DNA of 63,892 bases from Rubritepida flocculans DSM 14296 (lineage in GTDB: Bacteria; Pseudomonadota; Alphaproteobacteria; Acetobacterales; Acetobacteraceae), in assembly GCF_000425365.1 (NCBI RefSeq), contig NZ_AUDH01000019.1, positions 1 to 63,892 of the forward strand, written 5' to 3'. Positions 1-63,892 of the stretch are shown in pieces. The position numbers and the translations under genes are program-made. The notes under the pieces are model-generated. The model worked only from the letters and a program-made list of their open reading frames with translations. It did no database searches and was not told the origin of the DNA. Numbering within the stretch: position 1 is the first letter of the stretch; the number at the start of each line of letters is the position of its first letter.

Positions 1-315
1 CGCGGAGCGGCCCTGATGCTGCCTCGGCTGCCCCCCGGGATCCGGGACCTGATCGCCGACCGTGGCTACGACAGCGCGCGCTTTCGTGAAGCCCTCATCT
101 CCCGGGGCATCACGCCCTGCATCCCATCCACACGAAGCCGCAAACGCTCCATCCCGCACGACGCCCTGCTCTACCGCCAGCGCCATCGCATCGAGATCAT
201 GTTCGGCAGGCTCAAGGATTGGCGCCGCATCGCCATGCGCTACGACCGCTGCGCCCACACCTTCTTCGCAGCCATAACACTCGCCGCCACCGTCATCTTC
301 TGGCTCGGGCAATGA
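1..315 (+). CDS. IS5-family transposase, C-terminal part (5' end outside window)
   Basis: The frame is open from base 1, so this is the 3' end of a longer gene. It encodes the C-terminal portion of a DDE transposase of the IS5 family (IS427-like OrfB type). ADRGYD is followed by the Y-x2-R-x3-E signature in YRQRHRIE, with the last catalytic Glu, then FGRLKDWRRI and a hydrophobic tail ending in FWLGQ. The protein would cut and join the ends of its own element. The visible part has no internal stop. Whether the whole gene is intact cannot be told from here. Confidence 0.85.
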   Translation, partial: RGAALMLPRLPPGIRDLIADRGYDSARFREALISRGITPCIPSTRSRKRSIPHDALLYRQRHRIEIMFGRLKDWRRIAMRYDRCAHTFFAAITLAATVIFWLGQ

Positions 316-324
316 GTCCTGAGC
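1..324 (+). mobile_element. Right end of an IS5-family insertion sequence
   Basis: The window opens inside an insertion sequence. Its transposase stops at 315, and the short tail GAGTCCTGAGCC then runs into CTAG at 325-328. IS5-family elements favour short CTAG/YTAR-like targets, so the element boundary probably lies at about 324. The other end is outside the window, so the inverted repeat cannot be checked. The next gene, on the opposite strand, uses the TAG within this CTAG as its stop codon. Confidence 0.6.
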
Positions 325-1110
325 CTAGCCGCGCAGCCGCCGGAAGGGCTGCGCGAGCAGGCGGGGCAGCGTCTGCTCCTCCGCCGCGCGCCAGCCCCGC
401 ACGCCCAGCACCAGCTCCCCCTCCCAGCGCCCGCGCCAGGTGCCGAACAGCCGGTCCCAGATCGAGAGGCAGAAGCCGTAATGGCTGTTCGTCTCCTCCT
501 CGCGTTCGCTGTGGTGGATGCGGTGCAGCCGGGGCGTGACGATCACCAGCGCCAGCGCACGGTCCAGCGCGGGCGGCAGGCGGATGGCCGCGTGCTCGAA
601 CAGGCTGGTGGCGTTGAGGAGGATTTCGAAGACGAGGATCCCCTCCGGCGGCGCGCCCAGCAGCGCCGCCGCAGCCATCTTCACCAGCATGGAGAGCCAG
701 ATCTCGACGGGGTGGAAGCGCAGCCCCGTGGTCGCGTCCATCTCCGGGTCGGCGTGATGGACGCGGTGCAGCGCCCAGAGCCAGGGCAGGGCGTGGAACA
801 CCCGGTGCTGGAGGTAGATCAGCAGGTCGAAGACCACCACCGTCAGCGGCAGGGAGAGCCAGAGCGGCAGGTCGAGCGCGTTCATCAGCCCCACCTCAGC
901 GTCCTGCGCCCAGAGCGCGACCCCCACCGCGGCGAGCGGCAGGGTCAGGCGCACCAGCACCGAGCCCAGCGCCACCAGGCCCAGATTCGCCACCCAGCGC
1001 CGCGCGCCCAGCGGGCGCGGCTGGGCCCAGGGGATGATCCGCTCCGCCAGCAGCAGCAGCGCGAGGACGCCGAGGAAGGCGCCGAGGCGCCAGGTCGCTT
1101 CGCTCTCCAT
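325..1110 (-). CDS. Sterol desaturase / fatty acid hydroxylase superfamily membrane protein
   Basis: This 261-residue integral membrane protein has the His-box pattern of the fatty acid hydroxylase superfamily: HRVFH (102-106), HRVHH (115-119), FEH (181-183) and HRIHH (196-200), with a further His at 133. In the family these bind a di-iron centre that hydroxylates or desaturates lipid substrates. Hydrophobic segments at about 10-25, 45-70 and 85-101 fit a membrane anchor before the first box. The substrate cannot be deduced; hopanoid, carotenoid or ornithine-lipid hydroxylases all belong here. The stop codon lies in the CTAG next to the IS5 end, so the natural C-terminus may have been altered by the insertion. 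Confidence 0.85.
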
Positions 1111-1141
1111 GCCCGGGATGTGGGGCGCGGCGCGCCGGATG

Positions 1142-2146
1142 CTACTCCGCCGCCTCCGCCATGCGCCCCCAGCGCGGGTTCACGAGCGGCGAATGCGCCC
1201 CGAGCGCGCGGCGCGCGGCCCAGTATTCCTCGGCCAGCCTGTCCACCAGCCGCGCGGCGGGCAGCACCTCCCGCACGCCGCTCACGCTCTGCCCCGCGCC
1301 CCAGATGTCCTTCCAGCGCTTCTTGCGGTCGGAGGCGAAGCTCATCTGCGACTTGTCGCCGGCCTCCAGATTGTCGGGATCGAGCCCCGCCCTGCGCAGC
1401 GAGGGCTTGAGGTAGTTGCCGTGCACGCCGGTGATGAGGCTGGTGTAGACGATGTCCTCCGCCCCGCATTCGGTGATCATGCGCTTGTAGTCCTCCACCG
1501 CGCGGGCCTCCTCGGTGGCGATGAAGGCGGTGCCCATGTAGGCGACATCCGCCCCCATCGCCTCGGCGGCGAGGATGCTGCGCCCATGCGCGATGGCGCC
1601 CGAGAGCGCCAGCGGCCCCGCGAACCAGGCGCGCGTCTCCTGCAGCAGCGCGAAGGGGGATTGGGCGCCCGCATGCCCGCCCGCGCCGGCCGCCACCAGC
1701 ACCAGCCCGTCCGCGCCCTTCTCGATGGCCTTGTGCGCGAAGCCCTGGTTGATCACGTCGTGCAGCACATGGCCGCCATAGGAATGGATGGCCGCGTTCA
1801 CCTCCGGCCGCGCCCCCAGGCTCGTGATGATGAGCGGCACGCGGTGCTTCACGCAGAGCGCGAGATCCTGCTCCAGCCGGTCGTTCGACCTGTGGACGAT
1901 GAGGTTGATGGCGAAGGGCGCGGAGGGCCGGTCAGGGTGCGCGCGGTCATGCGCCGCCAGCCGCTCGCGGATTTCGGCCAGCCATTCGTCGAGCTGCTCG
2001 ATCGGCCGGGCGTTGAGCGAGGGCATGGCGCCGATCACGCCCGCGCTGCACTGCGCCACCACCAGATCGGGCACCGAGATGATGAAGAGCGGCGAGCCGA
2101 TCAGCGGCAGCCTGAGCCGCCCCTTCAGCGTGTCGCGCAGGTCCAT
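1142..2146 (-). CDS. Nitronate monooxygenase (2-nitropropane dioxygenase family)
   Basis: The 334-residue product is a TIM-barrel FMN enzyme of the nitronate monooxygenase family, which oxidises alkyl nitronates such as propionate 3-nitronate and protects against them. It starts with the usual [12 protein letters not shown] strand. The glycine-rich flavin phosphate region AAGAGGHAG lies mid-protein, followed by [20 protein letters not shown] and the [11 protein letters not shown] strand typical of the family. Length is normal. It is 31 bp downstream of the hydroxylase start, and both lie on the minus strand, so this gene is read first and they may be co-transcribed. Physiological substrate is unknown. 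Confidence 0.88.
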
Positions 2147-2290
2147 GGCTGTCTCCTCCGTCCGCGGCGGAGGCTACGCCCCGTCATTCGCCCCGTCCAT
2201 GAGGGGCATCGCCGCGCGGAATGGGCGCGGGATTGGCAGGCCGCGCCCCCGCCCGCATATGGCGGGGCGACGCACCGAACGGAGCGACCG

Positions 2291-2881
2291 ATGACCGAAC
2301 CCCTTCCGCCCGCCGCGCTGGACCAGCTCTTCCGCACCGCGCGCACGCACAACAAGTGGCTGGACAAGCCCGTCTCGGACGAGACGATCCACGCGCTCTA
2401 CGAGCTGCTGAAATGGGGCCCGACCAGCGCCAACGCCTCGCCCGCGCGCTTCCTGTTCCTGCGCTCGCCCGAGGCGAAGGCGAAGCTGAAGGAGGCGCTC
2501 TCGCCCGGCAACATCGAGAAGACGATGACCGCCCCCGTCACCGTCATCGTGGCGCATGACCCGAAGTTCTACGACCTTCTGCCGCGCCTCTTCCCGCATG
2601 CCGACGCGAAGTCCTGGTTCGCGGGCAACTGGTCGCTCGCCGACATCACGGCCTTCCGCAACGGCACGCTGCAGGGCGCCTATCTGATGCTGGCCGCGCG
2701 CGCGCTCGGCCTCGATGTCGGGGCGATGAGCGGCTTCGACAACATGAAGGTGGACGAGCTCTTCCTCGCCGACACGGGCTGGAAGTCCAACTTCCTGGTC
2801 AATCTCGGCTATGGCGACCCGGCGGGGCTCTTCCCGCGCAGCCCGCGCCTCGAGTTCGACGAGGCGGCGAAGATCCTCTGA
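2291..2881 (+). CDS. Nitroreductase-family protein, malonic semialdehyde reductase RutE-like
   Basis: The product has 196 residues and belongs to the FMN-dependent nitroreductase fold, RutE/HadB subgroup. RutE reduces malonic semialdehyde to 3-hydroxypropionate during uracil breakdown. Matching features are the early [14 protein letters not shown] segment that grips FMN, the central [20 protein letters not shown] helix, GAMSGFD, and [10 protein letters not shown] near the end. The ATG at 2291 follows GGAGCGACC and keeps the family's length. No other rut genes are nearby, so a general NAD(P)H-dependent reductase role is equally possible. The next gene starts 10 bp downstream. Confidence 0.85.
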
Positions 2882-2891
2882 GGCCCGGCGC

Positions 2892-3833
2892 GTGACGCCC
2901 GCGCGCCTCGCCTGGCTGGACGCGGCGCGCGGCGCGGCGCTCATCCCCATGGCGCTGTATCACGGCGCCTGGGATCTCAGCCTCTTCGGCTGGATCGCGA
3001 CCGACATCGCGCACCACGCGGGCTGGACGGCGCTGGCCCGCGCCACGACCGTGAGCTTCCTCGTCATCTCCGGGATCGGCCTCGCGCTGGCGGCGCGCGC
3101 GGGGGCGGGCCCGGGCCGGGCGCTGCGGCGCGTGGGACGGATCGCGGCGGCGGCGGGGCTGGTGAGCCTCGCGACCTGGTGGTTCGCGCCGGCGAACATG
3201 GTGCTGTTCGGCATCCTGCACGCCATCGCGCTCGGCAGCCTGCTGGCCTGGCCGCTGCGCCGCGCGCCCGATGCGCTGCTGCTCGCGCTCGCCGCCCTGG
3301 TCATGGCGCTGCCCTTCCTGCTGCGCGACCCCGCCTTCGCGGGGCCGGGCTGGAGCTGGCTCGGCCTCTCGCCCGAGCCCTCGGCGGCCTTCGATCACGT
3401 GCCGCTCGCGCCCTGGTGGGGCTGGATGCTGCTCGGCCTCGTCGCGGGGCGGCGGCTGCCGCTGGCGGGGGCGGGCGCGGCGCCGGGGGCGGTGGTGCGC
3501 GGCCTCGCCTGGGCGGGGCGGCGCAGCCTGCCGATCTATCTGCTGCACCAGCCCCTCTTCATCGGGGCGCTGATGCTGGCCGCCCATCTCGCCGCGCCCT
3601 CGCCCGCCGCGCTGCGCGAGTCCTGGCGCGAGGCGCTGCGCGCCGATTGCGCCGCCTCGGGCGACCCCGCGCCCGTCTGCGCCGCCTATGCGGAGTGCGC
3701 CGTCTCCCGCCTCGCGCCGGAGCCCGGGCTGCTGGACGCGGCGCGCCGCAAGCGCCTCACCCAGGCCCAGCGCGCCCGCTTCGAATCCGTGCTGGACGCC
3801 TGCGAGGCCGAGGCCGGCCAACTCGGGCGCTGA
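2892..3833 (+). CDS. DUF1624 (HGSNAT-like) multi-pass membrane protein
   Basis: This is a 313-residue multi-spanning membrane protein of the DUF1624 / heparan-alpha-glucosaminide acetyltransferase-like acyltransferase group. The N-terminus carries the typical R-x-x-WLDAARGAALIPMALYH segment. Later hydrophobic helices include one ending in SLPIYLLHQP, a pattern shared with membrane acyltransferases. I chose the GTG at 2892 because it places the conserved LDAARG motif near residue 10; earlier in-frame codons lie in the preceding gene. The soluble C-terminal tail of about 90 residues has three Cys, may lie in the periplasm and is not typical. Acyl donor and acceptor are unknown. Confidence 0.8.
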   Translation: MTPARLAWLDAARGAALIPMALYHGAWDLSLFGWIATDIAHHAGWTALARATTVSFLVISGIGLALAARAGAGPGRALRRVGRIAAAAGLVSLATWWFAPANMVLFGILHAIALGSLLAWPLRRAPDALLLALAALVMALPFLLRDPAFAGPGWSWLGLSPEPSAAFDHVPLAPWWGWMLLGLVAGRRLPLAGAGAAPGAVVRGLAWAGRRSLPIYLLHQPLFIGALMLAAHLAAPSPAALRESWREALRADCAASGDPAPVCAAYAECAVSRLAPEPGLLDAARRKRLTQAQRARFESVLDACEAEAGQLGR

Positions 3834-3893
3834 GCCCCTTCGCCCGCCCCCCCGCTGCGCGGTAAACTCCGGCCGGGAACGGAGGCACAGGCC

Positions 3894-5222
3894 ATGAACG
3901 TGATCCAGCGCAGCGCCGCGGTCGAGACGGCGGGCTACATGTCGGGCTTCGGAAACGGCTTCGAGACGGAGGCGCTGCCGGGCGCGCTGCCCGTCGGGCG
4001 CAACTCGCCGCAGCGCTGCGCCTATGGGCTCTACGCCGAGCAGCTCTCCGGCTCGCCCTTCACCGCCCCGCGCGCGACCAACGAGCGGAGCTGGCTCTAC
4101 CGCATCCGCCCCACCATCGCGCACTGGAACAGCCTGCGCCCGCGCGCGCCCGGGCTCTGGCGCAGCGCCCCCTGCGAGGAGGGGCGCGACCTGCCGCCCG
4201 CGCCCTATCGCTGGGCCCCCGTGCCGGTGCCACAGAACGCGGGCAGCTTCATCGAGGGCATCCGCACCGTCACCACCGCGGGCGACTCGGACGCCGCCAC
4301 GGGCATGGCCGCCTCGCTCTGGCTCTGCGACCGCTCGATGACCGACGAGGTGTTCTGGAACGCCGACGCCGAGATGCTGCTCGTCCCCCAGATGGGCACG
4401 CTGCTGCTGCGCACCGAGTTCGGGCGCATCCACCTCGCCCCGGGCGAGATCGCCGTCATCCCGCGCGGCGTGAAGTTCGCAGTGGATGTGGAGGGGCCCT
4501 CGCGCGGCTATCTCTGCGAGAACTACGGCGGCGCCTTCACCCTGCCCGAGCGCGGACCGATCGGCGCCAACTGCCTCGCGAACCCGCGCGACTTCCTCAC
4601 ACCCGTCGCGCATTACGAGGACCGCGAGACGCCGCACCGCCTGGTGGTGAAGTGGGGCGGGCGGCTGTGGGAGACGGAGCTGCCCTGGAGCCCGCTGGAC
4701 GTGGTGGCCTGGCACGGCAACTACGCGCCCTACAAGTACGACCTGCGGCGGTACTCGCCCGTCGGCCCGCTGCTCTTCGACCACGCGGACCCGAGCATCT
4801 TCACCGTGCTGACCGCGCCTTCCGAGACGCCGGGCACGGCGAACATCGACTTCGTGATCTTCCCCGACCGCTGGATGGTGGCGGAGAACACCTTCCGCCC
4901 GCCCTGGTATCACATGAACGTGATGAGCGAGTTCATGGGGCTGATCTACGGCCAGTACGACGCGAAGCCGGAGGGCTTCAAGCCGGGCGGCATCTCGCTG
5001 CACAACCGCATGCTGCCGCACGGCCCGGACGTGGACGCCTTCGAGGGCGCGAGCCGCGCCGAGCTCAAGCCGCACAAGCTGGAGGGCACCATGGCCTTCA
5101 TGTTCGAGACGCGGCTGCCGCAGCGCGTCACCGACTGGGCGGCGGGGCTCGCGGAACGCGAGCGCGGCTACGAGCACTACGGCCGCGCCCTGAAGCGCTA
5201 TTTCGACCCCGCCCGCCCGTGA
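3894..5222 (+). CDS. hmgA: Homogentisate 1,2-dioxygenase
   Basis: HmgA opens the ring of homogentisate to maleylacetoacetate in tyrosine and phenylalanine breakdown. The 442-residue length is normal. [20 protein letters not shown] near the N-terminus is a family signature. The iron ligands appear in [11 protein letters not shown] (His and Glu near 340-346) and in the later [11 protein letters not shown] segment. The start ATG follows GGAGG by 8 bases. The stop overlaps the GTG start of the fumarylacetoacetase gene by four bases, which implies translational coupling. The isomerase step between the two (maiA) is not encoded here. Confidence 0.97.
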
Positions 5223-6463
5223 CCGACCCGACGCTCGACCCCGCGCTCCGCTCCTGGGTGGAGAGCGCCAACGGGCATCCGGACTTCCCCATCCAGAACC
5301 TGCCGCTCGGCGTCTTCTCGCCGCCGGGCGGCGCGCCCCGCGCGGGGGTGGCCATCGGGGAGATGGTGCTCGACCTCGCCGCGGCGGGGCTTGCCCTGCC
5401 CGCGCCGCTCAACGCCTTCCTCGCCGAGGGCGCGGCGGCGCGCCGGGCCCTGCGCGCGCGCGTCTCGGCCCTGCTCGCCCACGGCGCCACGCCGCACCCC
5501 GAATGGCTGCACGCGCAGCGCGAGGTGACGCTGCACCTGCCCGCGCAGATCGGCGACTACACGGATTTCTACGCCGGCATCCATCACGCCGTCGCGGCCG
5601 GGAAGCTCTTCCGCCCCGACAATCCGCTGCTCCCCAACTACAAGCATCTGCCCGTGGGCTATCACGGCCGCGCCTCCTCCATCGTGCCGAGCGGGGCGCC
5701 GGTGCGCCGCCCGAACGGCCAGCGCGCGGGCGCGGAGGGGCCAAGCTTCGGCCCCGCCCAGCGCCTCGACTACGAGCTCGAGCTCGGCGTCTTCATCGGC
5801 CCCGGCAATGCGCTGGGCGAGCCCATCCCCATCGCGAGCGCGGCCGCGCACATCGCGGGCTTCTGCCTGCTGAACGACTGGTCGGCGCGCGACATCCAGG
5901 CCTGGGAGTATCAGCCCCTCGGCCCCTTCCTCGGCAAATCCTTCGCCACCACCATCAGCCCCTGGATCGTCACGCCCGAGGCGCTGGCGCCCTTCCGCAT
6001 CCCGCAGGCCCCGCGCCCGGAGGGCGACCCGCGGCCGCTGCCCTATCTCTGGGACGAGGCGGACCAGGCCGCGGGCGCCCTCGCGCTGGAGCTGGAGGTC
6101 TGGCTCCTCACCCCCGGCATGCGCGCCGCGGGGCTGGCGCCGCATCGCGTGGCGGCGAGCGACGCGCGCCACCTGTACTTCACCCCGGCGCAGATGGTGG
6201 CGCATCACACCAGCAACGGCTGCAACCTGCGCCCCGGCGATCTGCTGGGCACGGGCACCATCAGCGGGCCCGAGCGCGCGGCCTATGGCTCGCTGTTGGA
6301 GAGCACGGCCGGCGGGCGCGAGCCGCTGCGCCTGCCCGGCGGCGAGACGCGCGCCTTCCTCGAGGACGGCGACGAGGTGGTGCTGACGGCGCGGGCGCGG
6401 CGCGAGGGCTTCGTCCCCATCGGCTTCGGCCCCTGCGCGGGGGTGGTGCTGCCCGCGGCCTAG
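5219..6463 (+). CDS. fahA: Fumarylacetoacetase
   Basis: FahA hydrolyses fumarylacetoacetate to fumarate and acetoacetate, the last step of tyrosine catabolism. The 414-residue product has the N-terminal SH3-like domain (about 1-115), then the catalytic fold with [25 protein letters not shown], the metal-site region [32 protein letters not shown] and the C-terminal GTGTISGP. The GTG start overlaps the hmgA stop (GTGA), and no better start keeps the usual PNLPxG-like beginning (here [12 protein letters not shown] at about 22-33). The stop codon lies in the first arm of a long hairpin. Confidence 0.96.
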
Positions 6464-6492
6464 GCCATGATCCGCGACATCGGATCATGGCC
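6463..6492 (+). terminator. Perfect 12-bp inverted repeat at the end of fahA
   Basis: GGCCATGATCCG (6463-6474) and CGGATCATGGCC (6481-6492) are perfect reverse complements around a 6-base loop. The last base of the fahA stop codon is part of the first arm. There is no T-run after the second arm, so if it ends transcription of hmgA-fahA it does so imperfectly. It could instead protect the mRNA 3' end or bind a protein. The arms are less GC-rich than their surroundings, which makes a chance palindrome less likely. Confidence 0.5.
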
Positions 6493-6626
6493 CAGCCTTT
6501 GCCGAGAGGGCGATTCACCGCTGCGGCGCCTCCGCCTTCGCGGATCGCGTTCCAAATCCCGATTCCGAAACTCGGAGAGTTGCGCTACAGCAGCGCCATG
6601 CGCCACTCCCCGCCCGGCCTCGCGCC

Positions 6627-7577
6627 ATGCTGATCCGCCGCCGCAGGGGCTGGGAACTGCCCGAGAGCGCCGCCACGCCCGAGGCCGCGGTGCTGCAGCG
6701 CCGCGCCCTGCTCGGCGCGGGGGCGGCGCTGCTGCCCGGCGCGGCCGCGGCGCAGCGCATCGGCGATGCACCCCCCGCCCCGCCCCTGCCCGCCCATGCC
6801 CGCAACGAGCGCTTCGAGGGCGGCCGCGCCCTCACCCCCGAGCGCGACGCCACCAGCTACAACAACTTCTACGAGTTCGGGACCGACAAGAGCATCTGGC
6901 GCGCCGCCCAGCGCATGCCCGTGCGCCCGTGGCAGATCCGCGTCGAGGGGATGGTGGCGCAGCCCCGCACCTTCGACGTGGACGAGCTGATCCGCCTCAT
7001 GCCCATCGAGGAGCGCGTCTATCGCCTGCGCTGCGTCGAGGCCTGGGCGATGACCGTGCCCTGGACGGGCTTCGAGCTCTCGCACCTGCTGCGCCTGGTC
7101 GAGCCGCTCTCCGGCGCGCGCTACCTGGCCTTCGAGACGGCGGCGCTGCCTGCCGTCATGCCCGGGCTGCGGCAATCATGGTATCCCTGGCCGCATGTCG
7201 AGGGCTGCACCCTCGAGGAGGCGATGAACGAGCTGACCTTCATGCCCGTCGGCATGTATGGCCGGCCCTTGCCGCAGCAGAATGGCGGGCCGTTCCGCGT
7301 GGTCTTCCCGTGGAAATACGGCTTCAAGTCCGGCAAGTCGGTGGTGCGGATCACCCTGACCGACCGCCGGCCGCAGACCTTCTGGCCGCGCATCCAGCCC
7401 AGCGAATACGGGTTCTGGGCCAATGTGAACCCGGAGGTGGCGCATCCGCGCTGGAGCCAGGCGACGGAACGGCTGCTGGGCAGCGGCGAGCGCGTGCCCA
7501 CCCGCCTGTTCAACGGCTATGGCGAGTGGGTGGCGGCGCTCTATGTGAACCTGCAGCGCGAGCGGCTCTGGGCGTAG
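6627..7577 (+). CDS. msrP: Protein-methionine-sulfoxide reductase catalytic subunit MsrP (YedY)
   Basis: MsrP is a periplasmic molybdopterin enzyme that repairs oxidised methionines in envelope proteins. The N-terminus has a Tat-type signal: the arginine pair in LQRRALLGAGAALL (near 25-26) followed by an Ala-rich cleavage region. The molybdenum-binding Cys is at 136 in VYRLRCVEAWAM, as in E. coli MsrP. At 316 residues it is of family length. The heme partner MsrQ usually follows msrP, but the next gene is ptsI on the other strand, so MsrQ must be elsewhere or absent. The gene stands alone, about 134 bp after the fahA hairpin. Confidence 0.95.
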   Translation: MLIRRRRGWELPESAATPEAAVLQRRALLGAGAALLPGAAAAQRIGDAPPAPPLPAHARNERFEGGRALTPERDATSYNNFYEFGTDKSIWRAAQRMPVRPWQIRVEGMVAQPRTFDVDELIRLMPIEERVYRLRCVEAWAMTVPWTGFELSHLLRLVEPLSGARYLAFETAALPAVMPGLRQSWYPWPHVEGCTLEEAMNELTFMPVGMYGRPLPQQNGGPFRVVFPWKYGFKSGKSVVRITLTDRRPQTFWPRIQPSEYGFWANVNPEVAHPRWSQATERLLGSGERVPTRLFNGYGEWVAALYVNLQRERLWA

Positions 7578-7591
7578 CGCGGCCGCCCGTA

Positions 7592-9445
7592 TCAGCGCTC
7601 CTCGCGCCGGCTGAACTCCTCCACCAGCTCGGCGATGCGCTGGGGGTCGCTCTGCTCCATCACGCGGCGGGCGAAGCGCGCGCAGTCGTCGATGTCGAGG
7701 CCGCGCACCGCCTGCTTCACGCGCGGGATGGCGCTCGCGTTCATCGAGAGCGAGCGCAGCCCGAGGCCGAGCAGCAGCGGCACCAGCTTGGGGTTGCCCG
7801 CCATCTCCCCGCAGACGGAGACGGGCATGCGTAGCCTGAGCGCCGCCTCGATGGCGAACTGCATCAGCCGCAGCACGGCGGGGTGCAGCGGGTCGTAGAG
7901 ATGCGCGACGTCGATCTCCGCGCGGTCCACCGCCAGGGTGTACATGGCCAGGTCGTTGGTGCCGATCGCGAAGAAATCCGCCTCCAGCGCGATGGCATCC
8001 GCGGCCAGCGCCGCGCCGGGGGTCTCGATCATGGCGCCGAGCGGCGGCAGCTTCTCGGGCAGGCTCTCGCCGCGCCGGCGCAGGCGCCGGGCCACGCGCT
8101 CGTAGATCTCGCGCGCCGCGGCGACCTCGGCGGGAACCGTCACCATGGGCAGCAGCACCCGCACATTGCCGAGGCCCGAGACGCGCAGGATGGCGGCGAA
8201 CTGCGCCTCCAGAAGCTCGGGCCGCTTCAGCAGCATGCGCAGGCCGCGCAGGCCGAGCGCGGGGTTGGGGCCCACCGGGGCGGGCAGCGTGTCGGCCAGC
8301 CCCTCGATCTCCTTCTCGCCGCCCCAGTCGAGCACGCGGATGGTCACGGGGTCATGGCCCATCGCCTCCACGATCATGCGGTAGGCGGAGACCTGGTCGT
8401 CCTCGTCCGGCGGGTCGGGCCGGTTCATGAACAGGAACTCGGTGCGCAAGAGGCCGATGCCCTGGGCCCCGGCCTGGTCGAGCAGCGGCAGCTCGGCGGG
8501 GATTTCCAGATTGGCCTGCAGCTCGACGAGCTGCCCGTCCGTCGTCTCGGCGGGCAGGCGGCGCAGCTTGCCCAGCCGCGCGCGCTCCTTCGCCTGGGCG
8601 GCGAGCCCCTCGCGCGCCGCGGCCAGCGTCTCGGCCGAGGGGTGCAGCGCGAGGAAGCCGGCCGCCCCGTCCACCACCGCCGCATCGCCGCGCCGGGCCG
8701 CGGCGGTCAGCCCATGGCAGCCCAGCACCGCCGGGATGCCCAGCGCGCGCAGCATGATGGCGGTGTGCCCGTCCGCCCCCCCCTCCTCGGTGCAGACGGC
8801 GGCGATGCGGCCGGGCTCGAGCAGCGCGGCGTCGGCCGGCGTCAGCTCCTCCGTCACCAGGATCGCGCCCTGCGGCACGCCCTTCAATGAGCGGAAGGGG
8901 GTGGCGGTGAGGTTGCGCACCAGCCGGCGCGCGATCTCGCGCACCTCGCCCGCGCGGCGGTTGAGCCCGGCCTTGTCGTCGTCCTTCGTGGCGAGGATGG
9001 CGGCGGCGATGGCCTCGGCCTCGTCCTGCACCGCCGTCTCGGCGGAGAGCAGCTCCTCGCCGATGCGCTTGCGCGCGCCGCGCAGCAGGCGCGAGTTGCC
9101 GAGCATGAGGATGTAGGCGTCGAGCAGCGGCTCCAGCTCCTCCTGCGCCTCCTCGGGCAGGATGGCGAGCCGGGCCTTGAGCTTGCCCACCTGCTTGCGC
9201 GAGAGGGCGGCGGCCTCGGAGAGGCGGGTGCGCTCGGCCTCCACCTCGGCCTCGGCGATGCTGCGGCGCGGGGTTTCGGGCGTCGCCTCGGTGGTGTCAT
9301 AGACCTGCCCGATGGCGATGCCGGGCGAGACGGGAATGCCCGTCAGGCGCTTCTCGGCCTCGGCGGCCTTGGGCGCGCGCGGGGTCTTGCGGCGCTCCTC
9401 GGCGCCGCGGGGGGGCTCGGGCCGGGCCTGGCCCTCAGTCTTCAT
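7592..9445 (-). CDS. ptsI: Phosphoenolpyruvate-protein phosphotransferase (PTS enzyme I)
   Basis: Enzyme I takes phosphate from PEP and passes it to HPr. The 617-residue product has a charged 33-residue extension, then the N-terminal domain beginning LTGIPVSPGIAIG. The phosphorylated His is at 227 in GGADGHTAIMLRALGIPAV, where most homologues have TSHTAI. The PEP-binding barrel follows with LLRTEFLFMNR, FAIGTNDLAMYTLAVDR and the active Cys in VCGEMAGNP. There is no GAF domain, so it is not the classic PtsP. Last gene of the hprK-rapZ-EIIA-ptsH-ptsI operon, it overlaps ptsH by 11 bases. No sugar permease is nearby, so its role is probably regulatory. Confidence 0.93.
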   Translation of the reverse strand: MKTEGQARPEPPRGAEERRKTPRAPKAAEAEKRLTGIPVSPGIAIGQVYDTTEATPETPRRSIAEAEVEAERTRLSEAAALSRKQVGKLKARLAILPEEAQEELEPLLDAYILMLGNSRLLRGARKRIGEELLSAETAVQDEAEAIAAAILATKDDDKAGLNRRAGEVREIARRLVRNLTATPFRSLKGVPQGAILVTEELTPADAALLEPGRIAAVCTEEGGADGHTAIMLRALGIPAVLGCHGLTAAARRGDAAVVDGAAGFLALHPSAETLAAAREGLAAQAKERARLGKLRRLPAETTDGQLVELQANLEIPAELPLLDQAGAQGIGLLRTEFLFMNRPDPPDEDDQVSAYRMIVEAMGHDPVTIRVLDWGGEKEIEGLADTLPAPVGPNPALGLRGLRMLLKRPELLEAQFAAILRVSGLGNVRVLLPMVTVPAEVAAAREIYERVARRLRRRGESLPEKLPPLGAMIETPGAALAADAIALEADFFAIGTNDLAMYTLAVDRAEIDVAHLYDPLHPAVLRLMQFAIEAALRLRMPVSVCGEMAGNPKLVPLLLGLGLRSLSMNASAIPRVKQAVRGLDIDDCARFARRVMEQSDPQRIAELVEEFSRREER

Positions 9446-9800
9446 GGAAGCCGGCCTCGACCAGCCCGGCCACCGCCTCCAGCGCCTCGCGGGCGTCCCA
9501 GCCCTCGGCCTCGATGGTGATCTCGCTGCCCTGGCCGGCGCCCAGCATCATCAGCCCCATGATGGAGCAGGCCGGCACGGTCTGCCCCCCGCGCGAGACC
9601 TTCACGCAGGCGCCGAAGCGCTCGGCCACGGCCACCAGCTTCGCCGCGGCGCGGGCGTGCAGGCCGCGGCTGTTCACGATCCGCACCGTGCGCTTCAGCA
9701 CCACGGAATCCGCCCCCGCGGCCGCGGGGGCGAAGGGCGTCTCGGCGGCGGAGGCGAGCTGGGGCGTGGCCTCGCCCTCCTCGGTGGGCCATTCGTTCAT
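9435..9800 (-). CDS. ptsH: HPr-family phosphocarrier protein
   Basis: This 121-residue protein carries phosphate between enzyme I and EIIA. The HPr domain spans about 35-121: the phosphorylated His is at 48 in NSRGLHARAAAKLV, and the HprK target Ser is at 79 in ACSIMGLMMLGAG. A 30-residue Ala/Glu-rich N-terminal extension precedes the domain. If the extension is not translated, a later in-frame codon near residue 33 would be needed. Its start overlaps the EIIA stop by four bases, and its stop overlaps the ptsI start. Having both His48 and Ser79 together with hprK in the operon means it can be controlled by serine phosphorylation. Confidence 0.93.
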   Translation of the reverse strand: MNEWPTEEGEATPQLASAAETPFAPAAAGADSVVLKRTVRIVNSRGLHARAAAKLVAVAERFGACVKVSRGGQTVPACSIMGLMMLGAGQGSEITIEAEGWDAREALEAVAGLVEAGFHED

Positions 9801-10240
9801 GCGCTGCCGTCGCTCCCGTTGGCCTTGGCCTCGGCCGCCGCGCCGTGGCCGGCGAGGTCGCCCGGGCAGGCGATGTATTTGCGCCCGGCCATGGTGGCGT
9901 GTTCCACCGCCTCGGCCAGCGGTTCCGTGCCGCGGATCTTCGCGAGCTTGACCAGCAGGGGCAGGTTCACCCCGGCGATCACCTCCACCCGCCGGTGATC
10001 GGCGAGGGAGAGGGCGAGGTTGGAGGGGGTGCCGCCGGCGATGTCGGTCAGCAGCACCACGCCATCGCCCTGGTCCACATCGGCGATGCGGGCGCGGATG
10101 TCGGCGCGGCGGCCTTCCATGTCGTCCTCGGGGCCGATGCAGACGGTCGCCACCGCCTGCTGCGGGCCGACCACATGCTCCATGGCGTGGCGCAACTCGA
10201 GGGCGAGGCGCCCGTGCGTGACGAGCACGAGGCCGATCAT
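9797..10240 (-). CDS. PTS EIIA component, mannose (Man) family
   Basis: The 147-residue product is an EIIA-Man domain protein. The phosphorylated His is at 9 in MIGLVLVTHG, and the fold continues with LLTDIAGGTPSNLAL and VIAGVNLPLLVKL. In alphaproteobacteria this stand-alone EIIA is the phosphate end point of an incomplete PTS that lacks sugar permeases and controls metabolism or two-component signalling. The final 25 residues are Ala/Gly-rich. Start and stop overlap the rapZ stop and the ptsH start by four bases each, so the whole operon is translationally chained. Confidence 0.92.
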   Translation of the reverse strand: MIGLVLVTHGRLALELRHAMEHVVGPQQAVATVCIGPEDDMEGRRADIRARIADVDQGDGVVLLTDIAGGTPSNLALSLADHRRVEVIAGVNLPLLVKLAKIRGTEPLAEAVEHATMAGRKYIACPGDLAGHGAAAEAKANGSDGSA

Positions 10241-11223
10241 CGTGGGTCTTCTGCGGTGGTGGTCATGGGAAGGGGGGAATGGGGCGCGGGGGCGCCGCTG
10301 TCGTCCGGGCTCGGGGTCGGCGGCGCCTCGGGGGGCCGCGCCTCTCGATGCAGCATAGCACGGGGCGCGGGCAGTTCGCGATGCGCGACCTCGACACGCC
10401 AGCCCTGTCGCCGGAGATGGTCGGCGAGCTTCTCCGCCACGAAGACGGAACGGTGCCGCCCGCCCGAGCAGCCGATGGCGATGGTGAGATATTTCTTCCC
10501 CTCGGCCACATAGCGCGGCAGCAGCGGCGAGACGAAGCCCGCGAGGCGCTCCCAGAAGGCGGGGAAATCGGGGTCGGCGGCCACGAAGGCGGCCACCGGC
10601 GCGTCCTGCCCCGTCATCGGCCGCAGCACGGGGTCGTAATGCGGGTTCTGCAGGAAGCGCACGTCGAAGACGAGGTCGGCCTCGCGCGGGAGGCCCTTGG
10701 GGAAGGCGAAGGACTGCACCAGGAGGTTGAGCCCGGGCCCGCCCTCCAGCCCGTAGCGCCCCTCGATCATGCGGCGCAGTTCGGGCAGGGGGAGGTCGGA
10801 GGTGTCCACCACGCAGTCGGCGACCTCGCGCAGGGGGGCGAGCAGCGCGGCCTCGCGCGCGATGCCGTCCTGCACGCGCTCGCCGCGCGCCAGGGGGTGG
10901 CGGCGGCGCGTCTCGGTGTAGCGGCGCAGCAGCACCGCCTCCTCGGCGGTGGCGTAGATCAGGCTCATCTGCACGGCCGGGTCGGCGCGCAGCCGGGCGA
11001 TGAGGGCCAGCGCCCGCTCCGGCTCGAAGCCGCGGCTGCGCGCGTCGATGCCGGCGGCGAGCGGCGCGCTGCCCTCGCGCAGCAGCGTCTCCAGCATCGC
11101 GAGCGGCGGGTTGTCCACCGTCTCGTAGCCGAGATCCTCGAGCACGCGCAGGATGGACTGTTTGCCCGCGCCCGACAGGCCCGTGACCAGCACCAGCGGG
11201 CGGGGGGCGGCGGGCGCGTTCAT
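10237..11223 (-). CDS. rapZ: RNase adapter / nucleotide-binding protein RapZ
   Basis: RapZ in enterobacteria guides RNase E to a small RNA controlling glucosamine-6-phosphate synthase; in alphaproteobacteria its role is less clear. The 328-residue product has the P-loop VTGLSGAGKQS near residue 15, LEDLGYETVDNPP, and the C-terminal half with FDVRFLQNPHY and AIGCSGGRHRSV, the RNA-binding part in E. coli. The Walker A Ser/Thr after Lys is Gln here (GKQS). A Pro-rich tail of about 35 residues extends past the conserved domain. It lies between hprK and EIIA with four-base overlaps. Confidence 0.93.
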   Translation of the reverse strand: MNAPAAPRPLVLVTGLSGAGKQSILRVLEDLGYETVDNPPLAMLETLLREGSAPLAAGIDARSRGFEPERALALIARLRADPAVQMSLIYATAEEAVLLRRYTETRRRHPLARGERVQDGIAREAALLAPLREVADCVVDTSDLPLPELRRMIEGRYGLEGGPGLNLLVQSFAFPKGLPREADLVFDVRFLQNPHYDPVLRPMTGQDAPVAAFVAADPDFPAFWERLAGFVSPLLPRYVAEGKKYLTIAIGCSGGRHRSVFVAEKLADHLRRQGWRVEVAHRELPAPRAMLHREARPPEAPPTPSPDDSGAPAPHSPLPMTTTAEDPR

Positions 11224-11681
11224 GCGGCCAGCGCCCCGGCGGTGCAGCGCCAGCGCCCCTCCAGCGCCGCCACGGCGGCGAGCACCACATCCGGGGCGGA
11301 GGGGGCGCGGGGGTCGAGGGCGAGGCGGGGCAGGGCGAGGCCCAGAGCCTCCCAGCGCGCGGGCTCGGGCAGGCGGGCCACCCCCCCGGGCGGGACCAGA
11401 TCCACGACGAGGCCGAGCCGCGCCGGCGCCCAGGGCAGCCCGGCGAGCAGGCCGAGGCCGCGCACCTCGATCCGGCCCTCCAGCGCCTCGGGCGGGGCCG
11501 CGCGCAGCGCCTCGCCCTCGGCCGAGAGGCGCACCTGGTCATCGGCCACCAGCCGCGCCCCGCGGCCGATCAGCCGCAGCGCGAGGTCCGATTTTCCGCC
11601 GCCCGAGGGCGCCAGCAACAAAACGCCTGTCTCGCTGAGCGCCACGCAGCTTCCGTGCAGGAGCATCCCGGCTGCCGTCAT
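11220..11681 (-). CDS. hprK: HPr kinase/phosphorylase, short alphaproteobacterial type
   Basis: HprK phosphorylates and dephosphorylates HPr on its regulatory Ser. This 153-residue form has only the catalytic domain: P-loop LLLAPSGGGKSDLALRLI (near 21-38), then LVADDQVRL, and the HprK-type strand-loop IEVRGLGLL. The roughly 130-residue N-terminal domain of Firmicute HprK is absent, as usual in alphaproteobacteria. It is the first gene of the PTS operon. GGAG sits directly before the first ATG and 15 bases ahead of the second (Met6), so the start is uncertain by five codons. The chvG/chvI-type two-component genes that often precede hprK are not here; a divergent dehydratase-like gene is. Confidence 0.92.
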   Translation of the reverse strand: MTAAGMLLHGSCVALSETGVLLLAPSGGGKSDLALRLIGRGARLVADDQVRLSAEGEALRAAPPEALEGRIEVRGLGLLAGLPWAPARLGLVVDLVPPGGVARLPEPARWEALGLALPRLALDPRAPSAPDVVLAAVAALEGRWRCTAGALAA

Positions 11682-11766
11682 CTCCGAACCGGGGGTTTAT
11701 GGCAGGAATGGGGCCGGGGCGAAAGCGGCGCTTGCGGCGCGGCCCTTCGGGTGCTTCGCCGGGGGG

Positions 11767-12750
11767 ATGAGCATCGACCGAGACGCCATCGCCGCCGCCG
11801 CCCGCCGCATCGCGGGCGATGTGCGGCGCACCCCGACCCTGGAGCTGGAGCTGGCCGGATGGCCGCTGACCCTGAAGCTCGAACAGTTGCAGCTCGCCGG
11901 CAGCTTCAAGCCGCGCGGCGCCTTCAACGCCCTGCGCGCGGCCGGCGCCCCGGCGGCGGGGGTGGTGGCGGCCTCGGGCGGGAATCACGGGGCGGCGGTG
12001 GCGGCGGCGGCGGCGCGGCTCGGCCTGCCGGCGGAGATCTTCGTCCCCGAGATCACCGCCCCCGCCAAGCGCGCCCGCATCGCGGGCTTCGGCGCGCGGC
12101 TCGTGGTCGGCGGCGCGAGCTATGACGAGGCGCGCCAGGCGAGCGAGGCGCGCGCCGCCGAAACGGGCGCGCTGCGCGTCCATGCCTATGACCAGGCCGA
12201 GGTGCTGGCCGGCCAGGGCACGCTGTTCCGCGAATGGGAGGAGCAGGCGCCCGCCCTGACGCATCTTCTGGTGGCGGTGGGCGGCGGCGGGCTGATCGGC
12301 GGCGCGGCCGCCTGGCATGCGGAATCGGGCGTGACGCTGGTGGCCGTGGAGCCGGAGGGCTGCCCCTGCCTCGCCCATGCCCTGCGGGCGGGGCGGCCCG
12401 TTCCCGCGCCGGTGGGCGGGATCGCGGCCGACAGCCTGGGCGCGCGGCAGGTGGGGGCGCTGATGTTCCCGCTGGCCGCGCGGCTGCACGCGGCGCGGCG
12501 GCTCCTCCCCGTCACGCTGCCCGACGAGGCCATCCGCGCCGCCCAGCGGGCGCTGTGGCGGGAGGCCAGGATCGCCGCGGAGCCGGGAGGGGCCACGGCG
12601 CTGGCCGCCCTGCTCTCCGGCGCCTGGACGCCGCCGCCGGGCGCGCGGGTGGGGGTGCTGGTCTGCGGGGCGAATCTCGATCCCGCCACCCTGGCCGAGC
12701 ACGGCCCCGAGGAGGCCATGCCGCCGCCACGCGCGCCCGCGGCGGGGTGA
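11767..12750 (+). CDS. Threonine/serine dehydratase-like PLP-dependent enzyme
   Basis: The 327-residue product is a fold-type II PLP enzyme close to catabolic threonine dehydratase and serine racemase. The Schiff-base Lys is at 48 in LAGSFKPRGAFNAL. SGGNHGAAVA binds the cofactor carboxylate, and the phosphate loop is VGGGGLIGGAAA. The final CGANLDP matches the CGGN-type motif near the PLP ring. It lacks a C-terminal regulatory ACT domain, so it is not the biosynthetic IlvA. The ATG at 11767 follows a G-run and gives a normal length. It diverges from hprK across 85 bp, in which I see no clear operator. Confidence 0.87.
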   Translation: MSIDRDAIAAAARRIAGDVRRTPTLELELAGWPLTLKLEQLQLAGSFKPRGAFNALRAAGAPAAGVVAASGGNHGAAVAAAAARLGLPAEIFVPEITAPAKRARIAGFGARLVVGGASYDEARQASEARAAETGALRVHAYDQAEVLAGQGTLFREWEEQAPALTHLLVAVGGGGLIGGAAAWHAESGVTLVAVEPEGCPCLAHALRAGRPVPAPVGGIAADSLGARQVGALMFPLAARLHAARRLLPVTLPDEAIRAAQRALWREARIAAEPGGATALAALLSGAWTPPPGARVGVLVCGANLDPATLAEHGPEEAMPPPRAPAAG

Positions 12751-12755
12751 GGCGT

Positions 12756-12771
12756 CCGGCCATTCGGCCGG
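12756..12771. terminator. GC hairpin between convergent genes
   Basis: CCGGCC (12756-12761), loop ATTC, GGCCGG (12766-12771) forms a 6-bp GC stem in the 27-bp gap between the dehydratase-like gene and the convergent MBL-fold gene. No T-run follows on either strand. A weak bidirectional terminator is plausible from position alone. Confidence 0.3.
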
Positions 12772-12777
12772 CCGCGA

Positions 12778-13659
12778 TCAGGCCAGCACCACCCCCTGCG
12801 CCGCGCGCACCGGCACCTTGAGGTAGCGCACGCCATTGCTCTCCGCCGCCGGGAAGCGCCCGGCGCGGATGTTCACCTGGATGGAGGGCAGCAGCAGCCG
12901 CGGCGCGGCGAGGGTCGCGTCGCGCGCCGTGCGGAAGGCGACGAAATCCTCCTCCGTCATGCCGTCCTTCACATGGGGGTTGTGCGCGCGCTCCTCGGCC
13001 ACGGTGCTCTGCCAGGCGTAGTGGTCGCGGCCCGGGGCCTTGTAGTCGTGGCACATCCACAGCCGCGTCTCGGGCGGCAGGGAGAGCAGGCGGCGGATGG
13101 AGCGGTAGAGGGTGCGCGCGTCGCCGCCCGGGAAATCGGCCCGCGCCGTGCCGTAATCGTGCATGAAGATGGTGTCGCCCACGAACACGTCGGCCTCGTT
13201 CACGCGATAGGCCACGCAGGCCGGGGTGTGGCCGGGCAGGTGCATCACCTCCACGCGCAGCGCGCCCACGTGGAACACCTCGCCGTCGCGGAAGAGAAGG
13301 TCGAAATCGCCGCCGTCGGGCGTCATGCCCTCCATGTTGAACACGGGGCGGAAGATGCGCTGCACCTCCTTGATGTGCTCACCGATGCCGATCTTCGCGC
13401 CGGTGTGCGCCTTGAGGAAGGGCGCGCCGGAGAGATGGTCGGCGTGGGCGTGGGTCTCCAGCAGATGGGTGATGCGCCAGCCGCCCGCGCGGGCGGCGGC
13501 CAGCACCGCCTCGGCCGAGCGCACATCGGCCGTGCCCGAGTTGTGGTCCCAGTCCAGCACGGGGTCGATCACCGCGGCCTCCTTGGTCTCGGGGTCGCCG
13601 AGGAGGTAGGTGACGGTGTTGGTGGGCTCGTCGAAGAAGGCCTGGATGTGGGGGGCCAT
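12778..13659 (-). CDS. MBL-fold persulfide dioxygenase-like hydrolase (ETHE1/Blh type)
   Basis: This 293-residue metallo-beta-lactamase-fold protein has the metal motif ETHAHADHLSG (69-75 core), LPGHTPACVAY and FVGDTIFM. The spacing fits the persulfide dioxygenase (ETHE1-like) branch, which oxidises glutathione persulfide to sulfite with a single iron. The C-terminal 60 residues go past the minimal domain. The N-terminal DUF442 domain present in some Blh proteins is absent. It diverges from a rhodanese and a TauE/SafE exporter, a known sulfide-detoxification set: persulfide oxidation, sulfur transfer and sulfite export. Confidence 0.88.
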   Translation of the reverse strand: MAPHIQAFFDEPTNTVTYLLGDPETKEAAVIDPVLDWDHNSGTADVRSAEAVLAAARAGGWRITHLLETHAHADHLSGAPFLKAHTGAKIGIGEHIKEVQRIFRPVFNMEGMTPDGGDFDLLFRDGEVFHVGALRVEVMHLPGHTPACVAYRVNEADVFVGDTIFMHDYGTARADFPGGDARTLYRSIRRLLSLPPETRLWMCHDYKAPGRDHYAWQSTVAEERAHNPHVKDGMTEEDFVAFRTARDATLAAPRLLLPSIQVNIRAGRFPAAESNGVRYLKVPVRAAQGVVLA

Positions 13660-13757
13660 GGGGCTGCTCCATATCAGCGTTGACTTATATATAGGGGCCC
13701 ACTAGCTATGGTCCAGACGAGAGGCCGCCCCCGCGGCCCATCCAGGAATACGAGACG
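13660..13757. promoter_or_regulatory. Divergent promoter region of the sulfide module, AT-rich island
   Basis: The 98-bp gap between the divergent MBL and rhodanese genes contains a strikingly AT-rich core, TTGACTTATATATAGG (13680-13695). Rightward, TTGACT (13680-13685) with TAGCTA (13703-13708) gives a 17-base spacer. Leftward, TATATA in the core can serve as a -10. Related modules in other alphaproteobacteria are controlled by ArsR-type persulfide sensors (BigR/SqrR) that bind AT-rich palindromes covering the promoter. No such regulator gene is nearby, so the link is inferred from gene content and composition. Confidence 0.5.
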
Positions 13758-14291
13758 ATGAGCCTGCCCACCCTCTCCGCGGCCGAGGCCGCGCGCCTGA
13801 TCCGCGAACAGGGCGCCCTGCTGGTGGATGTGCGCGGCCCCGACGAGCACGCGCGCGCGCGCATCCCCGGCGCGCTCAACCTGCCGCTCGACCAGCTCGA
13901 CGAGGCGGCGCTGGCCGCCCATGCCGGCAAGCCGGTGCTGTTCCACTGCCGCTCGGGCATGCGCACGACGGGCACCGCCCCGAAGCTGGCCGACTGCACC
14001 GAGGGCATGCAGGCCTTCATCGTGGAAGGCGGGCTCGACGCCTGGCAGCGCGCCGGCCTGCCCGTGGAGAAGAACGAGCGCCGCCCCATCGAGGTGATGC
14101 GCCAGGTGCAGATCGCCGCCGGTTCGCTCGCGCTGCTCGGCGTGCTGCTGGGCGCTTTCGTCGCGCCCGGCTTCTACGCGCTGTCGGGCTTCGTGGGGGC
14201 GGGGCTGATCTTCGCGGGCGTCACCGGCAACTGCCCGATGGCGAACATGCTGCGCGCCATGCCCTGGAACAGGGTGGCCGCCGCGCCGTGA
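13758..14291 (+). CDS. Rhodanese-domain protein with C-terminal DUF2892 membrane segment
   Basis: The 177-residue product has a rhodanese domain (about 5-110) with the catalytic Cys64 in LFHCRSGMRTT, a loop used for sulfur transfer. A membrane tail of two hydrophobic segments (about 118-160) follows, ending NCPMANMLRAMPWNR, as in DUF2892 proteins. It would transfer persulfide sulfur at the inner face of the membrane. Its stop overlaps the exporter's GTG start by four bases. With the divergent persulfide dioxygenase it forms a sulfide-handling group. Confidence 0.92.
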   Translation: MSLPTLSAAEAARLIREQGALLVDVRGPDEHARARIPGALNLPLDQLDEAALAAHAGKPVLFHCRSGMRTTGTAPKLADCTEGMQAFIVEGGLDAWQRAGLPVEKNERRPIEVMRQVQIAAGSLALLGVLLGAFVAPGFYALSGFVGAGLIFAGVTGNCPMANMLRAMPWNRVAAAP

Positions 14292-15061
14292 CCCTGGCCG
14301 AGCTGGCGATGAGCCTCGCCTCCGGCGCGGGGGTGGGGTTCACGCTGGGGTTGGTGGGCGGGGGAGGCTCCATCCTGGCCACCCCCCTTCTCCTCTACGC
14401 CGTCGGCGTGGCGAGCCCGCATGTCGCCATCGGCACGGGCGCGGTCGCGGTGGCGGCGAATGCGCTGGCCGGCCTCGCGCAGCATGCGCGGGCGGGCAAT
14501 GTGCGCTGGCGCTGCGCGGCCGTCTTCGCCTCCCTCGGGCTGCTCGGCGCGCTGCTGGGTGCGGCCATCGGCAAGCGGGTGGACGGCCAGGCGCTGCTGG
14601 CCGCCTTCGCCGGGCTGATGGTGGTGGTGGCCATCGCCATGCTGCGGCGCAAGCCCGCCGCCGCCCAGGCCGAGGCCCCGCGCCTGTCGCGGCTCAACGC
14701 GCCGCGGCTGGCGGGCTCGGGCTTCGGCGTGGGGGTGCTCTCGGGCTTTTTCGGCATCGGCGGCGGCTTCCTGATCGTGCCGGCCTTGATGAAGGCGGCC
14801 GATTTCCCGATGCGCTACGCGGTGGGCACCTCGCTCGTCGCGGTCTTCGCGCTCGGCGCGGGCACGGCCTTCAGCTACGCCACGGCGGGGCTGGTGGATT
14901 GGCCGGTGGCGGCGCTTTTCGTGGCCGGCGGGGCGCTGGGCTCCTGGCTCGGGCTGCGTGCCGGGGCGCGGATCGGCGCGCGGCGCGGCGCGCTGGAGGC
15001 GGTGCTGGCCGGGCTGATCCTGCTCGTCGCCGCCTACATCTTCTGGCGCGCCCTCGGCTGA
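14288..15061 (+). CDS. TauE/SafE-family sulfite/anion exporter
   Basis: The 257-residue membrane protein has the internal repeat of the TauE/SafE family: GFTLGLVGGGGSILATPLLLY in the first half and LSGFFGIGGGFLIVPALM in the second, with about eight hydrophobic segments. Family members export sulfite, sulfoacetate and related anions. Coupled to the rhodanese (GTG start overlapping its stop), it most likely removes sulfite made by the persulfide dioxygenase. It ends one base before the convergent DUF1674 gene, leaving no room for a separate terminator. Confidence 0.9.
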   Translation: MTLAELAMSLASGAGVGFTLGLVGGGGSILATPLLLYAVGVASPHVAIGTGAVAVAANALAGLAQHARAGNVRWRCAAVFASLGLLGALLGAAIGKRVDGQALLAAFAGLMVVVAIAMLRRKPAAAQAEAPRLSRLNAPRLAGSGFGVGVLSGFFGIGGGFLIVPALMKAADFPMRYAVGTSLVAVFALGAGTAFSYATAGLVDWPVAALFVAGGALGSWLGLRAGARIGARRGALEAVLAGLILLVAAYIFWRALG

Positions 15062-15262
15062 TCAGAAATCGCTGACGCGGCCCTTGCGCTCCCAGTCATT
15101 GTAGCGCGTGGGCTCCGGGCCCGAGGGGCCGCCATGCTCCTCTCCGGCCGGCGCGGGCGGGCGCGGCGGGCGGTCTATCCTGGTGAGCGGCGGGGCGCTG
15201 CGCGGCTTGCCGCTGGGCAGGGGCGGGGGCGGCGGCTTGTCCTTGTCGTCCATGTCGCTCAT
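15062..15262 (-). CDS. DUF1674 protein (SDHAF4-like succinate dehydrogenase assembly factor)
   Basis: The 66-residue protein is Pro-rich up to about residue 40 and ends with the DUF1674 signature PTRYNDWERKGRVSDF, the only conserved part of the family. The mitochondrial member SDHAF4 binds flavinated SdhA and helps succinate dehydrogenase assembly; the bacterial role is assumed to be the same. Two ATGs (15262 and 15253) could start it; I use the first. It diverges from htpX across only 27 bp. Confidence 0.85.
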   Translation of the reverse strand: MSDMDDKDKPPPPPLPSGKPRSAPPLTRIDRPPRPPAPAGEEHGGPSGPEPTRYNDWERKGRVSDF

Positions 15263-15289
15263 CTGGAGGGAGGAAGGGAGTTCGGGAAG

Positions 15290-16210
15290 ATGGTGCGCAC
15301 CTTCATCCTGCTCGCGGCGCTCACCGCGCTGTTCCTGGCCGCCGGCTACGCCATCGGCGGGGAGGGCGGCATGCTGATGGCGCTGCTGGTCGCGGGCGGC
15401 ATGAACCTCTTCGCCTGGTGGGGCAGCGATTCCGTCGTGCTGCGGATGCACAACGCGCAGCCCCTCTCGCCCGCCGAGGCGCCGCAGCTCTATGCGATGA
15501 CGCAGCAGCTCGCCGCGCGCGCAGGCATCCCGATGCCGCGCCTCTACCTCATCCACGAGGACCAGCCCAACGCCTTCGCCACCGGCCGCAGCCCCGAGCG
15601 CGGCGTGGTGGCGGTGAACACCGGGCTGCTCGCCATGATGGACGAGCGCGAGGTGGCGGGCGTGATCGCGCATGAGCTCGCGCACATCAAGAACCGCGAC
15701 ACGCTGATCATGAGCGTCACCGCCACCATCGCGGGCGCCATCGGCTTCCTCGCGCAGTTCGGCTGGATGATGTCCGGCCAGCGCGACCGCAACGCGAGCC
15801 CCTTCGGGGCCATCGGCCTGATCCTGCTGATGATCCTGGGCCCGCTCGCGGCCATGGTGGTGCAGATGGCGATCAGCCGCGCGCGCGAATACGAGGCGGA
15901 CGCGGAGGGCGCGCGCATCTGCGGCGATCCCTCCTGGCTGGCCAGCGCGCTCGCGCAGCTCGAGCGCTACAAGCAGGGCCGCGTGAACCAGGCGGCGGAG
16001 GCCAACCCGGCGACCGCGCACATGTTCATCATCAACCCGCTCTCGGGCTTCCGGATCGACGCGCTCTTCTCGACCCATCCGCCGACGGAGGAGCGCATCC
16101 GCCGGCTCATGGCGCTGGGCGGAGGCGGCTATGCGGCCCGCCGCATGCCGCAGACCGGGCCGGCCGCCTCGCCCTGGGCGCGGCCGCGCGGGCGCGGGCC
16201 CTGGGGGTGA
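15290..16210 (+). CDS. htpX: Membrane zinc metalloprotease HtpX
   Basis: HtpX degrades damaged membrane proteins in the inner membrane. The 306-residue product has two N-terminal membrane helices (about 5-45), the zinc motif VIAHELAHIKNRD (HELAH at 128-132), two further hydrophobic segments (about 140-160 and 170-190), and the third ligand region REYEADAEGA. The ATG at 15290 lies after GGGAG/GGAAGGGAG purine stretches. The C-terminal 25 residues are low-complexity (Pro, Arg, Gly) and are probably not part of the fold. DUF1674 and htpX are neighbours in other alphaproteobacteria too. Confidence 0.95.
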   Translation: MVRTFILLAALTALFLAAGYAIGGEGGMLMALLVAGGMNLFAWWGSDSVVLRMHNAQPLSPAEAPQLYAMTQQLAARAGIPMPRLYLIHEDQPNAFATGRSPERGVVAVNTGLLAMMDEREVAGVIAHELAHIKNRDTLIMSVTATIAGAIGFLAQFGWMMSGQRDRNASPFGAIGLILLMILGPLAAMVVQMAISRAREYEADAEGARICGDPSWLASALAQLERYKQGRVNQAAEANPATAHMFIINPLSGFRIDALFSTHPPTEERIRRLMALGGGGYAARRMPQTGPAASPWARPRGRGPWG

Positions 16211-16260
16211 ACCGCCCATCCCGCGCGCAGGGCTGACCGCGGGGCGGGCAACGCCTGCGC

Positions 16261-16280
16261 GCATGACGGGTCTGTCATGC
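16261..16280. promoter_or_regulatory. 20-bp perfect palindrome upstream of the TRAP operon
   Basis: GCATGAC (16261-16267), six bases GGGTCT, then GTCATGC (16274-16280) is a perfect inverted repeat 70 bp before the TRAP binding-protein gene and 50 bp after htpX. AAAACC follows. It could be an operator for a dimeric regulator (GntR or LacI type) of the TRAP/hyu operon, or a weak hairpin ending htpX. The gap contains no good T-run, which favours the operator reading. No candidate regulator is encoded next to it. Confidence 0.45.
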
Positions 16281-16349
16281 AAAACCGTCTGGAATGGCGC
16301 GCGCCGCGTGCCATCCTCGCGGCCTCGTCGTGAGGAGGCCCGCGCCACC

Positions 16350-17414
16350 ATGCTTCGCCCCCTGATCGCCCTGCTCGCCGCGCTGGGCATGGCGGGAACC
16401 GCCGCCGCGCAGACGGCCATCCCCCCCGGCCCGCGCATCGCCATCACCGCCGTGACGCAGCCGCTGCCCACCCAGCCGCAATACACGCTGGTGGACCAGC
16501 CCCTGCTGCGCGACGGGCTGCGCGCGCGCTCCGGCGGGCGGATCGAGGTGACGCTCGCCACCCACGCCGAGCGCAACCTCTCGGGTGCCGAGATCATCCG
16601 CCTCGTGCGCGCCGGCCAGGCCGAGATCGGCGCGGGCACGCTGACCACCCTCTCGGGCGACGTGCCCATCCTGGACGGCGTGGACCTCGCGGGCCTCGCG
16701 CCCGACATCGCGCTGGCGCGCCGTATCGCGGACGCCATGACGCCCGTGGCGAACCGCGACCTGGAGCGCTTCGGGGTGCGGATCATGGCGATGTATCCTT
16801 TCCCCGCGCAGGTGCTGTTCTGCCGCGCGCCCTTCGCCTCGCTCGCCGATCTGCGCGGGCGGCGCATCCGCACCTTCGGCAACTCGCTGGTGGATTTCTA
16901 CACGGCGCTGGGCGCGCAGCCCGTCTCCATCGGCTTCCCCGAGGTGTATTCGGCGCTGGAGCGCGGCGTGGTGGATTGCGCCATCACCGGCTCCGGCTCC
17001 GGCGCCGCCGCGCGCTGGCCCGAGGTCTCGACGCACATCAGCGACCTCGCGGTGAGCTGGGCGGTCGCCGCCTATGTCGTGAACCTCGCCTGGTACAACC
17101 GCCAGGAGCCCGCGGTGCGCGCCCTGCTGGACGAGACCTTCCGCGAGATCGCCGACAGGCAGTGGGCGCTGGGGGCGGAAGCGACGCGCGACGGCATCGA
17201 CTGCAACATCGGCAACCGCGCGGGCTGCCGCATCCATTCCCTCGCCGCGCGGCCGATGACGGAGGTGAAGGCGAGCGAGGCCGACCGCGCCGAGATGCGC
17301 CGCATCTTCGAGCAGGTGGTGCTGCCCGGCTTCGTGCGCCGCTGCGGCGCGCGCTGCGGCGAGATCTACAACCAGGTGATCGCGCCGATCTCCGGCGTGC
17401 GCTTCGGCGGTTGA
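16350..17414 (+). CDS. TRAP transporter substrate-binding protein (DctP family)
   Basis: This 354-residue periplasmic protein starts with a Sec signal peptide (cleavage near AAAQ at 18-21). The DctP fold shows in NLSGAEIIRLVRAGQAEIG, LADLRGRRIRTFGNS and the ligand-gripping EVYSALERGVVDCAITGSGS segment. It captures an organic acid, or another substrate bearing a carboxylate, for the two permease genes that follow. Four Cys in the C-terminal third (near 289-341) are unusual and could form disulfides. The ATG at 16350 is preceded by GAGGAGG 13 bases away. The palindrome at 16261-16280 may control it. Confidence 0.92.
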   Translation: MLRPLIALLAALGMAGTAAAQTAIPPGPRIAITAVTQPLPTQPQYTLVDQPLLRDGLRARSGGRIEVTLATHAERNLSGAEIIRLVRAGQAEIGAGTLTTLSGDVPILDGVDLAGLAPDIALARRIADAMTPVANRDLERFGVRIMAMYPFPAQVLFCRAPFASLADLRGRRIRTFGNSLVDFYTALGAQPVSIGFPEVYSALERGVVDCAITGSGSGAAARWPEVSTHISDLAVSWAVAAYVVNLAWYNRQEPAVRALLDETFREIADRQWALGAEATRDGIDCNIGNRAGCRIHSLAARPMTEVKASEADRAEMRRIFEQVVLPGFVRRCGARCGEIYNQVIAPISGVRFGG

Positions 17415-18019
17415 TCCTGCTGCGCGCCGCCGCGCTGCTGCGCCGCGGGGCGGCGGGGCTCGCGGCGCTGATGGCCTGGGCGGCGGGTTGGAACTACGTG
17501 CTCTGCGCGCTGTTCGTCACCGCCGACATACTGGGGCGCAACCTGCTCGGCGTCTCCTCCGCCGCCACGGTGGAGGTGACGGGCTACATGCTGGCCTGCG
17601 GCATCGCCTGGGCGCTGGCGCACACGCTGGCCTGCCGCGCGCATATCCGCGTGGACGTGCTGGTGAACCGCCTGCCGCTGTCGCTGCGCGCGCCGCTGCA
17701 CCTGCTCGCGCTGCTATTGCTCGCGGGCTTCGCCGCCTTCATCGCCTGGGCGGGCTGGATGCTCTGGGACGAGAGCGCGCTGTTCGACGCGCACGACAAC
17801 TCGGCGCTGCGCATCCCGCTCGTCCTGCCGCAGGGCATCTGGACGGTGGGGCTCATCGCCTTCGCGGCGATGTGCGGCGTGCTGCTGCTCGAGAGCCTGC
17901 TCGCCCTGCTGGTGGGCGAGCCGAGGCGGCTCGATGCGCTGCTCGGCAGCCGCTCGCTGCAGGACGAGACGGAGGAGGCGCTGCAGGCCGTGGCGATGGC
18001 GAAGGATGGGCGCGGGTGA
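17411..18019 (+). CDS. TRAP transporter small permease (DctQ family)
   Basis: The 202-residue membrane protein has four hydrophobic helices: about 17-40, 50-75 with ADILGRNLLGV between the first two, 90-115 and 135-165. The HIRVDVLVNRLP loop is typical of DctQ subunits. It pairs with the large permease. I place the start at TTG 17411, overlapping the DctP stop (TTGA), since other in-frame starts would cut into the first helix; the exact start is uncertain. The charged C-terminal tail ends at the GTG of the large permease. Confidence 0.87.
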   Translation: MILLRAAALLRRGAAGLAALMAWAAGWNYVLCALFVTADILGRNLLGVSSAATVEVTGYMLACGIAWALAHTLACRAHIRVDVLVNRLPLSLRAPLHLLALLLLAGFAAFIAWAGWMLWDESALFDAHDNSALRIPLVLPQGIWTVGLIAFAAMCGVLLLESLLALLVGEPRRLDALLGSRSLQDETEEALQAVAMAKDGRG

Positions 18020-19380
18020 TCGCCCTCGTCTTCCTGCTCGGCCTGCTCGGCGTGGTGCTGGTGGCGGCGGCCTCCGGCGCGGCGGCGCTGCCCATCGCCG
18101 AAATCCTCATGCTGATCGGGGTCTTCGTCGTCTTCTTCGGCTCGGGCGTGTACATCGCCGCGGTGCTGGGGGCGCTCGCCTTCCTGATCGGCTTCCTGTT
18201 CAGCGACCGGCCCTGGTGGAACTTCGCGGGGCAGACGCTCTGGGGCCCCTCCTCGAACTACGTGCTGGTGGCGGTGCCGCTCTTCCTGCTGATGGGCGAA
18301 ATCCTGCTGCGGGCGGGGCTGTCCGAGCGGCTCTACCGCGCGCTCAACGTCTGGCTCAACCGCCTGCCCGGCGGGGTGCTGCACACCAACATCGCCTCCT
18401 GCGCCGTCTTCTCCGCGATCAGCGGATCGAGCGTCGCCACGGCGGCGACCATGGGCAGCGTGGCGCTGCCCTATTTCCAGAACACCGCCTACAACCCGCG
18501 CTGGGTGCTGGGTTCGCTCGCCGCGGGCGGGGCGCTCGGAAACCTGATCCCGCCCGGCATCACCTTCATCATCTACGGGCTGATCACCGAAACCAGCGTG
18601 GGCGCGCTCTACATCGCCGCGCTGCTGCCCGCGCTGCTGGTCACCGCGCTCTTCCTCCTGCTGATCCTCGCGCACGGGCTGCGCCATCCGATGGAGAAGC
18701 CGCCGCCGCTGCCGCTCGCCACCCGGCTGCGCGCGCTGACGGATCTCGCGCCCACGCTCGCGCTGATCCTGCTCGTGCTCGGCTCCATCTACGCGGGCTG
18801 GGCGACGCCGACGGAGGCCGCGGCGCTGGGCGTGACGGGCGCGATGGCCTTCGCCGCGCTGGAGGGCCGCCTCACCTTCCGCATGCTGCATACGAGCGCG
18901 GAGGCCGCGGCGCGCAACACCGCGCTGCTCGGCCTCATCATCTTCGGCGCCTATCTGCTGAACTACATTCTCACCACCATCAACGTGCCGCAGGCGCTGG
19001 CAGGGCTGATCGCGGGGCTGCCGCTGCCGCCCTGGGCCATCATGCTCTGCATCATCGCGCTCTACTTCGCGCTGGGCACCTTCATGGAGGGCTTCTCCAT
19101 GATCATCACCACCGTGCCCGTGGTGTTCCCCGTGGTGGTGGCGCTCGGCTACGACCCGATCTGGTTCGGCGTGGTGATCACCATGATGGTCGAGATCGCG
19201 ATGATCAGCCCGCCCGACGGCACGGTGATGTACGTGCTGCAGGGCATGCGGCCGAAGCCGGGGCCCATCACCGACGTCTTCCTGGGCGTGACGCCCTTCC
19301 TGCTGGCCTATCTCGCCGCCGTGCTGCTGCTGCTCGTCTTTCCCGGAATCGCGCTGTGGCTGCCCGGCGTGCTGGCCTGA
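18016..19380 (+). CDS. TRAP transporter large permease (DctM family)
   Basis: The 454-residue, about 12-helix protein is the sodium-coupled transport subunit of the TRAP system. Family features include VPLFLLMGEILLRAGLSERLY, SCAVFSAISGSSVATAATMG, AAGGALGNLIPPGITFIIYG and GWATPTEAAALGVTGA, which line the substrate and sodium sites. The GTG start overlaps the small permease stop (GTGA). An 85-base stretch follows before hyuA, holding only a 21-codon frame that looks like a cut-off signal sequence. Confidence 0.95.
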   Translation: MIALVFLLGLLGVVLVAAASGAAALPIAEILMLIGVFVVFFGSGVYIAAVLGALAFLIGFLFSDRPWWNFAGQTLWGPSSNYVLVAVPLFLLMGEILLRAGLSERLYRALNVWLNRLPGGVLHTNIASCAVFSAISGSSVATAATMGSVALPYFQNTAYNPRWVLGSLAAGGALGNLIPPGITFIIYGLITETSVGALYIAALLPALLVTALFLLLILAHGLRHPMEKPPPLPLATRLRALTDLAPTLALILLVLGSIYAGWATPTEAAALGVTGAMAFAALEGRLTFRMLHTSAEAAARNTALLGLIIFGAYLLNYILTTINVPQALAGLIAGLPLPPWAIMLCIIALYFALGTFMEGFSMIITTVPVVFPVVVALGYDPIWFGVVITMMVEIAMISPPDGTVMYVLQGMRPKPGPITDVFLGVTPFLLAYLAAVLLLLVFPGIALWLPGVLA

Positions 19381-19465
19381 ACCGACGGAGTGTTCCCGAC
19401 ATGATGAAGCGCCTCCTCCTCGCCTGCGGCCTCGGGCGCGCACCCGCCCGCGCGCGGCGTCGCTG

Positions 19466-21505
19466 ATGCCGTCGGACGCGCGCCCCGTCCGCATCGCGGT
19501 GGACATCGGGGGCACCTTCACCGACCTGCAGATCCTCGACGCGCGCCAGGGCCGCGTGGTGGCGTGGAAGACGCCCACCACCCCGGCCGACCCTTCGGAG
19601 GGACTGCTCACCGGCGTGCGCGAGGCGGCGGAACGCTTCGGCTTCGCGCTCTCCGATGTGGGCCTGCTCATGCACGGCACCACCATCGCCACCAACGCGG
19701 TGCTGGAGCGGCGGCTCGCGCGCGGCGTGCTGCTCACCACCGCGGGCTTCGAGGATGTGCTGGAGATCACGCGCCATGTGCGGCGCGACATCTACGGCCT
19801 GGCGCCCGATCCCTTCCCCTGCCTCATCGAGCGCGACATGCGCTTCGGCGTGCCCGAGCGGATGCGCGCCGACGGCAGCGTGGAAATCCCGCTCGGCGAT
19901 CTCGCCCCCGTGCTGGCGCGGCTGCGCGCCGCCGCGCCCGAAGCCGTGGCCATCGGCCTGCTGCACGCCTACGCCAACCCCGCGCATGAGCGCGCGCTGC
20001 GCGCGGCGGTGGAAGCCGCGCTGCCGGGCGTGCCGGTCTGCCTCTCCTCCGACATCAGCCCCGAAATCCGCGAATACGAACGCCTCTCCACCACCGTGCT
20101 CAACGCGCTGCTGATGCCGGTGGTGCGCCGCTACCTGGAGCGGCTGGAGGCGCGGCTGGGCGAGGGCGGATTCGCGCCGCGCGTCTTCCTCGTGCAGTCC
20201 AATGGCGGCATGTGCAGCCTGCGCAGCGCGGCCGAGCAGCCTGCGCGGCTGCTGCTCTCCGGCCCCTCGGGCGGGGCGCTGGCGGCGGAGCGCCTCTCGC
20301 GCCGCCTCGCGCGGCCCAACCTCGTCGCCGTGGACATGGGCGGCACGAGCTTCGACGTGAGCGTGGTGCAGGGCCACCGCATCGGCCTCGTCACCCAGGG
20401 CGAGGTGGACCGCCTGCCCGTGCGGCTGCCCATGGTGGAGATGCGCACCATCGGCGCGGGCGGCGGCTCCATCGCCGCGGTGGACGCGGCGGGGCGGCTC
20501 ACCGTCGGCCCGCGCAGCGCGGGCGCGCGGCCCGGCCCCGTCTGCTACGGCCGCGGCGGGACGGAGCCCACGGTGACGGACGCGAACGCGGTGCTCGGCC
20601 GGCTCGATCCGGACTTCTTCCTGGGCGGCGCCATGGCGCTCGACCTCGCGGCCGCGCGCGCGGCGATGCAGGCGTGGATCGGCGAGAAGCTCGCCCTCTC
20701 CGTCGAGGAGGCGGCCGAGGGCGTGCTGCGCGTCACCAACGCCCAGCTCGCGGCCGCCGTGCGGCTCTCTCTCTTCGAGAAGGGGCTCGACCCGCGCGAC
20801 TTCGCGCTGCTCTCCTTCGGCGGCGCGGGCGGGCTGCACGCGACCGAGGTGGCCGAGGAGCTGGGCATCGCCGAGGTGATCTTCCCGCGCGAGCCCGGCA
20901 CCCTCTCGGCCTATGGCATCCTGTTCAGCGACCTCGTGCAGGACATCGCGCGCTCGCGCCTGCTGCGCGCGGAGGCGGCGAACCAGGCGGAGATCGAGGC
21001 GCTGCTGGCCGCGCTGCGCGCCGAGGGCGAGGCGCGCCTCGCCGCGGATGGCGTGCCGAAAGCGCAGCGCGCGATCGAGATCGCGGCCGATCTGCGCTAC
21101 CACGGCCAGGCCTTCGAGCTGCTCGTGCCCTGGCCCGAGGCGCCCGACCTCGACGCGCTGCGGGCGCGCTTCCACGCCGCGCACCGCGCCCGCTTCTCCT
21201 ACGCCGCCGAGGGCGAGCCGGTGGAGATCGTCACGCTGCGCGCCAGCGCCATCGGCCGGCTGGAGAAGCCCGAGGAAGCGGCCCCCGCCGCGCCCGAGCG
21301 CCCCGCCGCACCCGCCGCGCGCCGCGTCTGGCAGGGCGGCGAGGCGCGGGAATGGCCCGTCTGGCGGCGCGAGGCGCTGCGCCCGGCGGATGCGATCGAA
21401 GGCCCCGCCATCGTCGAGGAGGCCTTCGCCACCCATGTCATCGCGCGCGGCTGGCGCGCCGCGCTGGACCCGGAGGGCGCGCTGGTGGCGCGGAGGATCG
21501 CATGA
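19466..21505 (+). CDS. Hydantoinase/5-oxoprolinase family subunit A
   Basis: The 679-residue protein belongs to the HyuA/OplaH alpha family, ATP-dependent enzymes that open hydantoin or oxoproline rings or carboxylate ketones. The N-terminal actin-like ATPase half begins VRIAVDIGGTFTDLQIL and has LMHGTTIATNAVLERR. The central nucleotide site is NLVAVDMGGTSFDVSVV with IGAGGGSIAAVD. The C-terminal domain holds LSFGGAGGLHATEVAEELG. The true substrate cannot be told from sequence, as the family includes acetophenone and acetone carboxylases. It is paired with subunit B by an ATGA overlap and lies behind TRAP genes, suggesting that the imported compound is its substrate. Confidence 0.9.
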   Translation: MPSDARPVRIAVDIGGTFTDLQILDARQGRVVAWKTPTTPADPSEGLLTGVREAAERFGFALSDVGLLMHGTTIATNAVLERRLARGVLLTTAGFEDVLEITRHVRRDIYGLAPDPFPCLIERDMRFGVPERMRADGSVEIPLGDLAPVLARLRAAAPEAVAIGLLHAYANPAHERALRAAVEAALPGVPVCLSSDISPEIREYERLSTTVLNALLMPVVRRYLERLEARLGEGGFAPRVFLVQSNGGMCSLRSAAEQPARLLLSGPSGGALAAERLSRRLARPNLVAVDMGGTSFDVSVVQGHRIGLVTQGEVDRLPVRLPMVEMRTIGAGGGSIAAVDAAGRLTVGPRSAGARPGPVCYGRGGTEPTVTDANAVLGRLDPDFFLGGAMALDLAAARAAMQAWIGEKLALSVEEAAEGVLRVTNAQLAAAVRLSLFEKGLDPRDFALLSFGGAGGLHATEVAEELGIAEVIFPREPGTLSAYGILFSDLVQDIARSRLLRAEAANQAEIEALLAALRAEGEARLAADGVPKAQRAIEIAADLRYHGQAFELLVPWPEAPDLDALRARFHAAHRARFSYAAEGEPVEIVTLRASAIGRLEKPEEAAPAAPERPAAPAARRVWQGGEAREWPVWRREALRPADAIEGPAIVEEAFATHVIARGWRAALDPEGALVARRIA

Positions 21506-23133
21506 GCACGCTCGGCCCCATCGAGATCGAGGTGATCCGCAACGCGCTCACCGCCGCGGCCGCGGAGATGGACGTGACCATCTGGCGCACCAGCCGCAGC
21601 ACCATCGTGCGCGAGCTGCTCGACTACTCCACCGCCGTGTTCGACGCCGAGGGCAGCAACCTCGCGCAGTCCGCGCGCATCCCCTCGCACCTCAACTCGA
21701 TGACGCACGCGCTGCGCACCCTGCTCCGCGACCATGTGCCCCCCGCGGAGTGGGAGGAGGGCGACGTGGTGATCTTCAACGACCCCTATTGCGGCGGCCA
21801 GCACCTGCCCGACATCCTGGCCTTCCGCGCCGTGTTCCACGAGGGGGTGCGCATCGCCTTCGTCGGCGCGCTGTGCCACCACATCGACGTGGGCGGGCTC
21901 GCGGCCGGCAGCTACGCGGCGAAGGCCACCGAGATCTACCAGGAAGGCCTGCGCATCCCGCCCGTGAAGCTCTTCGCGCGCGGGGTGCGCAACGAGGCGG
22001 TCTGGGCGATGATACGCCAGAACGTGCGCAAGCCCGATCTCCTGCTGGGCGACCTCTCCTCGCAGATCGCGAGCCTGGAGGTGGGGCGGGCGGCGCTGCT
22101 GCGGCTCGCGCGGCGCTTCGGCGCGGCGGCGATGATCGAGGCGGGGCGGCGCATCCTCGACATGAGCGAGGCGGGGATGCGCGCGGCCATCGCCGCCATG
22201 CCGGACGGCACCTATGAGTTCGAGGATTTCCTCGACGACGACGGCATCGCGCTCGGGCAGCCCGTGCGCCTCGCGGTGCGGCTCACCATCGCGGGCGAGA
22301 CGGCGGTGGTGGATCTCTCCGGCTGCTCGCCCCAGGCGGCGGGGCCGATCAACGCCACGCTCGCCAGCACCAACGCCGCCGTGATGTTCGCGCTGATGTG
22401 CTGCGCCGATCCCTCGCTGCACATGAGCGCGGGGTGCTACCGGCCCATCACCGTCCTCGCGCCCGAGGGGCTGGTGGTGAACGCGCGCCACCCCGCGCCG
22501 GTGGCGCACCGCATCGCCGTGGGGCACCGGCTGCTCAACGCCATGATGGGCGCGCTGCACCAGGCCGCGCCGCACCTCATCCCCGCCGCCTATTACGGCA
22601 ACAGCTACGTCACCACCTTCCAGACCGTCGCGGAATCCGGCGCGCGCGAGGTGCTGGTGGAGATCGAGATCGGCGGCTCCGGCGCGCATCCGGCGAAGGA
22701 CGGGGTGAACGCCTATGCGGCCGGGATGCACAACAACAGCAACATCCCCATCGAGATGATCGAGGCGCAGATGCCGCTCACCGTCACGCGCTACGCGCTG
22801 CGCGAGGGCAGCGGCGGGGGGGGGCGGCATCGCGGCGGGCTCGGCCTGATCCGCGAGTGGCGGGTGGACAGCCCCGCCTGCTTCTTCACCGCCAACATGG
22901 ACCGCTTCGTGCACGCCCCCTACGGGCTCGCGGGCGGCGGGCCGGCGGCGACGGGCCGGCTGCTGCTGATCCGCGAGGGCGCGGAGACGCCCATCCCGCC
23001 CAAGACCGACAACCTGATGCTGCGCGCGGGCGACATCGTGCGCCTCGAGACGAGCGGCGGCGGCGGCCACGGCCCGCCCGAGCAGCGCGACCCGGCCGCG
23101 CGCGCGCGCGACGCGCGGCTCGGCTACGCATGA
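21502..23133 (+). CDS. Hydantoinase/5-oxoprolinase family subunit B
   Basis: The 543-residue product is the partner HyuB/OplaH beta subunit. It begins GPIEIEVIRNALTAAAAEM, continues with RTSRSTIVRELLDYSTAVFD, DVVIFNDPYCGGQHLPD and VGALCHHIDVGG, and ends with the Gly-rich EGSGGGGRHRGGLG and LETSGGGGHGPP segments characteristic of the family. The ATG at 21502 overlaps the subunit A stop. Length matches stand-alone B subunits (about 520-570). A 12-codon frame begins in its stop codon (ATGA at 23130) and ends at 23165. Confidence 0.9.
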   Translation: MSTLGPIEIEVIRNALTAAAAEMDVTIWRTSRSTIVRELLDYSTAVFDAEGSNLAQSARIPSHLNSMTHALRTLLRDHVPPAEWEEGDVVIFNDPYCGGQHLPDILAFRAVFHEGVRIAFVGALCHHIDVGGLAAGSYAAKATEIYQEGLRIPPVKLFARGVRNEAVWAMIRQNVRKPDLLLGDLSSQIASLEVGRAALLRLARRFGAAAMIEAGRRILDMSEAGMRAAIAAMPDGTYEFEDFLDDDGIALGQPVRLAVRLTIAGETAVVDLSGCSPQAAGPINATLASTNAAVMFALMCCADPSLHMSAGCYRPITVLAPEGLVVNARHPAPVAHRIAVGHRLLNAMMGALHQAAPHLIPAAYYGNSYVTTFQTVAESGAREVLVEIEIGGSGAHPAKDGVNAYAAGMHNNSNIPIEMIEAQMPLTVTRYALREGSGGGGRHRGGLGLIREWRVDSPACFFTANMDRFVHAPYGLAGGGPAATGRLLLIREGAETPIPPKTDNLMLRAGDIVRLETSGGGGHGPPEQRDPAARARDARLGYA

Positions 23134-23219
23134 GCTTCGATCCCGCGCGGCATCGCCCGGCCTGATTGACGCCCCCCTCCCCGCGCCGCACCCTCCGCGC
23201 GGCAGAAGGGAGGAAGGGC

Positions 23220-24200
23220 ATGAGCCGACAGTTGCGCGTCGCGGTGCTGGGGGCGGGCACCATGGGCCATGCGCTGGCGCTGGTCTTCGCCATGGGCGGG
23301 CATCGCGTGCGCCTCACAGACAGCAACCCAGAGACGCTCGCCCGCGCCCAGGGGCTGATGGAGAAGGCGCTCGCCACGCTGGAGGCCGCGCACGAGGCCC
23401 CGCGCGGCTGGGGCAGCGCGCAGCTCGCCCAGGCCTGCACCCGCCACGCCGATCTCGCCGAGACGGTGGAGGGCGCCGAGCTGATCGTCGAGGCCATCGT
23501 GGAGAACCCCGAGGCGAAGCGCGACCTCTACGCGCGCCTCGATGCGCTCTCCCCTCCCGAGGCGATCTGGGCGAGCAACACGAGCTACCTCGACGTCTTC
23601 CCGCTCATGCCGAAGCACCGGCTGCGCCGCGCCCTCATCGCGCACTGGTACACGCCGCCCTATCTGGTGGACCTCGTGGACCTGGTGGCCAGCCCCGACT
23701 GCGAGCCCGAGGCGCTGCGCACCGTGAAGGAGGCGGTGGAGGCGATGGGCAAGGTGCCCATCGTGCTCAGGAAGTTCATCCCCGGCTACATCGCAAACCG
23801 CATCCAGGCCGCCTTCCAGGCCGAGGTGCAGTTCCTCATCGACGAGGGCTATGCCAGCGCCCAGGACGTGGATGACAGCGCGCTGCACGGCATCGCGCTG
23901 CGCTTCGCCATCCTCGGCATCATGGCCAAGGCGGATTTCACCGGGCTGCCCATGCTGCAGCACGCCTTCCGCAACCGCATGTACACGCCCCCGCCCGACA
24001 CGGGCGCGAGCGCGAGCCTCGATGCGCTGGTGGCGCGCGGCGATACGGGCGTGATGGCCGGCCGCGGCTACTACGACTGGGGCGGGCGGCCGCCCGAGCA
24101 GCTCTTCGAGGAGCGCGACGCGAAGCTCATCGCGCTCAAGAAGGCGCTGCGGCAGATCGGCGCCATGGCCGGGCGCGGCATGAAGGAGAACCCGCTGTGA
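23220..24200 (+). CDS. 3-hydroxyacyl-CoA dehydrogenase family protein
   Basis: The 326-residue NAD-dependent dehydrogenase has the Rossmann motif VAVLGAGTMGHALALVFAMGG at the start, the family EAIVENPEAKRDLYARLD segment, then ASNTSYLDV and AHWYTPPYLVDLVDLVASP. The C-terminal helical domain has KFIPGYIANRIQAAFQAEV. Relatives include 3-hydroxybutyryl-CoA, L-carnitine and L-gulonate dehydrogenases. The His of the usual HFxNP motif is in AHWYTPP here, a form seen in non-CoA members. Start 23220 follows GGGAGGAAGGG. The stop overlaps the SDR start by four bases. Confidence 0.88.
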   Translation: MSRQLRVAVLGAGTMGHALALVFAMGGHRVRLTDSNPETLARAQGLMEKALATLEAAHEAPRGWGSAQLAQACTRHADLAETVEGAELIVEAIVENPEAKRDLYARLDALSPPEAIWASNTSYLDVFPLMPKHRLRRALIAHWYTPPYLVDLVDLVASPDCEPEALRTVKEAVEAMGKVPIVLRKFIPGYIANRIQAAFQAEVQFLIDEGYASAQDVDDSALHGIALRFAILGIMAKADFTGLPMLQHAFRNRMYTPPPDTGASASLDALVARGDTGVMAGRGYYDWGGRPPEQLFEERDAKLIALKKALRQIGAMAGRGMKENPL

Positions 24201-24958
24201 TCCGCTACGACCTCTCGGGCAGGGCCGCGCTCGTCACCGGCGGCGCCTCGGGCATCGGGCTCGCCACCGCGCGGCTTCTCGCGCGCTCAGGCTGCCGGGT
24301 GGCGATCAACCACCTGCCCGACGATCCGCGCGGGATGGAGGCGGTGGAGGCGCTGCGCGCGGAGGGATGCGATGCGCTCTCCGCCCCCGGCGACGTGGCC
24401 TGCGCCACCGACGCGCCGCGCATGGTGGAGCAGGCGGCGCGCGATCTCGGCCGGCTCGACTATCTGGTGAACAACGCGGGCACGCCGGGCACGCGCAGCG
24501 CCATCCCGCCCACCGATCTCGAGCGCATCACCGAGGAGCTGTGGCGGGAGGTGATCGAGGTGAACCTGCTCGGCGTGTTCCGCTGCAGCAAGGCCGCCGC
24601 GCCGCATCTCAAGGCCGCGGGCGGGGCCATCGTCTCGGTCGCCTCCATCGCGGGGATCAACTCCCCCGGCTCCTCCATGGCCTATGGCGCGACCAAGGCG
24701 GGGGTGATCTCGCTCACCAAGAACCTCGCGCGCGGGCTGGGGCCGGAGGTGCGGGTGAACGCCGTCGCGCCCGGCGCCGTGAACTCCACCTGGATGGTGG
24801 AATGGACCAACGAGCAGCGCGTGCAGTCCATCGAGAAGGCCGTGCTCAAGCGCCGCTGCGAGCCGGAGGATCTGGCGGAGGTGATGGTCTTCCTGCTCGC
24901 CGGCGCGGCGATGGTGACGGGCCAGACCATCGTGGTGGATGGCGGGCTGACGCTGTGA
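24197..24958 (+). CDS. Short-chain dehydrogenase/reductase (SDR)
   Basis: This 253-residue classical SDR has the cofactor motif TGGASGIGLATARLL, NNAGTPGTRS, the catalytic Ser in SVASIAGINSPGSSMAYGATKAG with Tyr and Lys in YxxxK, and the C-terminal MVTGQTIVVDGG. It probably oxidises or reduces a hydroxyl/keto group on the same metabolite as the preceding dehydrogenase, to which it is coupled (GTG start in the other gene's stop). Substrate is unknown. It ends directly against the convergent lrp-type gene, with no intergenic bases. Confidence 0.9.
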   Translation: MIRYDLSGRAALVTGGASGIGLATARLLARSGCRVAINHLPDDPRGMEAVEALRAEGCDALSAPGDVACATDAPRMVEQAARDLGRLDYLVNNAGTPGTRSAIPPTDLERITEELWREVIEVNLLGVFRCSKAAAPHLKAAGGAIVSVASIAGINSPGSSMAYGATKAGVISLTKNLARGLGPEVRVNAVAPGAVNSTWMVEWTNEQRVQSIEKAVLKRRCEPEDLAEVMVFLLAGAAMVTGQTIVVDGGLTL

Positions 24959-25414
24959 TCACGCCGGGCGCGGCGTGTAGCTCTGCTTGAGGCAGCGGAT
25001 GCCGAAGGCGGTGCGCGTGTGGCGCACGCCGGGCAGGCGGTAGATCTTCTCGCGCAGCAGCCGCTCATAGCCCGCCGTGCCGCCCACCGCGGCCTTGATC
25101 ACATAGTCGTATTCCCCGGTGACGAGCCAGGCCTCGATCACCTCCGGCATGGCGGCGATGGCGGATTCGAACTCGGCGAGCTGCGCCTCGTCGTGCTTCT
25201 CGGTCATCACCTCGATGATCACCGTGTCCGGCAGGCCGAGCTTCGCCTGGTCGAGCGCGGCGTGATAGCCGCGGATCACCCCCGCCTGCTCGAGCTTGCG
25301 CACCCGCGCCCAGCAGGGCGAGGGCGAGAGGCCCACGCGCTCGGCCAGCTCGGCGTTGGTCAGCCGCGCCTCGGCGTGCAGGGCGCGGAGGATGCGCTTG
25401 TCGGTCGCGTCCAT
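24959..25414 (-). CDS. Lrp/AsnC-family transcriptional regulator
   Basis: The 151-residue regulator has the N-terminal AsnC winged helix-turn-helix (MDATDKRILRALHAEARLTN through SPSPCWARVRKLEQAGVIRGY) and a C-terminal RAM effector domain with WLVTGEYDYVIKAAVG. Such proteins bind amino acids and act as octamers on inverted repeats. It diverges from a fused indolepyruvate ferredoxin oxidoreductase gene across 106 bp full of inverted repeats, so it very likely controls that gene and itself in response to an amino acid, perhaps an aromatic or branched-chain one. The start ATG follows GGAAGGAT, part of one repeat. Confidence 0.93.
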   Translation of the reverse strand: MDATDKRILRALHAEARLTNAELAERVGLSPSPCWARVRKLEQAGVIRGYHAALDQAKLGLPDTVIIEVMTEKHDEAQLAEFESAIAAMPEVIEAWLVTGEYDYVIKAAVGGTAGYERLLREKIYRLPGVRHTRTAFGIRCLKQSYTPRPA

Positions 25415-25520
25415 GACGGAAGATCCTTCCGGGATTTCGGCAGCGCACAACAAAATGTGGAAGGAACTCTTGCATCCCCCGGGGCATCCTTCCAGCGCGA
25501 ACAGCCAGGGGAGGCGTTCC
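25415..25520. promoter_or_regulatory. Divergent lrp / ior control region with inverted repeats
   Basis: Two perfect inverted repeats sit here. CGGAAG-ATC-CTTCCG is at 25417-25431, three bases from the regulator's start. TGGAAGGA (25458-25465) and TCCTTCCA (25487-25494) are separated by 21 bases. They share the half-site GGAAGGA. CACAACAAAAT at 25446-25456 is the only AT-rich stretch and may be promoter DNA. The pattern fits binding of an Lrp octamer to several half-sites, giving autoregulation and control of the oxidoreductase gene. One half-site doubles as the regulator's Shine-Dalgarno sequence. Confidence 0.55.
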
Positions 25521-28500
25521 ATGAACAGCATCGTCCGGGCCGGACCCACGCTGGAGGAGCGCTGGGAGGCGGCGGGGCGCGAGACCCTGCTCACCGGCAC
25601 CCAGGCGCTGGTGCGGCTGCCGCTGCTGGTGCGCGCGCTGGACGCGCAGCGGGGCCTCGCCACGGCGGGCTTCATCAGCGGCTATCGCGGCTCGCCGCTC
25701 GGCGGCTATGACCGCGAGCTGTGGCGGCAGCGCGCCCGCCTCGCCGCCGCCGACATCCATTTCGAGCCGGGGCTGAACGAGGATCTGGCCGCCACCGCCT
25801 GCTGGGGCACGCAGCAGATCCACCTCGCGCCGGGCGCGACGCGCGCCGGCGTCTTCGCCATCTGGTACGGCAAGGGGCCGGGGCTCGACCGCGCGGGCGA
25901 TGTGCTGCGCCACGCGAACGGGGCGGGCACGGCCCCGCTGGGCGGCGTGCTGGCCCTGGCGGGGGATGATCCGGCGGCGAAATCCTCCACCGTCACCAGC
26001 GGCTGCGAGCACAGCTTCGCCGATCTCGAAATCCCGCTGCTCGACCCCGCCGATGTGGCCGAGGTGCTGGAGTTCGGCGTGAAGGGCATCGCGCTCTCGC
26101 GCTTCGCGGGGCTCTGGGTCGGGATGAAATGCGTCGCGGAGACCATGGACGCGACCATGACCCTGACGGTGGACCCCGCCGCCCACGCCAGCCTCGCGCC
26201 GGAGGGCGTTCCCATGCCCGAGGGGGGCCTGCACATCCGTCTGAAGGACTCTGCGCTGGCCATCGAGGAGCGGCTGCGCCGCTTCAAGCTGCCCGCGGCG
26301 CTGGCCTTCGCCCGCGCGAACGGGCTCGACAAGCGGCCCTGGCGCGCGCCGCACCCGCGCTTCGGCATCGCGGTGCGCGGCAAGGCCTGGTCCACGCTGC
26401 GCCAGGCGCTGCAGGAGGCCGGCATCACGCCCGAGCTCGCGCGGATGATGGGGCTCGCGATCTGGAAGCCCGGCCTCGTCTGGCCGCTCGACCGCGAGGC
26501 GGCGCGGGAGTTCGCGCGCGGCCTCGAGACGCTGCTGGTGGTGGAGGACCGCCGCGCCTTCCTCGAATCCCAGCTCCGCGAGGCGCTCTACGACCTGCCC
26601 GAGCGCCCCGCGATCCGCGGCAAGGACCTGCTCTCCGACCTCGCGGAGCTCGATTCTGCCCAGATCCTCCGCGCCCTCGCCGCCACCCTGCCCGAGGGGC
26701 TGCGCACCGAGCGCCTGGCCGCGCGGCTCGCCGAGCTCGAGGCGCTGGCGGCGGCGGACCGCGCGCCGCTCGCGCTGCGCACGCCCTATTTCTGCCCGGG
26801 CTGCCCGCACAACACCTCCACGCGCCTGCCCGAGGGGAGCCGCGCCCTGGCCGGGATCGGCTGCCACTACCTCGCCAAGGACATGGGCCGGGAGAGCGAC
26901 CTCTTCACCCATATGGGCGGCGAGGGCGCGCCCTGGATCGGCCAGCACCGCTTCACCGACACGCCGCACGTCTTCGCCAACATGGGCGATGGCACCTACG
27001 CGCATTCGGGCATCCTCGCGATCCGCGCGGCCATCGCCGCCGGGGTCACGATGACCTACAAGATCCTCGTCAACGGCGCGGTGGCCATGACCGGCGGCCA
27101 GCCCGCCGAGGGCGAGGTCACGGTGCCGCGCATCGCCGCCCAGGTGGCGGCCGAGGGCGCCGCGCGCATCGCCATCGTCGCCGACGACCCCGACCGCCAC
27201 CGGGGCGACCCGCTGATCCCGCCCGGCGTGACCTTCCACCCCCGCGCGGAGCTCGACGCGGTGCAGCGCGAACTGCGCGCCACACCGGGCGTCTCCGTCC
27301 TGATCTACGACCAGCAATGCGCCACCGAGCGCCGCCGCCAGCGCAAGCGCGCCCAGGCGCCCCAGGCGCTGCGCCGGGCCGTGATCAACCCCCGCGTCTG
27401 CGAGGATTGCGGGGATTGCTCGCGCGCCTCCAACTGCATCGCCATCGAGCCCATCGAGACGGAATGGGGCCGCAAGCGGCGCATCGACCAGTCCGCCTGC
27501 AACCAGGATCTCTCCTGCCTGCAGGGCTTCTGCCCCTCCTTCCTCACGCTGGAGGGGGCGGCGCCCGCCAGCCCGCCCCTGCCGGTCTTCGACTCCGAAC
27601 CGCCCGAACCCGCCCTGCCTGAGCCCGCGCCGGGCGAGGCCTGGAACCTGCTGCTCTGCGGCGTGGGCGGGCAGGGGGTGACGGCGCTGGGCGCCATCCT
27701 CGCCATGGCGGCGCACATCGAGGGCCGGCCCGTCCGCTCGCTCGACATGCTCGGCCTCGCGCAGAAGGGGGGCGGGGTCTATGTGCAGATGCGCATCGGC
27801 CGGGCGGGCGGCGAGGTGACGAGCCCCCGCATCGGCCCGGGCCTCGCCGATGCGGTGATCGCGGCCGATCTCGTGGGCGCGCAGGGCCGCACCGCCCGGC
27901 CCATGATGGCGCCCGGCCGCACCCGGGTGGTGGTGGCCGCCGCCCCCTCGCCCACCGGGGCCTTCGTGCTCGACCCCGAGACGCGGCTCGACGCGCCGGC
28001 CATGCTGGAGAGCCTGCGCGCCGCGGCGCGCGAGGTGGTGGCGCTGGACGCCGCGCGCGCGGTGGAGCGCGACTTCGGCGACCTCATCTTCCTCAACATC
28101 TGGCTGCTCGGCGCGGCCTGGCAGCGCGGGATGGTCCCGCTGGGCCGCGCCGCCCTGCGCGAGGCCATCGCGCTGAACGGCGCGGCGGTGGAGCGCAACC
28201 TGGCCGCCTTCGAGGCCGGCCGCCGCGCCGCCCCCGAGGCCCCGCCCGCGCCGGAGCCGCTGCCGGCCCTCATCGCCCGGCGGGTGGAGGATCTCGCCGC
28301 CTACCAGTCCGCCCGCTACGCCCGGCGCTACGCCGCCTTCCTGGCCGAGGTGCAGTCCGCTGCACCGGAAGCGGAGCGGCTGCACCGGGCGGTGGCCATC
28401 CAGCTCCATCGGCTCATGGCCTTCAAGGACGAATACGAGGTGGCGCGGCTGCACGCCGACCCCGCCTGGCGGGCCGAGCTCGCGCGGCGCTTCACCGGGG

Positions 28501-28862
28501 CGCGGCGCGTCGAGATGCACCTCGCCCCGCCCCTGCTCGCCAGGCCCGGCCCGGATGGGCGCCCGGCGAAACGCGCCTTCGGCCCCTGGATGTGGCGCGC
28601 CATGGGGCTGCTGCGGCACGGGAAGATCCTGCGCGGCACCTGGCTCGACCCCTTCGGCTGGACGGAGGAGCGCCGGACCGAGCGCGCCCTGCCCGCGGAG
28701 TTCATGGCGGGCGTGCGCCGCCACCTGGCCGACCCCGCGCGCGCCGCGGAATGGGCCGAGGCGGCGGCCGGCATCAAGGGCTTCGGCCCGGTGAAGGCGG
28801 CCAACCTCGCCCGGGTGCGGGCGCGCTGGGCGGCGCTGGACAAGGCCGCCGCCCAGGGCTGA
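25521..28862 (+). CDS. Indolepyruvate ferredoxin oxidoreductase family protein (fused subunits)
   Basis: This 1113-residue enzyme oxidatively decarboxylates 2-keto acids from aromatic (or branched-chain) amino acids to acyl-CoA with ferredoxin as acceptor. The N-terminal alpha-like part (from LTGTQALVRLPLLVRALDAQ and SGYRGSPLGGYD) is followed by the TPP region with FCPGCPHNTSTRLPEG and NMGDGTYAHSG. A Cys-rich iron-sulfur segment has CEDCGDCSRASNC and CNQDLSCLQGFC. The gamma-like domain begins LLLCGVGGQGVTALGA, and a long C-terminal DUF6537-type tail follows. It is a single chain, unlike archaeal IorA/IorB. The ATG at 25521 follows GGGGAGG. An acyl-CoA dehydrogenase gene follows 10 bp later. 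Confidence 0.94.
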   Translation: MNSIVRAGPTLEERWEAAGRETLLTGTQALVRLPLLVRALDAQRGLATAGFISGYRGSPLGGYDRELWRQRARLAAADIHFEPGLNEDLAATACWGTQQIHLAPGATRAGVFAIWYGKGPGLDRAGDVLRHANGAGTAPLGGVLALAGDDPAAKSSTVTSGCEHSFADLEIPLLDPADVAEVLEFGVKGIALSRFAGLWVGMKCVAETMDATMTLTVDPAAHASLAPEGVPMPEGGLHIRLKDSALAIEERLRRFKLPAALAFARANGLDKRPWRAPHPRFGIAVRGKAWSTLRQALQEAGITPELARMMGLAIWKPGLVWPLDREAAREFARGLETLLVVEDRRAFLESQLREALYDLPERPAIRGKDLLSDLAELDSAQILRALAATLPEGLRTERLAARLAELEALAAADRAPLALRTPYFCPGCPHNTSTRLPEGSRALAGIGCHYLAKDMGRESDLFTHMGGEGAPWIGQHRFTDTPHVFANMGDGTYAHSGILAIRAAIAAGVTMTYKILVNGAVAMTGGQPAEGEVTVPRIAAQVAAEGAARIAIVADDPDRHRGDPLIPPGVTFHPRAELDAVQRELRATPGVSVLIYDQQCATERRRQRKRAQAPQALRRAVINPRVCEDCGDCSRASNCIAIEPIETEWGRKRRIDQSACNQDLSCLQGFCPSFLTLEGAAPASPPLPVFDSEPPEPALPEPAPGEAWNLLLCGVGGQGVTALGAILAMAAHIEGRPVRSLDMLGLAQKGGGVYVQMRIGRAGGEVTSPRIGPGLADAVIAADLVGAQGRTARPMMAPGRTRVVVAAAPSPTGAFVLDPETRLDAPAMLESLRAAAREVVALDAARAVERDFGDLIFLNIWLLGAAWQRGMVPLGRAALREAIALNGAAVERNLAAFEAGRRAAPEAPPAPEPLPALIARRVEDLAAYQSARYARRYAAFLAEVQSAAPEAERLHRAVAIQLHRLMAFKDEYEVARLHADPAWRAELARRFTGARRVEMHLAPPLLARPGPDGRPAKRAFGPWMWRAMGLLRHGKILRGTWLDPFGWTEERRTERALPAEFMAGVRRHLADPARAAEWAEAAAGIKGFGPVKAANLARVRARWAALDKAAAQG

Positions 28863-28872
28863 GCATCGCGCC

Positions 28873-30009
28873 ATGTTCGAGCTGCCCGAGACCACCCGCG
28901 CCCTGCGCGAGACCGCCCTCGACTTCGCCCGCGCGCGCATCGCGCCGCACGCCCTGGCCTGGGACGAGCAGCGGCATTTCCCCGTGGAGGTGCTGCGCGA
29001 GGCGGCGGCGCTGGGCATGGCCGGCCTCTATGTGCGCGAGGAGAGCGGCGGCGCGGGGCTCACACGGCTCGACGCCGCCGTGGTCTTCGAGGCGCTGGCC
29101 ACCGGCTGCCCCACCGTCAGCGCCTTCCTCTCCATCCACAACATGGTGGCCTGGATGCTGGACCGCTGGGGCAGCCCGGCGCAGCGGGCCGAGTGGCTCC
29201 CGCCGCTGCTCGCCATGGAGAAGATCGCCGCCTACTGCCTCACCGAGCCGGGATCGGGCAGCGACGCCGCCGCGCTCGCCACCCGCGCGGCGCGGGACAA
29301 TGAGGGCTGGGTGCTGAACGGCACCAAGCAGTTCATCAGCGGCGCGGGCGCGGCCGACCTCTACCTCACCATGGTCCGCACCGAGGGGCCGGGGGCGGAC
29401 GGGATTTCGGCGCTGCTCATCCCCAAAGGGACGCCCGGCCTCTCCTTCGGCGCGAACGAGAAGAAGATGGGCTGGAACGCCCAGCCCACGCGCCAGGTGA
29501 TCCTGCAGGACGCGCGGCTGCCCGCCGCGGCGCTGCTGGGCGAGGAGGGGATGGGCTTCCGCTACGCCATGGCGGGGCTGGACGGGGGGCGGCTGAACAT
29601 CGCCGCCTGCTCGCTGGGCGGGGCGCAGGCGGCGCTCGACATCGCGCTCTGCTATGTGAAGGAGCGCCGGGCCTTCGGCCGCGCTATCGCCGATTTCCAG
29701 GCCACCCAGTTCCGCCTCGCGGACATGGCGACGGAGCTGGAGGCGGCGCGCGCCCTGCTCTGGCGCGCCTGCGCGAAGCTCGACGCCGGCGCGCCCGACG
29801 CCACCGCCGCCTGCGCCATGGCCAAGCGCTTCGTCACCGACACCGGCCACCGCGTGGCGGACGAGGCACTGCAGCTTCTGGGCGGCTATGGCTACCTGCA
29901 CGAATACGGCGTCGAGAAGATCGTGCGCGACCTCAGGGTGCACCGCATCCTGGAAGGCACCAACGAGATCATGCGGATGATCACCGCCCGATCCCTTTTG
30001 CGGGCGTGA
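28873..30009 (+). CDS. Acyl-CoA dehydrogenase, isobutyryl-CoA dehydrogenase-like
   Basis: The 378-residue FAD enzyme has the standard ACAD layout: helical N-domain (1-115), beta domain with AYCLTEPGSGSDAAAL, NGTKQFISGAGAADLYL and MGWNAQPTRQV, and the C-domain with RRAFGRAIADFQATQFRLADM, ending HRILEGTNEIMRMI. The Glu of EGTNE is the usual position of the catalytic base in the short/branched-chain and isobutyryl-CoA enzymes. It would act on an acyl-CoA released by the preceding oxidoreductase, suggesting that branched-chain 2-keto acids (valine route) are handled here. The 10-bp gap implies one operon. Confidence 0.9.
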   Translation: MFELPETTRALRETALDFARARIAPHALAWDEQRHFPVEVLREAAALGMAGLYVREESGGAGLTRLDAAVVFEALATGCPTVSAFLSIHNMVAWMLDRWGSPAQRAEWLPPLLAMEKIAAYCLTEPGSGSDAAALATRAARDNEGWVLNGTKQFISGAGAADLYLTMVRTEGPGADGISALLIPKGTPGLSFGANEKKMGWNAQPTRQVILQDARLPAAALLGEEGMGFRYAMAGLDGGRLNIAACSLGGAQAALDIALCYVKERRAFGRAIADFQATQFRLADMATELEAARALLWRACAKLDAGAPDATAACAMAKRFVTDTGHRVADEALQLLGGYGYLHEYGVEKIVRDLRVHRILEGTNEIMRMITARSLLRA

Positions 30010-30055
30010 CGATTCCCCCTTGATCCCGAGCGGGAAGATCGGGCACATCGCCACC

Positions 30056-30421
30056 ATGCGTTGCATGCTGGCCGGGTTGTTCGCGCTCCCACTCCTCGCC
30101 GCACCGGCGGCGGCGCAGGGCGTGATCGTCGTGCCGGCGGGGGCGGAGGTGGTGGTTCCCCCGCGCGGGGCCGGCCCCGCGCCCCGACCGCCGCTCGCGC
30201 CATCCGGGGCGGGGCGGCCGCGTCCCTTGCCGGCCCGGCCCATGATGGCCCAGGCCGGGGGCGGCCAGGCCATCGGCCTCTCCGCCATTCCGCTCGGCGC
30301 CCCTGTGGGGCTGGCGGCCCCCGCCTTTATGGCCCTGCCGCTCGCCGCTGCGGCGGCGGTGGCGGCGGGCTCCCTGCCCGGCGGCGGGGGCGGGACCACC
30401 GCGCCGGCCCGTACGCGCTGA
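30056..30421 (+). CDS. Small secreted Ala/Pro/Gly-rich protein of unknown function
   Basis: I do not recognise this gene. It encodes 121 residues starting with a good signal peptide (MRCMLAGLFALPLLAAPAAA, cleavage about residue 20). A low-complexity region rich in Pro, Ala and Gly follows, with a hydrophobic Ala-rich stretch near 85-105 and a Gly-run before the end. An alternative upstream start at 30020 (TTG) would add 12 residues. It lies 46 bp after the acyl-CoA dehydrogenase and is convergent with hisN. The signal peptide supports a real gene, while the rest may be fast-evolving or disordered. Confidence 0.55.
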   Translation: MRCMLAGLFALPLLAAPAAAQGVIVVPAGAEVVVPPRGAGPAPRPPLAPSGAGRPRPLPARPMMAQAGGGQAIGLSAIPLGAPVGLAAPAFMALPLAAAAAVAAGSLPGGGGGTTAPARTR

Positions 30422-30424
30422 GGC

Positions 30425-31225
30425 TCAGCCCCGCAGCCGCTCCAGGATGTCGGGCAGCAGCGCGGCGTCGCCCACCGCCACCACATCGCCCGCGCTGGCG
30501 AGGGTGAGGGGGTTTCCCTCCCAATCGGTCATGCGCCCGCCCGCGCCTTCGATCACGGGCACCAGCGCCGCCCAGTCCCAGGGCTTGAGGGTGGATTCCA
30601 CCACCGCATCCACCAGCCCCAGCGCGATCAGCCCATAGGCGTAGCAGTCCCCGCCCCAGGAGACGCGGCGGGCGGCGCGGCGCACCCGCTCGAAGCGCGC
30701 CATGCGCGGCGGGTCGAAGATGTCGGGCGAGGTGACGGCGAGTTCCGCCTCCTCCAGCCGCGCGCAGGGGCGCACCCGGGCCTCGCCGCCCAGCGGCGAG
30801 GCGAATCGCGTCCCCTCGCCCGCCACGCCGAGCCAGCGCTCGCCCGTCACCGGCTGGTCGATGAGGCCCAGCACCGGGACGCCCCGGTGCAGCAGGCCGA
30901 TCAGCGTGCCGAAGAGCGGCCGCCCGGTGAGGAAGGCGCGCGTGCCGTCGATGGGATCGAGCACCCAGAGCCACTCGGCCTCGCCGCGCTCCGTGCCGTA
31001 TTCCTCGCCCATGATGCCGTGGCCGGGGAAACGCTTCGCCAGGAAGGCGCGCAGCGCGCGCTCGGCCGCGCGGTCCGCCTCCGTCACCGGCGAGGCGTCG
31101 CCCTTCGCCTCGACCAGCAGCGCCGAGCGGAAGAGGGGGCGGATGGCCGCGCCGGCCAGATCGGCGGCCGCCTCGGCCGCCGCGACGAACTCGGGAGGAA
31201 CGCGGCGCGCGCCGTCAGCCGCCAC
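30425..31225 (-). CDS. hisN: Inositol-monophosphatase-family histidinol-phosphatase-like protein
   Basis: The 266-residue protein has the metal-binding motifs of the family: GEEYGTERGEAEWLWVLDPIDGTRAF (GEE about 73-75 and DPIDGT about 92-97), then PWDWAALVPVIEGAGGRMTDW near the C-terminus. The form with TRAFLTGRPLFGTLIGLL matches HisN, the Mg-dependent histidinol-phosphatase that substitutes for HisB in alphaproteobacteria. A general inositol- or nucleotide-phosphatase is the alternative. It lies 15 bp downstream of the membrane cytochrome c gene on the same strand. Confidence 0.85.
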   Translation of the reverse strand: MAADGARRVPPEFVAAAEAAADLAGAAIRPLFRSALLVEAKGDASPVTEADRAAERALRAFLAKRFPGHGIMGEEYGTERGEAEWLWVLDPIDGTRAFLTGRPLFGTLIGLLHRGVPVLGLIDQPVTGERWLGVAGEGTRFASPLGGEARVRPCARLEEAELAVTSPDIFDPPRMARFERVRRAARRVSWGGDCYAYGLIALGLVDAVVESTLKPWDWAALVPVIEGAGGRMTDWEGNPLTLASAGDVVAVGDAALLPDILERLRG

Positions 31226-31240
31226 GGCGGGCCGTCCGGG

Positions 31241-31786
31241 TCAGGGCAGCGGAACCGGGTTCGGCGAGTTGGAGCGCAGGAACATGATGATGTCCGCGCG
31301 CTGCTGCGGGTTGGGGAGGCCGGCGAAGGCCATGCGCGTGCCGGGCATGGCGCGCGCCGGGGCGGCGATGAAGGCGTTGAGCGCCTCGAAATCCCAGGGC
31401 TTGTCGGCCAGCGCGCGGTTCGCGGCGCTGTAGTTGAAGCCCGCCACCTGGGCGTGGCCGCTGCCCACGATGTTCCAGAGATTGGGCCCGACGGCGTTGC
31501 GCCCGCCCTCGTTGAAGCTGTGGCAGGAGGCGCAGAGCCGCTGGGCGAGCTGGCGGCCGTTGTCCGCGCTCGCGTTGGCGAGCAGGGGCGCGATGGGCTC
31601 CACCGCCGGGGCGGCCGGGGCGGCGGCGGCGGGGGCGGCCGCCTGCTGCGGCGCCGCGCCGAGGCTGATCGCGGGCTGGGAGAGCTTCTTGGGGTGGATC
31701 AGCACCTCGGCGAAGATGCCCGCACCCATGAAGGCGATGCCCGCCGTCAGGACGGAGGCGGCGATCTTGTTGAACTCCAGGCTCAT
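31241..31786 (-). CDS. Membrane-anchored class I cytochrome c
   Basis: The 181-residue protein has an uncleaved N-terminal membrane anchor (about 8-29), an Ala/Pro-rich linker (40-70) and one cytochrome c domain with CASCH (85-89). The axial Met is probably in GTRMAFAGL near 148-156. The layout matches CycM-type cytochrome c552, which carries electrons from the bc1 complex to the aa3 oxidase; an aa3 operon lies 13 kb away. It diverges from kdsB, an order found in other alphaproteobacteria. Confidence 0.92.
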   Translation of the reverse strand: MSLEFNKIAASVLTAGIAFMGAGIFAEVLIHPKKLSQPAISLGAAPQQAAAPAAAAPAAPAVEPIAPLLANASADNGRQLAQRLCASCHSFNEGGRNAVGPNLWNIVGSGHAQVAGFNYSAANRALADKPWDFEALNAFIAAPARAMPGTRMAFAGLPNPQQRADIIMFLRSNSPNPVPLP

Positions 31787-31927
31787 GCCGGGCGCACCCT
31801 TCCTCGACCTTGCATGCTCACGACCCGGCGCCGCGGCCCTTTGCGCCGAGCCCGGCCCTGATCTATGCGTGGGCCCTTCCTTACAGGCGGCATGACGCCG
31901 CATCAACCGCCCGGACGCCGCTTTCCC

Positions 31928-32662
31928 ATGAATCCGATCATCGTGATCCCGGCCCGCATGGCGGCGACGCGACTGCCCGGCAAGCCGCTGGCGGACATCG
32001 GTGGCAAGCCGATGGTGGTGCATGTGCTGGAGCGCGCCGCGCGCGCCGGGGTGGGCCCCGTCGCCGTCGCGGCCGGCGAGCCGGAGATCGTCTCGGCCGT
32101 GCAGGCCGCCGGCGGCCGCGCCGTGCTGGTCGCCGATGACGTGCCGAGCGGCACGGACCGCGTCTTCCGCGCCCTCGCCGCGCTCGACCCCGAGGCCCGT
32201 CACGACGTGGTGGTGAACCTGCAGGGCGATGTGCCCACCCTGGCGCCCGAGCTGCTGCACGCCGTGCTCCGGCCCCTGGCCGAGCCGGGGGTGGACATCG
32301 CCACGCTCGTCTGCCCCATCGCCGATGAGGCGGAGGCCAACACCCCCTCCTTCGTGAAGGCCGCCTGCGCCTTCGCCGAGGGGCAGGAGGTGGCGCCCGC
32401 CCTCTATTTCAGCCGCAACCCGATCCCCTGGGGCGAGGGGCCGCGCTGGCACCACATCGGCATCTACGCCTTCCGCCGCACCGCGCTGGCGCGCTTCGTC
32501 GCGCTGCCGGAATCGCCGCTGGAGCGGCGCGAGAAGCTCGAGCAGCTTCGCGCGCTGGAGGCCGGCATGCGCATCGCCGCCGCGCGCGTGCCGCACGGCC
32601 CCTTCGGCGTGGACACGCCCGCCGACCTCGACCGCGCCCGCCGCCTGATCGGAGCCCCATGA
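31928..32662 (+). CDS. kdsB: 3-deoxy-manno-octulosonate cytidylyltransferase
   Basis: KdsB activates Kdo as CMP-Kdo for lipopolysaccharide inner-core synthesis. The 244-residue product begins IIVIPARMAATRLPGKPLADI, has the nucleotide-binding NLQGDVP and the catalytic ERREKLEQLRALEAGMRI segment, and ends GVDTPADLDRAR. The ATG at 31928 gives family length. The stop overlaps the pheA start by four bases (ATGA). The organism therefore makes Kdo-containing LPS. Confidence 0.96.
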   Translation: MNPIIVIPARMAATRLPGKPLADIGGKPMVVHVLERAARAGVGPVAVAAGEPEIVSAVQAAGGRAVLVADDVPSGTDRVFRALAALDPEARHDVVVNLQGDVPTLAPELLHAVLRPLAEPGVDIATLVCPIADEAEANTPSFVKAACAFAEGQEVAPALYFSRNPIPWGEGPRWHHIGIYAFRRTALARFVALPESPLERREKLEQLRALEAGMRIAAARVPHGPFGVDTPADLDRARRLIGAP

Positions 32663-33507
32663 CCCAGACCATCGCCTTCCAGGGCGTCCCCGGCGCCTAT
32701 TCGGACCTCGCCTGCCGCCACGCCTATCCGGGCTGGACCACCCTGCCCTGCCCCTCCTTCGAGGCCGCCATGGCCGCGGTGCGCGAGGGGCGCGCGCAGC
32801 TCGCCATGCTGCCCTGCGAGAACTCGCTGGCGGGCCGCGTGCCCGACATCCACCGCCTGCTGCCCGATTCGGGCCTCAGCGTGGTGGGCGAGCATTTCGA
32901 GCGGGTGGAGCATTGCCTCCTCGCCCGGCCCGGCGCCTCGCTCGCCACCATCCGCAAGGCGCACAGCCACCCCATGGCGCTCGGCCAGGTGCTGAAGGTG
33001 ATCAAGGAGCTGGACCTCAAGCCCGTGATCCAGGCCGACACGGCCGGCGCGGCGGAGCTGATCGCGCGCGAAGGCACGAGCGAGGACGCCGCCATCGCCA
33101 GCGAGCTCGCCGCCGAGGTCTATGGGCTGCAGATCCTGCGCCGCAACGTCGAGGACGCGCCGCACAACACCACGCGCTTCTACGTGATGGCGCGGGAGCG
33201 GCGCATGCCGCCCGTGGGCACGCCGCACACCGTGACCACCTTCGTCTTCCGCGTGCGGAACATGCCCGCCGCGCTCTACAAGGCGCTGGGCGGCTTCGCC
33301 ACCAACGGCGTGAACATGACGAAGCTCGAGAGCTACATGATCGACGGCGCCTTCACCGCCACGCAGTTCCTCTGCGACGTGGACGGGCACCCGGACGATC
33401 CGCCGCTGTTCCGCGCGCTGGAGGAGCTGCGCTTCTTCTCGCGCGAGGTGAAGGTGCTGGGCAGCTATCCCGCCCATCCCTGGCGCATCGCGCATGAGGG
33501 GCGCTGA
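32659..33507 (+). CDS. pheA: Prephenate dehydratase
   Basis: This 282-residue enzyme converts prephenate to phenylpyruvate for phenylalanine synthesis. The catalytic domain (about 3-185) starts IAFQGVPGAYSDLACRHAYP and carries NSLAGRVPDIHRLL and the VEDAPHNTTRFYVM motif, in which the second Thr of NTTRF is catalytic. The C-terminal ACT domain (about 195-275) includes KALGGFATNGVNMTKLESY, the phenylalanine feedback site. There is no chorismate mutase domain. It is coupled to kdsB by a four-base overlap. Confidence 0.96.
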   Translation: MTQTIAFQGVPGAYSDLACRHAYPGWTTLPCPSFEAAMAAVREGRAQLAMLPCENSLAGRVPDIHRLLPDSGLSVVGEHFERVEHCLLARPGASLATIRKAHSHPMALGQVLKVIKELDLKPVIQADTAGAAELIAREGTSEDAAIASELAAEVYGLQILRRNVEDAPHNTTRFYVMARERRMPPVGTPHTVTTFVFRVRNMPAALYKALGGFATNGVNMTKLESYMIDGAFTATQFLCDVDGHPDDPPLFRALEELRFFSREVKVLGSYPAHPWRIAHEGR

Positions 33508-33525
33508 GCGCCCTCCGGCGCTTCC

Positions 33526-34125
33526 TCAGGCCAGATGCGCGGCGGGGCCGAGCAGCGCCTCGCGCATCCGCGCCTGAAGGATCGCGCCCTCGCGCGGCGG
33601 CAGCACGAGCGGGAGGTTCGCCGCATCCACCTTGGCCACCGCGAAGAAGGGCCCCGCCTTGGCGCGCGTGGCCGCCACCAGGGCGGGCACCTGCTCGGGC
33701 GCGGTGACGCGCATGGTGGCCTTGATGCCCGCGCCCTCGGCCATGGTCACGAGGTCCGTGCCATGGGCGGTCGCGGTCTGCTGCATGCCCGTCTCGCCGT
33801 AGTGCTCGTTGTCCTGCACCACGATGGCGAGGTTGGGCGGCGCCTGCTGCGCGATGCTGGCCAGGCTGCCCACGCCCATCAGCATCTCGCCATCGCCGGT
33901 GATCACCAGCACCGGGCGCGCGGGCTGCGCCAGGGCGAGGCCGAGGCCGATCATCGCCGCCCCGCCCATCCCGCCCCAGAGCGGGAAGTTGCAGGGGTGG
34001 TCGCCCACCGCCGTGATGTCCCAGGCGGGCGCGCCGAGCCCCGCCACCACCAGCAGCTCGCCGCGATCGGCGAGCAGGGCGCGCACCAGTTCGCGCCGGT
34101 CGAGCTTTCCGGAAGCCGCGCGCAT
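33526..34125 (-). CDS. TPP-dependent decarboxylase beta subunit (sulfopyruvate/phosphonopyruvate decarboxylase type)
   Basis: The 199-residue product is the C-terminal, TPP-diphosphate-binding half of a split decarboxylase. The TPP motif runs from VITGDGEMLMGVGSLASIA to VVQDNEHYGETGMQQ. In the known cases the split enzymes are sulfopyruvate decarboxylase (ComD/ComE), making sulfoacetaldehyde, and single-chain relatives act on phosphonopyruvate. It follows the alpha subunit gene with a one-base gap. It lies in a locus that diverges from ethanolamine ammonia-lyase, so it may act on another C2/C3 substrate. Specificity is not readable from sequence. Confidence 0.85.
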   Translation of the reverse strand: MRAASGKLDRRELVRALLADRGELLVVAGLGAPAWDITAVGDHPCNFPLWGGMGGAAMIGLGLALAQPARPVLVITGDGEMLMGVGSLASIAQQAPPNLAIVVQDNEHYGETGMQQTATAHGTDLVTMAEGAGIKATMRVTAPEQVPALVAATRAKAGPFFAVAKVDAANLPLVLPPREGAILQARMREALLGPAAHLA

Positions 34126-34126
34126 C

Positions 34127-34678
34127 TCAGTCCTTCCCGAATGTCTTGGCGCCCAGCACGCGCTGGCCGATCAGCGTGGCCGCGGGGCGATAGGTGTGGA
34201 AGGCGAGCTTCAGCGTGGCCTCCACCGTGGGCTCCACATCCTCGGCGCGGTCGGCGCGGTGCACCAGCGTGCCCATCGCCTCCAGCACCGTCTGCGTCGC
34301 CTGGCCCATGGGCACCTGCGCCGGGTTGAACTCGCCGAAATCGCCGCGCATGGTCACGATCATCGGCATCGGGCAGCGATGGATCGTCGCCAGCGAGAGC
34401 ATGTTGATGCAGTTCCCCACGCCGGAGGACTGCATGAGCAGCACGCCGCGCTGCCCGCCGAGCCAGGCGCCCTGCATCAGCGCGATTCCCTCCTCCTCGG
34501 TGGTCAGCGTCACCACGCGCAGGTCGTTGTCGGCCAGGCAGCGGCGGATCAGCCGCGCATGCCCCGCATCGGGCACCAGGGCCACCTGGCGGATTGAATG
34601 GCGCTTGAGCAGCGCGTAGATGCGGTCTGGCCAATCGGCCGCGGCATCGGGCGCGGTTTCCATCGCCTGGCGATCCAT
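34127..34678 (-). CDS. TPP-dependent decarboxylase alpha subunit (ComD-like)
   Basis: The 183-residue product is the pyrimidine-binding half of the split TPP enzyme. The catalytic Glu is in VTLTTEEEGIALMQGAWLGG, and LLMQSSGVGNCINMLS and MIVTMRGDFGEFNPAQVPMG match sulfopyruvate and phosphonopyruvate decarboxylases. I use the ATG at 34678 because GGAGG lies 6 bases before it. An ATG two codons earlier (34684) has GGAGG with no spacer, and longer frames run into the divergent eutB region. Only 61 bp separate it from eutB. Confidence 0.86.
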   Translation of the reverse strand: MDRQAMETAPDAAADWPDRIYALLKRHSIRQVALVPDAGHARLIRRCLADNDLRVVTLTTEEEGIALMQGAWLGGQRGVLLMQSSGVGNCINMLSLATIHRCPMPMIVTMRGDFGEFNPAQVPMGQATQTVLEAMGTLVHRADRAEDVEPTVEATLKLAFHTYRPAATLIGQRVLGAKTFGKD

Positions 34679-34739
34679 GGACATCCTCCGGTCGCGGGGG
34701 AGCATCCGTCCGGTCCCGGCATCTGTCCAGCGGGGGCGC

Positions 34740-36101
34740 ATGGCTTTCCGGCACAGCGTCGCAGGCACCACCTACGTTTTCGACGACCTGCGCACGCTGC
34801 TCGCGCGCGCCACCCCCTTCCGCTCGGGCGATGCGCTGGCCGGCGTGGCGGCTGCCAGCGCGGCCGAGCGCGTGGCCGCGCAGCGCGCGCTGGCCGATCT
34901 GCCGCTGCGGCATTTCCTGAACGAGGCCATCATCCCCTACGAGGCGGACGAGGTGACGCGCCTCATCCTCGATGGGCACGATCCGGCGGCCTTCGCGCCC
35001 ATCGCGCACCTCACCGTGGGCGGCTTCCGCGACTGGCTGCTCGCCGCGCCGCCCGAGGCGCTGCCGCCGATCCGCGCCGGGCTCACGCCCGAGATGGTGG
35101 CCGCCGTCTCCAAGATCATGCGCGTGGCGGATCTCGTCTCGGTCGCGGCGAAATGCCGCGTCGTCACGCGCTTCCGCAACACGATCGGGCTGCCGGGCAC
35201 GCTCTCCATCCGCCTGCAGCCCAACCACCCGACGGATGATCCGCGCGGCGTGGCGGCGGCGGTGCTGGATGGGCTGCTGCTCGGCGCGGGCGATGCGGTG
35301 ATCGGCGTGAATCCGGCCACCGACAATGTCGAGCAGGCGATGGCGCTGCTCGAGATGCTGGAGGCCGTGCGCGAGCGCTTCGCGATCCCGACCCAGAGCT
35401 GCGTGCTCTGCCACGTCACCACCAGCCTGCGCGTCATCGAGCGCGGCGCGCCGGTCGATCTCGTCTTCCAGTCCATCGGCGGCACGGAAGGCGTGAACCG
35501 CAGCTTCGGCGTGGATCTCGCCCTGCTGCGCGAGGCGCGCGAGGCCGCGCTCGCGCTGAAACGCGGCACGCTCGGCGAGAACGTGATGTATTTCGAGACC
35601 GGCCAGGGCAGCGCGCTCTCGGCCGAGGCGCATCACGGCGTGGACCAGCAGACGCTGGAGGCCCGCGCCTATGCCGTCGCGCGCGCCTTCGCCCCGCTGC
35701 TGGTGAACAGCGTGGTGGGCTTCATCGGCCCCGAATACCTCTTCGACGGCAAGCAGATCCTGCGCGCCGGGCTCGAGGACCATTTCTGCGGCAAGCTGCT
35801 CGGCCTGCCGATGGGCGTGGACGTCTGCTACACGAACCACGCGGAGGCGGACCAGGACGACATGGACGCGCTGCTGATCGCGCTGGCCGTGGCGGGCGTC
35901 ACCTACATCATGGGCGTGCCGGGGGCGGATGACGTGATGCTCGCCTACCAGTCGACGAGCTTCCATGACGGGCTCACGGCGCGGGCGCTGCTCGGCAAGA
36001 CGCCGGCGCCGGAGTTCGCGGCCTGGATGGAACGGATGGGGATCGGCGCAGGCGAGGCGATCCCGGAGCGCCTCTCGCCGGCGCTGATCGGCCTCGCATG
36101 A
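34740..36101 (+). CDS. eutB: Ethanolamine ammonia-lyase large subunit
   Basis: EutB with EutC is the adenosylcobalamin enzyme that turns ethanolamine into acetaldehyde and ammonia. The 453-residue product is of family length. Substrate ligands known for the E. coli enzyme seem to be kept: Arg and Gln in SIRLQPNHP, Asn in IGVNPATDNVEQA, Glu in YFETGQGSALSAEAHHG and Asp in VCYTNHAEADQDDMDAL. No eutA reactivase, eut shell genes or eutR regulator lie nearby, so this is the minimal form. It is coupled to eutC by ATGA. Confidence 0.95.
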   Translation: MAFRHSVAGTTYVFDDLRTLLARATPFRSGDALAGVAAASAAERVAAQRALADLPLRHFLNEAIIPYEADEVTRLILDGHDPAAFAPIAHLTVGGFRDWLLAAPPEALPPIRAGLTPEMVAAVSKIMRVADLVSVAAKCRVVTRFRNTIGLPGTLSIRLQPNHPTDDPRGVAAAVLDGLLLGAGDAVIGVNPATDNVEQAMALLEMLEAVRERFAIPTQSCVLCHVTTSLRVIERGAPVDLVFQSIGGTEGVNRSFGVDLALLREAREAALALKRGTLGENVMYFETGQGSALSAEAHHGVDQQTLEARAYAVARAFAPLLVNSVVGFIGPEYLFDGKQILRAGLEDHFCGKLLGLPMGVDVCYTNHAEADQDDMDALLIALAVAGVTYIMGVPGADDVMLAYQSTSFHDGLTARALLGKTPAPEFAAWMERMGIGAGEAIPERLSPALIGLA

Positions 36102-36796
36102 GCCTCACCCGCTGGGCCGACCTCCGCCGCTTCACCCCCGCCCGCGTCGGCCTCGGCCGTGCCGGCACGGGGCTGCCCACGGCCGCCCATCTCGACTTCC
36201 AGGAGGCGCACGCCGCGGCGCGCGACGCGGTGTGGTCCGAACTCCGCCCCGAGGCGCTCGGCCTCGACGCGCCCGTGGTGCAGAGCGCGGCGCGCGACCG
36301 GCGCGAATACCTGCTGCGCCCCGATCTCGGCCGGCGGCTCCGCGCGGAGGATGCGGCGCGGCTGCCGCGCACGGGCGGCGTGGTCGTCGTCGTGGCCGAC
36401 GGGCTTTGCGCCGCCGGCGTGCAGGCCCAGGCCGTGCCGCTGCTGCGCACCTTCGCCGCCCCCTGGCCCGTGGTGGTGGCGCTGCAGGCGCGCGTGGCGC
36501 TGGGCGACGCCATCGGCGAGGCCATGGGCGCCGAGGCGGTGGTGGTCATGATCGGCGAGCGCCCCGGCCTCTCCGCGCAGGACAGCCTGGGCCTCTACCT
36601 CACCTGGGCCCCTCGCCCCGGCCGCACCGACGCCGAGCGGAACTGCATCAGCAACATCCGCCCCGGCGGCCTCACGCATGCGGAGGCGGCGGCGAAGCTG
36701 CATTGGCTGCTCGGCGCGGCGCGCGCGCTGGGCGCGACCGGCGTGGCGCTGAAGGACGAGATGCCGGCGCTTCCGTCGCTGGAGGGCAAGGGATAG
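36098..36796 (+). CDS. eutC: Ethanolamine ammonia-lyase small subunit
   Basis: The 232-residue EutC binds most of the adenosylcobalamin cofactor. It begins with the usual short N-terminal segment, then RVGLGRAGTGLPTAAHLDFQ, VVVVADGLCAAGVQAQ, and the C-terminal VVVMIGERPGLSAQDSLGLY and RNCISNIRPGGLTHAEAAAKL, all family signatures. It overlaps eutB by four bases. A Bug-type binding protein gene follows 28 bp later and could capture the substrate of this pathway. Confidence 0.95.
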   Translation: MSLTRWADLRRFTPARVGLGRAGTGLPTAAHLDFQEAHAAARDAVWSELRPEALGLDAPVVQSAARDRREYLLRPDLGRRLRAEDAARLPRTGGVVVVVADGLCAAGVQAQAVPLLRTFAAPWPVVVALQARVALGDAIGEAMGAEAVVVMIGERPGLSAQDSLGLYLTWAPRPGRTDAERNCISNIRPGGLTHAEAAAKLHWLLGAARALGATGVALKDEMPALPSLEGKG

Positions 36797-36824
36797 CCTG
36801 CCCCGAAACACGGGGAGGAAGGCC

Positions 36825-37769
36825 ATGCCCATGCTGCGCGTTCTCTGCGCCCTCGCGGCGCTTCTCGCACCGCCCTGGGCGGCGGCGCAGGAGTATCCCA
36901 CGCGGCCCGTCCAGCTCGTCATCCCCTTCCCGCCCGGCGGCAACACGGACCTGATGGCCCGCGCGCTCCAGGCCGAGCTCGCGCGCGCGCTCGGCGGCAC
37001 GGTGGTGGCGGTGAACCGCGGCGGCGCGGCGGGCGCCATCGGCAACGCCGAGGTGTTCCGCGCCCGGCCGGACGGCTACACCATCGGCCTCTCGCCCAAC
37101 AACGCCATCACCACCCAGCCGCACCTGCAGAGCACGGCCTACACGGCCGAGGGCTTCCGCTACCTCTGCCTCGTCTACGACAACCCGCAGGTGGTGATCC
37201 TCGGCCGCAACGCGCCCTTCCGCGACTTCGCGGGCATGATCGCCCACGCGCGCACGGGGCGCGAGGCGCTGGTCTATGGCGCGCCCGGGCTCGGCAGCAC
37301 GCAGCACATCCTGATGGCGCAGCTTCTGCGCGCGGCGGGCGTGAGCGGCCTGTTCGTGCCCTACACCGGCGCGGGGCCCATGGCCCAGGCGGCGCTGGCG
37401 GGCGACATCATGGCCTTCGTCGAGGCCGCGACCATCCCGGCCTCCACGGGGCTCGGCGTGCTCGCGGTGCTCGATCGCCAGCGCATGCCCTCCCTGCCCG
37501 ATGTGCCGAGCATCGCCGAGCTCGGCATCCCCATGCGCGGCACGACCTATGGCGGCCTCCTCGCGCCGGCCGATCTGCCCGACGCCATCGCCGCCCGGCT
37601 GGAGCGCGCCTGCGAGCGGGCGGTGGCCAGCGAGGGCTTCCGCAGCGCCGCCGAGCGGCTGAACGCCGTGCCGAGCTTCGCCCCCGGCGCCGAGTTCCGC
37701 GCGCGCTTCCTGGGCGAGAGCCAGGCGAACCGCGCGCTGCTCGAAGACCTGGGCATCCGCCGCCAGTGA
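36825..37769 (+). CDS. Tripartite tricarboxylate transporter (Bug family) substrate-binding protein
   Basis: This 314-residue periplasmic protein has a signal peptide ending near AAAQ (about 22), then the Bug signatures EYPTRPVQLVIPFPPGGNTD and GGAAGAIGNAEVFRARPDGYTI. The ligand-binding loops follow the family pattern. No TctA/TctB membrane subunits are nearby; orphan Bug proteins are common in Betaproteobacteria and Acetobacteraceae. It sits 28 bp after eutC and shares its stop with the start of arfB (TGATG), so it is probably transcribed with eutBC. Ligand is unknown. The start could be the Met two codons later. Confidence 0.9.
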   Translation: MPMLRVLCALAALLAPPWAAAQEYPTRPVQLVIPFPPGGNTDLMARALQAELARALGGTVVAVNRGGAAGAIGNAEVFRARPDGYTIGLSPNNAITTQPHLQSTAYTAEGFRYLCLVYDNPQVVILGRNAPFRDFAGMIAHARTGREALVYGAPGLGSTQHILMAQLLRAAGVSGLFVPYTGAGPMAQAALAGDIMAFVEAATIPASTGLGVLAVLDRQRMPSLPDVPSIAELGIPMRGTTYGGLLAPADLPDAIAARLERACERAVASEGFRSAAERLNAVPSFAPGAEFRARFLGESQANRALLEDLGIRRQ

Positions 37770-38173
37770 TGCTCGCGCCCGACCCCGCGCTGATCGAGGA
37801 GGGCTTCCTGCGCGCCTCGGGCCCGGGCGGGCAGAACGTGAACAAGCTGGAGACCGCGGTGCAGCTCCGCTGGCACGCGGCGCAGGACGCGCTGCCCGAG
37901 GATGTGCTGAAGCGCCTGGCCGCCCTGGCGGGGCGGCGCATGACGAAGCAGGGCGTGCTCGTCATCACCGCCCAGCGCCACCGCACGCGCGAGCGCAACC
38001 GCGAGGAGGCGATGGCCCGGCTGCTCGCCCTGCTGGCCGAGGCCGCCGCGCCGCCGCCCCCGCCGCGCCGCCCGACCAGGCCCGGGCGCGCCGCGCGCGA
38101 GCGGCGGCTGGAGGGAAAGGCCGCCCGCGCCGCCACCAAGAAGCTGCGCGGGCGGATCAATCCCGAGTCATGA
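37769..38173 (+). CDS. arfB: Alternative ribosome-rescue factor ArfB (peptidyl-tRNA hydrolase)
   Basis: ArfB frees ribosomes stalled at the end of broken mRNAs. The 134-residue protein has the release-factor-like GGQ motif (20-22) in RASGPGGQNVNKLETAVQL, and a C-terminal basic tail (about 100-130, rich in Arg and Lys) that enters the empty mRNA channel. Length matches the family. The ATG at 37769 overlaps the preceding stop (TGATG); a GTG one codon earlier is the alternative start. Confidence 0.95.
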   Translation: MLAPDPALIEEGFLRASGPGGQNVNKLETAVQLRWHAAQDALPEDVLKRLAALAGRRMTKQGVLVITAQRHRTRERNREEAMARLLALLAEAAAPPPPPRRPTRPGRAARERRLEGKAARAATKKLRGRINPES

Positions 38174-38230
38174 CCTATGCTTCACCATGGGCACACGGGC
38201 GGGTGAAGCCCCGCGCGGCATCTCTTCGCC

Positions 38231-38494
38231 ATGCACGCGCTGATCGCCTTGCCCGTCGCCTGGCTGATGGCCACGCCGGCCCAGGCGGGGGGCGTCGCCC
38301 GCATCACGACCGAAAGCGCCGAGTATTGCGAGGAGCTGGCCGCACGGCTCTCCGGGCTGCCCAAGGCCGAGGATCCGATCCCCCGCGCCCTGGGCGAGGA
38401 GGGGCGGCGGCTCTGCGCCAGCGGCCATGTGCGCAGCGGCATCGCCCGGCTGCGGCGGGCCATCCGCGCCGCGCAGACCCCGAACCAGGGATAG
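38231..38494 (+). CDS. Small secreted protein of unknown function
   Basis: I do not recognise a family. The 87-residue product has a signal peptide (MHALIALPVAWLMATPAQAG, cleavage about 19). The mature part of about 68 residues contains two Cys (YCEEL and RLCASG) that could form a disulfide in the periplasm, and it is predicted to be mostly helical. The gap to the MFS gene is 15 bp, and the gene follows arfB by 57 bp. The compact signal peptide, the paired Cys and the position support a real gene. Confidence 0.6.
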   Translation: MHALIALPVAWLMATPAQAGGVARITTESAEYCEELAARLSGLPKAEDPIPRALGEEGRRLCASGHVRSGIARLRRAIRAAQTPNQG

Positions 38495-38509
38495 CCCCGC
38501 CCCCCGCCC

Positions 38510-39637
38510 ATGCGCGCTGACGCGGCCGTGGCGCTGGCCGGCGCGGCCTGCACGGCGGTGGGCATCGGGCTCGCGCGCTTCGCCTTCGTGCCGCTGTTTC
38601 CCGCGCTGGTCGAGGCCGGCTGGGTGACGGGGGCGCAGGCCGGGCTGCTCGGCGCGGCGGCGCTGGCCGGCTACATCGCGGGCGCGCTGCTGGCGCAGCC
38701 GCTGGGGCGGGCGCTGGGCACGCGCGGGGCGCTGGGTGCGGGCTTCGCGGCGGTGCTGGCCGCGCTGGCGCTCAGCGCCGCGCCGCTCGGCTTCCTCTGG
38801 CTGCTGGCCTGGCGGCTGCTCGCCGGGGTGGCCGGCGGGGTGCTGATGTCGCTGGCCGGGCCCGCCGTGCAGCGGGCGGTGCGGCCGGAGGCGCGCGGGC
38901 GCGCGGCGGGGGTGGTCGTCTCCGGCGTGGGGGCGGGGATCGCGCTGGGCGCGCTGGCGCTGCCGCCCCTGCTGCGGCTCGGTCCGGCCGCCGGATGGCT
39001 TGGCCTGGCGGTGCTGGTGGCGACGCTCTGGGCGCTGGCGGCGCGCCGCCTGCCGGCCGATGCGGGGGGCGGGCCGCCGCGCGGGGCGCCGCCCCTGATG
39101 CCCTGGCTGCTGCTCTCCTACAGCCTCTCGGGCGCGGGGATGGTGCCGCACATGGTCTATCTTTCGGACCTCGCGGCGCGCGGGCTGGGGCTCGGGCTGC
39201 TCGCGGGCAGCCTGATCTGGCTCCTGTTCGGCGCGGGCGCGCTGCTGGGCACCCTCACCGGCGGGCGCGTGGCCGACCGGCTGGGAGGGGCGCGGGCCAC
39301 GCGGATCTGGCTCGGCGTGCAGGTGCTGGCCGTGGCGGCGGTGCTGACCGGCGACGCGGCGCTGCTGCTGCCCGGCGCGGCGCTGGGGGGCTTCGCCGGG
39401 GTGGGGGTTACGGCGGTGACGCTGGCCTGGGCGCGCGAGGCGGCGGGCGAGGCCGCCGGCGCGCTCTGGGTGCGCTGCACCATCGGCTACTCGATCGGGC
39501 AGGCGGGGGCGGCCTTCGCCCTCGCGCCGCTCTTCGGCGCGACGGGCGAGAGCCACGCGGCGGTCTTCGCGGCCGGGCTCGCATTGTCGCTCGGCGCGCT
39601 GCTGGCCGCTATGCCGGGAAGGTCCCGTCCATCTTGA
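38510..39637 (+). CDS. MFS transporter, YbfB/YjiJ family
   Basis: The 375-residue protein has about 12 hydrophobic segments. It starts with GIGLARFAFVPLFPALVEAGWV and YIAGALLAQPLGRALGTRGAL, the pattern of the YbfB/YjiJ group of major facilitator transporters, which are putative exporters of unknown substrate. The final 29 bases overlap the 3' end of folC, which is convergent, so there is no terminator between them. It may be transcribed with the small secreted protein gene. Confidence 0.87.
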   Translation: MRADAAVALAGAACTAVGIGLARFAFVPLFPALVEAGWVTGAQAGLLGAAALAGYIAGALLAQPLGRALGTRGALGAGFAAVLAALALSAAPLGFLWLLAWRLLAGVAGGVLMSLAGPAVQRAVRPEARGRAAGVVVSGVGAGIALGALALPPLLRLGPAAGWLGLAVLVATLWALAARRLPADAGGGPPRGAPPLMPWLLLSYSLSGAGMVPHMVYLSDLAARGLGLGLLAGSLIWLLFGAGALLGTLTGGRVADRLGGARATRIWLGVQVLAVAAVLTGDAALLLPGAALGGFAGVGVTAVTLAWAREAAGEAAGALWVRCTIGYSIGQAGAAFALAPLFGATGESHAAVFAAGLALSLGALLAAMPGRSRPS

Positions 39638-40910
39638 GCACCTCGCCCGCCAGGTAGAGGCTTCCGCAGACCAGGATGCGCCCCGGCGCCTCCTGCGCGA
39701 GGATTCGCGGCAGGGCGGTGGCGAGATCGGGCCCCGGCCGGGCCGCCCCGCCGCTGGCCGCCACGATGTCCTGCACGCCCATGCCGAGGTGCTGTCCCTC
39801 CTCGCGGATGGCGGTCAGCGTGGTGGCGAGGGGGATGAGCGGCGCGAGGAAGCCCGCGGCCGTCTTGCCCTGCTTCATGCCGACGATGAGGTGCAGCGGC
39901 CGGTCGCGCCATTCGGCCAGCGTCGCCGCCAGCGCCTTGCCCGCCCCCTCGTTGTGCCCGCCATCGAGCCAGAGCTCCCAGGGGGCGGGCGGCGCGAGGC
40001 GCCCGTGCAGGCGCTGCAGCCGCGCCGGCCAGACCGCCCCCGCCACCCCGCGCCGGATCGCCTCCTCGCTCAGCCAGGGCGGGTTCCAGGCGCGCAGCGC
40101 GGCGATGGCGATGCCGGCGTTGTCGGGCTGATGCGCCCCGGGCAGGCCGGGCGGCGGCAGGGCGATGGCCCCGCGCGCGTCGCGGAAGACGCCGCCCTCC
40201 ACCTCCCATTCCCGCCCGCGCGCGAGCAGCGGCGCGCCGAGCTCCGCCGCGCGCGCGGCGATCACGGCCAGCGCCTCGGGCCGCTGCGCGCCGGTGGCGC
40301 AGGGCACGCCGGGCTTGAGGATGCCCGCCTTCTCGAAGGCGATCTTCGCCAGGCTGTCGCCCAGGAACTCCATGTGGTCCATGGAGATGCTGGTGATCGC
40401 GGTGGCCGCAGGCCGCGCGATCACGTTCGTCGCGTCGAAGCGCCCGCCGAGGCCCACCTCCAGCACCAGCACATCGGCCGGCACGCGGCTGAACAGCAGC
40501 AGCGCGACGGCGGTGGTGATCTCGAAGACGGTGATGGGCGCGCCGGCGTTCACCCGCTCCACCTCCGCGAGCGCGTCCGTCAGCGCGTCGTCGGAGACGA
40601 GCTCGCCCGCCAGGCGGATGCGCTCGTGGAAGCGCACGAGATGGGGCGAGGTATAGACATGCGCCCGCCGCCCAGCCGCCTCGCAGATCGCGCGCAGGAA
40701 GGCGCAGGTGCTGCCCTTGCCGTTGGTGCCCGCCACATGCAGCACCGGCGGCAGGCGGCGCTCGGGGTGGCCGAGCTTCGCCAGCAGCGCCTCCATCCGC
40801 CCGAGGCTGAGGTCGATGAGCTTGGGGTGCAGCGCGTGCAGCCGCTCGATCAGCGGCTCGGCGCGCGAGGCGTGCGCGCGGGGGGGCCGCGCGCCGGGAT
40901 CGGTGCTCAC
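39609..40910 (-). CDS. folC: Bifunctional dihydrofolate/folylpolyglutamate synthase
   Basis: FolC adds glutamate to dihydropteroate and folates. The 433-residue product has the N-terminal ATPase domain with P-loop [30 protein letters not shown], and [14 protein letters not shown], and a C-terminal domain with [14 protein letters not shown] (the usual Asp-Gly-Ala-His motif reads DGGH here). The GTG start overlaps the accD stop (GTGA), the usual accD-folC order in proteobacteria. Its 3' end overlaps the convergent MFS gene by 29 bases. Confidence 0.94.
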
Positions 40911-41782
40911 GCGGCGGCCGGGGCTCCGGGCCGGCGCTCGGCGTGCAGCAGGCGGATGAGCCGCGCCAGCGTCGCGCGCATCTCGCCCCGCTTCACCACC
41001 ATGTCGAGGATGCCGTGGCGCAGCAGATACTCCGCGCGCTGGAAGCCCTCGGGCAGCTTCTCGCGCACCGTCTGCTCGATGACGCGCGCGCCGGCGAAGC
41101 CGATGAGCGCGCCCGGCTCGGCGATATGGATGTCGCCCAGCATGGCGAAGCTGGCGGTGACGCCGCCCGTGGTGGGGTCGCAGAGCACGACGATGAAGGG
41201 CAGCCCCGCATCCTTCACCATCTGCGTGGCGATGACGGTGCGCGGCATCTGCATGAGGCTGATCGCGCCCTCCTGCATCCGCGCGCCGCCCGAGCTCGCG
41301 AAGACGATCAGCGGCGCGTCCTGCAGCACGGCGAGCCGCGCGGCGGTGACCAGCGCCTCGCCCACGCCCGCCCCCATGGAGCCGCCCATGAAGGCGAACT
41401 CGAAGGCCGCCATCACCGCGCGCTCGCCCTCGATCTTCCCGTGGCCGACCAGCACCGCGTCCTCCATGCCGGACTTGGCCTGCGCCTCCTTCAGCCGCTC
41501 GGCGTAGCGGCGCTGGTCCTTGAACTTCAGGGGGTCGAGCGGAACCTTCGGCAGCTCGGCGCGCTGCCAGCCCTCGTCGAAGGTGGCGTCCAGCCGCTGC
41601 CGCGCGCCGAGCCGCATGTGGTGGCCGCAATGCGGGCAGACGCGGAGATTCGCCTCCAGATCGTTCTGGAAGATCATCTTCTCGCAGGAGGGGCACTTGT
41701 GCCAGAGATTGTCCGGCACCTCCCGCGCTCCGCCGAAGAGCGTCTTGATCTTGGGCAGGGCCCACTCGCTGATCCAGTTCAT
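40907..41782 (-). CDS. accD: Acetyl-CoA carboxylase carboxyltransferase subunit beta
   Basis: AccD with AccA moves the carboxyl group from biotin to acetyl-CoA, starting fatty acid synthesis. The 291-residue protein has the N-terminal zinc ribbon with Cys30, Cys33, Cys49 and Cys52 (KCPSCEK and VCPHCGHH), then the crotonase-like domain with [29 protein letters not shown] and [18 protein letters not shown]. In many alphaproteobacteria trpA lies just upstream; here the upstream stretch holds a decayed Bug gene instead. Confidence 0.96.
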
Positions 41783-41949
41783 GAGTCTTTTCGTGCCCTC
41801 AAGCGCCCGGCGCGCGCCTTCGCGCGCTTGGGCTTCGCGCCGCCTCGCGGGTGCCGGGCCGGGAAGTGGGGCCGGGCGCGCCGGCCGCGGGTGCGGCCGG
41901 ATGCTCCATGGGCGGCGCGGGTGGGGAATGGGGCGCTTGCCGGGCGGGG
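41783..41949 (-). promoter_or_regulatory. accD upstream region with GC hairpin
   Basis: This 167-bp stretch upstream of accD has no coding signature. It includes an inverted repeat, GCGCGC (41812-41817), loop CTTC, GCGCGC (41822-41827), flanked by AAGCGC (41801-41806) which can also pair with GCGCTT (41824-41829). It would lie in the 5' untranslated RNA of accD, about 30 bases from the start codon, and could affect translation. No promoter hexamers are obvious. Confidence 0.35.
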
Positions 41950-42180
41950 TCAAGCGGTGCGGCGCTGCTCCTCGACGCGCAGCTTCCTCGCGCGGATCAC
42001 GCCGGCCCACTTCTCTCCCTCGGCGCGGAGGAAGGCCTCGGCGCGCTCCGCCGTCGTCCCCTCGGCGAGAAAGCCGAATTCCTGGATGCGGGCCTGCGCG
42101 TCGGGCGGCTCCGCGAAGCGCGCCCCCGACCCTGCCACCCGCCCCTGGGCAGCGGCGAGGGGCAGGGACGACCTCCTGGT
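41950..42180 (-). pseudogene. Remnant of a Bug-family substrate-binding protein gene (C-terminal end only)
   Basis: Read on the minus strand, the last 60 codons give [20 protein letters not shown] followed by [20 protein letters not shown] and an Arg-rich end. This matches the C-terminus of Bug/TctC binding proteins, where a final helix carries the E-x-x-KWAxVI pattern. No start codon, signal peptide or N-terminal domain can be found; the region above about 42130 is unrelated and then reaches the PBP gene. It is a truncated gene left by a deletion or rearrangement. The intact Bug gene at 36825-37769 is a possible relative. Confidence 0.65.
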
Positions 42181-42249
42181 GAACGCCCCGTCGCTTGTGT
42201 GCGATGAGCGCCCGGTGCAAGCGCCCGATTCGCCTGCTATAGCGCCTTC

Positions 42250-44142
42250 ATGCCCCGTGTGGCGGCCGCCCGGCCGCGCCCCGAGGCCCGTGCCGCCGCC
42301 CCCCGGACCACCCGGCACCCCCCGAGCGGGCCAGAGCCCCGCCCCAAGCCCCCCGCCCGCCGCGGCCTCGGCGGGCGGCTGTTGCGGCTGGGCGTCATCC
42401 TGGTCATCTGGGGCGCCATCGGTTTCGCCGCCCTGCTGCTCTTCTTCGCCTGGGACATGCCGCGCGCCGACCGCGTGCTGGAACAGCAGCGCCGCCCCTC
42501 CGTCACCCTGCAGACCAGCGCGGGCGGGCTGCTCGCCACCCAGGGCGACCTGTTCGGCGAGGTGCTGCGCCTCTCCGACATGCCCGCGCATCTGCCCGCC
42601 GCGCTGCTCGCCATCGAGGACCGCCGCTTCCGCGAGCATTTCGGGCTGGATGTGGTGGGCCTCGCCCGTGCCATCTACGCCAACTGGACGGCGGGGGAGG
42701 TGGTGCAGGGCGGCTCGACGCTGACGCAGCAGCTCGCCAAGAACCTCTACCTCTCCGGCGAGCGCAGCCTGCGCCGCAAGGTGCAGGAGGCGCTGCTGGC
42801 GATCTGGCTGGAGCGCCGCTTCACCAAGGACGAGCTGCTCGAGATCTATCTCAACCGCGTCTATCTCGGCGCGGGCGTGTTCGGGGTGGACGCGGCGGCG
42901 CGGGTGTATTTCGGCGTCAGCGCACGGCGCGTCACGCTCTGGCAGGCGGCGGTGCTGGCGGGGCTGCCGCAGGCGCCCTCGCGCCTCAACCCCCGCGCCA
43001 ACCCCGAAGGCGCGGCCGCGCGCGCGCGGGAGGTGCTGGCGGCGATGCGCGCCACCGGCGCCATCACCGAGGCGCAGCACGAGCAGGCGCTGCGCGATCT
43101 CGCCATCCCGCCGCGCCCCTCGCGCAATGGCGGCTGGTTCGCCGACTGGGTGTTCGAGGAAATCCCGCGCGCCTTCCCCGGCAGCCAGGATCTGGTGGTG
43201 CGCACCACACTCGATCCGCGCTGGCAGGCGGCGGTGGAATCGCGGCTCGCTGCGCTGCTCGACGGGCCGGGGCGCGAGGCGCGCGTCTCCCAGGGCGCGG
43301 TGGTGGTGCTGGACGCGACGACCGGCGCGGTGCGCGCCATGGCAGGCGGGCGGGATTTCCGGCGCTCGCCCTTCAACCGCGCCACCGATGCGCGCCGCCA
43401 GCCGGGCTCCACCTTCAAGGCCTTCAGCTACCTCGCCCTTCTGGAGCGCGGGGCGAGCCCCGCGGACCCGATCAGCGACGCCCCGCTCGCGCTCGGGCGC
43501 TGGTCGCCCTCCAACGGGCAGTGGCGCACGCGCGGGACGGTCACGCTGGAGGAGGCCTTCGCCCATTCGGTGAACACCGCGGCCGTGCGGGCCATGCAGC
43601 AGGCGGGGGGGCCGCGCGCCGTGGCCGATGTGGCGATGCGCCTCGGCGTGCGCGGGCGCTTCCCGCGCGACGCCTCGCTGGCGCTGGGCACGGGCGAGGT
43701 GACGCTGCTGGAGATGACCGCCGCCTACGCCGCCATGGCCAATGGCGGGCGGCGCGTCACCCCCTTTGGCATGGCGCGGGTGGAGGCGGAGGGGCGCGCC
43801 CTGGCGCCCCCGCGGCAGGAGCCGGCGCAGGTCATCCCTTCCGCCGCCGCCGAGGGCATGCGGCAGATGATGCAGGCCGTGACGCGCTACGGCACGGGGC
43901 GCCAGGCCGCGCTGCCCGGCGTGACCACGGGCGGCAAGACCGGCACGACGCAAGAGCACCGCGACGCCTGGTTCATCGGCTTCGCCGCCCTGCCCTCGGG
44001 GCTCGTCGCCATCGGCGTCTGGCTCGGCAATGACGACAATACGGGCATGGAGGATGTGCGCGGCGGCACCCTGCCGGCCCGGCTGTTCCGCGAGATCCTG
44101 GAGACGGTGCGCGAGACGCAGACGGCGCAGCGGCTTCCCTAG
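42250..44142 (+). CDS. Class A penicillin-binding protein (PBP1A family, bifunctional)
   Basis: The 630-residue protein polymerises and cross-links peptidoglycan. A Pro/Arg-rich cytoplasmic tail (1-42) is followed by one membrane helix (about 43-70). The glycosyltransferase-51 domain follows (AIEDRRFREHFGLDVVG with the catalytic Glu near 123, GGSTLTQQLAKNLYLS, LEIYLNRVYLGAGVFGVDAA). The transpeptidase domain has QPGSTFKAFSY (SxxK near 387), SVNTAA and GGKTGTTQEH near 562. It is a compact PBP1A/PbpF-like form without the OB insertion of longer PBP1A. It converges with the cox operon; a terminator for the other strand lies just beyond its stop. Confidence 0.93.
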   Translation: MPRVAAARPRPEARAAAPRTTRHPPSGPEPRPKPPARRGLGGRLLRLGVILVIWGAIGFAALLLFFAWDMPRADRVLEQQRRPSVTLQTSAGGLLATQGDLFGEVLRLSDMPAHLPAALLAIEDRRFREHFGLDVVGLARAIYANWTAGEVVQGGSTLTQQLAKNLYLSGERSLRRKVQEALLAIWLERRFTKDELLEIYLNRVYLGAGVFGVDAAARVYFGVSARRVTLWQAAVLAGLPQAPSRLNPRANPEGAAARAREVLAAMRATGAITEAQHEQALRDLAIPPRPSRNGGWFADWVFEEIPRAFPGSQDLVVRTTLDPRWQAAVESRLAALLDGPGREARVSQGAVVVLDATTGAVRAMAGGRDFRRSPFNRATDARRQPGSTFKAFSYLALLERGASPADPISDAPLALGRWSPSNGQWRTRGTVTLEEAFAHSVNTAAVRAMQQAGGPRAVADVAMRLGVRGRFPRDASLALGTGEVTLLEMTAAYAAMANGGRRVTPFGMARVEAEGRALAPPRQEPAQVIPSAAAEGMRQMMQAVTRYGTGRQAALPGVTTGGKTGTTQEHRDAWFIGFAALPSGLVAIGVWLGNDDNTGMEDVRGGTLPARLFREILETVRETQTAQRLP

Positions 44143-44151
44143 GCCGGCGCG

Positions 44152-44189
44152 AAGAAAAAGGGCCCGCCGCCGGGAAGGCGACGGACCCT
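44152..44189 (-). terminator. Intrinsic terminator of the cytochrome oxidase operon
   Basis: On the minus strand, AGGGTCCGTCGCC, loop TTCCC and GGCGGCGGGCCCT form a 13-bp stem (44189-44159), followed directly by TTTTTCTTC. Two pairs are G-U wobbles in the minus-strand RNA but C-A mismatches on the plus strand, which shows the hairpin works for the leftward cox transcript only. It begins 26 bases past the coxC stop. It is the clearest rho-independent terminator I found in the window. Confidence 0.88.
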
Positions 44190-44214
44190 CACGCCGCCAG
44201 GATGGGGCGGATGA

Positions 44215-45048
44215 TCAGTGCGCCGCGATCTCGCCCGCGCCCCACCAGTAGATGGAGACGAAGAGGAACAGCCACACCACGTCCACGAAGTGCCAGTACC
44301 AGGCCGCCGCCTCGAAGCCGAAATGCTTCTCCGGCGTGAAATGGCCGGCGATGGCGCGGAACAGGCACACCGTCAGGAAGATGGTGCCCACGATGACGTG
44401 GAAGCCGTGGAAGCCCGTGGCGAGGAAGAAGGTGGAGGGATAGACGCCGCCGGTGAAGGCGAAGGGCGCCACCATGTACTCCCAGGCCTGCAGCCCGGTG
44501 AAGGTGATGCCGAGCAGCACCGTCAGCGCGAGGCCCAGGATGAGCGCCTTGCGGTCCCCGTGCAGCAGCCCGTGATGCGCCCAGGTGACCGTGCAGCCCG
44601 AGAGCAGCAGGATCATGGTGTTCAGGAAGGGCAGGTGCCAGGGGTCGAAGGTCTTGATGCCCGCGGGCGGCCAGATCGCGTGCTCGGCGCCCGAGACGTG
44701 CTCGGGATAGAGGGCGAAGTGGAAATAGGCCCAGAAGAAGGCGACGAAGAACATCACCTCCGAGGCGATGAACAGGATCATGCCGTAGCGCAGGCCGAGC
44801 CGCACCACCGGGCTGTGCAGCCCGGGCGTGCGGCTTTCCTTCAGCACGTCCCGCCACCAGCCGAACATGCAGATCAGCAGCGCGCCCACCCCCGCATAGA
44901 GCGGCCAGCGCATCCCGTAATGCGCGAGCAGGATGATGCCGGTGACGAAGAGCCCGCCCGCGAAGGCCGAAAGCAGCGGCCAGGGCGAGGGGTCCACCAG
45001 GTGGTAGGGGTGCTTGTAGGGGCTGGCGCCTTCCTGGGTGCTTGCCAT
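44215..45048 (-). CDS. coxC: Cytochrome c oxidase subunit III
   Basis: CoxC is the seven-helix subunit III of aa3 oxidase, which stabilises the proton-uptake path. The 277-residue product has [20 protein letters not shown] at the start, [26 protein letters not shown] with the conserved Glu, and the C-terminal [33 protein letters not shown]. It is the last gene of the operon and is followed by the terminator. SURF1, often found after coxC, is not present here. Confidence 0.97.
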
Positions 45049-45139
45049 CGCTCAGTCCTGGTCGGTTCGGCGGGTTGGGCCCCGCGTGGGATCTGCCGCA
45101 TCCATCACGGAAAGGCGGCCGAAGATCAAGCCGCTCGCC

Positions 45140-45757
45140 TCAGCGCACACGGGTGTTGCCCACATGCGGCCCCGCATTGGCGAGCGCGCCGGCGCGCTCG
45201 GCGTCGTTGAGGCTGCGGAAGAAGGTGTAGCTGACGGTGATGGTGCGGATGTCGCGCGTCGCGGGGTCGGTGGCGATGCGCGGGTCCACCCAGAAGGCGA
45301 GCGGCATGTCCACCGTCTGGCCGGGCTCCAGCGTCTGCTCCTCGAAGCAGAAGCAGGCCGTCTTGTGGAAATAGCGGCCGACCACCTCGGGCGTGACGTT
45401 GTAGGTGGACACGCCCATCACCGGCCCGTTCGCGAGGTTGCGCGCCGTGTAGAAGGCGACGCCCTCCTCGCCCAGCCGGACGGTCACGGCGTTCTGCTGC
45501 GGGGCGAAGCGCCAGGGCAGGTTGGGCTGGGTGTTGGCGTTGAAGCGGACGGTGATGGTCTGCTCGCCCACCGCCCCGGGGGCCGCCTGGCCGATCATCG
45601 GCGTGCCGCCGAAGCCGGTGACGCGGCAGAACAGGTCATAGAGCGGCACGGCGGCGAAGGAGACGCCGACCATGAAGGCCACGAAGCCGAAGGCGCCGAA
45701 GGCCATGCGGCGGTTGCGCCGCGCGAGCGTCTCGGGGTCGGGCCGCTGGAGCATCAT
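45140..45757 (-). CDS. ctaG: Cytochrome c oxidase assembly protein CtaG (Cox11 type)
   Basis: CtaG is a membrane-anchored copper chaperone that inserts CuB into subunit I. The 205-residue product has one membrane helix (about 17-37), then VPLYDLFCRVTGFGG and the copper-binding KTACFCFEEQTLEPGQTVDMP with the CFCF pair. It ends with RTITVSYTFFRS. Its ATG overlaps the stop of the small upstream protein. Two adjacent ATGs (45757, 45754) are possible; the first is used. Confidence 0.96.
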   Translation of the reverse strand: MMLQRPDPETLARRNRRMAFGAFGFVAFMVGVSFAAVPLYDLFCRVTGFGGTPMIGQAAPGAVGEQTITVRFNANTQPNLPWRFAPQQNAVTVRLGEEGVAFYTARNLANGPVMGVSTYNVTPEVVGRYFHKTACFCFEEQTLEPGQTVDMPLAFWVDPRIATDPATRDIRTITVSYTFFRSLNDAERAGALANAGPHVGNTRVR

Positions 45758-45921
45758 CCGCGCAGCAGCCTCGCCATGGAGATGAAATAGAACAGCACCA
45801 CAAGGCCGCCCAGCGCGGCCAGAATGGCCCAGTTCCGGGCGCGGCGGCGGCGGTCGAACACCGCGCGCTCCTCCGGCGTCATCCGCATCTCGGCGGGGGG
45901 CCGGTCGAGCGGGGCGGTCAT
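45754..45921 (-). CDS. Small CoxF-like membrane protein of the oxidase operon
   Basis: This 55-residue protein has a charged N-terminus with MTPEERAVFDRRRRARN and one membrane helix (about 31-48). Short proteins of this kind lie between ctaB and ctaG in many alphaproteobacterial oxidase operons and are thought to assist assembly (CoxF-like). Its start overlaps the ctaB stop and its stop overlaps the ctaG start, so it is embedded in the translationally coupled chain. Sequence is too short to prove function. Confidence 0.85.
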   Translation of the reverse strand: MTAPLDRPPAEMRMTPEERAVFDRRRRARNWAILAALGGLVVLFYFISMARLLRG

Positions 45922-46865
45922 GCCAGCCACAGCCGGTCCGCCACCAGCGCCCCGAACAGCAGGAACAGGTAGGAGATGCTGAACTTGAAGCAGCGCTTCG
46001 CCGCGAGATCGCCCAGCAAGGAGACGCCCTGCGCGTCCTGCGGCTCGCGCCAGACGGCGTGGGCGTGCCGCAGGAAATTCGCGCCCAGCAGCAGCGCCGC
46101 CGCGCCATAGAGCCAGCCGGAGAAGCCGATCAGCACGGGCGCGAGCGTCAGCGGCACCAGCAGCCAGGTGTAGAGCACCACCTGGCGGCGGGTTTCGCGC
46201 GCGCCGGCCACCACGGGCAGCATGGGCACGCCCGCCCGCTGGTAGTCGCCGTGCGCGAAGAGCGAGAGCGCCCAGAAATGCGGCGGCGTCCAGAGGAAAA
46301 TGATGGCGAAGAGCAGCAGCGGCAGCACATCCACGCTGCCCGTCACCGCCACCCAGCCGATCAGCGGCGGGAAGGCGCCGGCCGCCCCGCCGATGACGAT
46401 GTTCTGCGGCGTGCGGCGCTTCAGCCACATGGTGTAGATCACCACGTAGAAGAGGATGGAGCCCGCCAGCACCCCGGCGGCGAGCCAGTTCGTGGCCAGC
46501 CCCATCAGCGCCACGGAGCCCACGCCCAGCAGCACGCCATACGCCAGCGCGCCCTCGGCGCTGATGCGCCCCGCGGGGATGGGGCGCTTCTGGGTGCGGC
46601 GCATCACCGCGTCGATGTCGCGGTCATACCACATGTTGATCGCGCCGGCCGCGCCGGCGGCGATGGTGATGCAGAGAATGGCCGTGAGCGCGAGCACCGG
46701 GTGCAGGGCGCCGGGCGCGACCAGAAGCCCCGCCACCCCGGTGTAGACCACGAGAGTGAGCACCCGCGGCTTGAGGAGGGTGATCCAGTCCCGCACCTCG
46801 GAGCCGGCGGAGAGGCCGAGGGAAGCGCCCGCCCCCCCGGCCTTGCTCATCGTCGCGTCGCTCAT
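45918..46865 (-). CDS. ctaB: Protoheme IX farnesyltransferase (heme O synthase)
   Basis: CtaB/CyoE attaches a farnesyl group to heme B, giving heme O on the way to heme A. The 315-residue membrane protein has DWITLLKPRVLTLVVYTG, the Asp-rich prenyl-binding NMWYDRDIDAVMRRTQKRPIP, and a second Asp motif region near GYQRAG/HGDYQRAGVPMLPV. About nine hydrophobic segments are visible. It is in the standard position between coxA and ctaG. Heme A synthase (ctaA) is not in this window. Confidence 0.97.
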   Translation of the reverse strand: MSDATMSKAGGAGASLGLSAGSEVRDWITLLKPRVLTLVVYTGVAGLLVAPGALHPVLALTAILCITIAAGAAGAINMWYDRDIDAVMRRTQKRPIPAGRISAEGALAYGVLLGVGSVALMGLATNWLAAGVLAGSILFYVVIYTMWLKRRTPQNIVIGGAAGAFPPLIGWVAVTGSVDVLPLLLFAIIFLWTPPHFWALSLFAHGDYQRAGVPMLPVVAGARETRRQVVLYTWLLVPLTLAPVLIGFSGWLYGAAALLLGANFLRHAHAVWREPQDAQGVSLLGDLAAKRCFKFSISYLFLLFGALVADRLWLA

Positions 46866-46890
46866 CCCCTTCCCGGCCCTGCCGCGCGCC

Positions 46891-48483
46891 TCAGCGGATG
46901 CGCGGCAGTTCGTCGAAGGTGTGGAAGGGCGGCGGGCTGGAGACCTGCCACTCCAGCGTCGTCGCGCCCTCGCCCCAGTAGTTGGGGGCGGCCTGCTCGC
47001 CGCGCCGCAGCGTCACCCACATCACGTAGAAGAAGAAGATGAAGCTGGCGATCGAGATGTAGGAGCCGACGGAAGAGATCAGGTTCCAGCCCCACATCGC
47101 GTCCGGATAGTCCGGGTAGCGGCGCGGCATGCCCTGGTTGCCCAGGAAGTGCATCGGGAAGAAGGTCAGGTTCACGCCGACGAAGGTGAGCCAGAAGTGG
47201 ATCTTGCCGAGCTTCTCCGGATACTGGCGGCCGCTCATCTTGCCGATCCAGTAGTAGATGCCGGCATAGATGCCGAACACGGCGCCCAGGCTCAGCACGT
47301 AGTGGAAATGCGCCACCACGTAATAGGTGTTGTGCAGGATCTGGGTGATGCCCGCATTGGCCAGCACCACGCCCGTCACGCCACCCACCGTGAACAGGAA
47401 GATGAAGCCCACGGCGAAGAGCATGGGCGTCTCCATCTTCAGCGAGCCGCCCCACATGGTGGCGATCCAGGAGAAGATCTTCACGCCCGTCGGCACCGCG
47501 ATCACCATGGTCGCGGCCATGAAGTAGGCGCGCGTGTCCACGTCGATGCCCGAGGTGTACATGTGGTGCGCCCACACCACGAAGCCCACCACGCCGATCG
47601 CCACCATGGCATAGGCCATGCCGAGGTAGCCGAACACCGGCTTCTTCGAGAAGGTGGAGATCACATGGCTGATCACGCCGAAGGCCGGCAGGATCATGAT
47701 GTACACTTCGGGGTGGCCGAAGAACCAGAACAGGTGCTGGAACAGCACCGGGTCGCCGCCGCCGGCCGGGTCGAAGAAGGCCGTGCCGAAGTTGCGGTCG
47801 GTGATCAGCATGGTGATGGCGCCGCCCAGCACCGGCACCGCCAGCAGCAGCAGGAAGGCGGTGACGAGCATGGACCACACGAAGAGCGGCATCTTGTGCA
47901 GCGTCATGCCCGGGGCGCGCATGTTGAAGATGGTGGTGATGAAGTTCGCCGCGCCGAGGATGGAGCTCGCGCCCGCCAAGTGCAGCGCGAACAGCGCCAT
48001 GTCCATCGCCGGCGAGGGATGGAAGGCGTTGTCCGACAGCGGGGGATAGATCGTCCAGCCCGCGCCCGGCCCCTCGCCGACGAAGAGGCTCGCCGTCAGC
48101 AGCAGGAAGGCGGGCACCATCAGCCAGAAGCTGATGTTGTTCAGCCGCGGGAAGGCCATGTCGGGCGCGCCGATCATGATCGGCACGAACCAGTTGCCGA
48201 AGCCGCCGATCAGCGCGGGCATGATCACGAAGAACACCATGATCAGCCCGTGGGCCGAGACATAGGCGTTCCACATCTGCCCGTCGGCGAAGATCTGCAT
48301 CCCCGGCTGCTGCAGCTCGAGCCGCATCAGGAAGGAGATGCCGACGCCGACGATGGCGGCCACCAGCGAGAACAGGATGTAGAGGGTGCCGATGTCCTTG
48401 TGGTTCGTGCTGAAGAACCAGCGCGCCACGAAGCCCGGCTTGTGGTCGTGGTGGTCGTGATGCGCTTCTGCGGCGTGGGCCAT
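46891..48483 (-). CDS. coxA: Cytochrome c oxidase subunit I
   Basis: CoxA holds heme a, heme a3 and CuB of the aa3 oxidase. The 530-residue, 12-helix protein has [18 protein letters not shown] at the start, [17 protein letters not shown], the CuB ligands in [18 protein letters not shown] (His cross-linked to Tyr) and [10 protein letters not shown], and the heme ligands in [12 protein letters not shown]. The proton-channel Glu region before HPEVY is typical of A1-type oxidases. It is the main terminal oxidase gene of the locus. Confidence 0.98.
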
Positions 48484-48519
48484 GTTCGCTTCGCCTCTCC
48501 TTGTCTCAGCCGCGCGCGG

Positions 48520-49425
48520 TCACTCGCGGGCCGCAGCGATACGGATGGTGTCGGCCGCGCCCTCGGCAAGGGCCGGCGCCTCGTTGCCCGGGATGGTGTG
48601 GGCGAAGCGCGTGCGCGCGCTCGCCACCCAGGCCTCGAACTCCTCGCGGGGCACGGCGCGGATCTGGATCGGCATGAACCAGTGGTTCACGCCGCAGATC
48701 TGGTTGCACTGGCCGTAATAGGTGCCCGGCCGGTCGGCGCGCATCCAGGTCTCCAGGGTGCGGCCGGGGATGGTGTACTTCTGCACGCCGAGCGAGGGCA
48801 CGAAGAAGCTATGGATCACGTCCACGCCCTGCGTCAGCACCCGGACGGTGGCGCCGACGGGGATGACCAGCGGCTCGTCCACCTCGAGGTTGCGGAGCTG
48901 GCCGGGGCGCAGATCCTCCTCATAGACGGGGCGGCTGTCGAAGGCGAAATTGCCGTGATCGGGCAGCCGGTAGTTCCAGTACCACTGGTGCCCGGTGACG
49001 GTCACGGTGAACTCGGCGTCGCGCGCGCGGTCCTGGTAGTAGATCAGCCGGAAGGAAGGCACGGCGATCACGATCAGGATCAGCACAGGGATCACCGTCC
49101 AGGCGATCTCCAGCGCCGTGTTGTGGCTCGTCTGCGAAGGGGTGGGGTTGCGGGCCGCGCTGTAGCGCCAGAGCACCCAGGCCAGCAGCAGGCCCACGAA
49201 GATCGTGATGCCGACGATGATCCAGAACACCAGCGTGTTGAAGTCGCTGATCGCGTCCTTGATCGGCCCGCCCGAGGCCTGCAGCCCCATGCCCCAGGGC
49301 GTGGGCGCCCCCACCATGGGCTGGGCGGCCGTCTGGGCAAAGGCGCCCGGCGCCGCGAGGAACGGAAGAACGGCGAGGGCCGCCGCCCGCCAGATGTGTG
49401 AGATACGCCCGATCACGCTCCGCAC
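48520..49425 (-). CDS. coxB: Cytochrome c oxidase subunit II
   Basis: CoxB carries the CuA centre that accepts electrons from cytochrome c. It has a signal sequence (cleavage near GAFAQ), two membrane helices (about 55-80 and 97-120), GHQWYWNYRLP, and the CuA motif YYGQCNQICGVNHWFMP. The residue between the CuA cysteines that is normally Glu (its backbone carbonyl binds Cu) is Gln here. I place the start at GTG 49425, where a G-rich purine tract precedes it. GTG 49416 is nearly as good, and an ATG at 49536 would add a 37-residue Gly/Arg-rich leader. Confidence 0.93.
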   Translation of the reverse strand: MRSVIGRISHIWRAAALAVLPFLAAPGAFAQTAAQPMVGAPTPWGMGLQASGGPIKDAISDFNTLVFWIIVGITIFVGLLLAWVLWRYSAARNPTPSQTSHNTALEIAWTVIPVLILIVIAVPSFRLIYYQDRARDAEFTVTVTGHQWYWNYRLPDHGNFAFDSRPVYEEDLRPGQLRNLEVDEPLVIPVGATVRVLTQGVDVIHSFFVPSLGVQKYTIPGRTLETWMRADRPGTYYGQCNQICGVNHWFMPIQIRAVPREEFEAWVASARTRFAHTIPGNEAPALAEGAADTIRIAAARE

Positions 49426-49589
49426 CCTGCCCCCAACACCGAAGGCGCCGGCTCCGACGACCGGCGCCCGGCGGCCCCGCCGGCCGCCTGTTGCGCCCGC
49501 GAGGGAGGCCGGCATGCGCCCGAAGCCCTCCCGCAAGGCGGGCGGACCATAGTGGGCCGCGCATGAAGCGGCAAGCCTCGCGGCGCGCC

Positions 49590-49925
49590 TCAGCCGGCTT
49601 CGATCTCGGCCTCGCCGCCCTCGGCCACGTGATCGGCCATGTCGGTCAGCATGGAGCGGATGTGCGGGTCGCCCACCACGTAGAACACCTGCCGCCCGCG
49701 ACGGTCCGCCTGCAGCAGCCGCGCGGCGCGCAGCAGCCGCAGATGGTGCGAGACGAGGCTCGCGGAAATCTGCAGCCGATCGGCCATGGCCCCCACGCTG
49801 GCGGGCTCGTCCAGGCAGGCGAGGATGATCTTGAGCCGCGTGGGGTCGCTCATCAGGCGGAACATCTCCGCCAGTTCCACCACCTCGTCCTCGTTGATGC
49901 GCAACCCGCCGCCCATGCCCGCCAT
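49590..49925 (-). CDS. ArsR/SmtB-family metal-sensing regulator
   Basis: The 111-residue winged-helix protein has the ArsR core from LAEMFRLMSDPTRLKIILAC through SASLVSHHLRLLRAARLL. In the last helix Asp86, His88, His99 and Glu102 form the D-x-H-x10-H-x2-E pattern of the alpha-5 site that binds zinc in SmtB, ZiaR and CzrA. The alpha-3N cysteines are absent. It diverges across 87 bp from a TroABCD-like importer, which is unexpected because this class usually releases efflux genes when zinc is high. Two starts (49925, 49916) are possible. Confidence 0.88.
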   Translation of the reverse strand: MAGMGGGLRINEDEVVELAEMFRLMSDPTRLKIILACLDEPASVGAMADRLQISASLVSHHLRLLRAARLLQADRRGRQVFYVVGDPHIRSMLTDMADHVAEGGEAEIEAG

Positions 49926-50012
49926 CCGCCGCACGGCCCCAGCCTTGACCTTCCGGGGCCGGGACGCAATCTTCCTCGCTAAGCCACTGATTTGAAACGG
50001 ATATGTGAAGAG
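49926..50012. promoter_or_regulatory. Divergent region between the metal sensor and the metal importer
   Basis: The 87-bp gap is GC-rich on the regulator side but AT-richer on the importer side: TTTGAAACGGATATGTGAAGAG at 49991-50012 includes two half-site-like TGAA words and the Shine-Dalgarno GAAGAG. An operator for the ArsR protein or Zur would be expected here. I see no perfect long palindrome, so the exact site is not defined. Confidence 0.35.
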
Positions 50013-50975
50013 ATGAACACCTGTCGAGACGTTGCGCGGCGCACGGCGCTGGCGCTCGGCCTCGCCCTGCCGGCCCTGGCCGCGCCCCGGGCGGGCCGCG
50101 CGCAGCCGGCCCGGCCCACCGCGCTCGCGACGACGGGCATGGTGGCGGACCTGGTGCGCGGCGTGGCGGGCGAGGCCTTCCAGGTGCAGGCCCTGATCGC
50201 CGAGGGGGTGGACCCGCACCTGTTCCGCCCCACCCGGCAGGACGTGGCCAGGCTGCTCCGCGCGGAGGCCCTGTTCTTCAACGGCCATCGCCTCGAAGGC
50301 CGGATGAACGAGGTGCTGGAACGCGCCCGCGGCCAGGGCCGGCCCGTGCTCGCCGTGGCCGAGACCCTCCCGCGCGAGCGGCTGCGCCCGAACGAGGACT
50401 ACCCCGACGCCGCCGACCCGCATGTCTGGATGGACCCCACCCTCTGGGCCGCCTGCGCCCCGGCCGTCGCCGCCACCCTCGCGCAGGCCCGCCCCGGCGA
50501 CTACGCGCCCGGGGTGGCCGAGACCCAGCGCCGCTACGCCCGGCTCGACGCCTATGCGCGCGAGGTGCTGGCCCCCATCCCCCGCGAATCGCGCGTGCTG
50601 CTGACGGCGCATGACGCCTTCGCCTATTTCGGCGCGCGCTACGGCCTCGAGGTGCAGAGCATCCAGGGCCTCTCCACCGAGGCGGAGGCGAGCCTCGCGC
50701 GCATCGAATCCCTGGTGCGGCTGATCGTGGAGCGGCGCATCCCGGCCGTCTTCGCGGAAGCCTCGGTGCCCGATCGCGCCATCCGCGCGCTGATCGAGGG
50801 GGCGGGGGCGCGCGGGCAGCGCCTTGCCATGGGGGGCGTGCTCTTCTCCGATTCGATGGGCCGGCCCGGCACCTATACCGGCACCTATGAGGGGATGATG
50901 GACCACAACATCACCACCATCGCCCGCGCGCTGGGCGGCAACCCGCCGCCGCGCGGGCTGAACGGGCGCTTGTGA
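50013..50975 (+). CDS. Zn/Mn ABC transporter substrate-binding protein (TroA-like)
   Basis: The 320-residue cluster A-I metal-binding protein has a signal peptide (cleavage about 30). Its four metal ligands can be read as His69 (GVDPHLFRP), His137 (ADPHVWMD), His200 (LTAHDAFAYF) and Asp280 (LFSDSMG), close to His68, His133, His199 and Asp279 of Treponema TroA, which binds Zn or Mn. Mn-specific PsaA/MntC proteins have Glu in the third place. ZnuA's His-rich loop is absent. It is the first gene of an operon with the ATPase and two permeases. The ATG at 50013 follows GAAGAG; a TTG seven codons earlier is possible. Confidence 0.92.
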   Translation: MNTCRDVARRTALALGLALPALAAPRAGRAQPARPTALATTGMVADLVRGVAGEAFQVQALIAEGVDPHLFRPTRQDVARLLRAEALFFNGHRLEGRMNEVLERARGQGRPVLAVAETLPRERLRPNEDYPDAADPHVWMDPTLWAACAPAVAATLAQARPGDYAPGVAETQRRYARLDAYAREVLAPIPRESRVLLTAHDAFAYFGARYGLEVQSIQGLSTEAEASLARIESLVRLIVERRIPAVFAEASVPDRAIRALIEGAGARGQRLAMGGVLFSDSMGRPGTYTGTYEGMMDHNITTIARALGGNPPPRGLNGRL

Positions 50976-51736
50976 CCATGCCCGACGGCGCCACGCTGCG
51001 CACCGCCGCCGCCCCCGCGCCGCTCGCCGTCACGGGGCTCACCGTGCGCTACGGCGGGCGGCCGGCGCTCTCGGACGTGACCTGGCGGGCCGCGCCGGGG
51101 CTGACGGCCATCCTCGGGCCCAACGGCGCGGGCAAGTCCACGCTGCTCAAGGCCGCGCTCGGCCTCGTGCCGGCCGAGGGGGAGGCGCGCTTCTTCGGCG
51201 CGCCGCTCGAGGCCGTGCGCGCCCGCGTCGCCTATCTGCCCCAGCGCGCCAGCGTGGACTGGAGCTTTCCCGCCTCGGCGCTCGATGTGGTGGCGATGGC
51301 GCGGCTGCCGCGCGCGCGCTGGTTCGGCGCCCTGCCCCGGCGCGAGCGCGAGGCCGCCCGGGCGGCGCTGGCGGCGGTGGGCCTCGCCGATGTCGCGGAG
51401 CGCCAGATCGGCCGGCTCTCCGGCGGGCAGCAGCAGCGCGTCTTCCTCGCCCGCGCCCTGGCGCAGGAGGCGGAGCTGTTCCTCATGGACGAGCCGCTGG
51501 CGGCGGTGGACGCGGTGACGGAGGAGACGATCCTCGGCGTGCTGCACGGCCTGGCCGCGCAGGGCAAATCGGTGCTGATGGTGCACCATGACCTCTCGCT
51601 GGTGCAGGCGCATTTCGACCATGTGCTGATCCTGGCCGGGCGGGTGGTGGCCGCCGGGCCGGTGGCGGAGGCCTTCACCGACGCGGCCATCGCCGCCGCC
51701 TTCGGCGGGCTGCCCGGGAGGGGCCGCGGGGCGTGA
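50972..51736 (+). CDS. Zn/Mn ABC transporter ATP-binding protein
   Basis: The 254-residue ATPase has Walker A LGPNGAGKSTLLKAALGL, the signature LSGGQQQRVFLARALA, Walker B LFLMDEPLAAVD and the switch His in LMVHHDLS. The sequence YLPQRASVDWSFPASALDVV is typical of the TroB/MntB/ZnuC group. The GTG at 50972 overlaps the stop of the binding protein gene; an ATG two codons later is the alternative. It powers the two permeases that follow. Confidence 0.94.
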   Translation: MTMPDGATLRTAAAPAPLAVTGLTVRYGGRPALSDVTWRAAPGLTAILGPNGAGKSTLLKAALGLVPAEGEARFFGAPLEAVRARVAYLPQRASVDWSFPASALDVVAMARLPRARWFGALPRREREAARAALAAVGLADVAERQIGRLSGGQQQRVFLARALAQEAELFLMDEPLAAVDAVTEETILGVLHGLAAQGKSVLMVHHDLSLVQAHFDHVLILAGRVVAAGPVAEAFTDAAIAAAFGGLPGRGRGA

Positions 51737-52572
51737 TCGGGCACAACACCCTGATCGTGCTGCTGGGCTGCGCCGCGCTCGGCCTCGCGGCCGGGGTGGT
51801 GGGCAGCTTCGCCCTGCTGCGCGGCCGCGCCCTGCTGGCGGATGCGGTGGGGCATGCGGCGCTGCCCGGGGTGGTCGCGGCCTCGCTGATCGTCGCCGCG
51901 CTGGGGGGCGAGGCGCGGGCGCTCGCGCCGCTGCTGCTGGGGGCGGCGGTGACGGGCTGGCTCGGGCTGCTGGCGCTGCGCCGCCTCACCGCCTCGGGGC
52001 GCATCCGGCCCGATGCGGGCATCGCGGTGGTGCTTTCGGCCTTCTACGCGCTCGGCACGGTGGGGCTGTCGGTGGCGCAGACCCTGCCGGGCGCGGCGCA
52101 GGCCGGCCTCACCCATTTCATCCTGGGCCAGGCCGCGACCATGACGGAGGCGGATGCGTTGCTGGCAGGGGCGCTGGCGCTGGGCTGCGCGGCGGTGGCG
52201 GGGCTGCTGTTCCAGCCGCTGCGCGCGCTGTGCTTCGACGAGGCCTTCGCCCGCGCCCAGGGGCTGCCGGTGCGCGCGCTCGACCTCGCGCTGCTCGCCC
52301 TGCTGCTCGCGGTCTGCGTGGCGGGGCTGCCGGCGGTGGGGCTGATCCTGGTGGTGGCGCTGCTGGTGGTGCCCGCGGCGGCGGCGCGGATGCTCGCCGC
52401 CCGGCTACCCGCCATGCTGGCCCTGGCGGGGCTGTTCGGCGCGCTGGCGGGCGCGGCGGGGGCGCTCGCCTCGACCCGGCTGCCCGAGGTGCCGACGGGC
52501 GCGGCGGTGGTGCTGTCGGGACTCGTGATCTTCGGCCTGGCCGCGCTGGCGGGGCGGAGGCGCGGGGCGTGA
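51733..52572 (+). CDS. Zn/Mn ABC transporter permease (TroC-like)
   Basis: The 279-residue membrane protein belongs to the ABC-3 permease family. It has the AVGHAALPGVV loop, related to the GDALSHAVLPG of its partner, then LILVVALLVVPAAAARML, with about eight hydrophobic segments. The presence of two different permease genes (this and the next) is typical of TroCD, SitCD and MntCD heterodimers rather than of ZnuB, which is single. The GTG start overlaps the ATPase stop. Confidence 0.93.
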   Translation: MIGHNTLIVLLGCAALGLAAGVVGSFALLRGRALLADAVGHAALPGVVAASLIVAALGGEARALAPLLLGAAVTGWLGLLALRRLTASGRIRPDAGIAVVLSAFYALGTVGLSVAQTLPGAAQAGLTHFILGQAATMTEADALLAGALALGCAAVAGLLFQPLRALCFDEAFARAQGLPVRALDLALLALLLAVCVAGLPAVGLILVVALLVVPAAAARMLAARLPAMLALAGLFGALAGAAGALASTRLPEVPTGAAVVLSGLVIFGLAALAGRRRGA

Positions 52573-53462
52573 GCGAGTTCCTCCAGCTCGACCTGCCGCC
52601 CCTGCTCGCCGCCGTGCTGGCCGGCGGCACCTGCGGGTTGCTGGGCAGCTTCCTGGTGCTGCGGCGCGAGAGCCTGCTGGGCGACGCGCTCTCCCACGCC
52701 GTGCTGCCGGGCATCGTGCTCGGCTTCGCGCTGACGGGGCTGCGCAGCGCCTGGCCCATGCTGGGCGGCGCGCTTCTGGCGGCGCTGCTCGCCACCGCCG
52801 CCATCGCCTGGGTGCGGCGGGCGGCGCGGCTCGACCTCGGCGCGGCGACGGGGCTCGTCTTCACCGGCTTCTTCGCGCTCGGCCTCGTGCTGCTGGAGGC
52901 GACGGGCGCGCGCAACGCCGATCTCGACGTGGATTGCGTGCTGTTCGGCCAGCTCGAGACGCTGGTGTGGCTGGAGGCGCGGGGGCTCGCCTCGCTGCTC
53001 GACGCCGCGGCGCTGGCGGGGCTGCCGCGGCAGCTCGGGCTGCTCGCGGGGGTGGCGCTGGCCGCGCTGCTCTTCGTGCTGGGCTTCTGGCGTACGCTGC
53101 GGCTCATCGCCTTCGACCCGGACTTCGCCCGCAGCCTCGGCCTGCGCGTGGGTGGCTGGGAGATGGCGCTGAACCTGATGATCGCCGCCGCCGCCGTGGC
53201 CGCCTTCGAGAGCGTGGGCAGCATCCTGGTGGTGGCGATGCTGGTCTGCCCCGCCGTGGCGATGCGGCTGCTGACCGACCGCTACGGCGCGCAGATCTGG
53301 GGAGGCGCGGCGCTGGGGGCGGGGCTGGGCGCGGCGGGGGTGCTGCTGGCGGGGCCGCTGCCGGCGGCGCTCGGCGCGGGCTTCGCCCTCAACGCGGCGG
53401 GGCTGATCGGCACTCTGGGCGGGCTTTCCGTCGCCGCCGCGCTGCTGCTGCGGCGGGCGTGA
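52569..53462 (+). CDS. Zn/Mn ABC transporter permease (TroD-like)
   Basis: The 297-residue second permease of the ABC-3 family begins with a short polar stretch and has CGLLGSFLVLRRESLLGDALSHAVLPGI and VGSILVVAMLVCPAVAMRLL, the conserved coupling and late-helix motifs. An insert of about 40 residues (near 120-160, including NADLDVDCVLFGQLE) is larger than in the first permease, as in SitD/TroD. It completes the four-gene importer. It ends directly against the convergent dedA gene, leaving no gap. Confidence 0.93.
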   Translation: MSEFLQLDLPPLLAAVLAGGTCGLLGSFLVLRRESLLGDALSHAVLPGIVLGFALTGLRSAWPMLGGALLAALLATAAIAWVRRAARLDLGAATGLVFTGFFALGLVLLEATGARNADLDVDCVLFGQLETLVWLEARGLASLLDAAALAGLPRQLGLLAGVALAALLFVLGFWRTLRLIAFDPDFARSLGLRVGGWEMALNLMIAAAAVAAFESVGSILVVAMLVCPAVAMRLLTDRYGAQIWGGAALGAGLGAAGVLLAGPLPAALGAGFALNAAGLIGTLGGLSVAAALLLRRA

Positions 53463-54068
53463 TCAGCCCCGCGGCCGCCGCCAGATGCGCCAGAGCTGCC
53501 AGAGGAAGAACAGCCCGACCGTCGCCACGAGCAGCTTCCCCACCGGGTCCACATAGCCTTCGATGCGGCCATAGCCTTCCTCGAGCACATAGCCGAGCAC
53601 GGCGAGGCCACCCACCCAGAGCGTGCTGCCGAGCGTGGTCCAGTAGTAGAACACCTTGCGCGGCATCTCGATCAGCCCGGCCGGGATGGAGATGACGGTG
53701 CGGATGCCCGGCATCATGCGCCCGAGGAACACCGCCACCGGGCCCCAGCGGCGCAGCGTCGCCTCGGCCTTGTCGAGATCCTCGTCCAGCACGCCGATCC
53801 AGCGGCCGTAGCGCGCGCAGAGCCGCCTGGTGCGCTCGGCGCCGAAGGCGCGCGCCGCCTCGAACCACACGGCATTGCCCGCCAGCGTGCCGGCCACGCC
53901 GGCGGCGATGACGCCGGGCAGGGAAAGCTCGCCCCGCGCCGCGACGAAGCCCGCCAGCGGCATGATGAACTCCGAGGGGATGGGCGGGAAGAGGTTCTCC
54001 AGGAACATCAGGGCGAAGACGCCGAGATAGCCCGCCGCCGCCACCCAGCTCGTGATCATGTCCATCAT
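53463..54068 (-). CDS. DedA-family membrane protein
   Basis: The 201-residue DedA-family (SNARE-associated/VTT) protein begins with a helix and the signature FLENLFPPIPSEFIMPLAGF. It then has the FLGRMMPGIRTVISIPAGL segment with the conserved Arg and Gly needed for function in E. coli YqjA/YghB. Recent work links DedA proteins to lipid-carrier or phospholipid flipping. Its start overlaps the stop of the ArnT-like gene upstream, suggesting they act in the same envelope pathway. Confidence 0.93.
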   Translation of the reverse strand: MMDMITSWVAAAGYLGVFALMFLENLFPPIPSEFIMPLAGFVAARGELSLPGVIAAGVAGTLAGNAVWFEAARAFGAERTRRLCARYGRWIGVLDEDLDKAEATLRRWGPVAVFLGRMMPGIRTVISIPAGLIEMPRKVFYYWTTLGSTLWVGGLAVLGYVLEEGYGRIEGYVDPVGKLLVATVGLFFLWQLWRIWRRPRG

Positions 54069-55771
54069 GGCCTGTCGCTCCGGAAGAGCGACAGGGTCAC
54101 ATGCCGCCCGCGTGACACGTTGAAGCCCGACACCTGGCCGAGCGGAAGAAGGGCGAGGCCGCGCGCCGCCGCCGCCCGGCGGAAATCGGCCTCATGGCGG
54201 TTGCCCACCGCCACCACCCTGCCCTCGCCCCCGGCCAGGAAGGCCGCCGCCTCCTCGCCCGTCCCGAGCAGGCGCAGCGCGCCGCCGATGGCGAAGAGGG
54301 TGGAGGGCTCGGCATGGCCGAGGATGCCGAAGCGCGCGGGATCGAGCCCGGGCGCGGCGCGCTCCAGCTCCGCCGCCAGGCGGGGCCCGATCCACAGCGC
54401 CTCGATGCGCGGGAAGGTGAGCTGGGTGATGGCCGCGTAGAGCGGCGCGGCGCAGAGCAGCGCCAGCACCGCCGCCCGCGCCCAGGCCGCCGCGCGCAGC
54501 GCGCGGAAGGAGAGCCAGACCAGCGCCCCCGCCGCCGGGATGGCGAGCAGCGTGCCCGCCGTCCAGTCCCGCGCCACGAACCAGGGCGCGGCGAAGCCCA
54601 GCACCACGAGGCCGATGGCCACGCCGCCCAGCATGACCCGCGCGAGCACGCGCAGGAAACGCCCCGGCTCCAGGCGCAGCGGATCCATCGCCCAGCGCGC
54701 GCCGAGCAGCATGAGCGCCGGATAGGTGGGCAGGGTGTAGTGCGGCAGCTTGGTCGCCACCGCCTCGAAGACCAGCCAGGTGGGCACGATCCAGGCCAGC
54801 AGGAAGCGCAGCACCGGCTCCGCCCGCTCGCGCCAGCTCTGGCGCAGGGCGAAGAGCACCAGGAAGGCCGCCGGAAAGGCCGCGATGCCGAAGGTGGCGA
54901 GGTAGTAGCCCGGCGGGCCCCAGTGTTTCTCGTCGCCCTGGCCCACCTTGCCCAGCATGTCCCCGCCGATGGCCTCGGCGAAGAAACGCCCCTCGGTGGC
55001 GAGGCCGATGGCGACCATCCAGGGCAGCACGATCAGCAGCATCAGCGGCAGGCCCCAGCCGAGGCGCAGCGCCGGCAGCCAGGGCGCGACGAACCAGCCC
55101 CGCGCCCCGCGCGGCCGGTCCATCAGCGCGAGGGTGAGCCCGGCCAGCAGCGCCACCAGGGGCGCGATGGGCCCCTTGAGCAGCACGCCGAGCCCGAGGA
55201 TGACCCAGAAGGCCGCCGCATGCCGCGCCGTGAAGGCCTCGGGCCGCAGATAGGCGCGCGCGAACAGCCCCATCGCGGCGGTGATGGCGGCGAGCAGCGC
55301 GGCGTCGGTCTTGGCGATGTGCGCCTCCACCATCAGCACCATGCTGCCCGCGAGCATCGCCGCGGCCAGCAGCGCCGCCCGCCGCCCCACCAGCAGCCGC
55401 CCGAACTCGAAGGTGGCGAGCACCGCAAGCAGCGCGCCGAGCAGCGAGGGCAGGCGATAGGGCCAGATCTCCCGCCGCGTGCCGAGGCCCGTGGCCTCGG
55501 CCAGATGCACCGCGGCCGCCTGCGCCCAGTGGATGCCCACGGGCTTCTTGTTGCGCTCCTCGGCGCCCACGCGGATGTGGATGTAGTCGCCGCTCTCCAC
55601 CATCTGGCGCGTGGCCTGGGCGAAGCGGCTCTCGTCGCGGTCCGTGGGCGGGATGGCGAAGAAGCCCGGCAGGAAGAACAGCAGGCAGAACAGGATGAGC
55701 GAAAGGCGCGGGCGGCGTTCCGCGCGCGCCGCGGCGGCGCCGAGCCAGTGGTCGAGGCGGGAGGGAGGCAT
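54065..55771 (-). CDS. ArnT-like glycosyltransferase family 39 membrane protein
   Basis: The 568-residue protein resembles ArnT and other GT-C enzymes that use undecaprenyl-phosphate sugars. The catalytic loop FFAIPPTDRDESRFAQATR carries the acidic pair after the first helix, followed by RNKKPVGIHWAQAAAV. Around a dozen hydrophobic segments run to about residue 450, and a soluble periplasmic domain ends the chain. I start it at ATG 55771, after GGGAGG; longer frames reach into the rsmB upstream region. It is coupled to dedA. It may modify lipid A or another cell-surface glycan. Confidence 0.88.
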   Translation of the reverse strand: MPPSRLDHWLGAAAARAERRPRLSLILFCLLFFLPGFFAIPPTDRDESRFAQATRQMVESGDYIHIRVGAEERNKKPVGIHWAQAAAVHLAEATGLGTRREIWPYRLPSLLGALLAVLATFEFGRLLVGRRAALLAAAMLAGSMVLMVEAHIAKTDAALLAAITAAMGLFARAYLRPEAFTARHAAAFWVILGLGVLLKGPIAPLVALLAGLTLALMDRPRGARGWFVAPWLPALRLGWGLPLMLLIVLPWMVAIGLATEGRFFAEAIGGDMLGKVGQGDEKHWGPPGYYLATFGIAAFPAAFLVLFALRQSWRERAEPVLRFLLAWIVPTWLVFEAVATKLPHYTLPTYPALMLLGARWAMDPLRLEPGRFLRVLARVMLGGVAIGLVVLGFAAPWFVARDWTAGTLLAIPAAGALVWLSFRALRAAAWARAAVLALLCAAPLYAAITQLTFPRIEALWIGPRLAAELERAAPGLDPARFGILGHAEPSTLFAIGGALRLLGTGEEAAAFLAGGEGRVVAVGNRHEADFRRAAAARGLALLPLGQVSGFNVSRGRHVTLSLFRSDRP

Positions 55772-55821
55772 GGGCGGCGCGGCGTCTAGCACGGGGCACG
55801 GGGCGCGGCCATAAACCCGGC

Positions 55822-57060
55822 ATGTCGGTTCCCTCACCCGCCCGCCGCGCCGCCGCGCATCTGCTGGAGACCGTGCTGGAGCGGCACCGCGGGCTGGAGG
55901 AAGGGCTCGACTCCCTGCCCGAGATGGCCCCGCGCGACCGGGCGGCGGGCCACCGCATCGCCGCGGCGGTGCTGCGCCGGCTGGGCTCGCTGGACGCGGC
56001 GCTGGAGCCCTTCCTGCACCGCGCCCCGCCCGCCCCCGCCCTGCGCGCGCTGCGCATCGGCGCGGCGGAACTGCTGCTGCTCGGCACGCCGGCGCATGCC
56101 GCCGTGGCCTCGGCCGTCCCGCTCACCCCGCGGCCGCTGGCGGGGCTGGTGAATGCGGTGCTGCGCCGCCTGGCCGCGCAGGGCCCCGCGGCGCTGGAGG
56201 GGCTGGACGCCGAGCGGCTGGACACGCCCGCCTGGCTCTGGGCCGCCTGGCACGCCGCGCATGGCGAGGCGGTGCGCGCCATCGCCGCCGCGCACCGGGC
56301 CGAGGCGCCGCTCGACCTCAGCCTCGCCCCCGGCGCCTCGCCGCCCGAGGGGGCGCGGATGCTGCCCACCGGCACGGCGCGCCTGCCCCCCGGCACGCGC
56401 ATCACCGAGCTGCCCGGCTTCGCCGAGGGCCGCTTCTGGGCGCAGGACGCCGCGGCCGCCCTGCCCGCGCGGCTGCTTCACGCGACACCGGGCGAGCGGG
56501 TGGCCGATCTCTGCGCCGCGCCGGGCGGCAAGACCGCGCAGCTCTGCGCCGCCGGGGCGCGGGTGGTGGCGGTGGAGCGCGAGGCCGCCCGCCTGCCCCG
56601 GCTGCGCGAGAACATGGCGCGCCTCGGCTTCTCGCCCGAGATCGTCCACGCCGACGCGGCGCGCTGGCAGCCCCCCGCGCCGCTGGACGCGGTGCTGCTC
56701 GACGCCCCCTGCACCGCCACCGGCACGCTGCGCCGCCACCCCGACGTGGCGCATCTCAAGCGCCCGAAGGACGTGGCGAAACACGCCGCCGAGCAGCGCC
56801 GGCTGCTGCAGGCGGCGGCGCGGATGCTGCGCCCGGGCGGGCGCATGGTCTTCGCCACCTGCTCGCTGCAGGCCGAGGAGGGCGAGGCGCATCTCGCCCA
56901 TCTGCCGGAAGGGATGCGCCTCGATCCCGTCCGGCCCGAGGAGCTGCCCGGGCTCGAGGCCGCCGTCACGCCGCAGGGCGCGCTGCGCACCCGCCCCGAC
57001 ATGCTGGCCGGCGAGGGCGGGATGGACGGGTTCTTCGCGATGCGGCTGGTGAAGGTGTGA
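55822..57060 (+). CDS. rsmB: 16S rRNA (cytosine-967-C5)-methyltransferase RsmB
   Basis: The 412-residue protein has an N-terminal NusB-like RNA-binding domain (about 5-140) and a C-terminal methyltransferase domain. SAM binding is shown by VADLCAAPGGKTAQLCAAGA, and the catalytic cysteines are in LLDAPCTATGTLRRHPDV (near 295) and FATCSLQAEEGE (near 346). This double-Cys pattern identifies the RsmB/Fmu class. It diverges from the ArnT-like gene across 50 bp and converges on the hpxZ-like gene. Confidence 0.95.
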   Translation: MSVPSPARRAAAHLLETVLERHRGLEEGLDSLPEMAPRDRAAGHRIAAAVLRRLGSLDAALEPFLHRAPPAPALRALRIGAAELLLLGTPAHAAVASAVPLTPRPLAGLVNAVLRRLAAQGPAALEGLDAERLDTPAWLWAAWHAAHGEAVRAIAAAHRAEAPLDLSLAPGASPPEGARMLPTGTARLPPGTRITELPGFAEGRFWAQDAAAALPARLLHATPGERVADLCAAPGGKTAQLCAAGARVVAVEREAARLPRLRENMARLGFSPEIVHADAARWQPPAPLDAVLLDAPCTATGTLRRHPDVAHLKRPKDVAKHAAEQRRLLQAAARMLRPGGRMVFATCSLQAEEGEAHLAHLPEGMRLDPVRPEELPGLEAAVTPQGALRTRPDMLAGEGGMDGFFAMRLVKV

Positions 57061-57085
57061 CCCCGCGCGCGAGGCGGAGAGGGCC

Positions 57086-57472
57086 CTACTCCACCCCCGG
57101 CGGCAGCAGCGAGACATGCGCCGCGACGATCCGCCAGCCCTCCGGCGTGCGCAGCCAGGTGTGCGACTGGCGGCCGATCCGGTCCCCGCCATGGCGCTTG
57201 AAGGTGGTGTTGGCGGTGGCGAAGTCCCGCCCATAGGTGGTGATGACGGTGCGGAGCAAATCCCGCCCGAAGGGCCCCTGGCGCGCGGCGCGGAAGGCGG
57301 CGATCTCCTCCCAGCCGTGCAGGTTCTCGCCCACGCCGTAGCGCAGGGTGTGCGGGCTCTTCCAGAACAGCTCGTCCAGCACCGCGACGTCGTTGGTCGT
57401 CAGCGCCGTCTCGTAGCGCATGAAGGCGGCGGTGACCTCGGCCACCACCTCGGGGATGTTGATCTCGTGCAT
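57086..57472 (-). CDS. hpxZ: AtzH/HpxZ-like protein (DUF3225, SnoaL-like fold)
   Basis: The 128-residue protein matches the AtzH/HpxZ family: it starts [20 protein letters not shown], and has [42 protein letters not shown] and [20 protein letters not shown]. HpxZ belongs to the oxalurate pathway; AtzH acts in cyanuric acid breakdown beside AtzE/AtzG and has 1,3-dicarboxyurea decarboxylase activity in Pseudomonas. Here it lies 5 bases after the AtzE-like amidase gene. The cyanuric acid hydrolase is absent, so another ureide substrate seems likely. Confidence 0.88.
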
Positions 57473-57477
57473 GGGCT

Positions 57478-58878
57478 TCAGGCCTTCGGTTCGGGCGCGG
57501 CGCAGACGCCGAGCTTCTCCAGATGCGCGGCGAGGCGGAACAGGCTCGCCTCCTTCCAGGGCGCGGCGATGAGCTGCACGCCGATGGGCAGGCCCTCGGG
57601 CGTGCCGATCCGCGCGGGCTCGGCGATGGGCGCGGCGATCACCGGCAGCCCGATGCAGGAGATGGGCTGGGTGTACACGCCGAGATTGGGCCGGACGGGA
57701 ATGCTCTGCCCGTCCACCTCGATCATGTCCTGGCCGATCCGCGGCGCGACATAGGGCGTGGCGGGGGCGAGGATCACGTCCACCTCGTCGAACAGGCGCA
57801 GCGCCTTCGCCTGGTAGGCGGCGCGCAGGCGCTGGGCCTGCTGCACCCAGTGAGCCGGCAGCAGCGCGCCGGCGAGGAAGCGGTCGCGCGTCGCGCGGTC
57901 GAAATCCCCCGCCCGGCGGCGCAGGTTGGGCAGATGCAGGTTCGCCCCCTCCGCCATGGTGATGAGGAAGGCCGCCGCCCGCCCCAGCGCCGCGTCGGGG
58001 ATGGTCACGCGCCGCGTCACGCCGAGGGCGCGCGCCACCGCCTCCACCGCCGCGAAGGCCTCGGCATGGCCGTTGCGGGCGAAGTGATCGTCGGCCACGG
58101 CGATGCGCAGCCCGGCGATCTCGGCCACCGCCGAGACGGGCTCCACGCCGCGCCACTGCTGCGCGTGGTCCTGCGGGTCGTCGCCCTGCAGCGCGTTGTA
58201 GGCGAGGGCGAGGTCCGCCACGTCGCGCGCGAAGGGGCCGAGATGGTCGAAGCTCGCCGCGAACAGGAAGGAACCGCGGCGCGAGAGCCGGCCATAGGTC
58301 GGCTTGAGGCCCCAGATCCCGCACAGCGAGGCCGGCACGCGGATGGAGCCGTTGGTGTCGCTGCCGAGCGTGACGGGCACCAGCCCATCGGCCACCGCCA
58401 CCGCGCTGCCGCCGGAGGAGCCGCCGGCCATCCTCTCCCGCCCATGGGGGTTGCGGCAGGGGCCGTAGTGCTCGTTCTCGGTGGTGAAGCCGTAGGCGTA
58501 TTCGTCCATGTTGAGCGCGCCGAGCATCACCGCCCCGGCCTGCCTCAGCCGCTGCACCAGGAAGGCGTCGGCCGCGGCGGGGGGGCTGTCGCGCTCGATC
58601 TTCGCGCCCGCGAGGGTGGTGAGGCCCGCGAGGTCGAACAGGTTCTTCACCGCCACGGGCACGCCGGCCATGGGCCCCGGGTCCTGCCCGGCGGCCAGCT
58701 TGGCGTCCACCGCCGCGGCCTCGGCGCGGGCGCGGGCTGCGGTGACCTCGGTGAAGGCGTTCGAGAGGGCGTTGCGCTGGGCGATGTCGGCCAGGCGCTC
58801 CTCCACCACCTCGGCGGCCTTGCGCCGGCCGGCGCGGATCTCGGCCGCCAGCGCGGCGGCGGAGAGGAAGCGCCTCAC
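57478..58878 (-). CDS. atzE: AtzE-family amidase (1-carboxybiuret hydrolase-like)
   Basis: The 466-residue protein is an amidase-signature hydrolase. The Ser-cisSer-Lys triad can be placed at Lys78 ([10 protein letters not shown]), Ser154 ([10 protein letters not shown]) and Ser178 ([10 protein letters not shown]). [17 protein letters not shown] and [11 protein letters not shown] are conserved in the AtzE/HpxY branch. AtzE works as a heterotetramer with the small AtzG subunit, encoded just upstream with a GTGA overlap. The natural substrate here may be oxalurate, carboxybiuret or a related ureide. Confidence 0.9.
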
Positions 58879-59075
58879 TTCCCCGCCTCCCGCCCGGCGA
58901 CGAAGACGGGCGCGGCCTCCTCGGCGGGGCCGAGCGCGGCCTTCTCCACCAGCGCGGCCATGCGCGCGGCGAGGGCGAGGTTCATGGCCACCCCGGGCAG
59001 ATGGGCGGGATCGAGCGGCAGGCCCACGGCGGCGGCGGCCTGGGCGGCATAGGCGGCGGGGTCGAACTCGGGCAT
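58875..59075 (-). CDS. atzG: AtzG-like small subunit (DUF4089)
   Basis: The 66-residue helical protein starts [20 protein letters not shown] and has [19 protein letters not shown], the DUF4089/AtzG pattern. AtzG has a GatC-like fold and is needed for AtzE to be soluble and active. Its stop overlaps the atzE GTG start, which ensures paired synthesis. It is the first gene of atzG-atzE-hpxZ and diverges from lysK across 173 bp, where I see no strong operator. Confidence 0.87.
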
Positions 59076-59248
59076 GGCGCGTCCTCCTCGGCCGCCCCTC
59101 TCGCGCGGCGCGGGCCCGGCGCGAAGGGGGGAGGCGGCCGGAACGCGCCGCCTCCGCCGCGCATCTGCGCCCGCGCGGGGCAGGGCTGCCGCCGCCTTGG
59201 GCAGCGGCGCATTGACCCCGCCCGCGCCCCCTGCCAATCCCCACCGCC

Positions 59249-60871
59249 ATGTCCGCGAACCCCGATCTCCGCACCGTCCGCGCCTGGCCTTTCGAGGAGG
59301 CCGCGAAACTGGCCGACCGGCTGGCCGCGCAGGGGAAATCGGCCGCGCTGCTGGAGACGGGCTACGGCCCCTCGGGCCTGCCGCACATCGGCACCTTCGG
59401 CGAGGTGGCGCGCACCACCTGGGTGCGCCGCGCCTTCGCCGCGATGACCGGCCTGCCCACCCGCCTCATCGCCTTCAGCGACGACATGGACGGGCTGCGC
59501 AAGGTGCCCGACAACGTGCCGAACAAGGAGATGCTGGCCGAACATCTCGGCAAGCCGCTGACCCGCATCCCCGACCCCTTCGGCACCCACGAGAGCTTCG
59601 GCCACCACAACAACGCCAGGCTGCGCGCCTTCCTCGACGCCTTCGGCTTCGAGTACGAGTTCGCCTCCTCCACCGACTACTATGCCTCCGGCCGCTTCGA
59701 CGCGGCGCTGCTGCGCATGCTGGCGCTGCACGAGGAGGTGCGGGCGGTGATCCTGCCCACGCTCGGCCCCGAGCGGCGCGCCACCTATTCGCCCTTCCTG
59801 CCCATCCATCCGAAGACCGGCGTGGTGATGCAGGTGCCGATGGACGAGACCCGCCCCGAGCGCGGCACCATCGTCTGGACCGACCCCGCGACGGGCGAGC
59901 GCTTCGAGACGCCCGTCACCGGCGGCGCCTGCAAGGCCCAGTGGAAGGCCGACTGGGCGCTGCGCTGGTACGCGCTGGGCGTGGACTACGAGATGTCCGG
60001 CAAGGATCTGATCGACAGCGTGCGCCTCTCCTCGCGCATCTGCCAGGTGCTCGGCGGCACGCCGCCCGTCTCCTTCACCTACGAGCTGTTCAACGACGAG
60101 TTCGGCCAGAAGATCAGCAAGAGCAAGGGCAATGGCCTCACCATCGAGCAGTGGCTGGAATACGGCCCGCCCGAGAGCCTCGCCTGGTTCATGTTCGCCT
60201 CGCCCGGCAGCGCCAAGCGGCTGCACAAGGGCGTGATCCCGCGCGCGGTGGACGACTGGATGGCGGGGGTGGAGAAGCTGCGCGCCGCGCCCGACCCCGC
60301 CAACCCCGCCTGGCACATCCATGCGGGCGCGCCGCCCGCGGAGAAGCTGCCGCCCATCTCCTACGCCACGCTGCTCAACCTCGCGGGCATCGCGGGCACG
60401 GACGATCCGCAGCGCCTCTGGGCCTATATCCGCAAATACTACCCCGAGGCCGCGCCGGAGCATGAGCCGATGCTCGACCGCCTCGTGCACAACGCCTGCG
60501 CCTACTGGCGCGACTGGATCGCGCCCGAGCGCCGGTTCCGCGCCGCCACGCCCGAGGAGGCGGAGGCGATGCGCGAGCTGGTGCGGCTGCTGCGCGCCCG
60601 CGCCGCGGAGTTCGCCGCCCTGCCCGCCGGCCCCGTGCGCGAGGCCGCGATCCAGGACGCGGTGTATGACGCGGGCCGCCGCCCGCCCTTCGCGGTGGCG
60701 AACAAGGACGGCACGCTGGGCGTGGGTCGCGCCTGGTTCCAGGCGCTCTACGAGGTGCTGCTGGGCAAGAGCGAGGGCCCGCGCTTCGGCGGCACCATCG
60801 CCATCATGGGCATCGAGGAGGCCTGCGCGATGATCGAGGCGGCGCTGGCGCGGGAGAGCGCGCCGGCGTGA
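59249..60871 (+). CDS. lysK: Lysyl-tRNA synthetase, class I
   Basis: This 540-residue class I enzyme attaches lysine to tRNA. Class I motifs are GLPHIGTFGE (HIGH-type, near 45) and KISKSKGNGL (KMSKS-type, near 288). It also has the LysK signatures ALLETGYGPSGLPH and EYEFASSTDYYASGRFD, and an alpha-helical C-terminal domain. Class I LysRS replaces class II LysS in many alphaproteobacteria and archaea. It overlaps the following mprF-like gene by four bases (GTGA), so the supplier of Lys-tRNA is made with a membrane protein of the family that uses it. Confidence 0.96.
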   Translation: MSANPDLRTVRAWPFEEAAKLADRLAAQGKSAALLETGYGPSGLPHIGTFGEVARTTWVRRAFAAMTGLPTRLIAFSDDMDGLRKVPDNVPNKEMLAEHLGKPLTRIPDPFGTHESFGHHNNARLRAFLDAFGFEYEFASSTDYYASGRFDAALLRMLALHEEVRAVILPTLGPERRATYSPFLPIHPKTGVVMQVPMDETRPERGTIVWTDPATGERFETPVTGGACKAQWKADWALRWYALGVDYEMSGKDLIDSVRLSSRICQVLGGTPPVSFTYELFNDEFGQKISKSKGNGLTIEQWLEYGPPESLAWFMFASPGSAKRLHKGVIPRAVDDWMAGVEKLRAAPDPANPAWHIHAGAPPAEKLPPISYATLLNLAGIAGTDDPQRLWAYIRKYYPEAAPEHEPMLDRLVHNACAYWRDWIAPERRFRAATPEEAEAMRELVRLLRARAAEFAALPAGPVREAAIQDAVYDAGRRPPFAVANKDGTLGVGRAWFQALYEVLLGKSEGPRFGGTIAIMGIEEACAMIEAALARESAPA

Positions 60872-62799
60872 GGCTGCTGCTGCCGCTCCTGAAGCGCCAC
60901 GGGGCCACCGCCTTCGGGCTGGTGCTGCTGGTGGGCGCGATCTGGGTGGTGCAGCGGGAGTTCCGCAGCCTCAGCATCGCCGAGGTGCGCCGGGCGATGG
61001 AGGCCATCCCGCACGCCGCGCTGCTGGCCGCGGCGGGGCTGACGGTACTGGCCTATCTCGTCCTCGCCATCTACGACTGGCTGGGGGCGCGCTATGCGGG
61101 GCGGCCCTCCTCCTGGGCGCGGGCGCTGCTCGCCTCCTTCTGCGGCTATTCGCTCGCGCACAATCTCGGCTTCGCCGCCGTCTCGGGGGCGGCGGTGCGC
61201 TACCGGCTCTACTCGGCATGGGGCTATTCGCCGGTGGAGATCGGCAAGGTGATCGGCTTCACCTCGCTCACCTTCGGGCTCGGCGGCATGGCGCTGGGCG
61301 GCATGGTGCTGCTCTTCGAGCCCGAGGTGCTGCCCTGGGCGGGGGCCCATCTGCCGCGCTGGGCGCTGCAGCTCTGCGCCCTGCCGCTCTTCGCCGTGGT
61401 CGCGGCCTATGTGCTCGTCAGCCGCTTCCGCCGCAGCATCCGCGTCTTCGGGCACGAGGTGGAGCTGCCCGGCGTGCGCATGGCCATCGCGCAGACGCTT
61501 CTCGCCACGGTGGACGTGGCGGTGACCGCGGCCATCTTCTACGCGCTGCTGCCCGCCGCGCCGGGGCTGACCTTCCTGCACTTCATCGGCATCTACCTCG
61601 CCGCCTACGCGGCCGGGATCGCGGCGAACGTCCCGGGCGGGCTCGGCGTCTTCGACGGGGCGATCCTGCTCGGCCTCGCGCCGCATCTGGGCGCGGCGGA
61701 GGTGGTGGGCGCGCTGCTCGTCTTCCGGCTGTTCTACTACATCGTGCCGCTGTTCATCGCCGGCGCGCTCTTCGCCGGCTTCGAGGTGACGCAGCGCTCG
61801 GCCTGGCTCGCGCGCTTCGGCGCGCTGGGCACGCCCGCCATGCCGCTGGAGGTGCCGGCGATGACGGGCCTCGTCGCGCTGGGCGGGGCGCTGCTGATCT
61901 TCCTCGGCGCGCTGCCGGTGGACGTGACGGTGTGGAAGCAGTGGGCGGGCTACGAGGCCGCGCTCGCCTCGCAGTTCGCCGCCTCGCTGGTGGGGTCGCT
62001 GCTGATGGTCATGGCCTTCGGTCTGGCGCGGCGGCTCACCATCGCCTGGGGCGGGGCGATCCTGCTGCTGCTGAACGGCGCGCTGATCGCCTGGCTGCGC
62101 GAGGAGGCGTGGTGGACCTGGGGCCTCTACCTGCTGGTGGCGGTGCTGCTGGCCACCATGCGCCCCTCCTTCTACCGCGACAGCCGGCTGCGCTGCGAGC
62201 CGCTCTCCCAGCCCGTGGCGCTGCCGCTCGCGGCCGTGACCATCTGCGGCCTCGCGCTCGCGCTCATCGCCAATGCCGGGCGCGTGCAGGGCGATTCCTG
62301 GTGGGAGGTGGTGCTGTTCGGCGATGCGCCGCCGCAGCTTCGCTTCACGGTGGGCGTGACGGCCGTGCTGCTGCTGTTCGGCACGGTGCGGCTGCTGCGC
62401 CCCGCGCGCATCCGCCCCGCACCCTTCGACGAGGCGGCGCGGGCGCGGCTGCGCGCCCTGGGCGCCAGCCCGCCCGCGCAGGCCGATGGCGTGCTCTGGG
62501 GCGAGGCCGGGCGCGCCGGCTTCGCCTTCACCCGCCGCGACGGTCTCTGGATCGCGCATGGCGACCCGGCGGGCGAAAGGCGGGACGCGATCAACGCCAT
62601 CTGGCGCTTCCGCGACCTGTGCGAGCGGCATGGCGCGCGGCCGGCCTTCCTCGGCGTCGGGCCCGAGTATCTGCGCATCTACGCCGATACCGGGCTCGAG
62701 ACCCTGCCCGACCCGGCGCGCCCGGGGCGCTTCCTGGCCTGCGACGCGCGGCGCGACCTCGCGCGGCTGAGCCGCGAGGGCGCGGCGGATTCGTGTTGA
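60868..62799 (+). CDS. mprF: MprF-like protein: lysylphosphatidylglycerol flippase with shortened synthase domain
   Basis: The 643-residue protein has an N-terminal flippase part of about 14 hydrophobic segments (about 10-500), including LAHNLGFAAVSGAAVRYRLYS, ANVPGGLGVFDGAILLGL and RLFYYIVPLFIAG typical of MprF. The C-terminal DUF2156/GNAT domain begins at about 512 (WIAHGDPAGERRDAI, GARPAFLGVGPEYLRIYADTGLE) but ends after some 130 residues, where full-length MprF continues for about 190 more with the lysyl-transfer half. It may be a flippase only, or a decayed enzyme. It is coupled to lysK by a GTGA overlap. Confidence 0.85.
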   Translation: MRLLLPLLKRHGATAFGLVLLVGAIWVVQREFRSLSIAEVRRAMEAIPHAALLAAAGLTVLAYLVLAIYDWLGARYAGRPSSWARALLASFCGYSLAHNLGFAAVSGAAVRYRLYSAWGYSPVEIGKVIGFTSLTFGLGGMALGGMVLLFEPEVLPWAGAHLPRWALQLCALPLFAVVAAYVLVSRFRRSIRVFGHEVELPGVRMAIAQTLLATVDVAVTAAIFYALLPAAPGLTFLHFIGIYLAAYAAGIAANVPGGLGVFDGAILLGLAPHLGAAEVVGALLVFRLFYYIVPLFIAGALFAGFEVTQRSAWLARFGALGTPAMPLEVPAMTGLVALGGALLIFLGALPVDVTVWKQWAGYEAALASQFAASLVGSLLMVMAFGLARRLTIAWGGAILLLLNGALIAWLREEAWWTWGLYLLVAVLLATMRPSFYRDSRLRCEPLSQPVALPLAAVTICGLALALIANAGRVQGDSWWEVVLFGDAPPQLRFTVGVTAVLLLFGTVRLLRPARIRPAPFDEAARARLRALGASPPAQADGVLWGEAGRAGFAFTRRDGLWIAHGDPAGERRDAINAIWRFRDLCERHGARPAFLGVGPEYLRIYADTGLETLPDPARPGRFLACDARRDLARLSREGAADSC

Positions 62800-62812
62800 C
62801 GCCGCCCCCCGC

Positions 62813-62827
62813 GCAAGGCTTCCTTGC
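62813..62827. promoter_or_regulatory. Short perfect inverted repeat upstream of ihfA
   Basis: GCAAGG-CTT-CCTTGC lies in the 60-bp gap between mprF and ihfA. Six-base perfect arms with a 3-base spacer and no T-run after it make an operator-like site or a small hairpin. Function is unknown. Confidence 0.3.
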
Positions 62828-62859
62828 CCCGTCAGGCACTTGCGGGCGGAGATTCACGC

Positions 62860-63168
62860 ATGGAGACGCTCACCCGGGCAGGGCTGGCCGAGGCCATCTA
62901 CACGCAGGTCGGCCTCTCCCGCCAGGAATCGGCGGCGCTGCTGGAGGCGGTGCTGGAGCGCATGGCCGTGGCGCTCGAATCGGGTGAGACGGTGAAGATC
63001 TCGGGCTTCGGCACCTTCCTCCCGCGCGAGAAGGGCCAGCGCGTCGGCCGCAACCCCAAGACGGGGGTGGAGGTGCCCATCCTGCCCCGCCGCGTGCTGA
63101 CCTTCCGGCCGAGCCAGGTGCTCAAGGCCCGCATCAACGGCGCGCCCAGGCCCGCCGGCCGCGAATGA
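62860..63168 (+). CDS. ihfA: Integration host factor subunit alpha
   Basis: The 102-residue DNA-bending protein has the HU/IHF fold: [21 protein letters not shown] at the start, [11 protein letters not shown], and the beta-arm [20 protein letters not shown], with the Pro that intercalates into DNA. The GRNPKTG form fits IhfA rather than IhfB or HU. The ATG follows GGAGATTCACGC. It overlaps the merR gene by four bases, a standard alphaproteobacterial pair. In many relatives plsX-fabH lie upstream, which is not the case here. Confidence 0.94.
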
Positions 63169-63557
63169 GCGAGGCGGAGGACGCCCGGGAACGGCCCCGC
63201 CCCCGCAAATCCGCGCAGGCCTTCCGCACCATCAGCGAGGCGTCGGAGCAGCTCAACGTCCCGCAGCATGTGCTGCGCTTCTGGGAGACGAAGTTCCCGC
63301 AGCTGAGGCCGCTCAAGCGCGGCGGCGGCCGGCGCTACTACCGGCCCGAGGATCTCGCGCTGCTCCAGCGCATCGCCGACCTTCTCTACACCCAGGGCTA
63401 CACCATCAAGGGCGTGCAGCGCCTTCTGGCCGAGGGCGAGCCGCAGATGCCCCTGCTGCCCGAGCCCGCCGAGGAGGAACAGGGCGAGGTCGCCGCCGCG
63501 CTGGAGGAGCTGGAGCGCATCGCGGCCGCGCTGCGCGCCCTGGCCCGGGGCGGCTAG
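63165..63557 (+). CDS. MerR-family transcriptional regulator
   Basis: The 130-residue protein has a MerR winged helix-turn-helix (about 20-90): [40 protein letters not shown] and [20 protein letters not shown]. The acidic tail ([20 protein letters not shown]) forms a short dimerisation helix. No metal-binding Cys is present. It is coupled to ihfA, as in other alphaproteobacteria, where its target is not known. Its stop codon overlaps the stop of the IS110 transposase by four bases, so its 3' end was probably set by the insertion. Confidence 0.88.
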
Positions 63558-63892
63558 ACAGAAACTCCCTCGGCTTGTGGTTCGAAGGAGCATGCGAAGC
63601 CGAGCTTTATGATTTGGGCGGCGAGGGGACGTGCCTGCTGTTCTGGCGAGCGTTGGTGGAAGTGATTTGGTCCGAGATCGTGCCAGAAGGTTCCGTTTTG
63701 GAGCATGTGCCAGACGGCGGTGAGGATGGAGGCGGCGACGGCGCAGATGGCTTTTTTCGGTCCGCGGCGCTGTCGCAGATGGTGGAACTGGGCGCGGAGA
63801 TAGCTGTCCTTCTTGCGGGTGGCGGCCCAGGCGCACTGGACGAGGGTGGTCTTGAGCCAGGGCGCGCCCTTGCGCAGGCGGTTGGAGCGGCG
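63554..63892 (-). CDS. IS110-family transposase, C-terminal part (5' end outside window)
   Basis: Reading leftward from the window edge gives 112 codons with no stop, beginning [19 protein letters not shown] and including [39 protein letters not shown] and a C-terminal tail rich in Gln and Pro. This is the Transposase_20 region of IS110-family (IS1111-like or IS110) serine/DEDD recombinases. DNA composition drops clearly in GC at about 63558. The stop overlaps the MerR stop, so the element's end lies within or next to merR. Confidence 0.85.

Follow-up and report, generated by a model that had tools for sequence, protein, structure and literature searches.

Whether a split ThDP-dependent decarboxylase that lies back to back with the genes of ethanolamine ammonia-lyase belongs to the same pathway is the question raised by this locus of Rubritepida flocculans DSM 14296. 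In the window, that is, the whole stretch of 63,892 nucleotides analysed, the first-pass annotation had described a ComDE-like alpha/beta TPP enzyme diverging by 61 bp from eutB-eutC, followed by a gene for a Bug protein, and this arrangement is borne out. On the minus strand, TPPb (33526..34125), an open reading frame matching PF02775 with 65.1 bits, and TPPa (34127..34678) correspond to the C-terminal ThDP-binding (PP) and N-terminal (PYR) subunits of the split enzyme (hereafter TPPab). The plus strand carries eutB (34740..36101) and eutC (36098..36796), for the large and small subunits of the lyase, then the gene of a Bug/TctC periplasmic binding protein (36825..37769) and arfB (37769..38173; NF006718, 163.3 bits, cut-off 100), which encodes a ribosome rescue hydrolase and is a non-metabolic neighbour. 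The start codons of TPPa and eutB are 61 bp apart, and each of the five Pfam families (TPP_enzyme_N, TPP_enzyme_C, EutB, EutC and TctC) is matched above its cut-off.

Both lyase subunits score well in Pfam (PF06751, 700.5 bits; PF05985, 259.2 bits) and above the curated cut-offs (NF011649, 691.1 vs 554 bits for EutB; NF003971, 267.9 vs 230 bits for EutC). Alignment in E. coli numbering shows that EutB keeps 6/6 of the residues R160, Q162, N193, E287, F329 and D362, which we take to be the ethanolamine-binding set, so that this set is intact as first described; among 17 positions compared, it differs at two (E257 to S and N389 to T), neither of which is, to our knowledge, known as catalytic. 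The genes listed at first as missing fared differently. A genome-wide profile search at 1e-10 returned no EutA, and in this family EutBC normally occurs without eutA (71/73 EutB genomes); the B12 riboswitch is likewise not found in the window, since no match there attains the gathering score of any Rfam family. The reported lack of an acetaldehyde dehydrogenase is correct for the locus, which has no aldehyde dehydrogenase gene, but not for the genome, where three full-length PF00171 matches occur elsewhere, along with two pieces on contig C29 and a partial match on C1. Cobalamin adenosylation capacity is present as a PduO-type protein (PF01923, 211.5 bits, G000:C6), and searches of the genome found neither a CobA/CobO-type enzyme (PF02572) nor a TIGR00908-type ethanolamine permease. 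The best reading of these sequences is that EutBC is a stand-alone ethanolamine lyase of the ordinary kind, which would depend on AdoCbl, work without microcompartment or EutA and convert ethanolamine to ammonia and acetaldehyde, the latter probably being taken by a general aldehyde dehydrogenase encoded elsewhere.

The divergent enzyme has PYR and PP Pfam domains on two adjacent genes and a GDG motif, the features of the split ThDP-dependent decarboxylase superfamily, with TPPa passing PF02776 narrowly (27.3 vs 26.8 bits). GDG-X26-N in TPPb fits GDG-X(24-27)-N, presumably the ThDP-enzyme motif, and the TTEEEG stretch of TPPa, where we expect the catalytic Glu, is invariant in 8/8 aligned orthologues. 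The scores are ComDE-like, in agreement with the original description, and fall short of both curated ComDE cut-offs (TIGR03845, 120.7 vs 147.95 bits for TPPa; TIGR03846, 132.7 vs 221.5 bits for TPPb). The best PDB match of both subunits is RhiEF (9IZ3; RhiF, 9IZ3_B, for TPPb), which points to a phosphonopyruvate decarboxylase of the RhiEF/Ppd type. However, with 96.8 and 63.9 bits against a cut-off of 312.5 for phosphonopyruvate decarboxylase (TIGR03297), and with ETGMQ in the TPPb loop DNEHYGETGMQ where RhiF reads STGGQ, such an activity is very improbable.

To follow the neighbourhood across relatives, we used gene maps from a simple ORF caller and tblastn, and a family sample of 150 genomes in which, among the matches listed, 73 have EutB and 30 a close TPPa; the two match lists were compared by eye, and short fragments could be missed at the weak end of the TPPa list. 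TPPab adjoins eutBC in 18 of the 25 family genomes with both (among the matches listed), at 16/17 same-genus loci and at 19 of 34 named loci, and the adjacency is kept in many genera. The halves are thus not rarely neighbours, and the conserved co-occurrence that the first-pass annotation had proposed to look for is real. EutB is also commoner in genomes with a close TPPa (25/30) than in those without (48/120), among the matches listed and with kinship ignored. In a tree of 80 loci minus two without TPPb (L161 and L168), eut adjacency is confined to a single clade of 35 rows (SH-aLRT 100) and found in 0/44 rows outside; it requires five changes, three of them forced by well-supported branches, in a count that leaves aside L142, whose eut side is cut off. 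The tree counts among the evidence for independent modules; the adjacency counts, for their part, show an arrangement that is old and more than chance.

This persistence is one of the points in favour of a joint pathway, as first proposed, in which TPPab would decarboxylate a C3 acid or ligate EutBC-derived acetaldehyde to a second carbonyl; the local absence of aldehyde dehydrogenase on both sides fits as well. Against it, the non-metabolic arfB, which served as a synteny control, is equally persistent: it lies beside eutC at 16/17 judgeable eut-TPPab loci and beside eutBC without TPPab at 2/10 loci (L089-L098), and so tracks eutBC about as well as TPPab does. Furthermore, the block arfB-(Bug)/TPPab-2HADH-MmgE/PrpD, where 2HADH stands for D-2-hydroxyacid dehydrogenase, is kept with eutBC gone in G012 (L195), G013 (L198) and L115-L121, G012 being rated 100% complete and lacking any EutB match and G013 being 74% complete. 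TPPab-2HADH-MmgE/PrpD also persists without any EutB match in G169 (L028), G118 (L029) and G090 (L031). Conversely, a close TPPab is absent from 48 of the 73 EutB genomes (among the matches listed), and eutBC accompanies 0/46 loci of more distant TPPab (56-69% identity). For this set, as for the tree and the named-locus maps, absence of eutBC refers to the available flanks of up to 7 kb, often less.

The intergenic region bears on the same question. A promoter-like element reading into TPPa (34701..34729, minus strand) was recognised in the intergenic alignment, with a -35-like TGGACA (34729-34724), a 17-bp spacer and a -10-like GATGCT (34706-34701). A CTTG(C/T)CA form of it occurs at 24/30 divergent loci listed (22/28 without two loci counted twice), the window being among those without this form. 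A shared operator for TPPab and eutBC was considered and rejected: the CTTG(C/T)CA element precedes lone TPPa at 8/13 loci and lone eutB at 0/16 loci in 14 genomes. Given this distribution, the conserved element is more likely TPPab's own promoter. With a block that outlives eutBC, many EutB genomes without close TPPab and an element that tracks TPPab, the proposed single pathway is unlikely, and eutBC and TPPab look like long-standing neighbours.

What TPPab originally belonged to is suggested by its relatives, where it heads an ancestral block followed by an optional Bug gene, 2HADH and MmgE/PrpD. Among the named loci next to eutBC, 2HADH comes after TPPb at 17 of 19; the sequence of the remaining two ends 463 and 1166 bp past TPPb. 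Among 14 named loci without adjacent eutBC, it is present at seven and absent at six (L141, L143, L144 and L147, over 6.4 kb downstream; L131 and L133, over about 1 kb), and one further locus is incomplete. It is also absent at 6/13 lone TPPab loci of a separate set, two of them near contig ends. A constant TPPab-2HADH partnership was thus discarded, relocated TPPab often lacking both eutBC and 2HADH. No named locus keeps eutBC with 2HADH demonstrably absent beside TPPab; only the window and the sister genome G018 do so. In both (L086, L063, L197), TPPab stayed with eutBC, as a joint pathway would favour, and the 2HADH-MmgE/PrpD pair lies intact elsewhere, on contig C29 in this genome. MmgE/PrpD at ≥62% identity occurs in 27/30 genomes with close TPPa (among the matches listed), and at 70-75% identity in 16/19 same-genus genomes tested (11/11 of high quality). 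It keeps H88, E91, H102, Y148, H152, K202 and K266 (7/7 in 3/3 sequences, spacing within one residue), which the available part of one report gives as dicarboxylate-binding/catalytic residues (PMC12290011). It does not reach the cut-off of the NCBIfam PrpD equivalog for 2-methylcitrate dehydratase (52.6 vs 950 bits for the L028 copy; no match at 1e-20 for the copy of this genome).

The Bug protein exceeds the PF03401 gathering score (133.4 vs 27 bits), and in G012, which has no eutBC, a 75% relative is retained between arfB and TPPab. No TctAB was seen beside its gene. As a sign of linked transport, this neighbour is weak evidence because the genome contains 92 PF03401 matches, the locus Bug among them.

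Weighing the gene content, its conservation and separability and the kept active-site residues, all directly observed, we favour, with a probability of roughly 0.6, two independent modules that share a divergent boundary, TPPab being a 2-oxo-acid decarboxylase and the first two genes of the ancestral operon. In that operon, Bug would capture a C4-type organic acid, probably malate-like; MmgE/PrpD, whose characterised relatives have a common 1,4-dicarboxylate substrate core, would epimerise or dehydrate it; 2HADH would oxidise a D-2-hydroxy acid bearing an anionic group at the beta position, giving an oxaloacetate-like 2-oxo acid; and TPPab would remove C1 as CO2. Tentatively, then, TPPab may convert an oxaloacetate-like acid to a malonate-semialdehyde-like aldehyde, a reaction from oxaloacetate to malonic semialdehyde being described for the ThDP enzyme KdcA in the accessible part of PMC12455653. 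An aldehyde dehydrogenase, for which the close TPPab operon has no gene, would then oxidise this product. Loss of the second carboxyl group can also turn a malonate-semialdehyde-type aldehyde into acetaldehyde. It is rather doubtful, though conceivable, that TPPab-Bug-2HADH-MmgE/PrpD forms an undescribed pathway with a natural split ThDP enzyme alpha-decarboxylating an oxaloacetate-type acid and converging with EutBC on acetaldehyde; a common acetaldehyde and a common aldehyde dehydrogenase would explain both the lack of an own dehydrogenase and the lasting back-to-back order. The literature searched, which covered a minority of subscription papers, gave no account of a PrpD/2HADH/ThDP operon, nor a paper joining ethanolamine ammonia-lyase with sulfopyruvate decarboxylase or with Roseomonas, a result that argues weakly for novelty.

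The same operon parts could be assigned to a sulfolactate-type pathway, with TPPab as sulfopyruvate decarboxylase, a SlcH-like Bug and a SlcC-like 2HADH. ComDE-like scores agree with it, as do the best models of 2HADH, from the phosphoglycerate-dehydrogenase group, in or beside which SlcC falls depending on tree method, according to the available part of PMC6303947. Xsc (TIGR03457, 1e-150), the sole sulfoacetaldehyde route examined, was however found in only 3/150 family genomes; this genome is not among them, and none of the three has a close TPPab. MmgE/PrpD would also have no obvious role in such a pathway. The sulfolactate pathway was set aside on the strength of the Xsc search, and since the ComDE cut-offs are also missed, sulfopyruvate is an unlikely substrate.

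Relatives of the split enzyme are common, with at least 581 confirmed stretches. The 46 loci at 56-69% identity include 2HADH at three, MmgE/PrpD at none, aldehyde dehydrogenase at seven and acyl-CoA dehydrogenase at 11; the partners of TPPab therefore vary widely. Ten of 40 plasmid records with relatives were examined: nine have aldehyde dehydrogenase, seven CoA-transferase, six MmgE/PrpD or '2-methylcitrate dehydratase', none eutBC, and one has none of these partners. Because these ten neighbourhoods point mostly to organic-acid catabolism, the name 'phosphonopyruvate decarboxylase', found on 7/30 plasmid rows listed, may mislead the reconstruction of phosphonate or sulfonate pathways. The locus itself illustrates that a conserved divergent pair may be taken for one pathway where one flank is perhaps a mere long-lived neighbour.

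Compared with known systems, TPPab resembles ComDE and RhiEF in its two short subunits from adjacent genes, with PYR and PP on separate polypeptides, and differs from ComDE by its scores, from RhiF by its loop and from both by the 2HADH and MmgE/PrpD of its relatives' operon. The itaconate/methylsuccinate cluster, as far as described in the available part of PMC12290011, has an MmgE/PrpD isomerase with the same seven active-site residues, and some distant TPPab relatives lie near acyl-CoA dehydrogenase, CoA-transferase and CitE-type genes; the close operon maps, in contrast, have 2HADH and TPPab in place of such CoA enzymes. EutBC is most like its counterpart in Acinetobacter baumannii, which, according to the available part of PMC9426561, works without shell, EutA and EutE, and here too eutBC stands without shell genes or EutA, the difference being that its divergent neighbour is TPPab.

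The positions given in the first-pass annotation for all five genes (TPPb, TPPa, EutB, EutC and Bug) were confirmed. TPPa matches the Pfam profile TPP_enzyme_N and TPPb matches TPP_enzyme_C, and their likeness to ComD and ComE scores under both curated cut-offs. EutB and EutC exceed their curated cut-offs in the profile search, and EutB retains the ethanolamine-contact residues of the E. coli enzyme. The Bug protein (36825-37769, plus strand) belongs to the TctC family (Pfam PF03401), which has 92 matches in this 3.8 Mb genome (G000). No Rfam family reached its gathering score in a scan of the window.

The five-gene arrangement is real and conserved. TPPa adjoins EutB in 16 of 17 EutB loci of the same genus; in the 17th (genome G007, stretch L196) the two genes lie 3.6 kb apart on the same contig. 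EutB is present in 73 of 150 family genomes (threshold 1e-60), and a search of the same 150 for TPPa at 71% identity or more gave a close clade of 31 matches in 30 genomes, among the matches listed. Reading both match lists, we found EutB in 25 of the 30, again among the matches listed, as a divergent neighbor in 18 and apart in 7. Gene maps of wider stretches show that many genera share the order arfB-eutC-eutB / TPPa-TPPb-(Bug)-2HADH-MmgE/PrpD, where 2HADH encodes a D-2-hydroxyacid dehydrogenase. Among the matches listed, a scan of named records at 72% identity or more returned 34 loci, 19 with eutBC adjoining TPPab, 14 without, and one (L142) that ends on the eut side. In the phylogenetic tree, 35 close rows form one supported group, within which the eut label changes five times, three of them forced. 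The adjacency is old, and we read the tree as pointing to a single gain followed by losses.

The first-pass annotation had suggested that TPPab and EutBC could form one pathway. This view is favored by the long-standing adjacency, by the frequency of EutB in close-TPPa genomes (25/30, versus 48/120 of the others, among the matches listed and uncorrected for descent), by the intact operon being found in the same loci as the eut adjacency, and by TPPab having remained with eutBC in G000 and the related G018. However, four tests speak against it. The block is kept where eutBC is lost: G012, which lacks EutB despite a completeness rating of 100%, still has arfB-Bug / TPPab-2HADH-MmgE/PrpD (L195), and arfB directly adjoins TPPab, with no eutBC between, in G013 (L198) and in L115-L121. 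Conversely, close TPPab is absent from 48 of the 73 EutB genomes, among the matches listed. The ribosome-rescue gene arfB tracks eutBC much as TPPab does. Of the 19 eut-adjacent named loci, L137 and L139 are incomplete; among the 17 that can be judged, arfB adjoins eutC in 16, the exception being L130. It also does so in two of ten eutBC loci without TPPab (L095 and L096 of L089-L098); such linkage therefore requires no common pathway. Finally, a conserved promoter-like intergenic element, CTTG(C/T)CA plus a -10-like hexamer, is oriented into TPPa and also lies upstream of lone TPPab in 8 of 13 loci, but never of lone eutB (0 of 16 loci, 14 genomes).

The window's EutBC looks like an ordinary ethanolamine ammonia-lyase. 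EutA (threshold 1e-10) occurs in 4 of the 150 family genomes, and just 2 of the 73 EutB genomes have it; lacking EutA is therefore the usual state in the family. The TIGR00908 ethanolamine permease, at 1e-100, is found in 10 of the 150 and adjoins eutBC in 8, none of which has close TPPab among the matches listed; the same search did not find it in G000. Profile searches of G000 found a PduO-type adenosyltransferase and neither CobA nor CobO. Its three full-length aldehyde dehydrogenases are closest to succinate-semialdehyde (one) and betaine-aldehyde dehydrogenase models (two), none shown above cut-off. A. baumannii provides a precedent, its EutBC functioning without shell, EutA or EutE (PMC9426561). 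In the maps examined, a window-type Bug after eutC (L086-L088, L195, L196, L199, L200) never occurs together with a different Bug directly after TPPb, and this would fit a swap of one acid receptor for another.

On the TPPab side, 2HADH follows TPPb in 17 of the 19 eut-adjacent named loci; the other two end just past TPPb or Bug. Of the 14 without adjoining eutBC, seven have 2HADH after TPPb; the remaining seven comprise four lacking it over 6.4 kb, two over about 1 kb and one incomplete. Of 13 lone close TPPab loci in family genomes, seven have 2HADH and six do not (two of them near contig ends). 2HADH is present wherever the old block is still recognizable, and both sets of counts indicate that TPPab in new surroundings tends to lose both flanks. 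Close TPPab in L032 (G107) and L033 (G154) adjoins neither eutBC nor 2HADH; in L032 the genes divergent from it encode a luciferase-like monooxygenase and an SsuA-type transporter, and L033 shows their gene-map kin. L115 is a MAG contig titled Asaia bogorensis, but the tree places its TPPab in a tight group with those of Roseomonas MAGs, and the title looks like a loose label.

The MmgE/PrpD gene, at 62% or more, occurs in 27 of the 30 close-TPPa genomes. In G000, contig C29 carries the 2HADH-MmgE/PrpD pair, next to which lie a LysR gene and a fragment of an IS5-like transposase that scores under its cut-off; in G018 the pair is likewise separated from TPPab. pheA follows TPPb in both genomes, and the relocation therefore probably predates their split. 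The TPPab pair of G000 is thus separated from a probable acid-degradation operon that is apparently undescribed so far. Minus-strand frames near the relocated 2HADH gene (L063:11449-12030) and near an aldehyde dehydrogenase gene (L110:993-3134) share a repeat, perhaps mobile or MITE-like, one frame of which reads LARSRHTGSHRSKASMGARQPCARYG.

Partners differ among more distant relatives. From 40 plasmid records that carry relatives of TPPab, ten were examined, with aldehyde dehydrogenase in nine, CoA-transferase in seven, MmgE/PrpD in six, and acyl-CoA dehydrogenase, CitE-type lyase and MaoC in five each; one locus has none of the six. Such partners are far fewer among the 46 listed chromosomal loci that are more distantly related (acyl-CoA dehydrogenase 11, aldehyde dehydrogenase 7, 2HADH 3, MmgE/PrpD 0). 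In the plasmid clusters L099-L106 and L108, TPPab relatives at 51-60% identity stand with aldehyde dehydrogenase and, in varying sets, acyl-CoA dehydrogenase, CaiB CoA-transferase, CitE-type lyase, MaoC and MmgE/PrpD, a gene content suggesting that a branched 2-oxo dicarboxylate is oxidatively decarboxylated to supply a methylsuccinate/itaconate-type route. L106, from a peanut Bradyrhizobium, also has a Glu/Leu-type dehydrogenase, which at a guess would suit an amino acid such as 4-methyleneglutamate.

ComDE and the split phosphonopyruvate decarboxylase RhiEF act on 3-anionic pyruvates. A 1,4-dicarboxylate core is common to the substrates of characterized MmgE/PrpD enzymes, for which an enolate mechanism is proposed (PMC12290011), and all seven residues named there are kept in three of three copies checked. 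The group nearest to the operon 2HADH is the phosphoglycerate dehydrogenases, in whose Arg-Ser motif the arginine binds the substrate phosphate (PMC6303947); the operon enzyme has VRAT in its place, keeping the arginine and not the serine. Judged from these features, MmgE/PrpD, 2HADH and the ComDE/RhiEF-like TPPab of the old block would all fit one substrate class. A malate-like acid could be oxidized to an oxaloacetate-like acid and TPPab might then decarboxylate the latter at C1, a route that would suit all three partners and for whose C1 step KdcA is a precedent (PMC12455653). In the gene maps, the close TPPab operon has no aldehyde dehydrogenase gene of its own. The interest of the locus lies in this probable acid-degradation operon and not in the combination of TPPab with EutBC first proposed.

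Two known substrates suggested by these likenesses are disfavored. Against sulfopyruvate, TPPa and TPPb both score under the ComDE cut-offs and a search of the genome at 1e-150 gave no Xsc match. Against phosphonopyruvate, the model cut-off is missed and the TPPb loop differs: RhiF, the PP subunit of RhiEF, carries STGGQ, whereas ETG stands at the same loop of every one of the 34 close rows and of all 40 (of 45) other rows with the motif shown.
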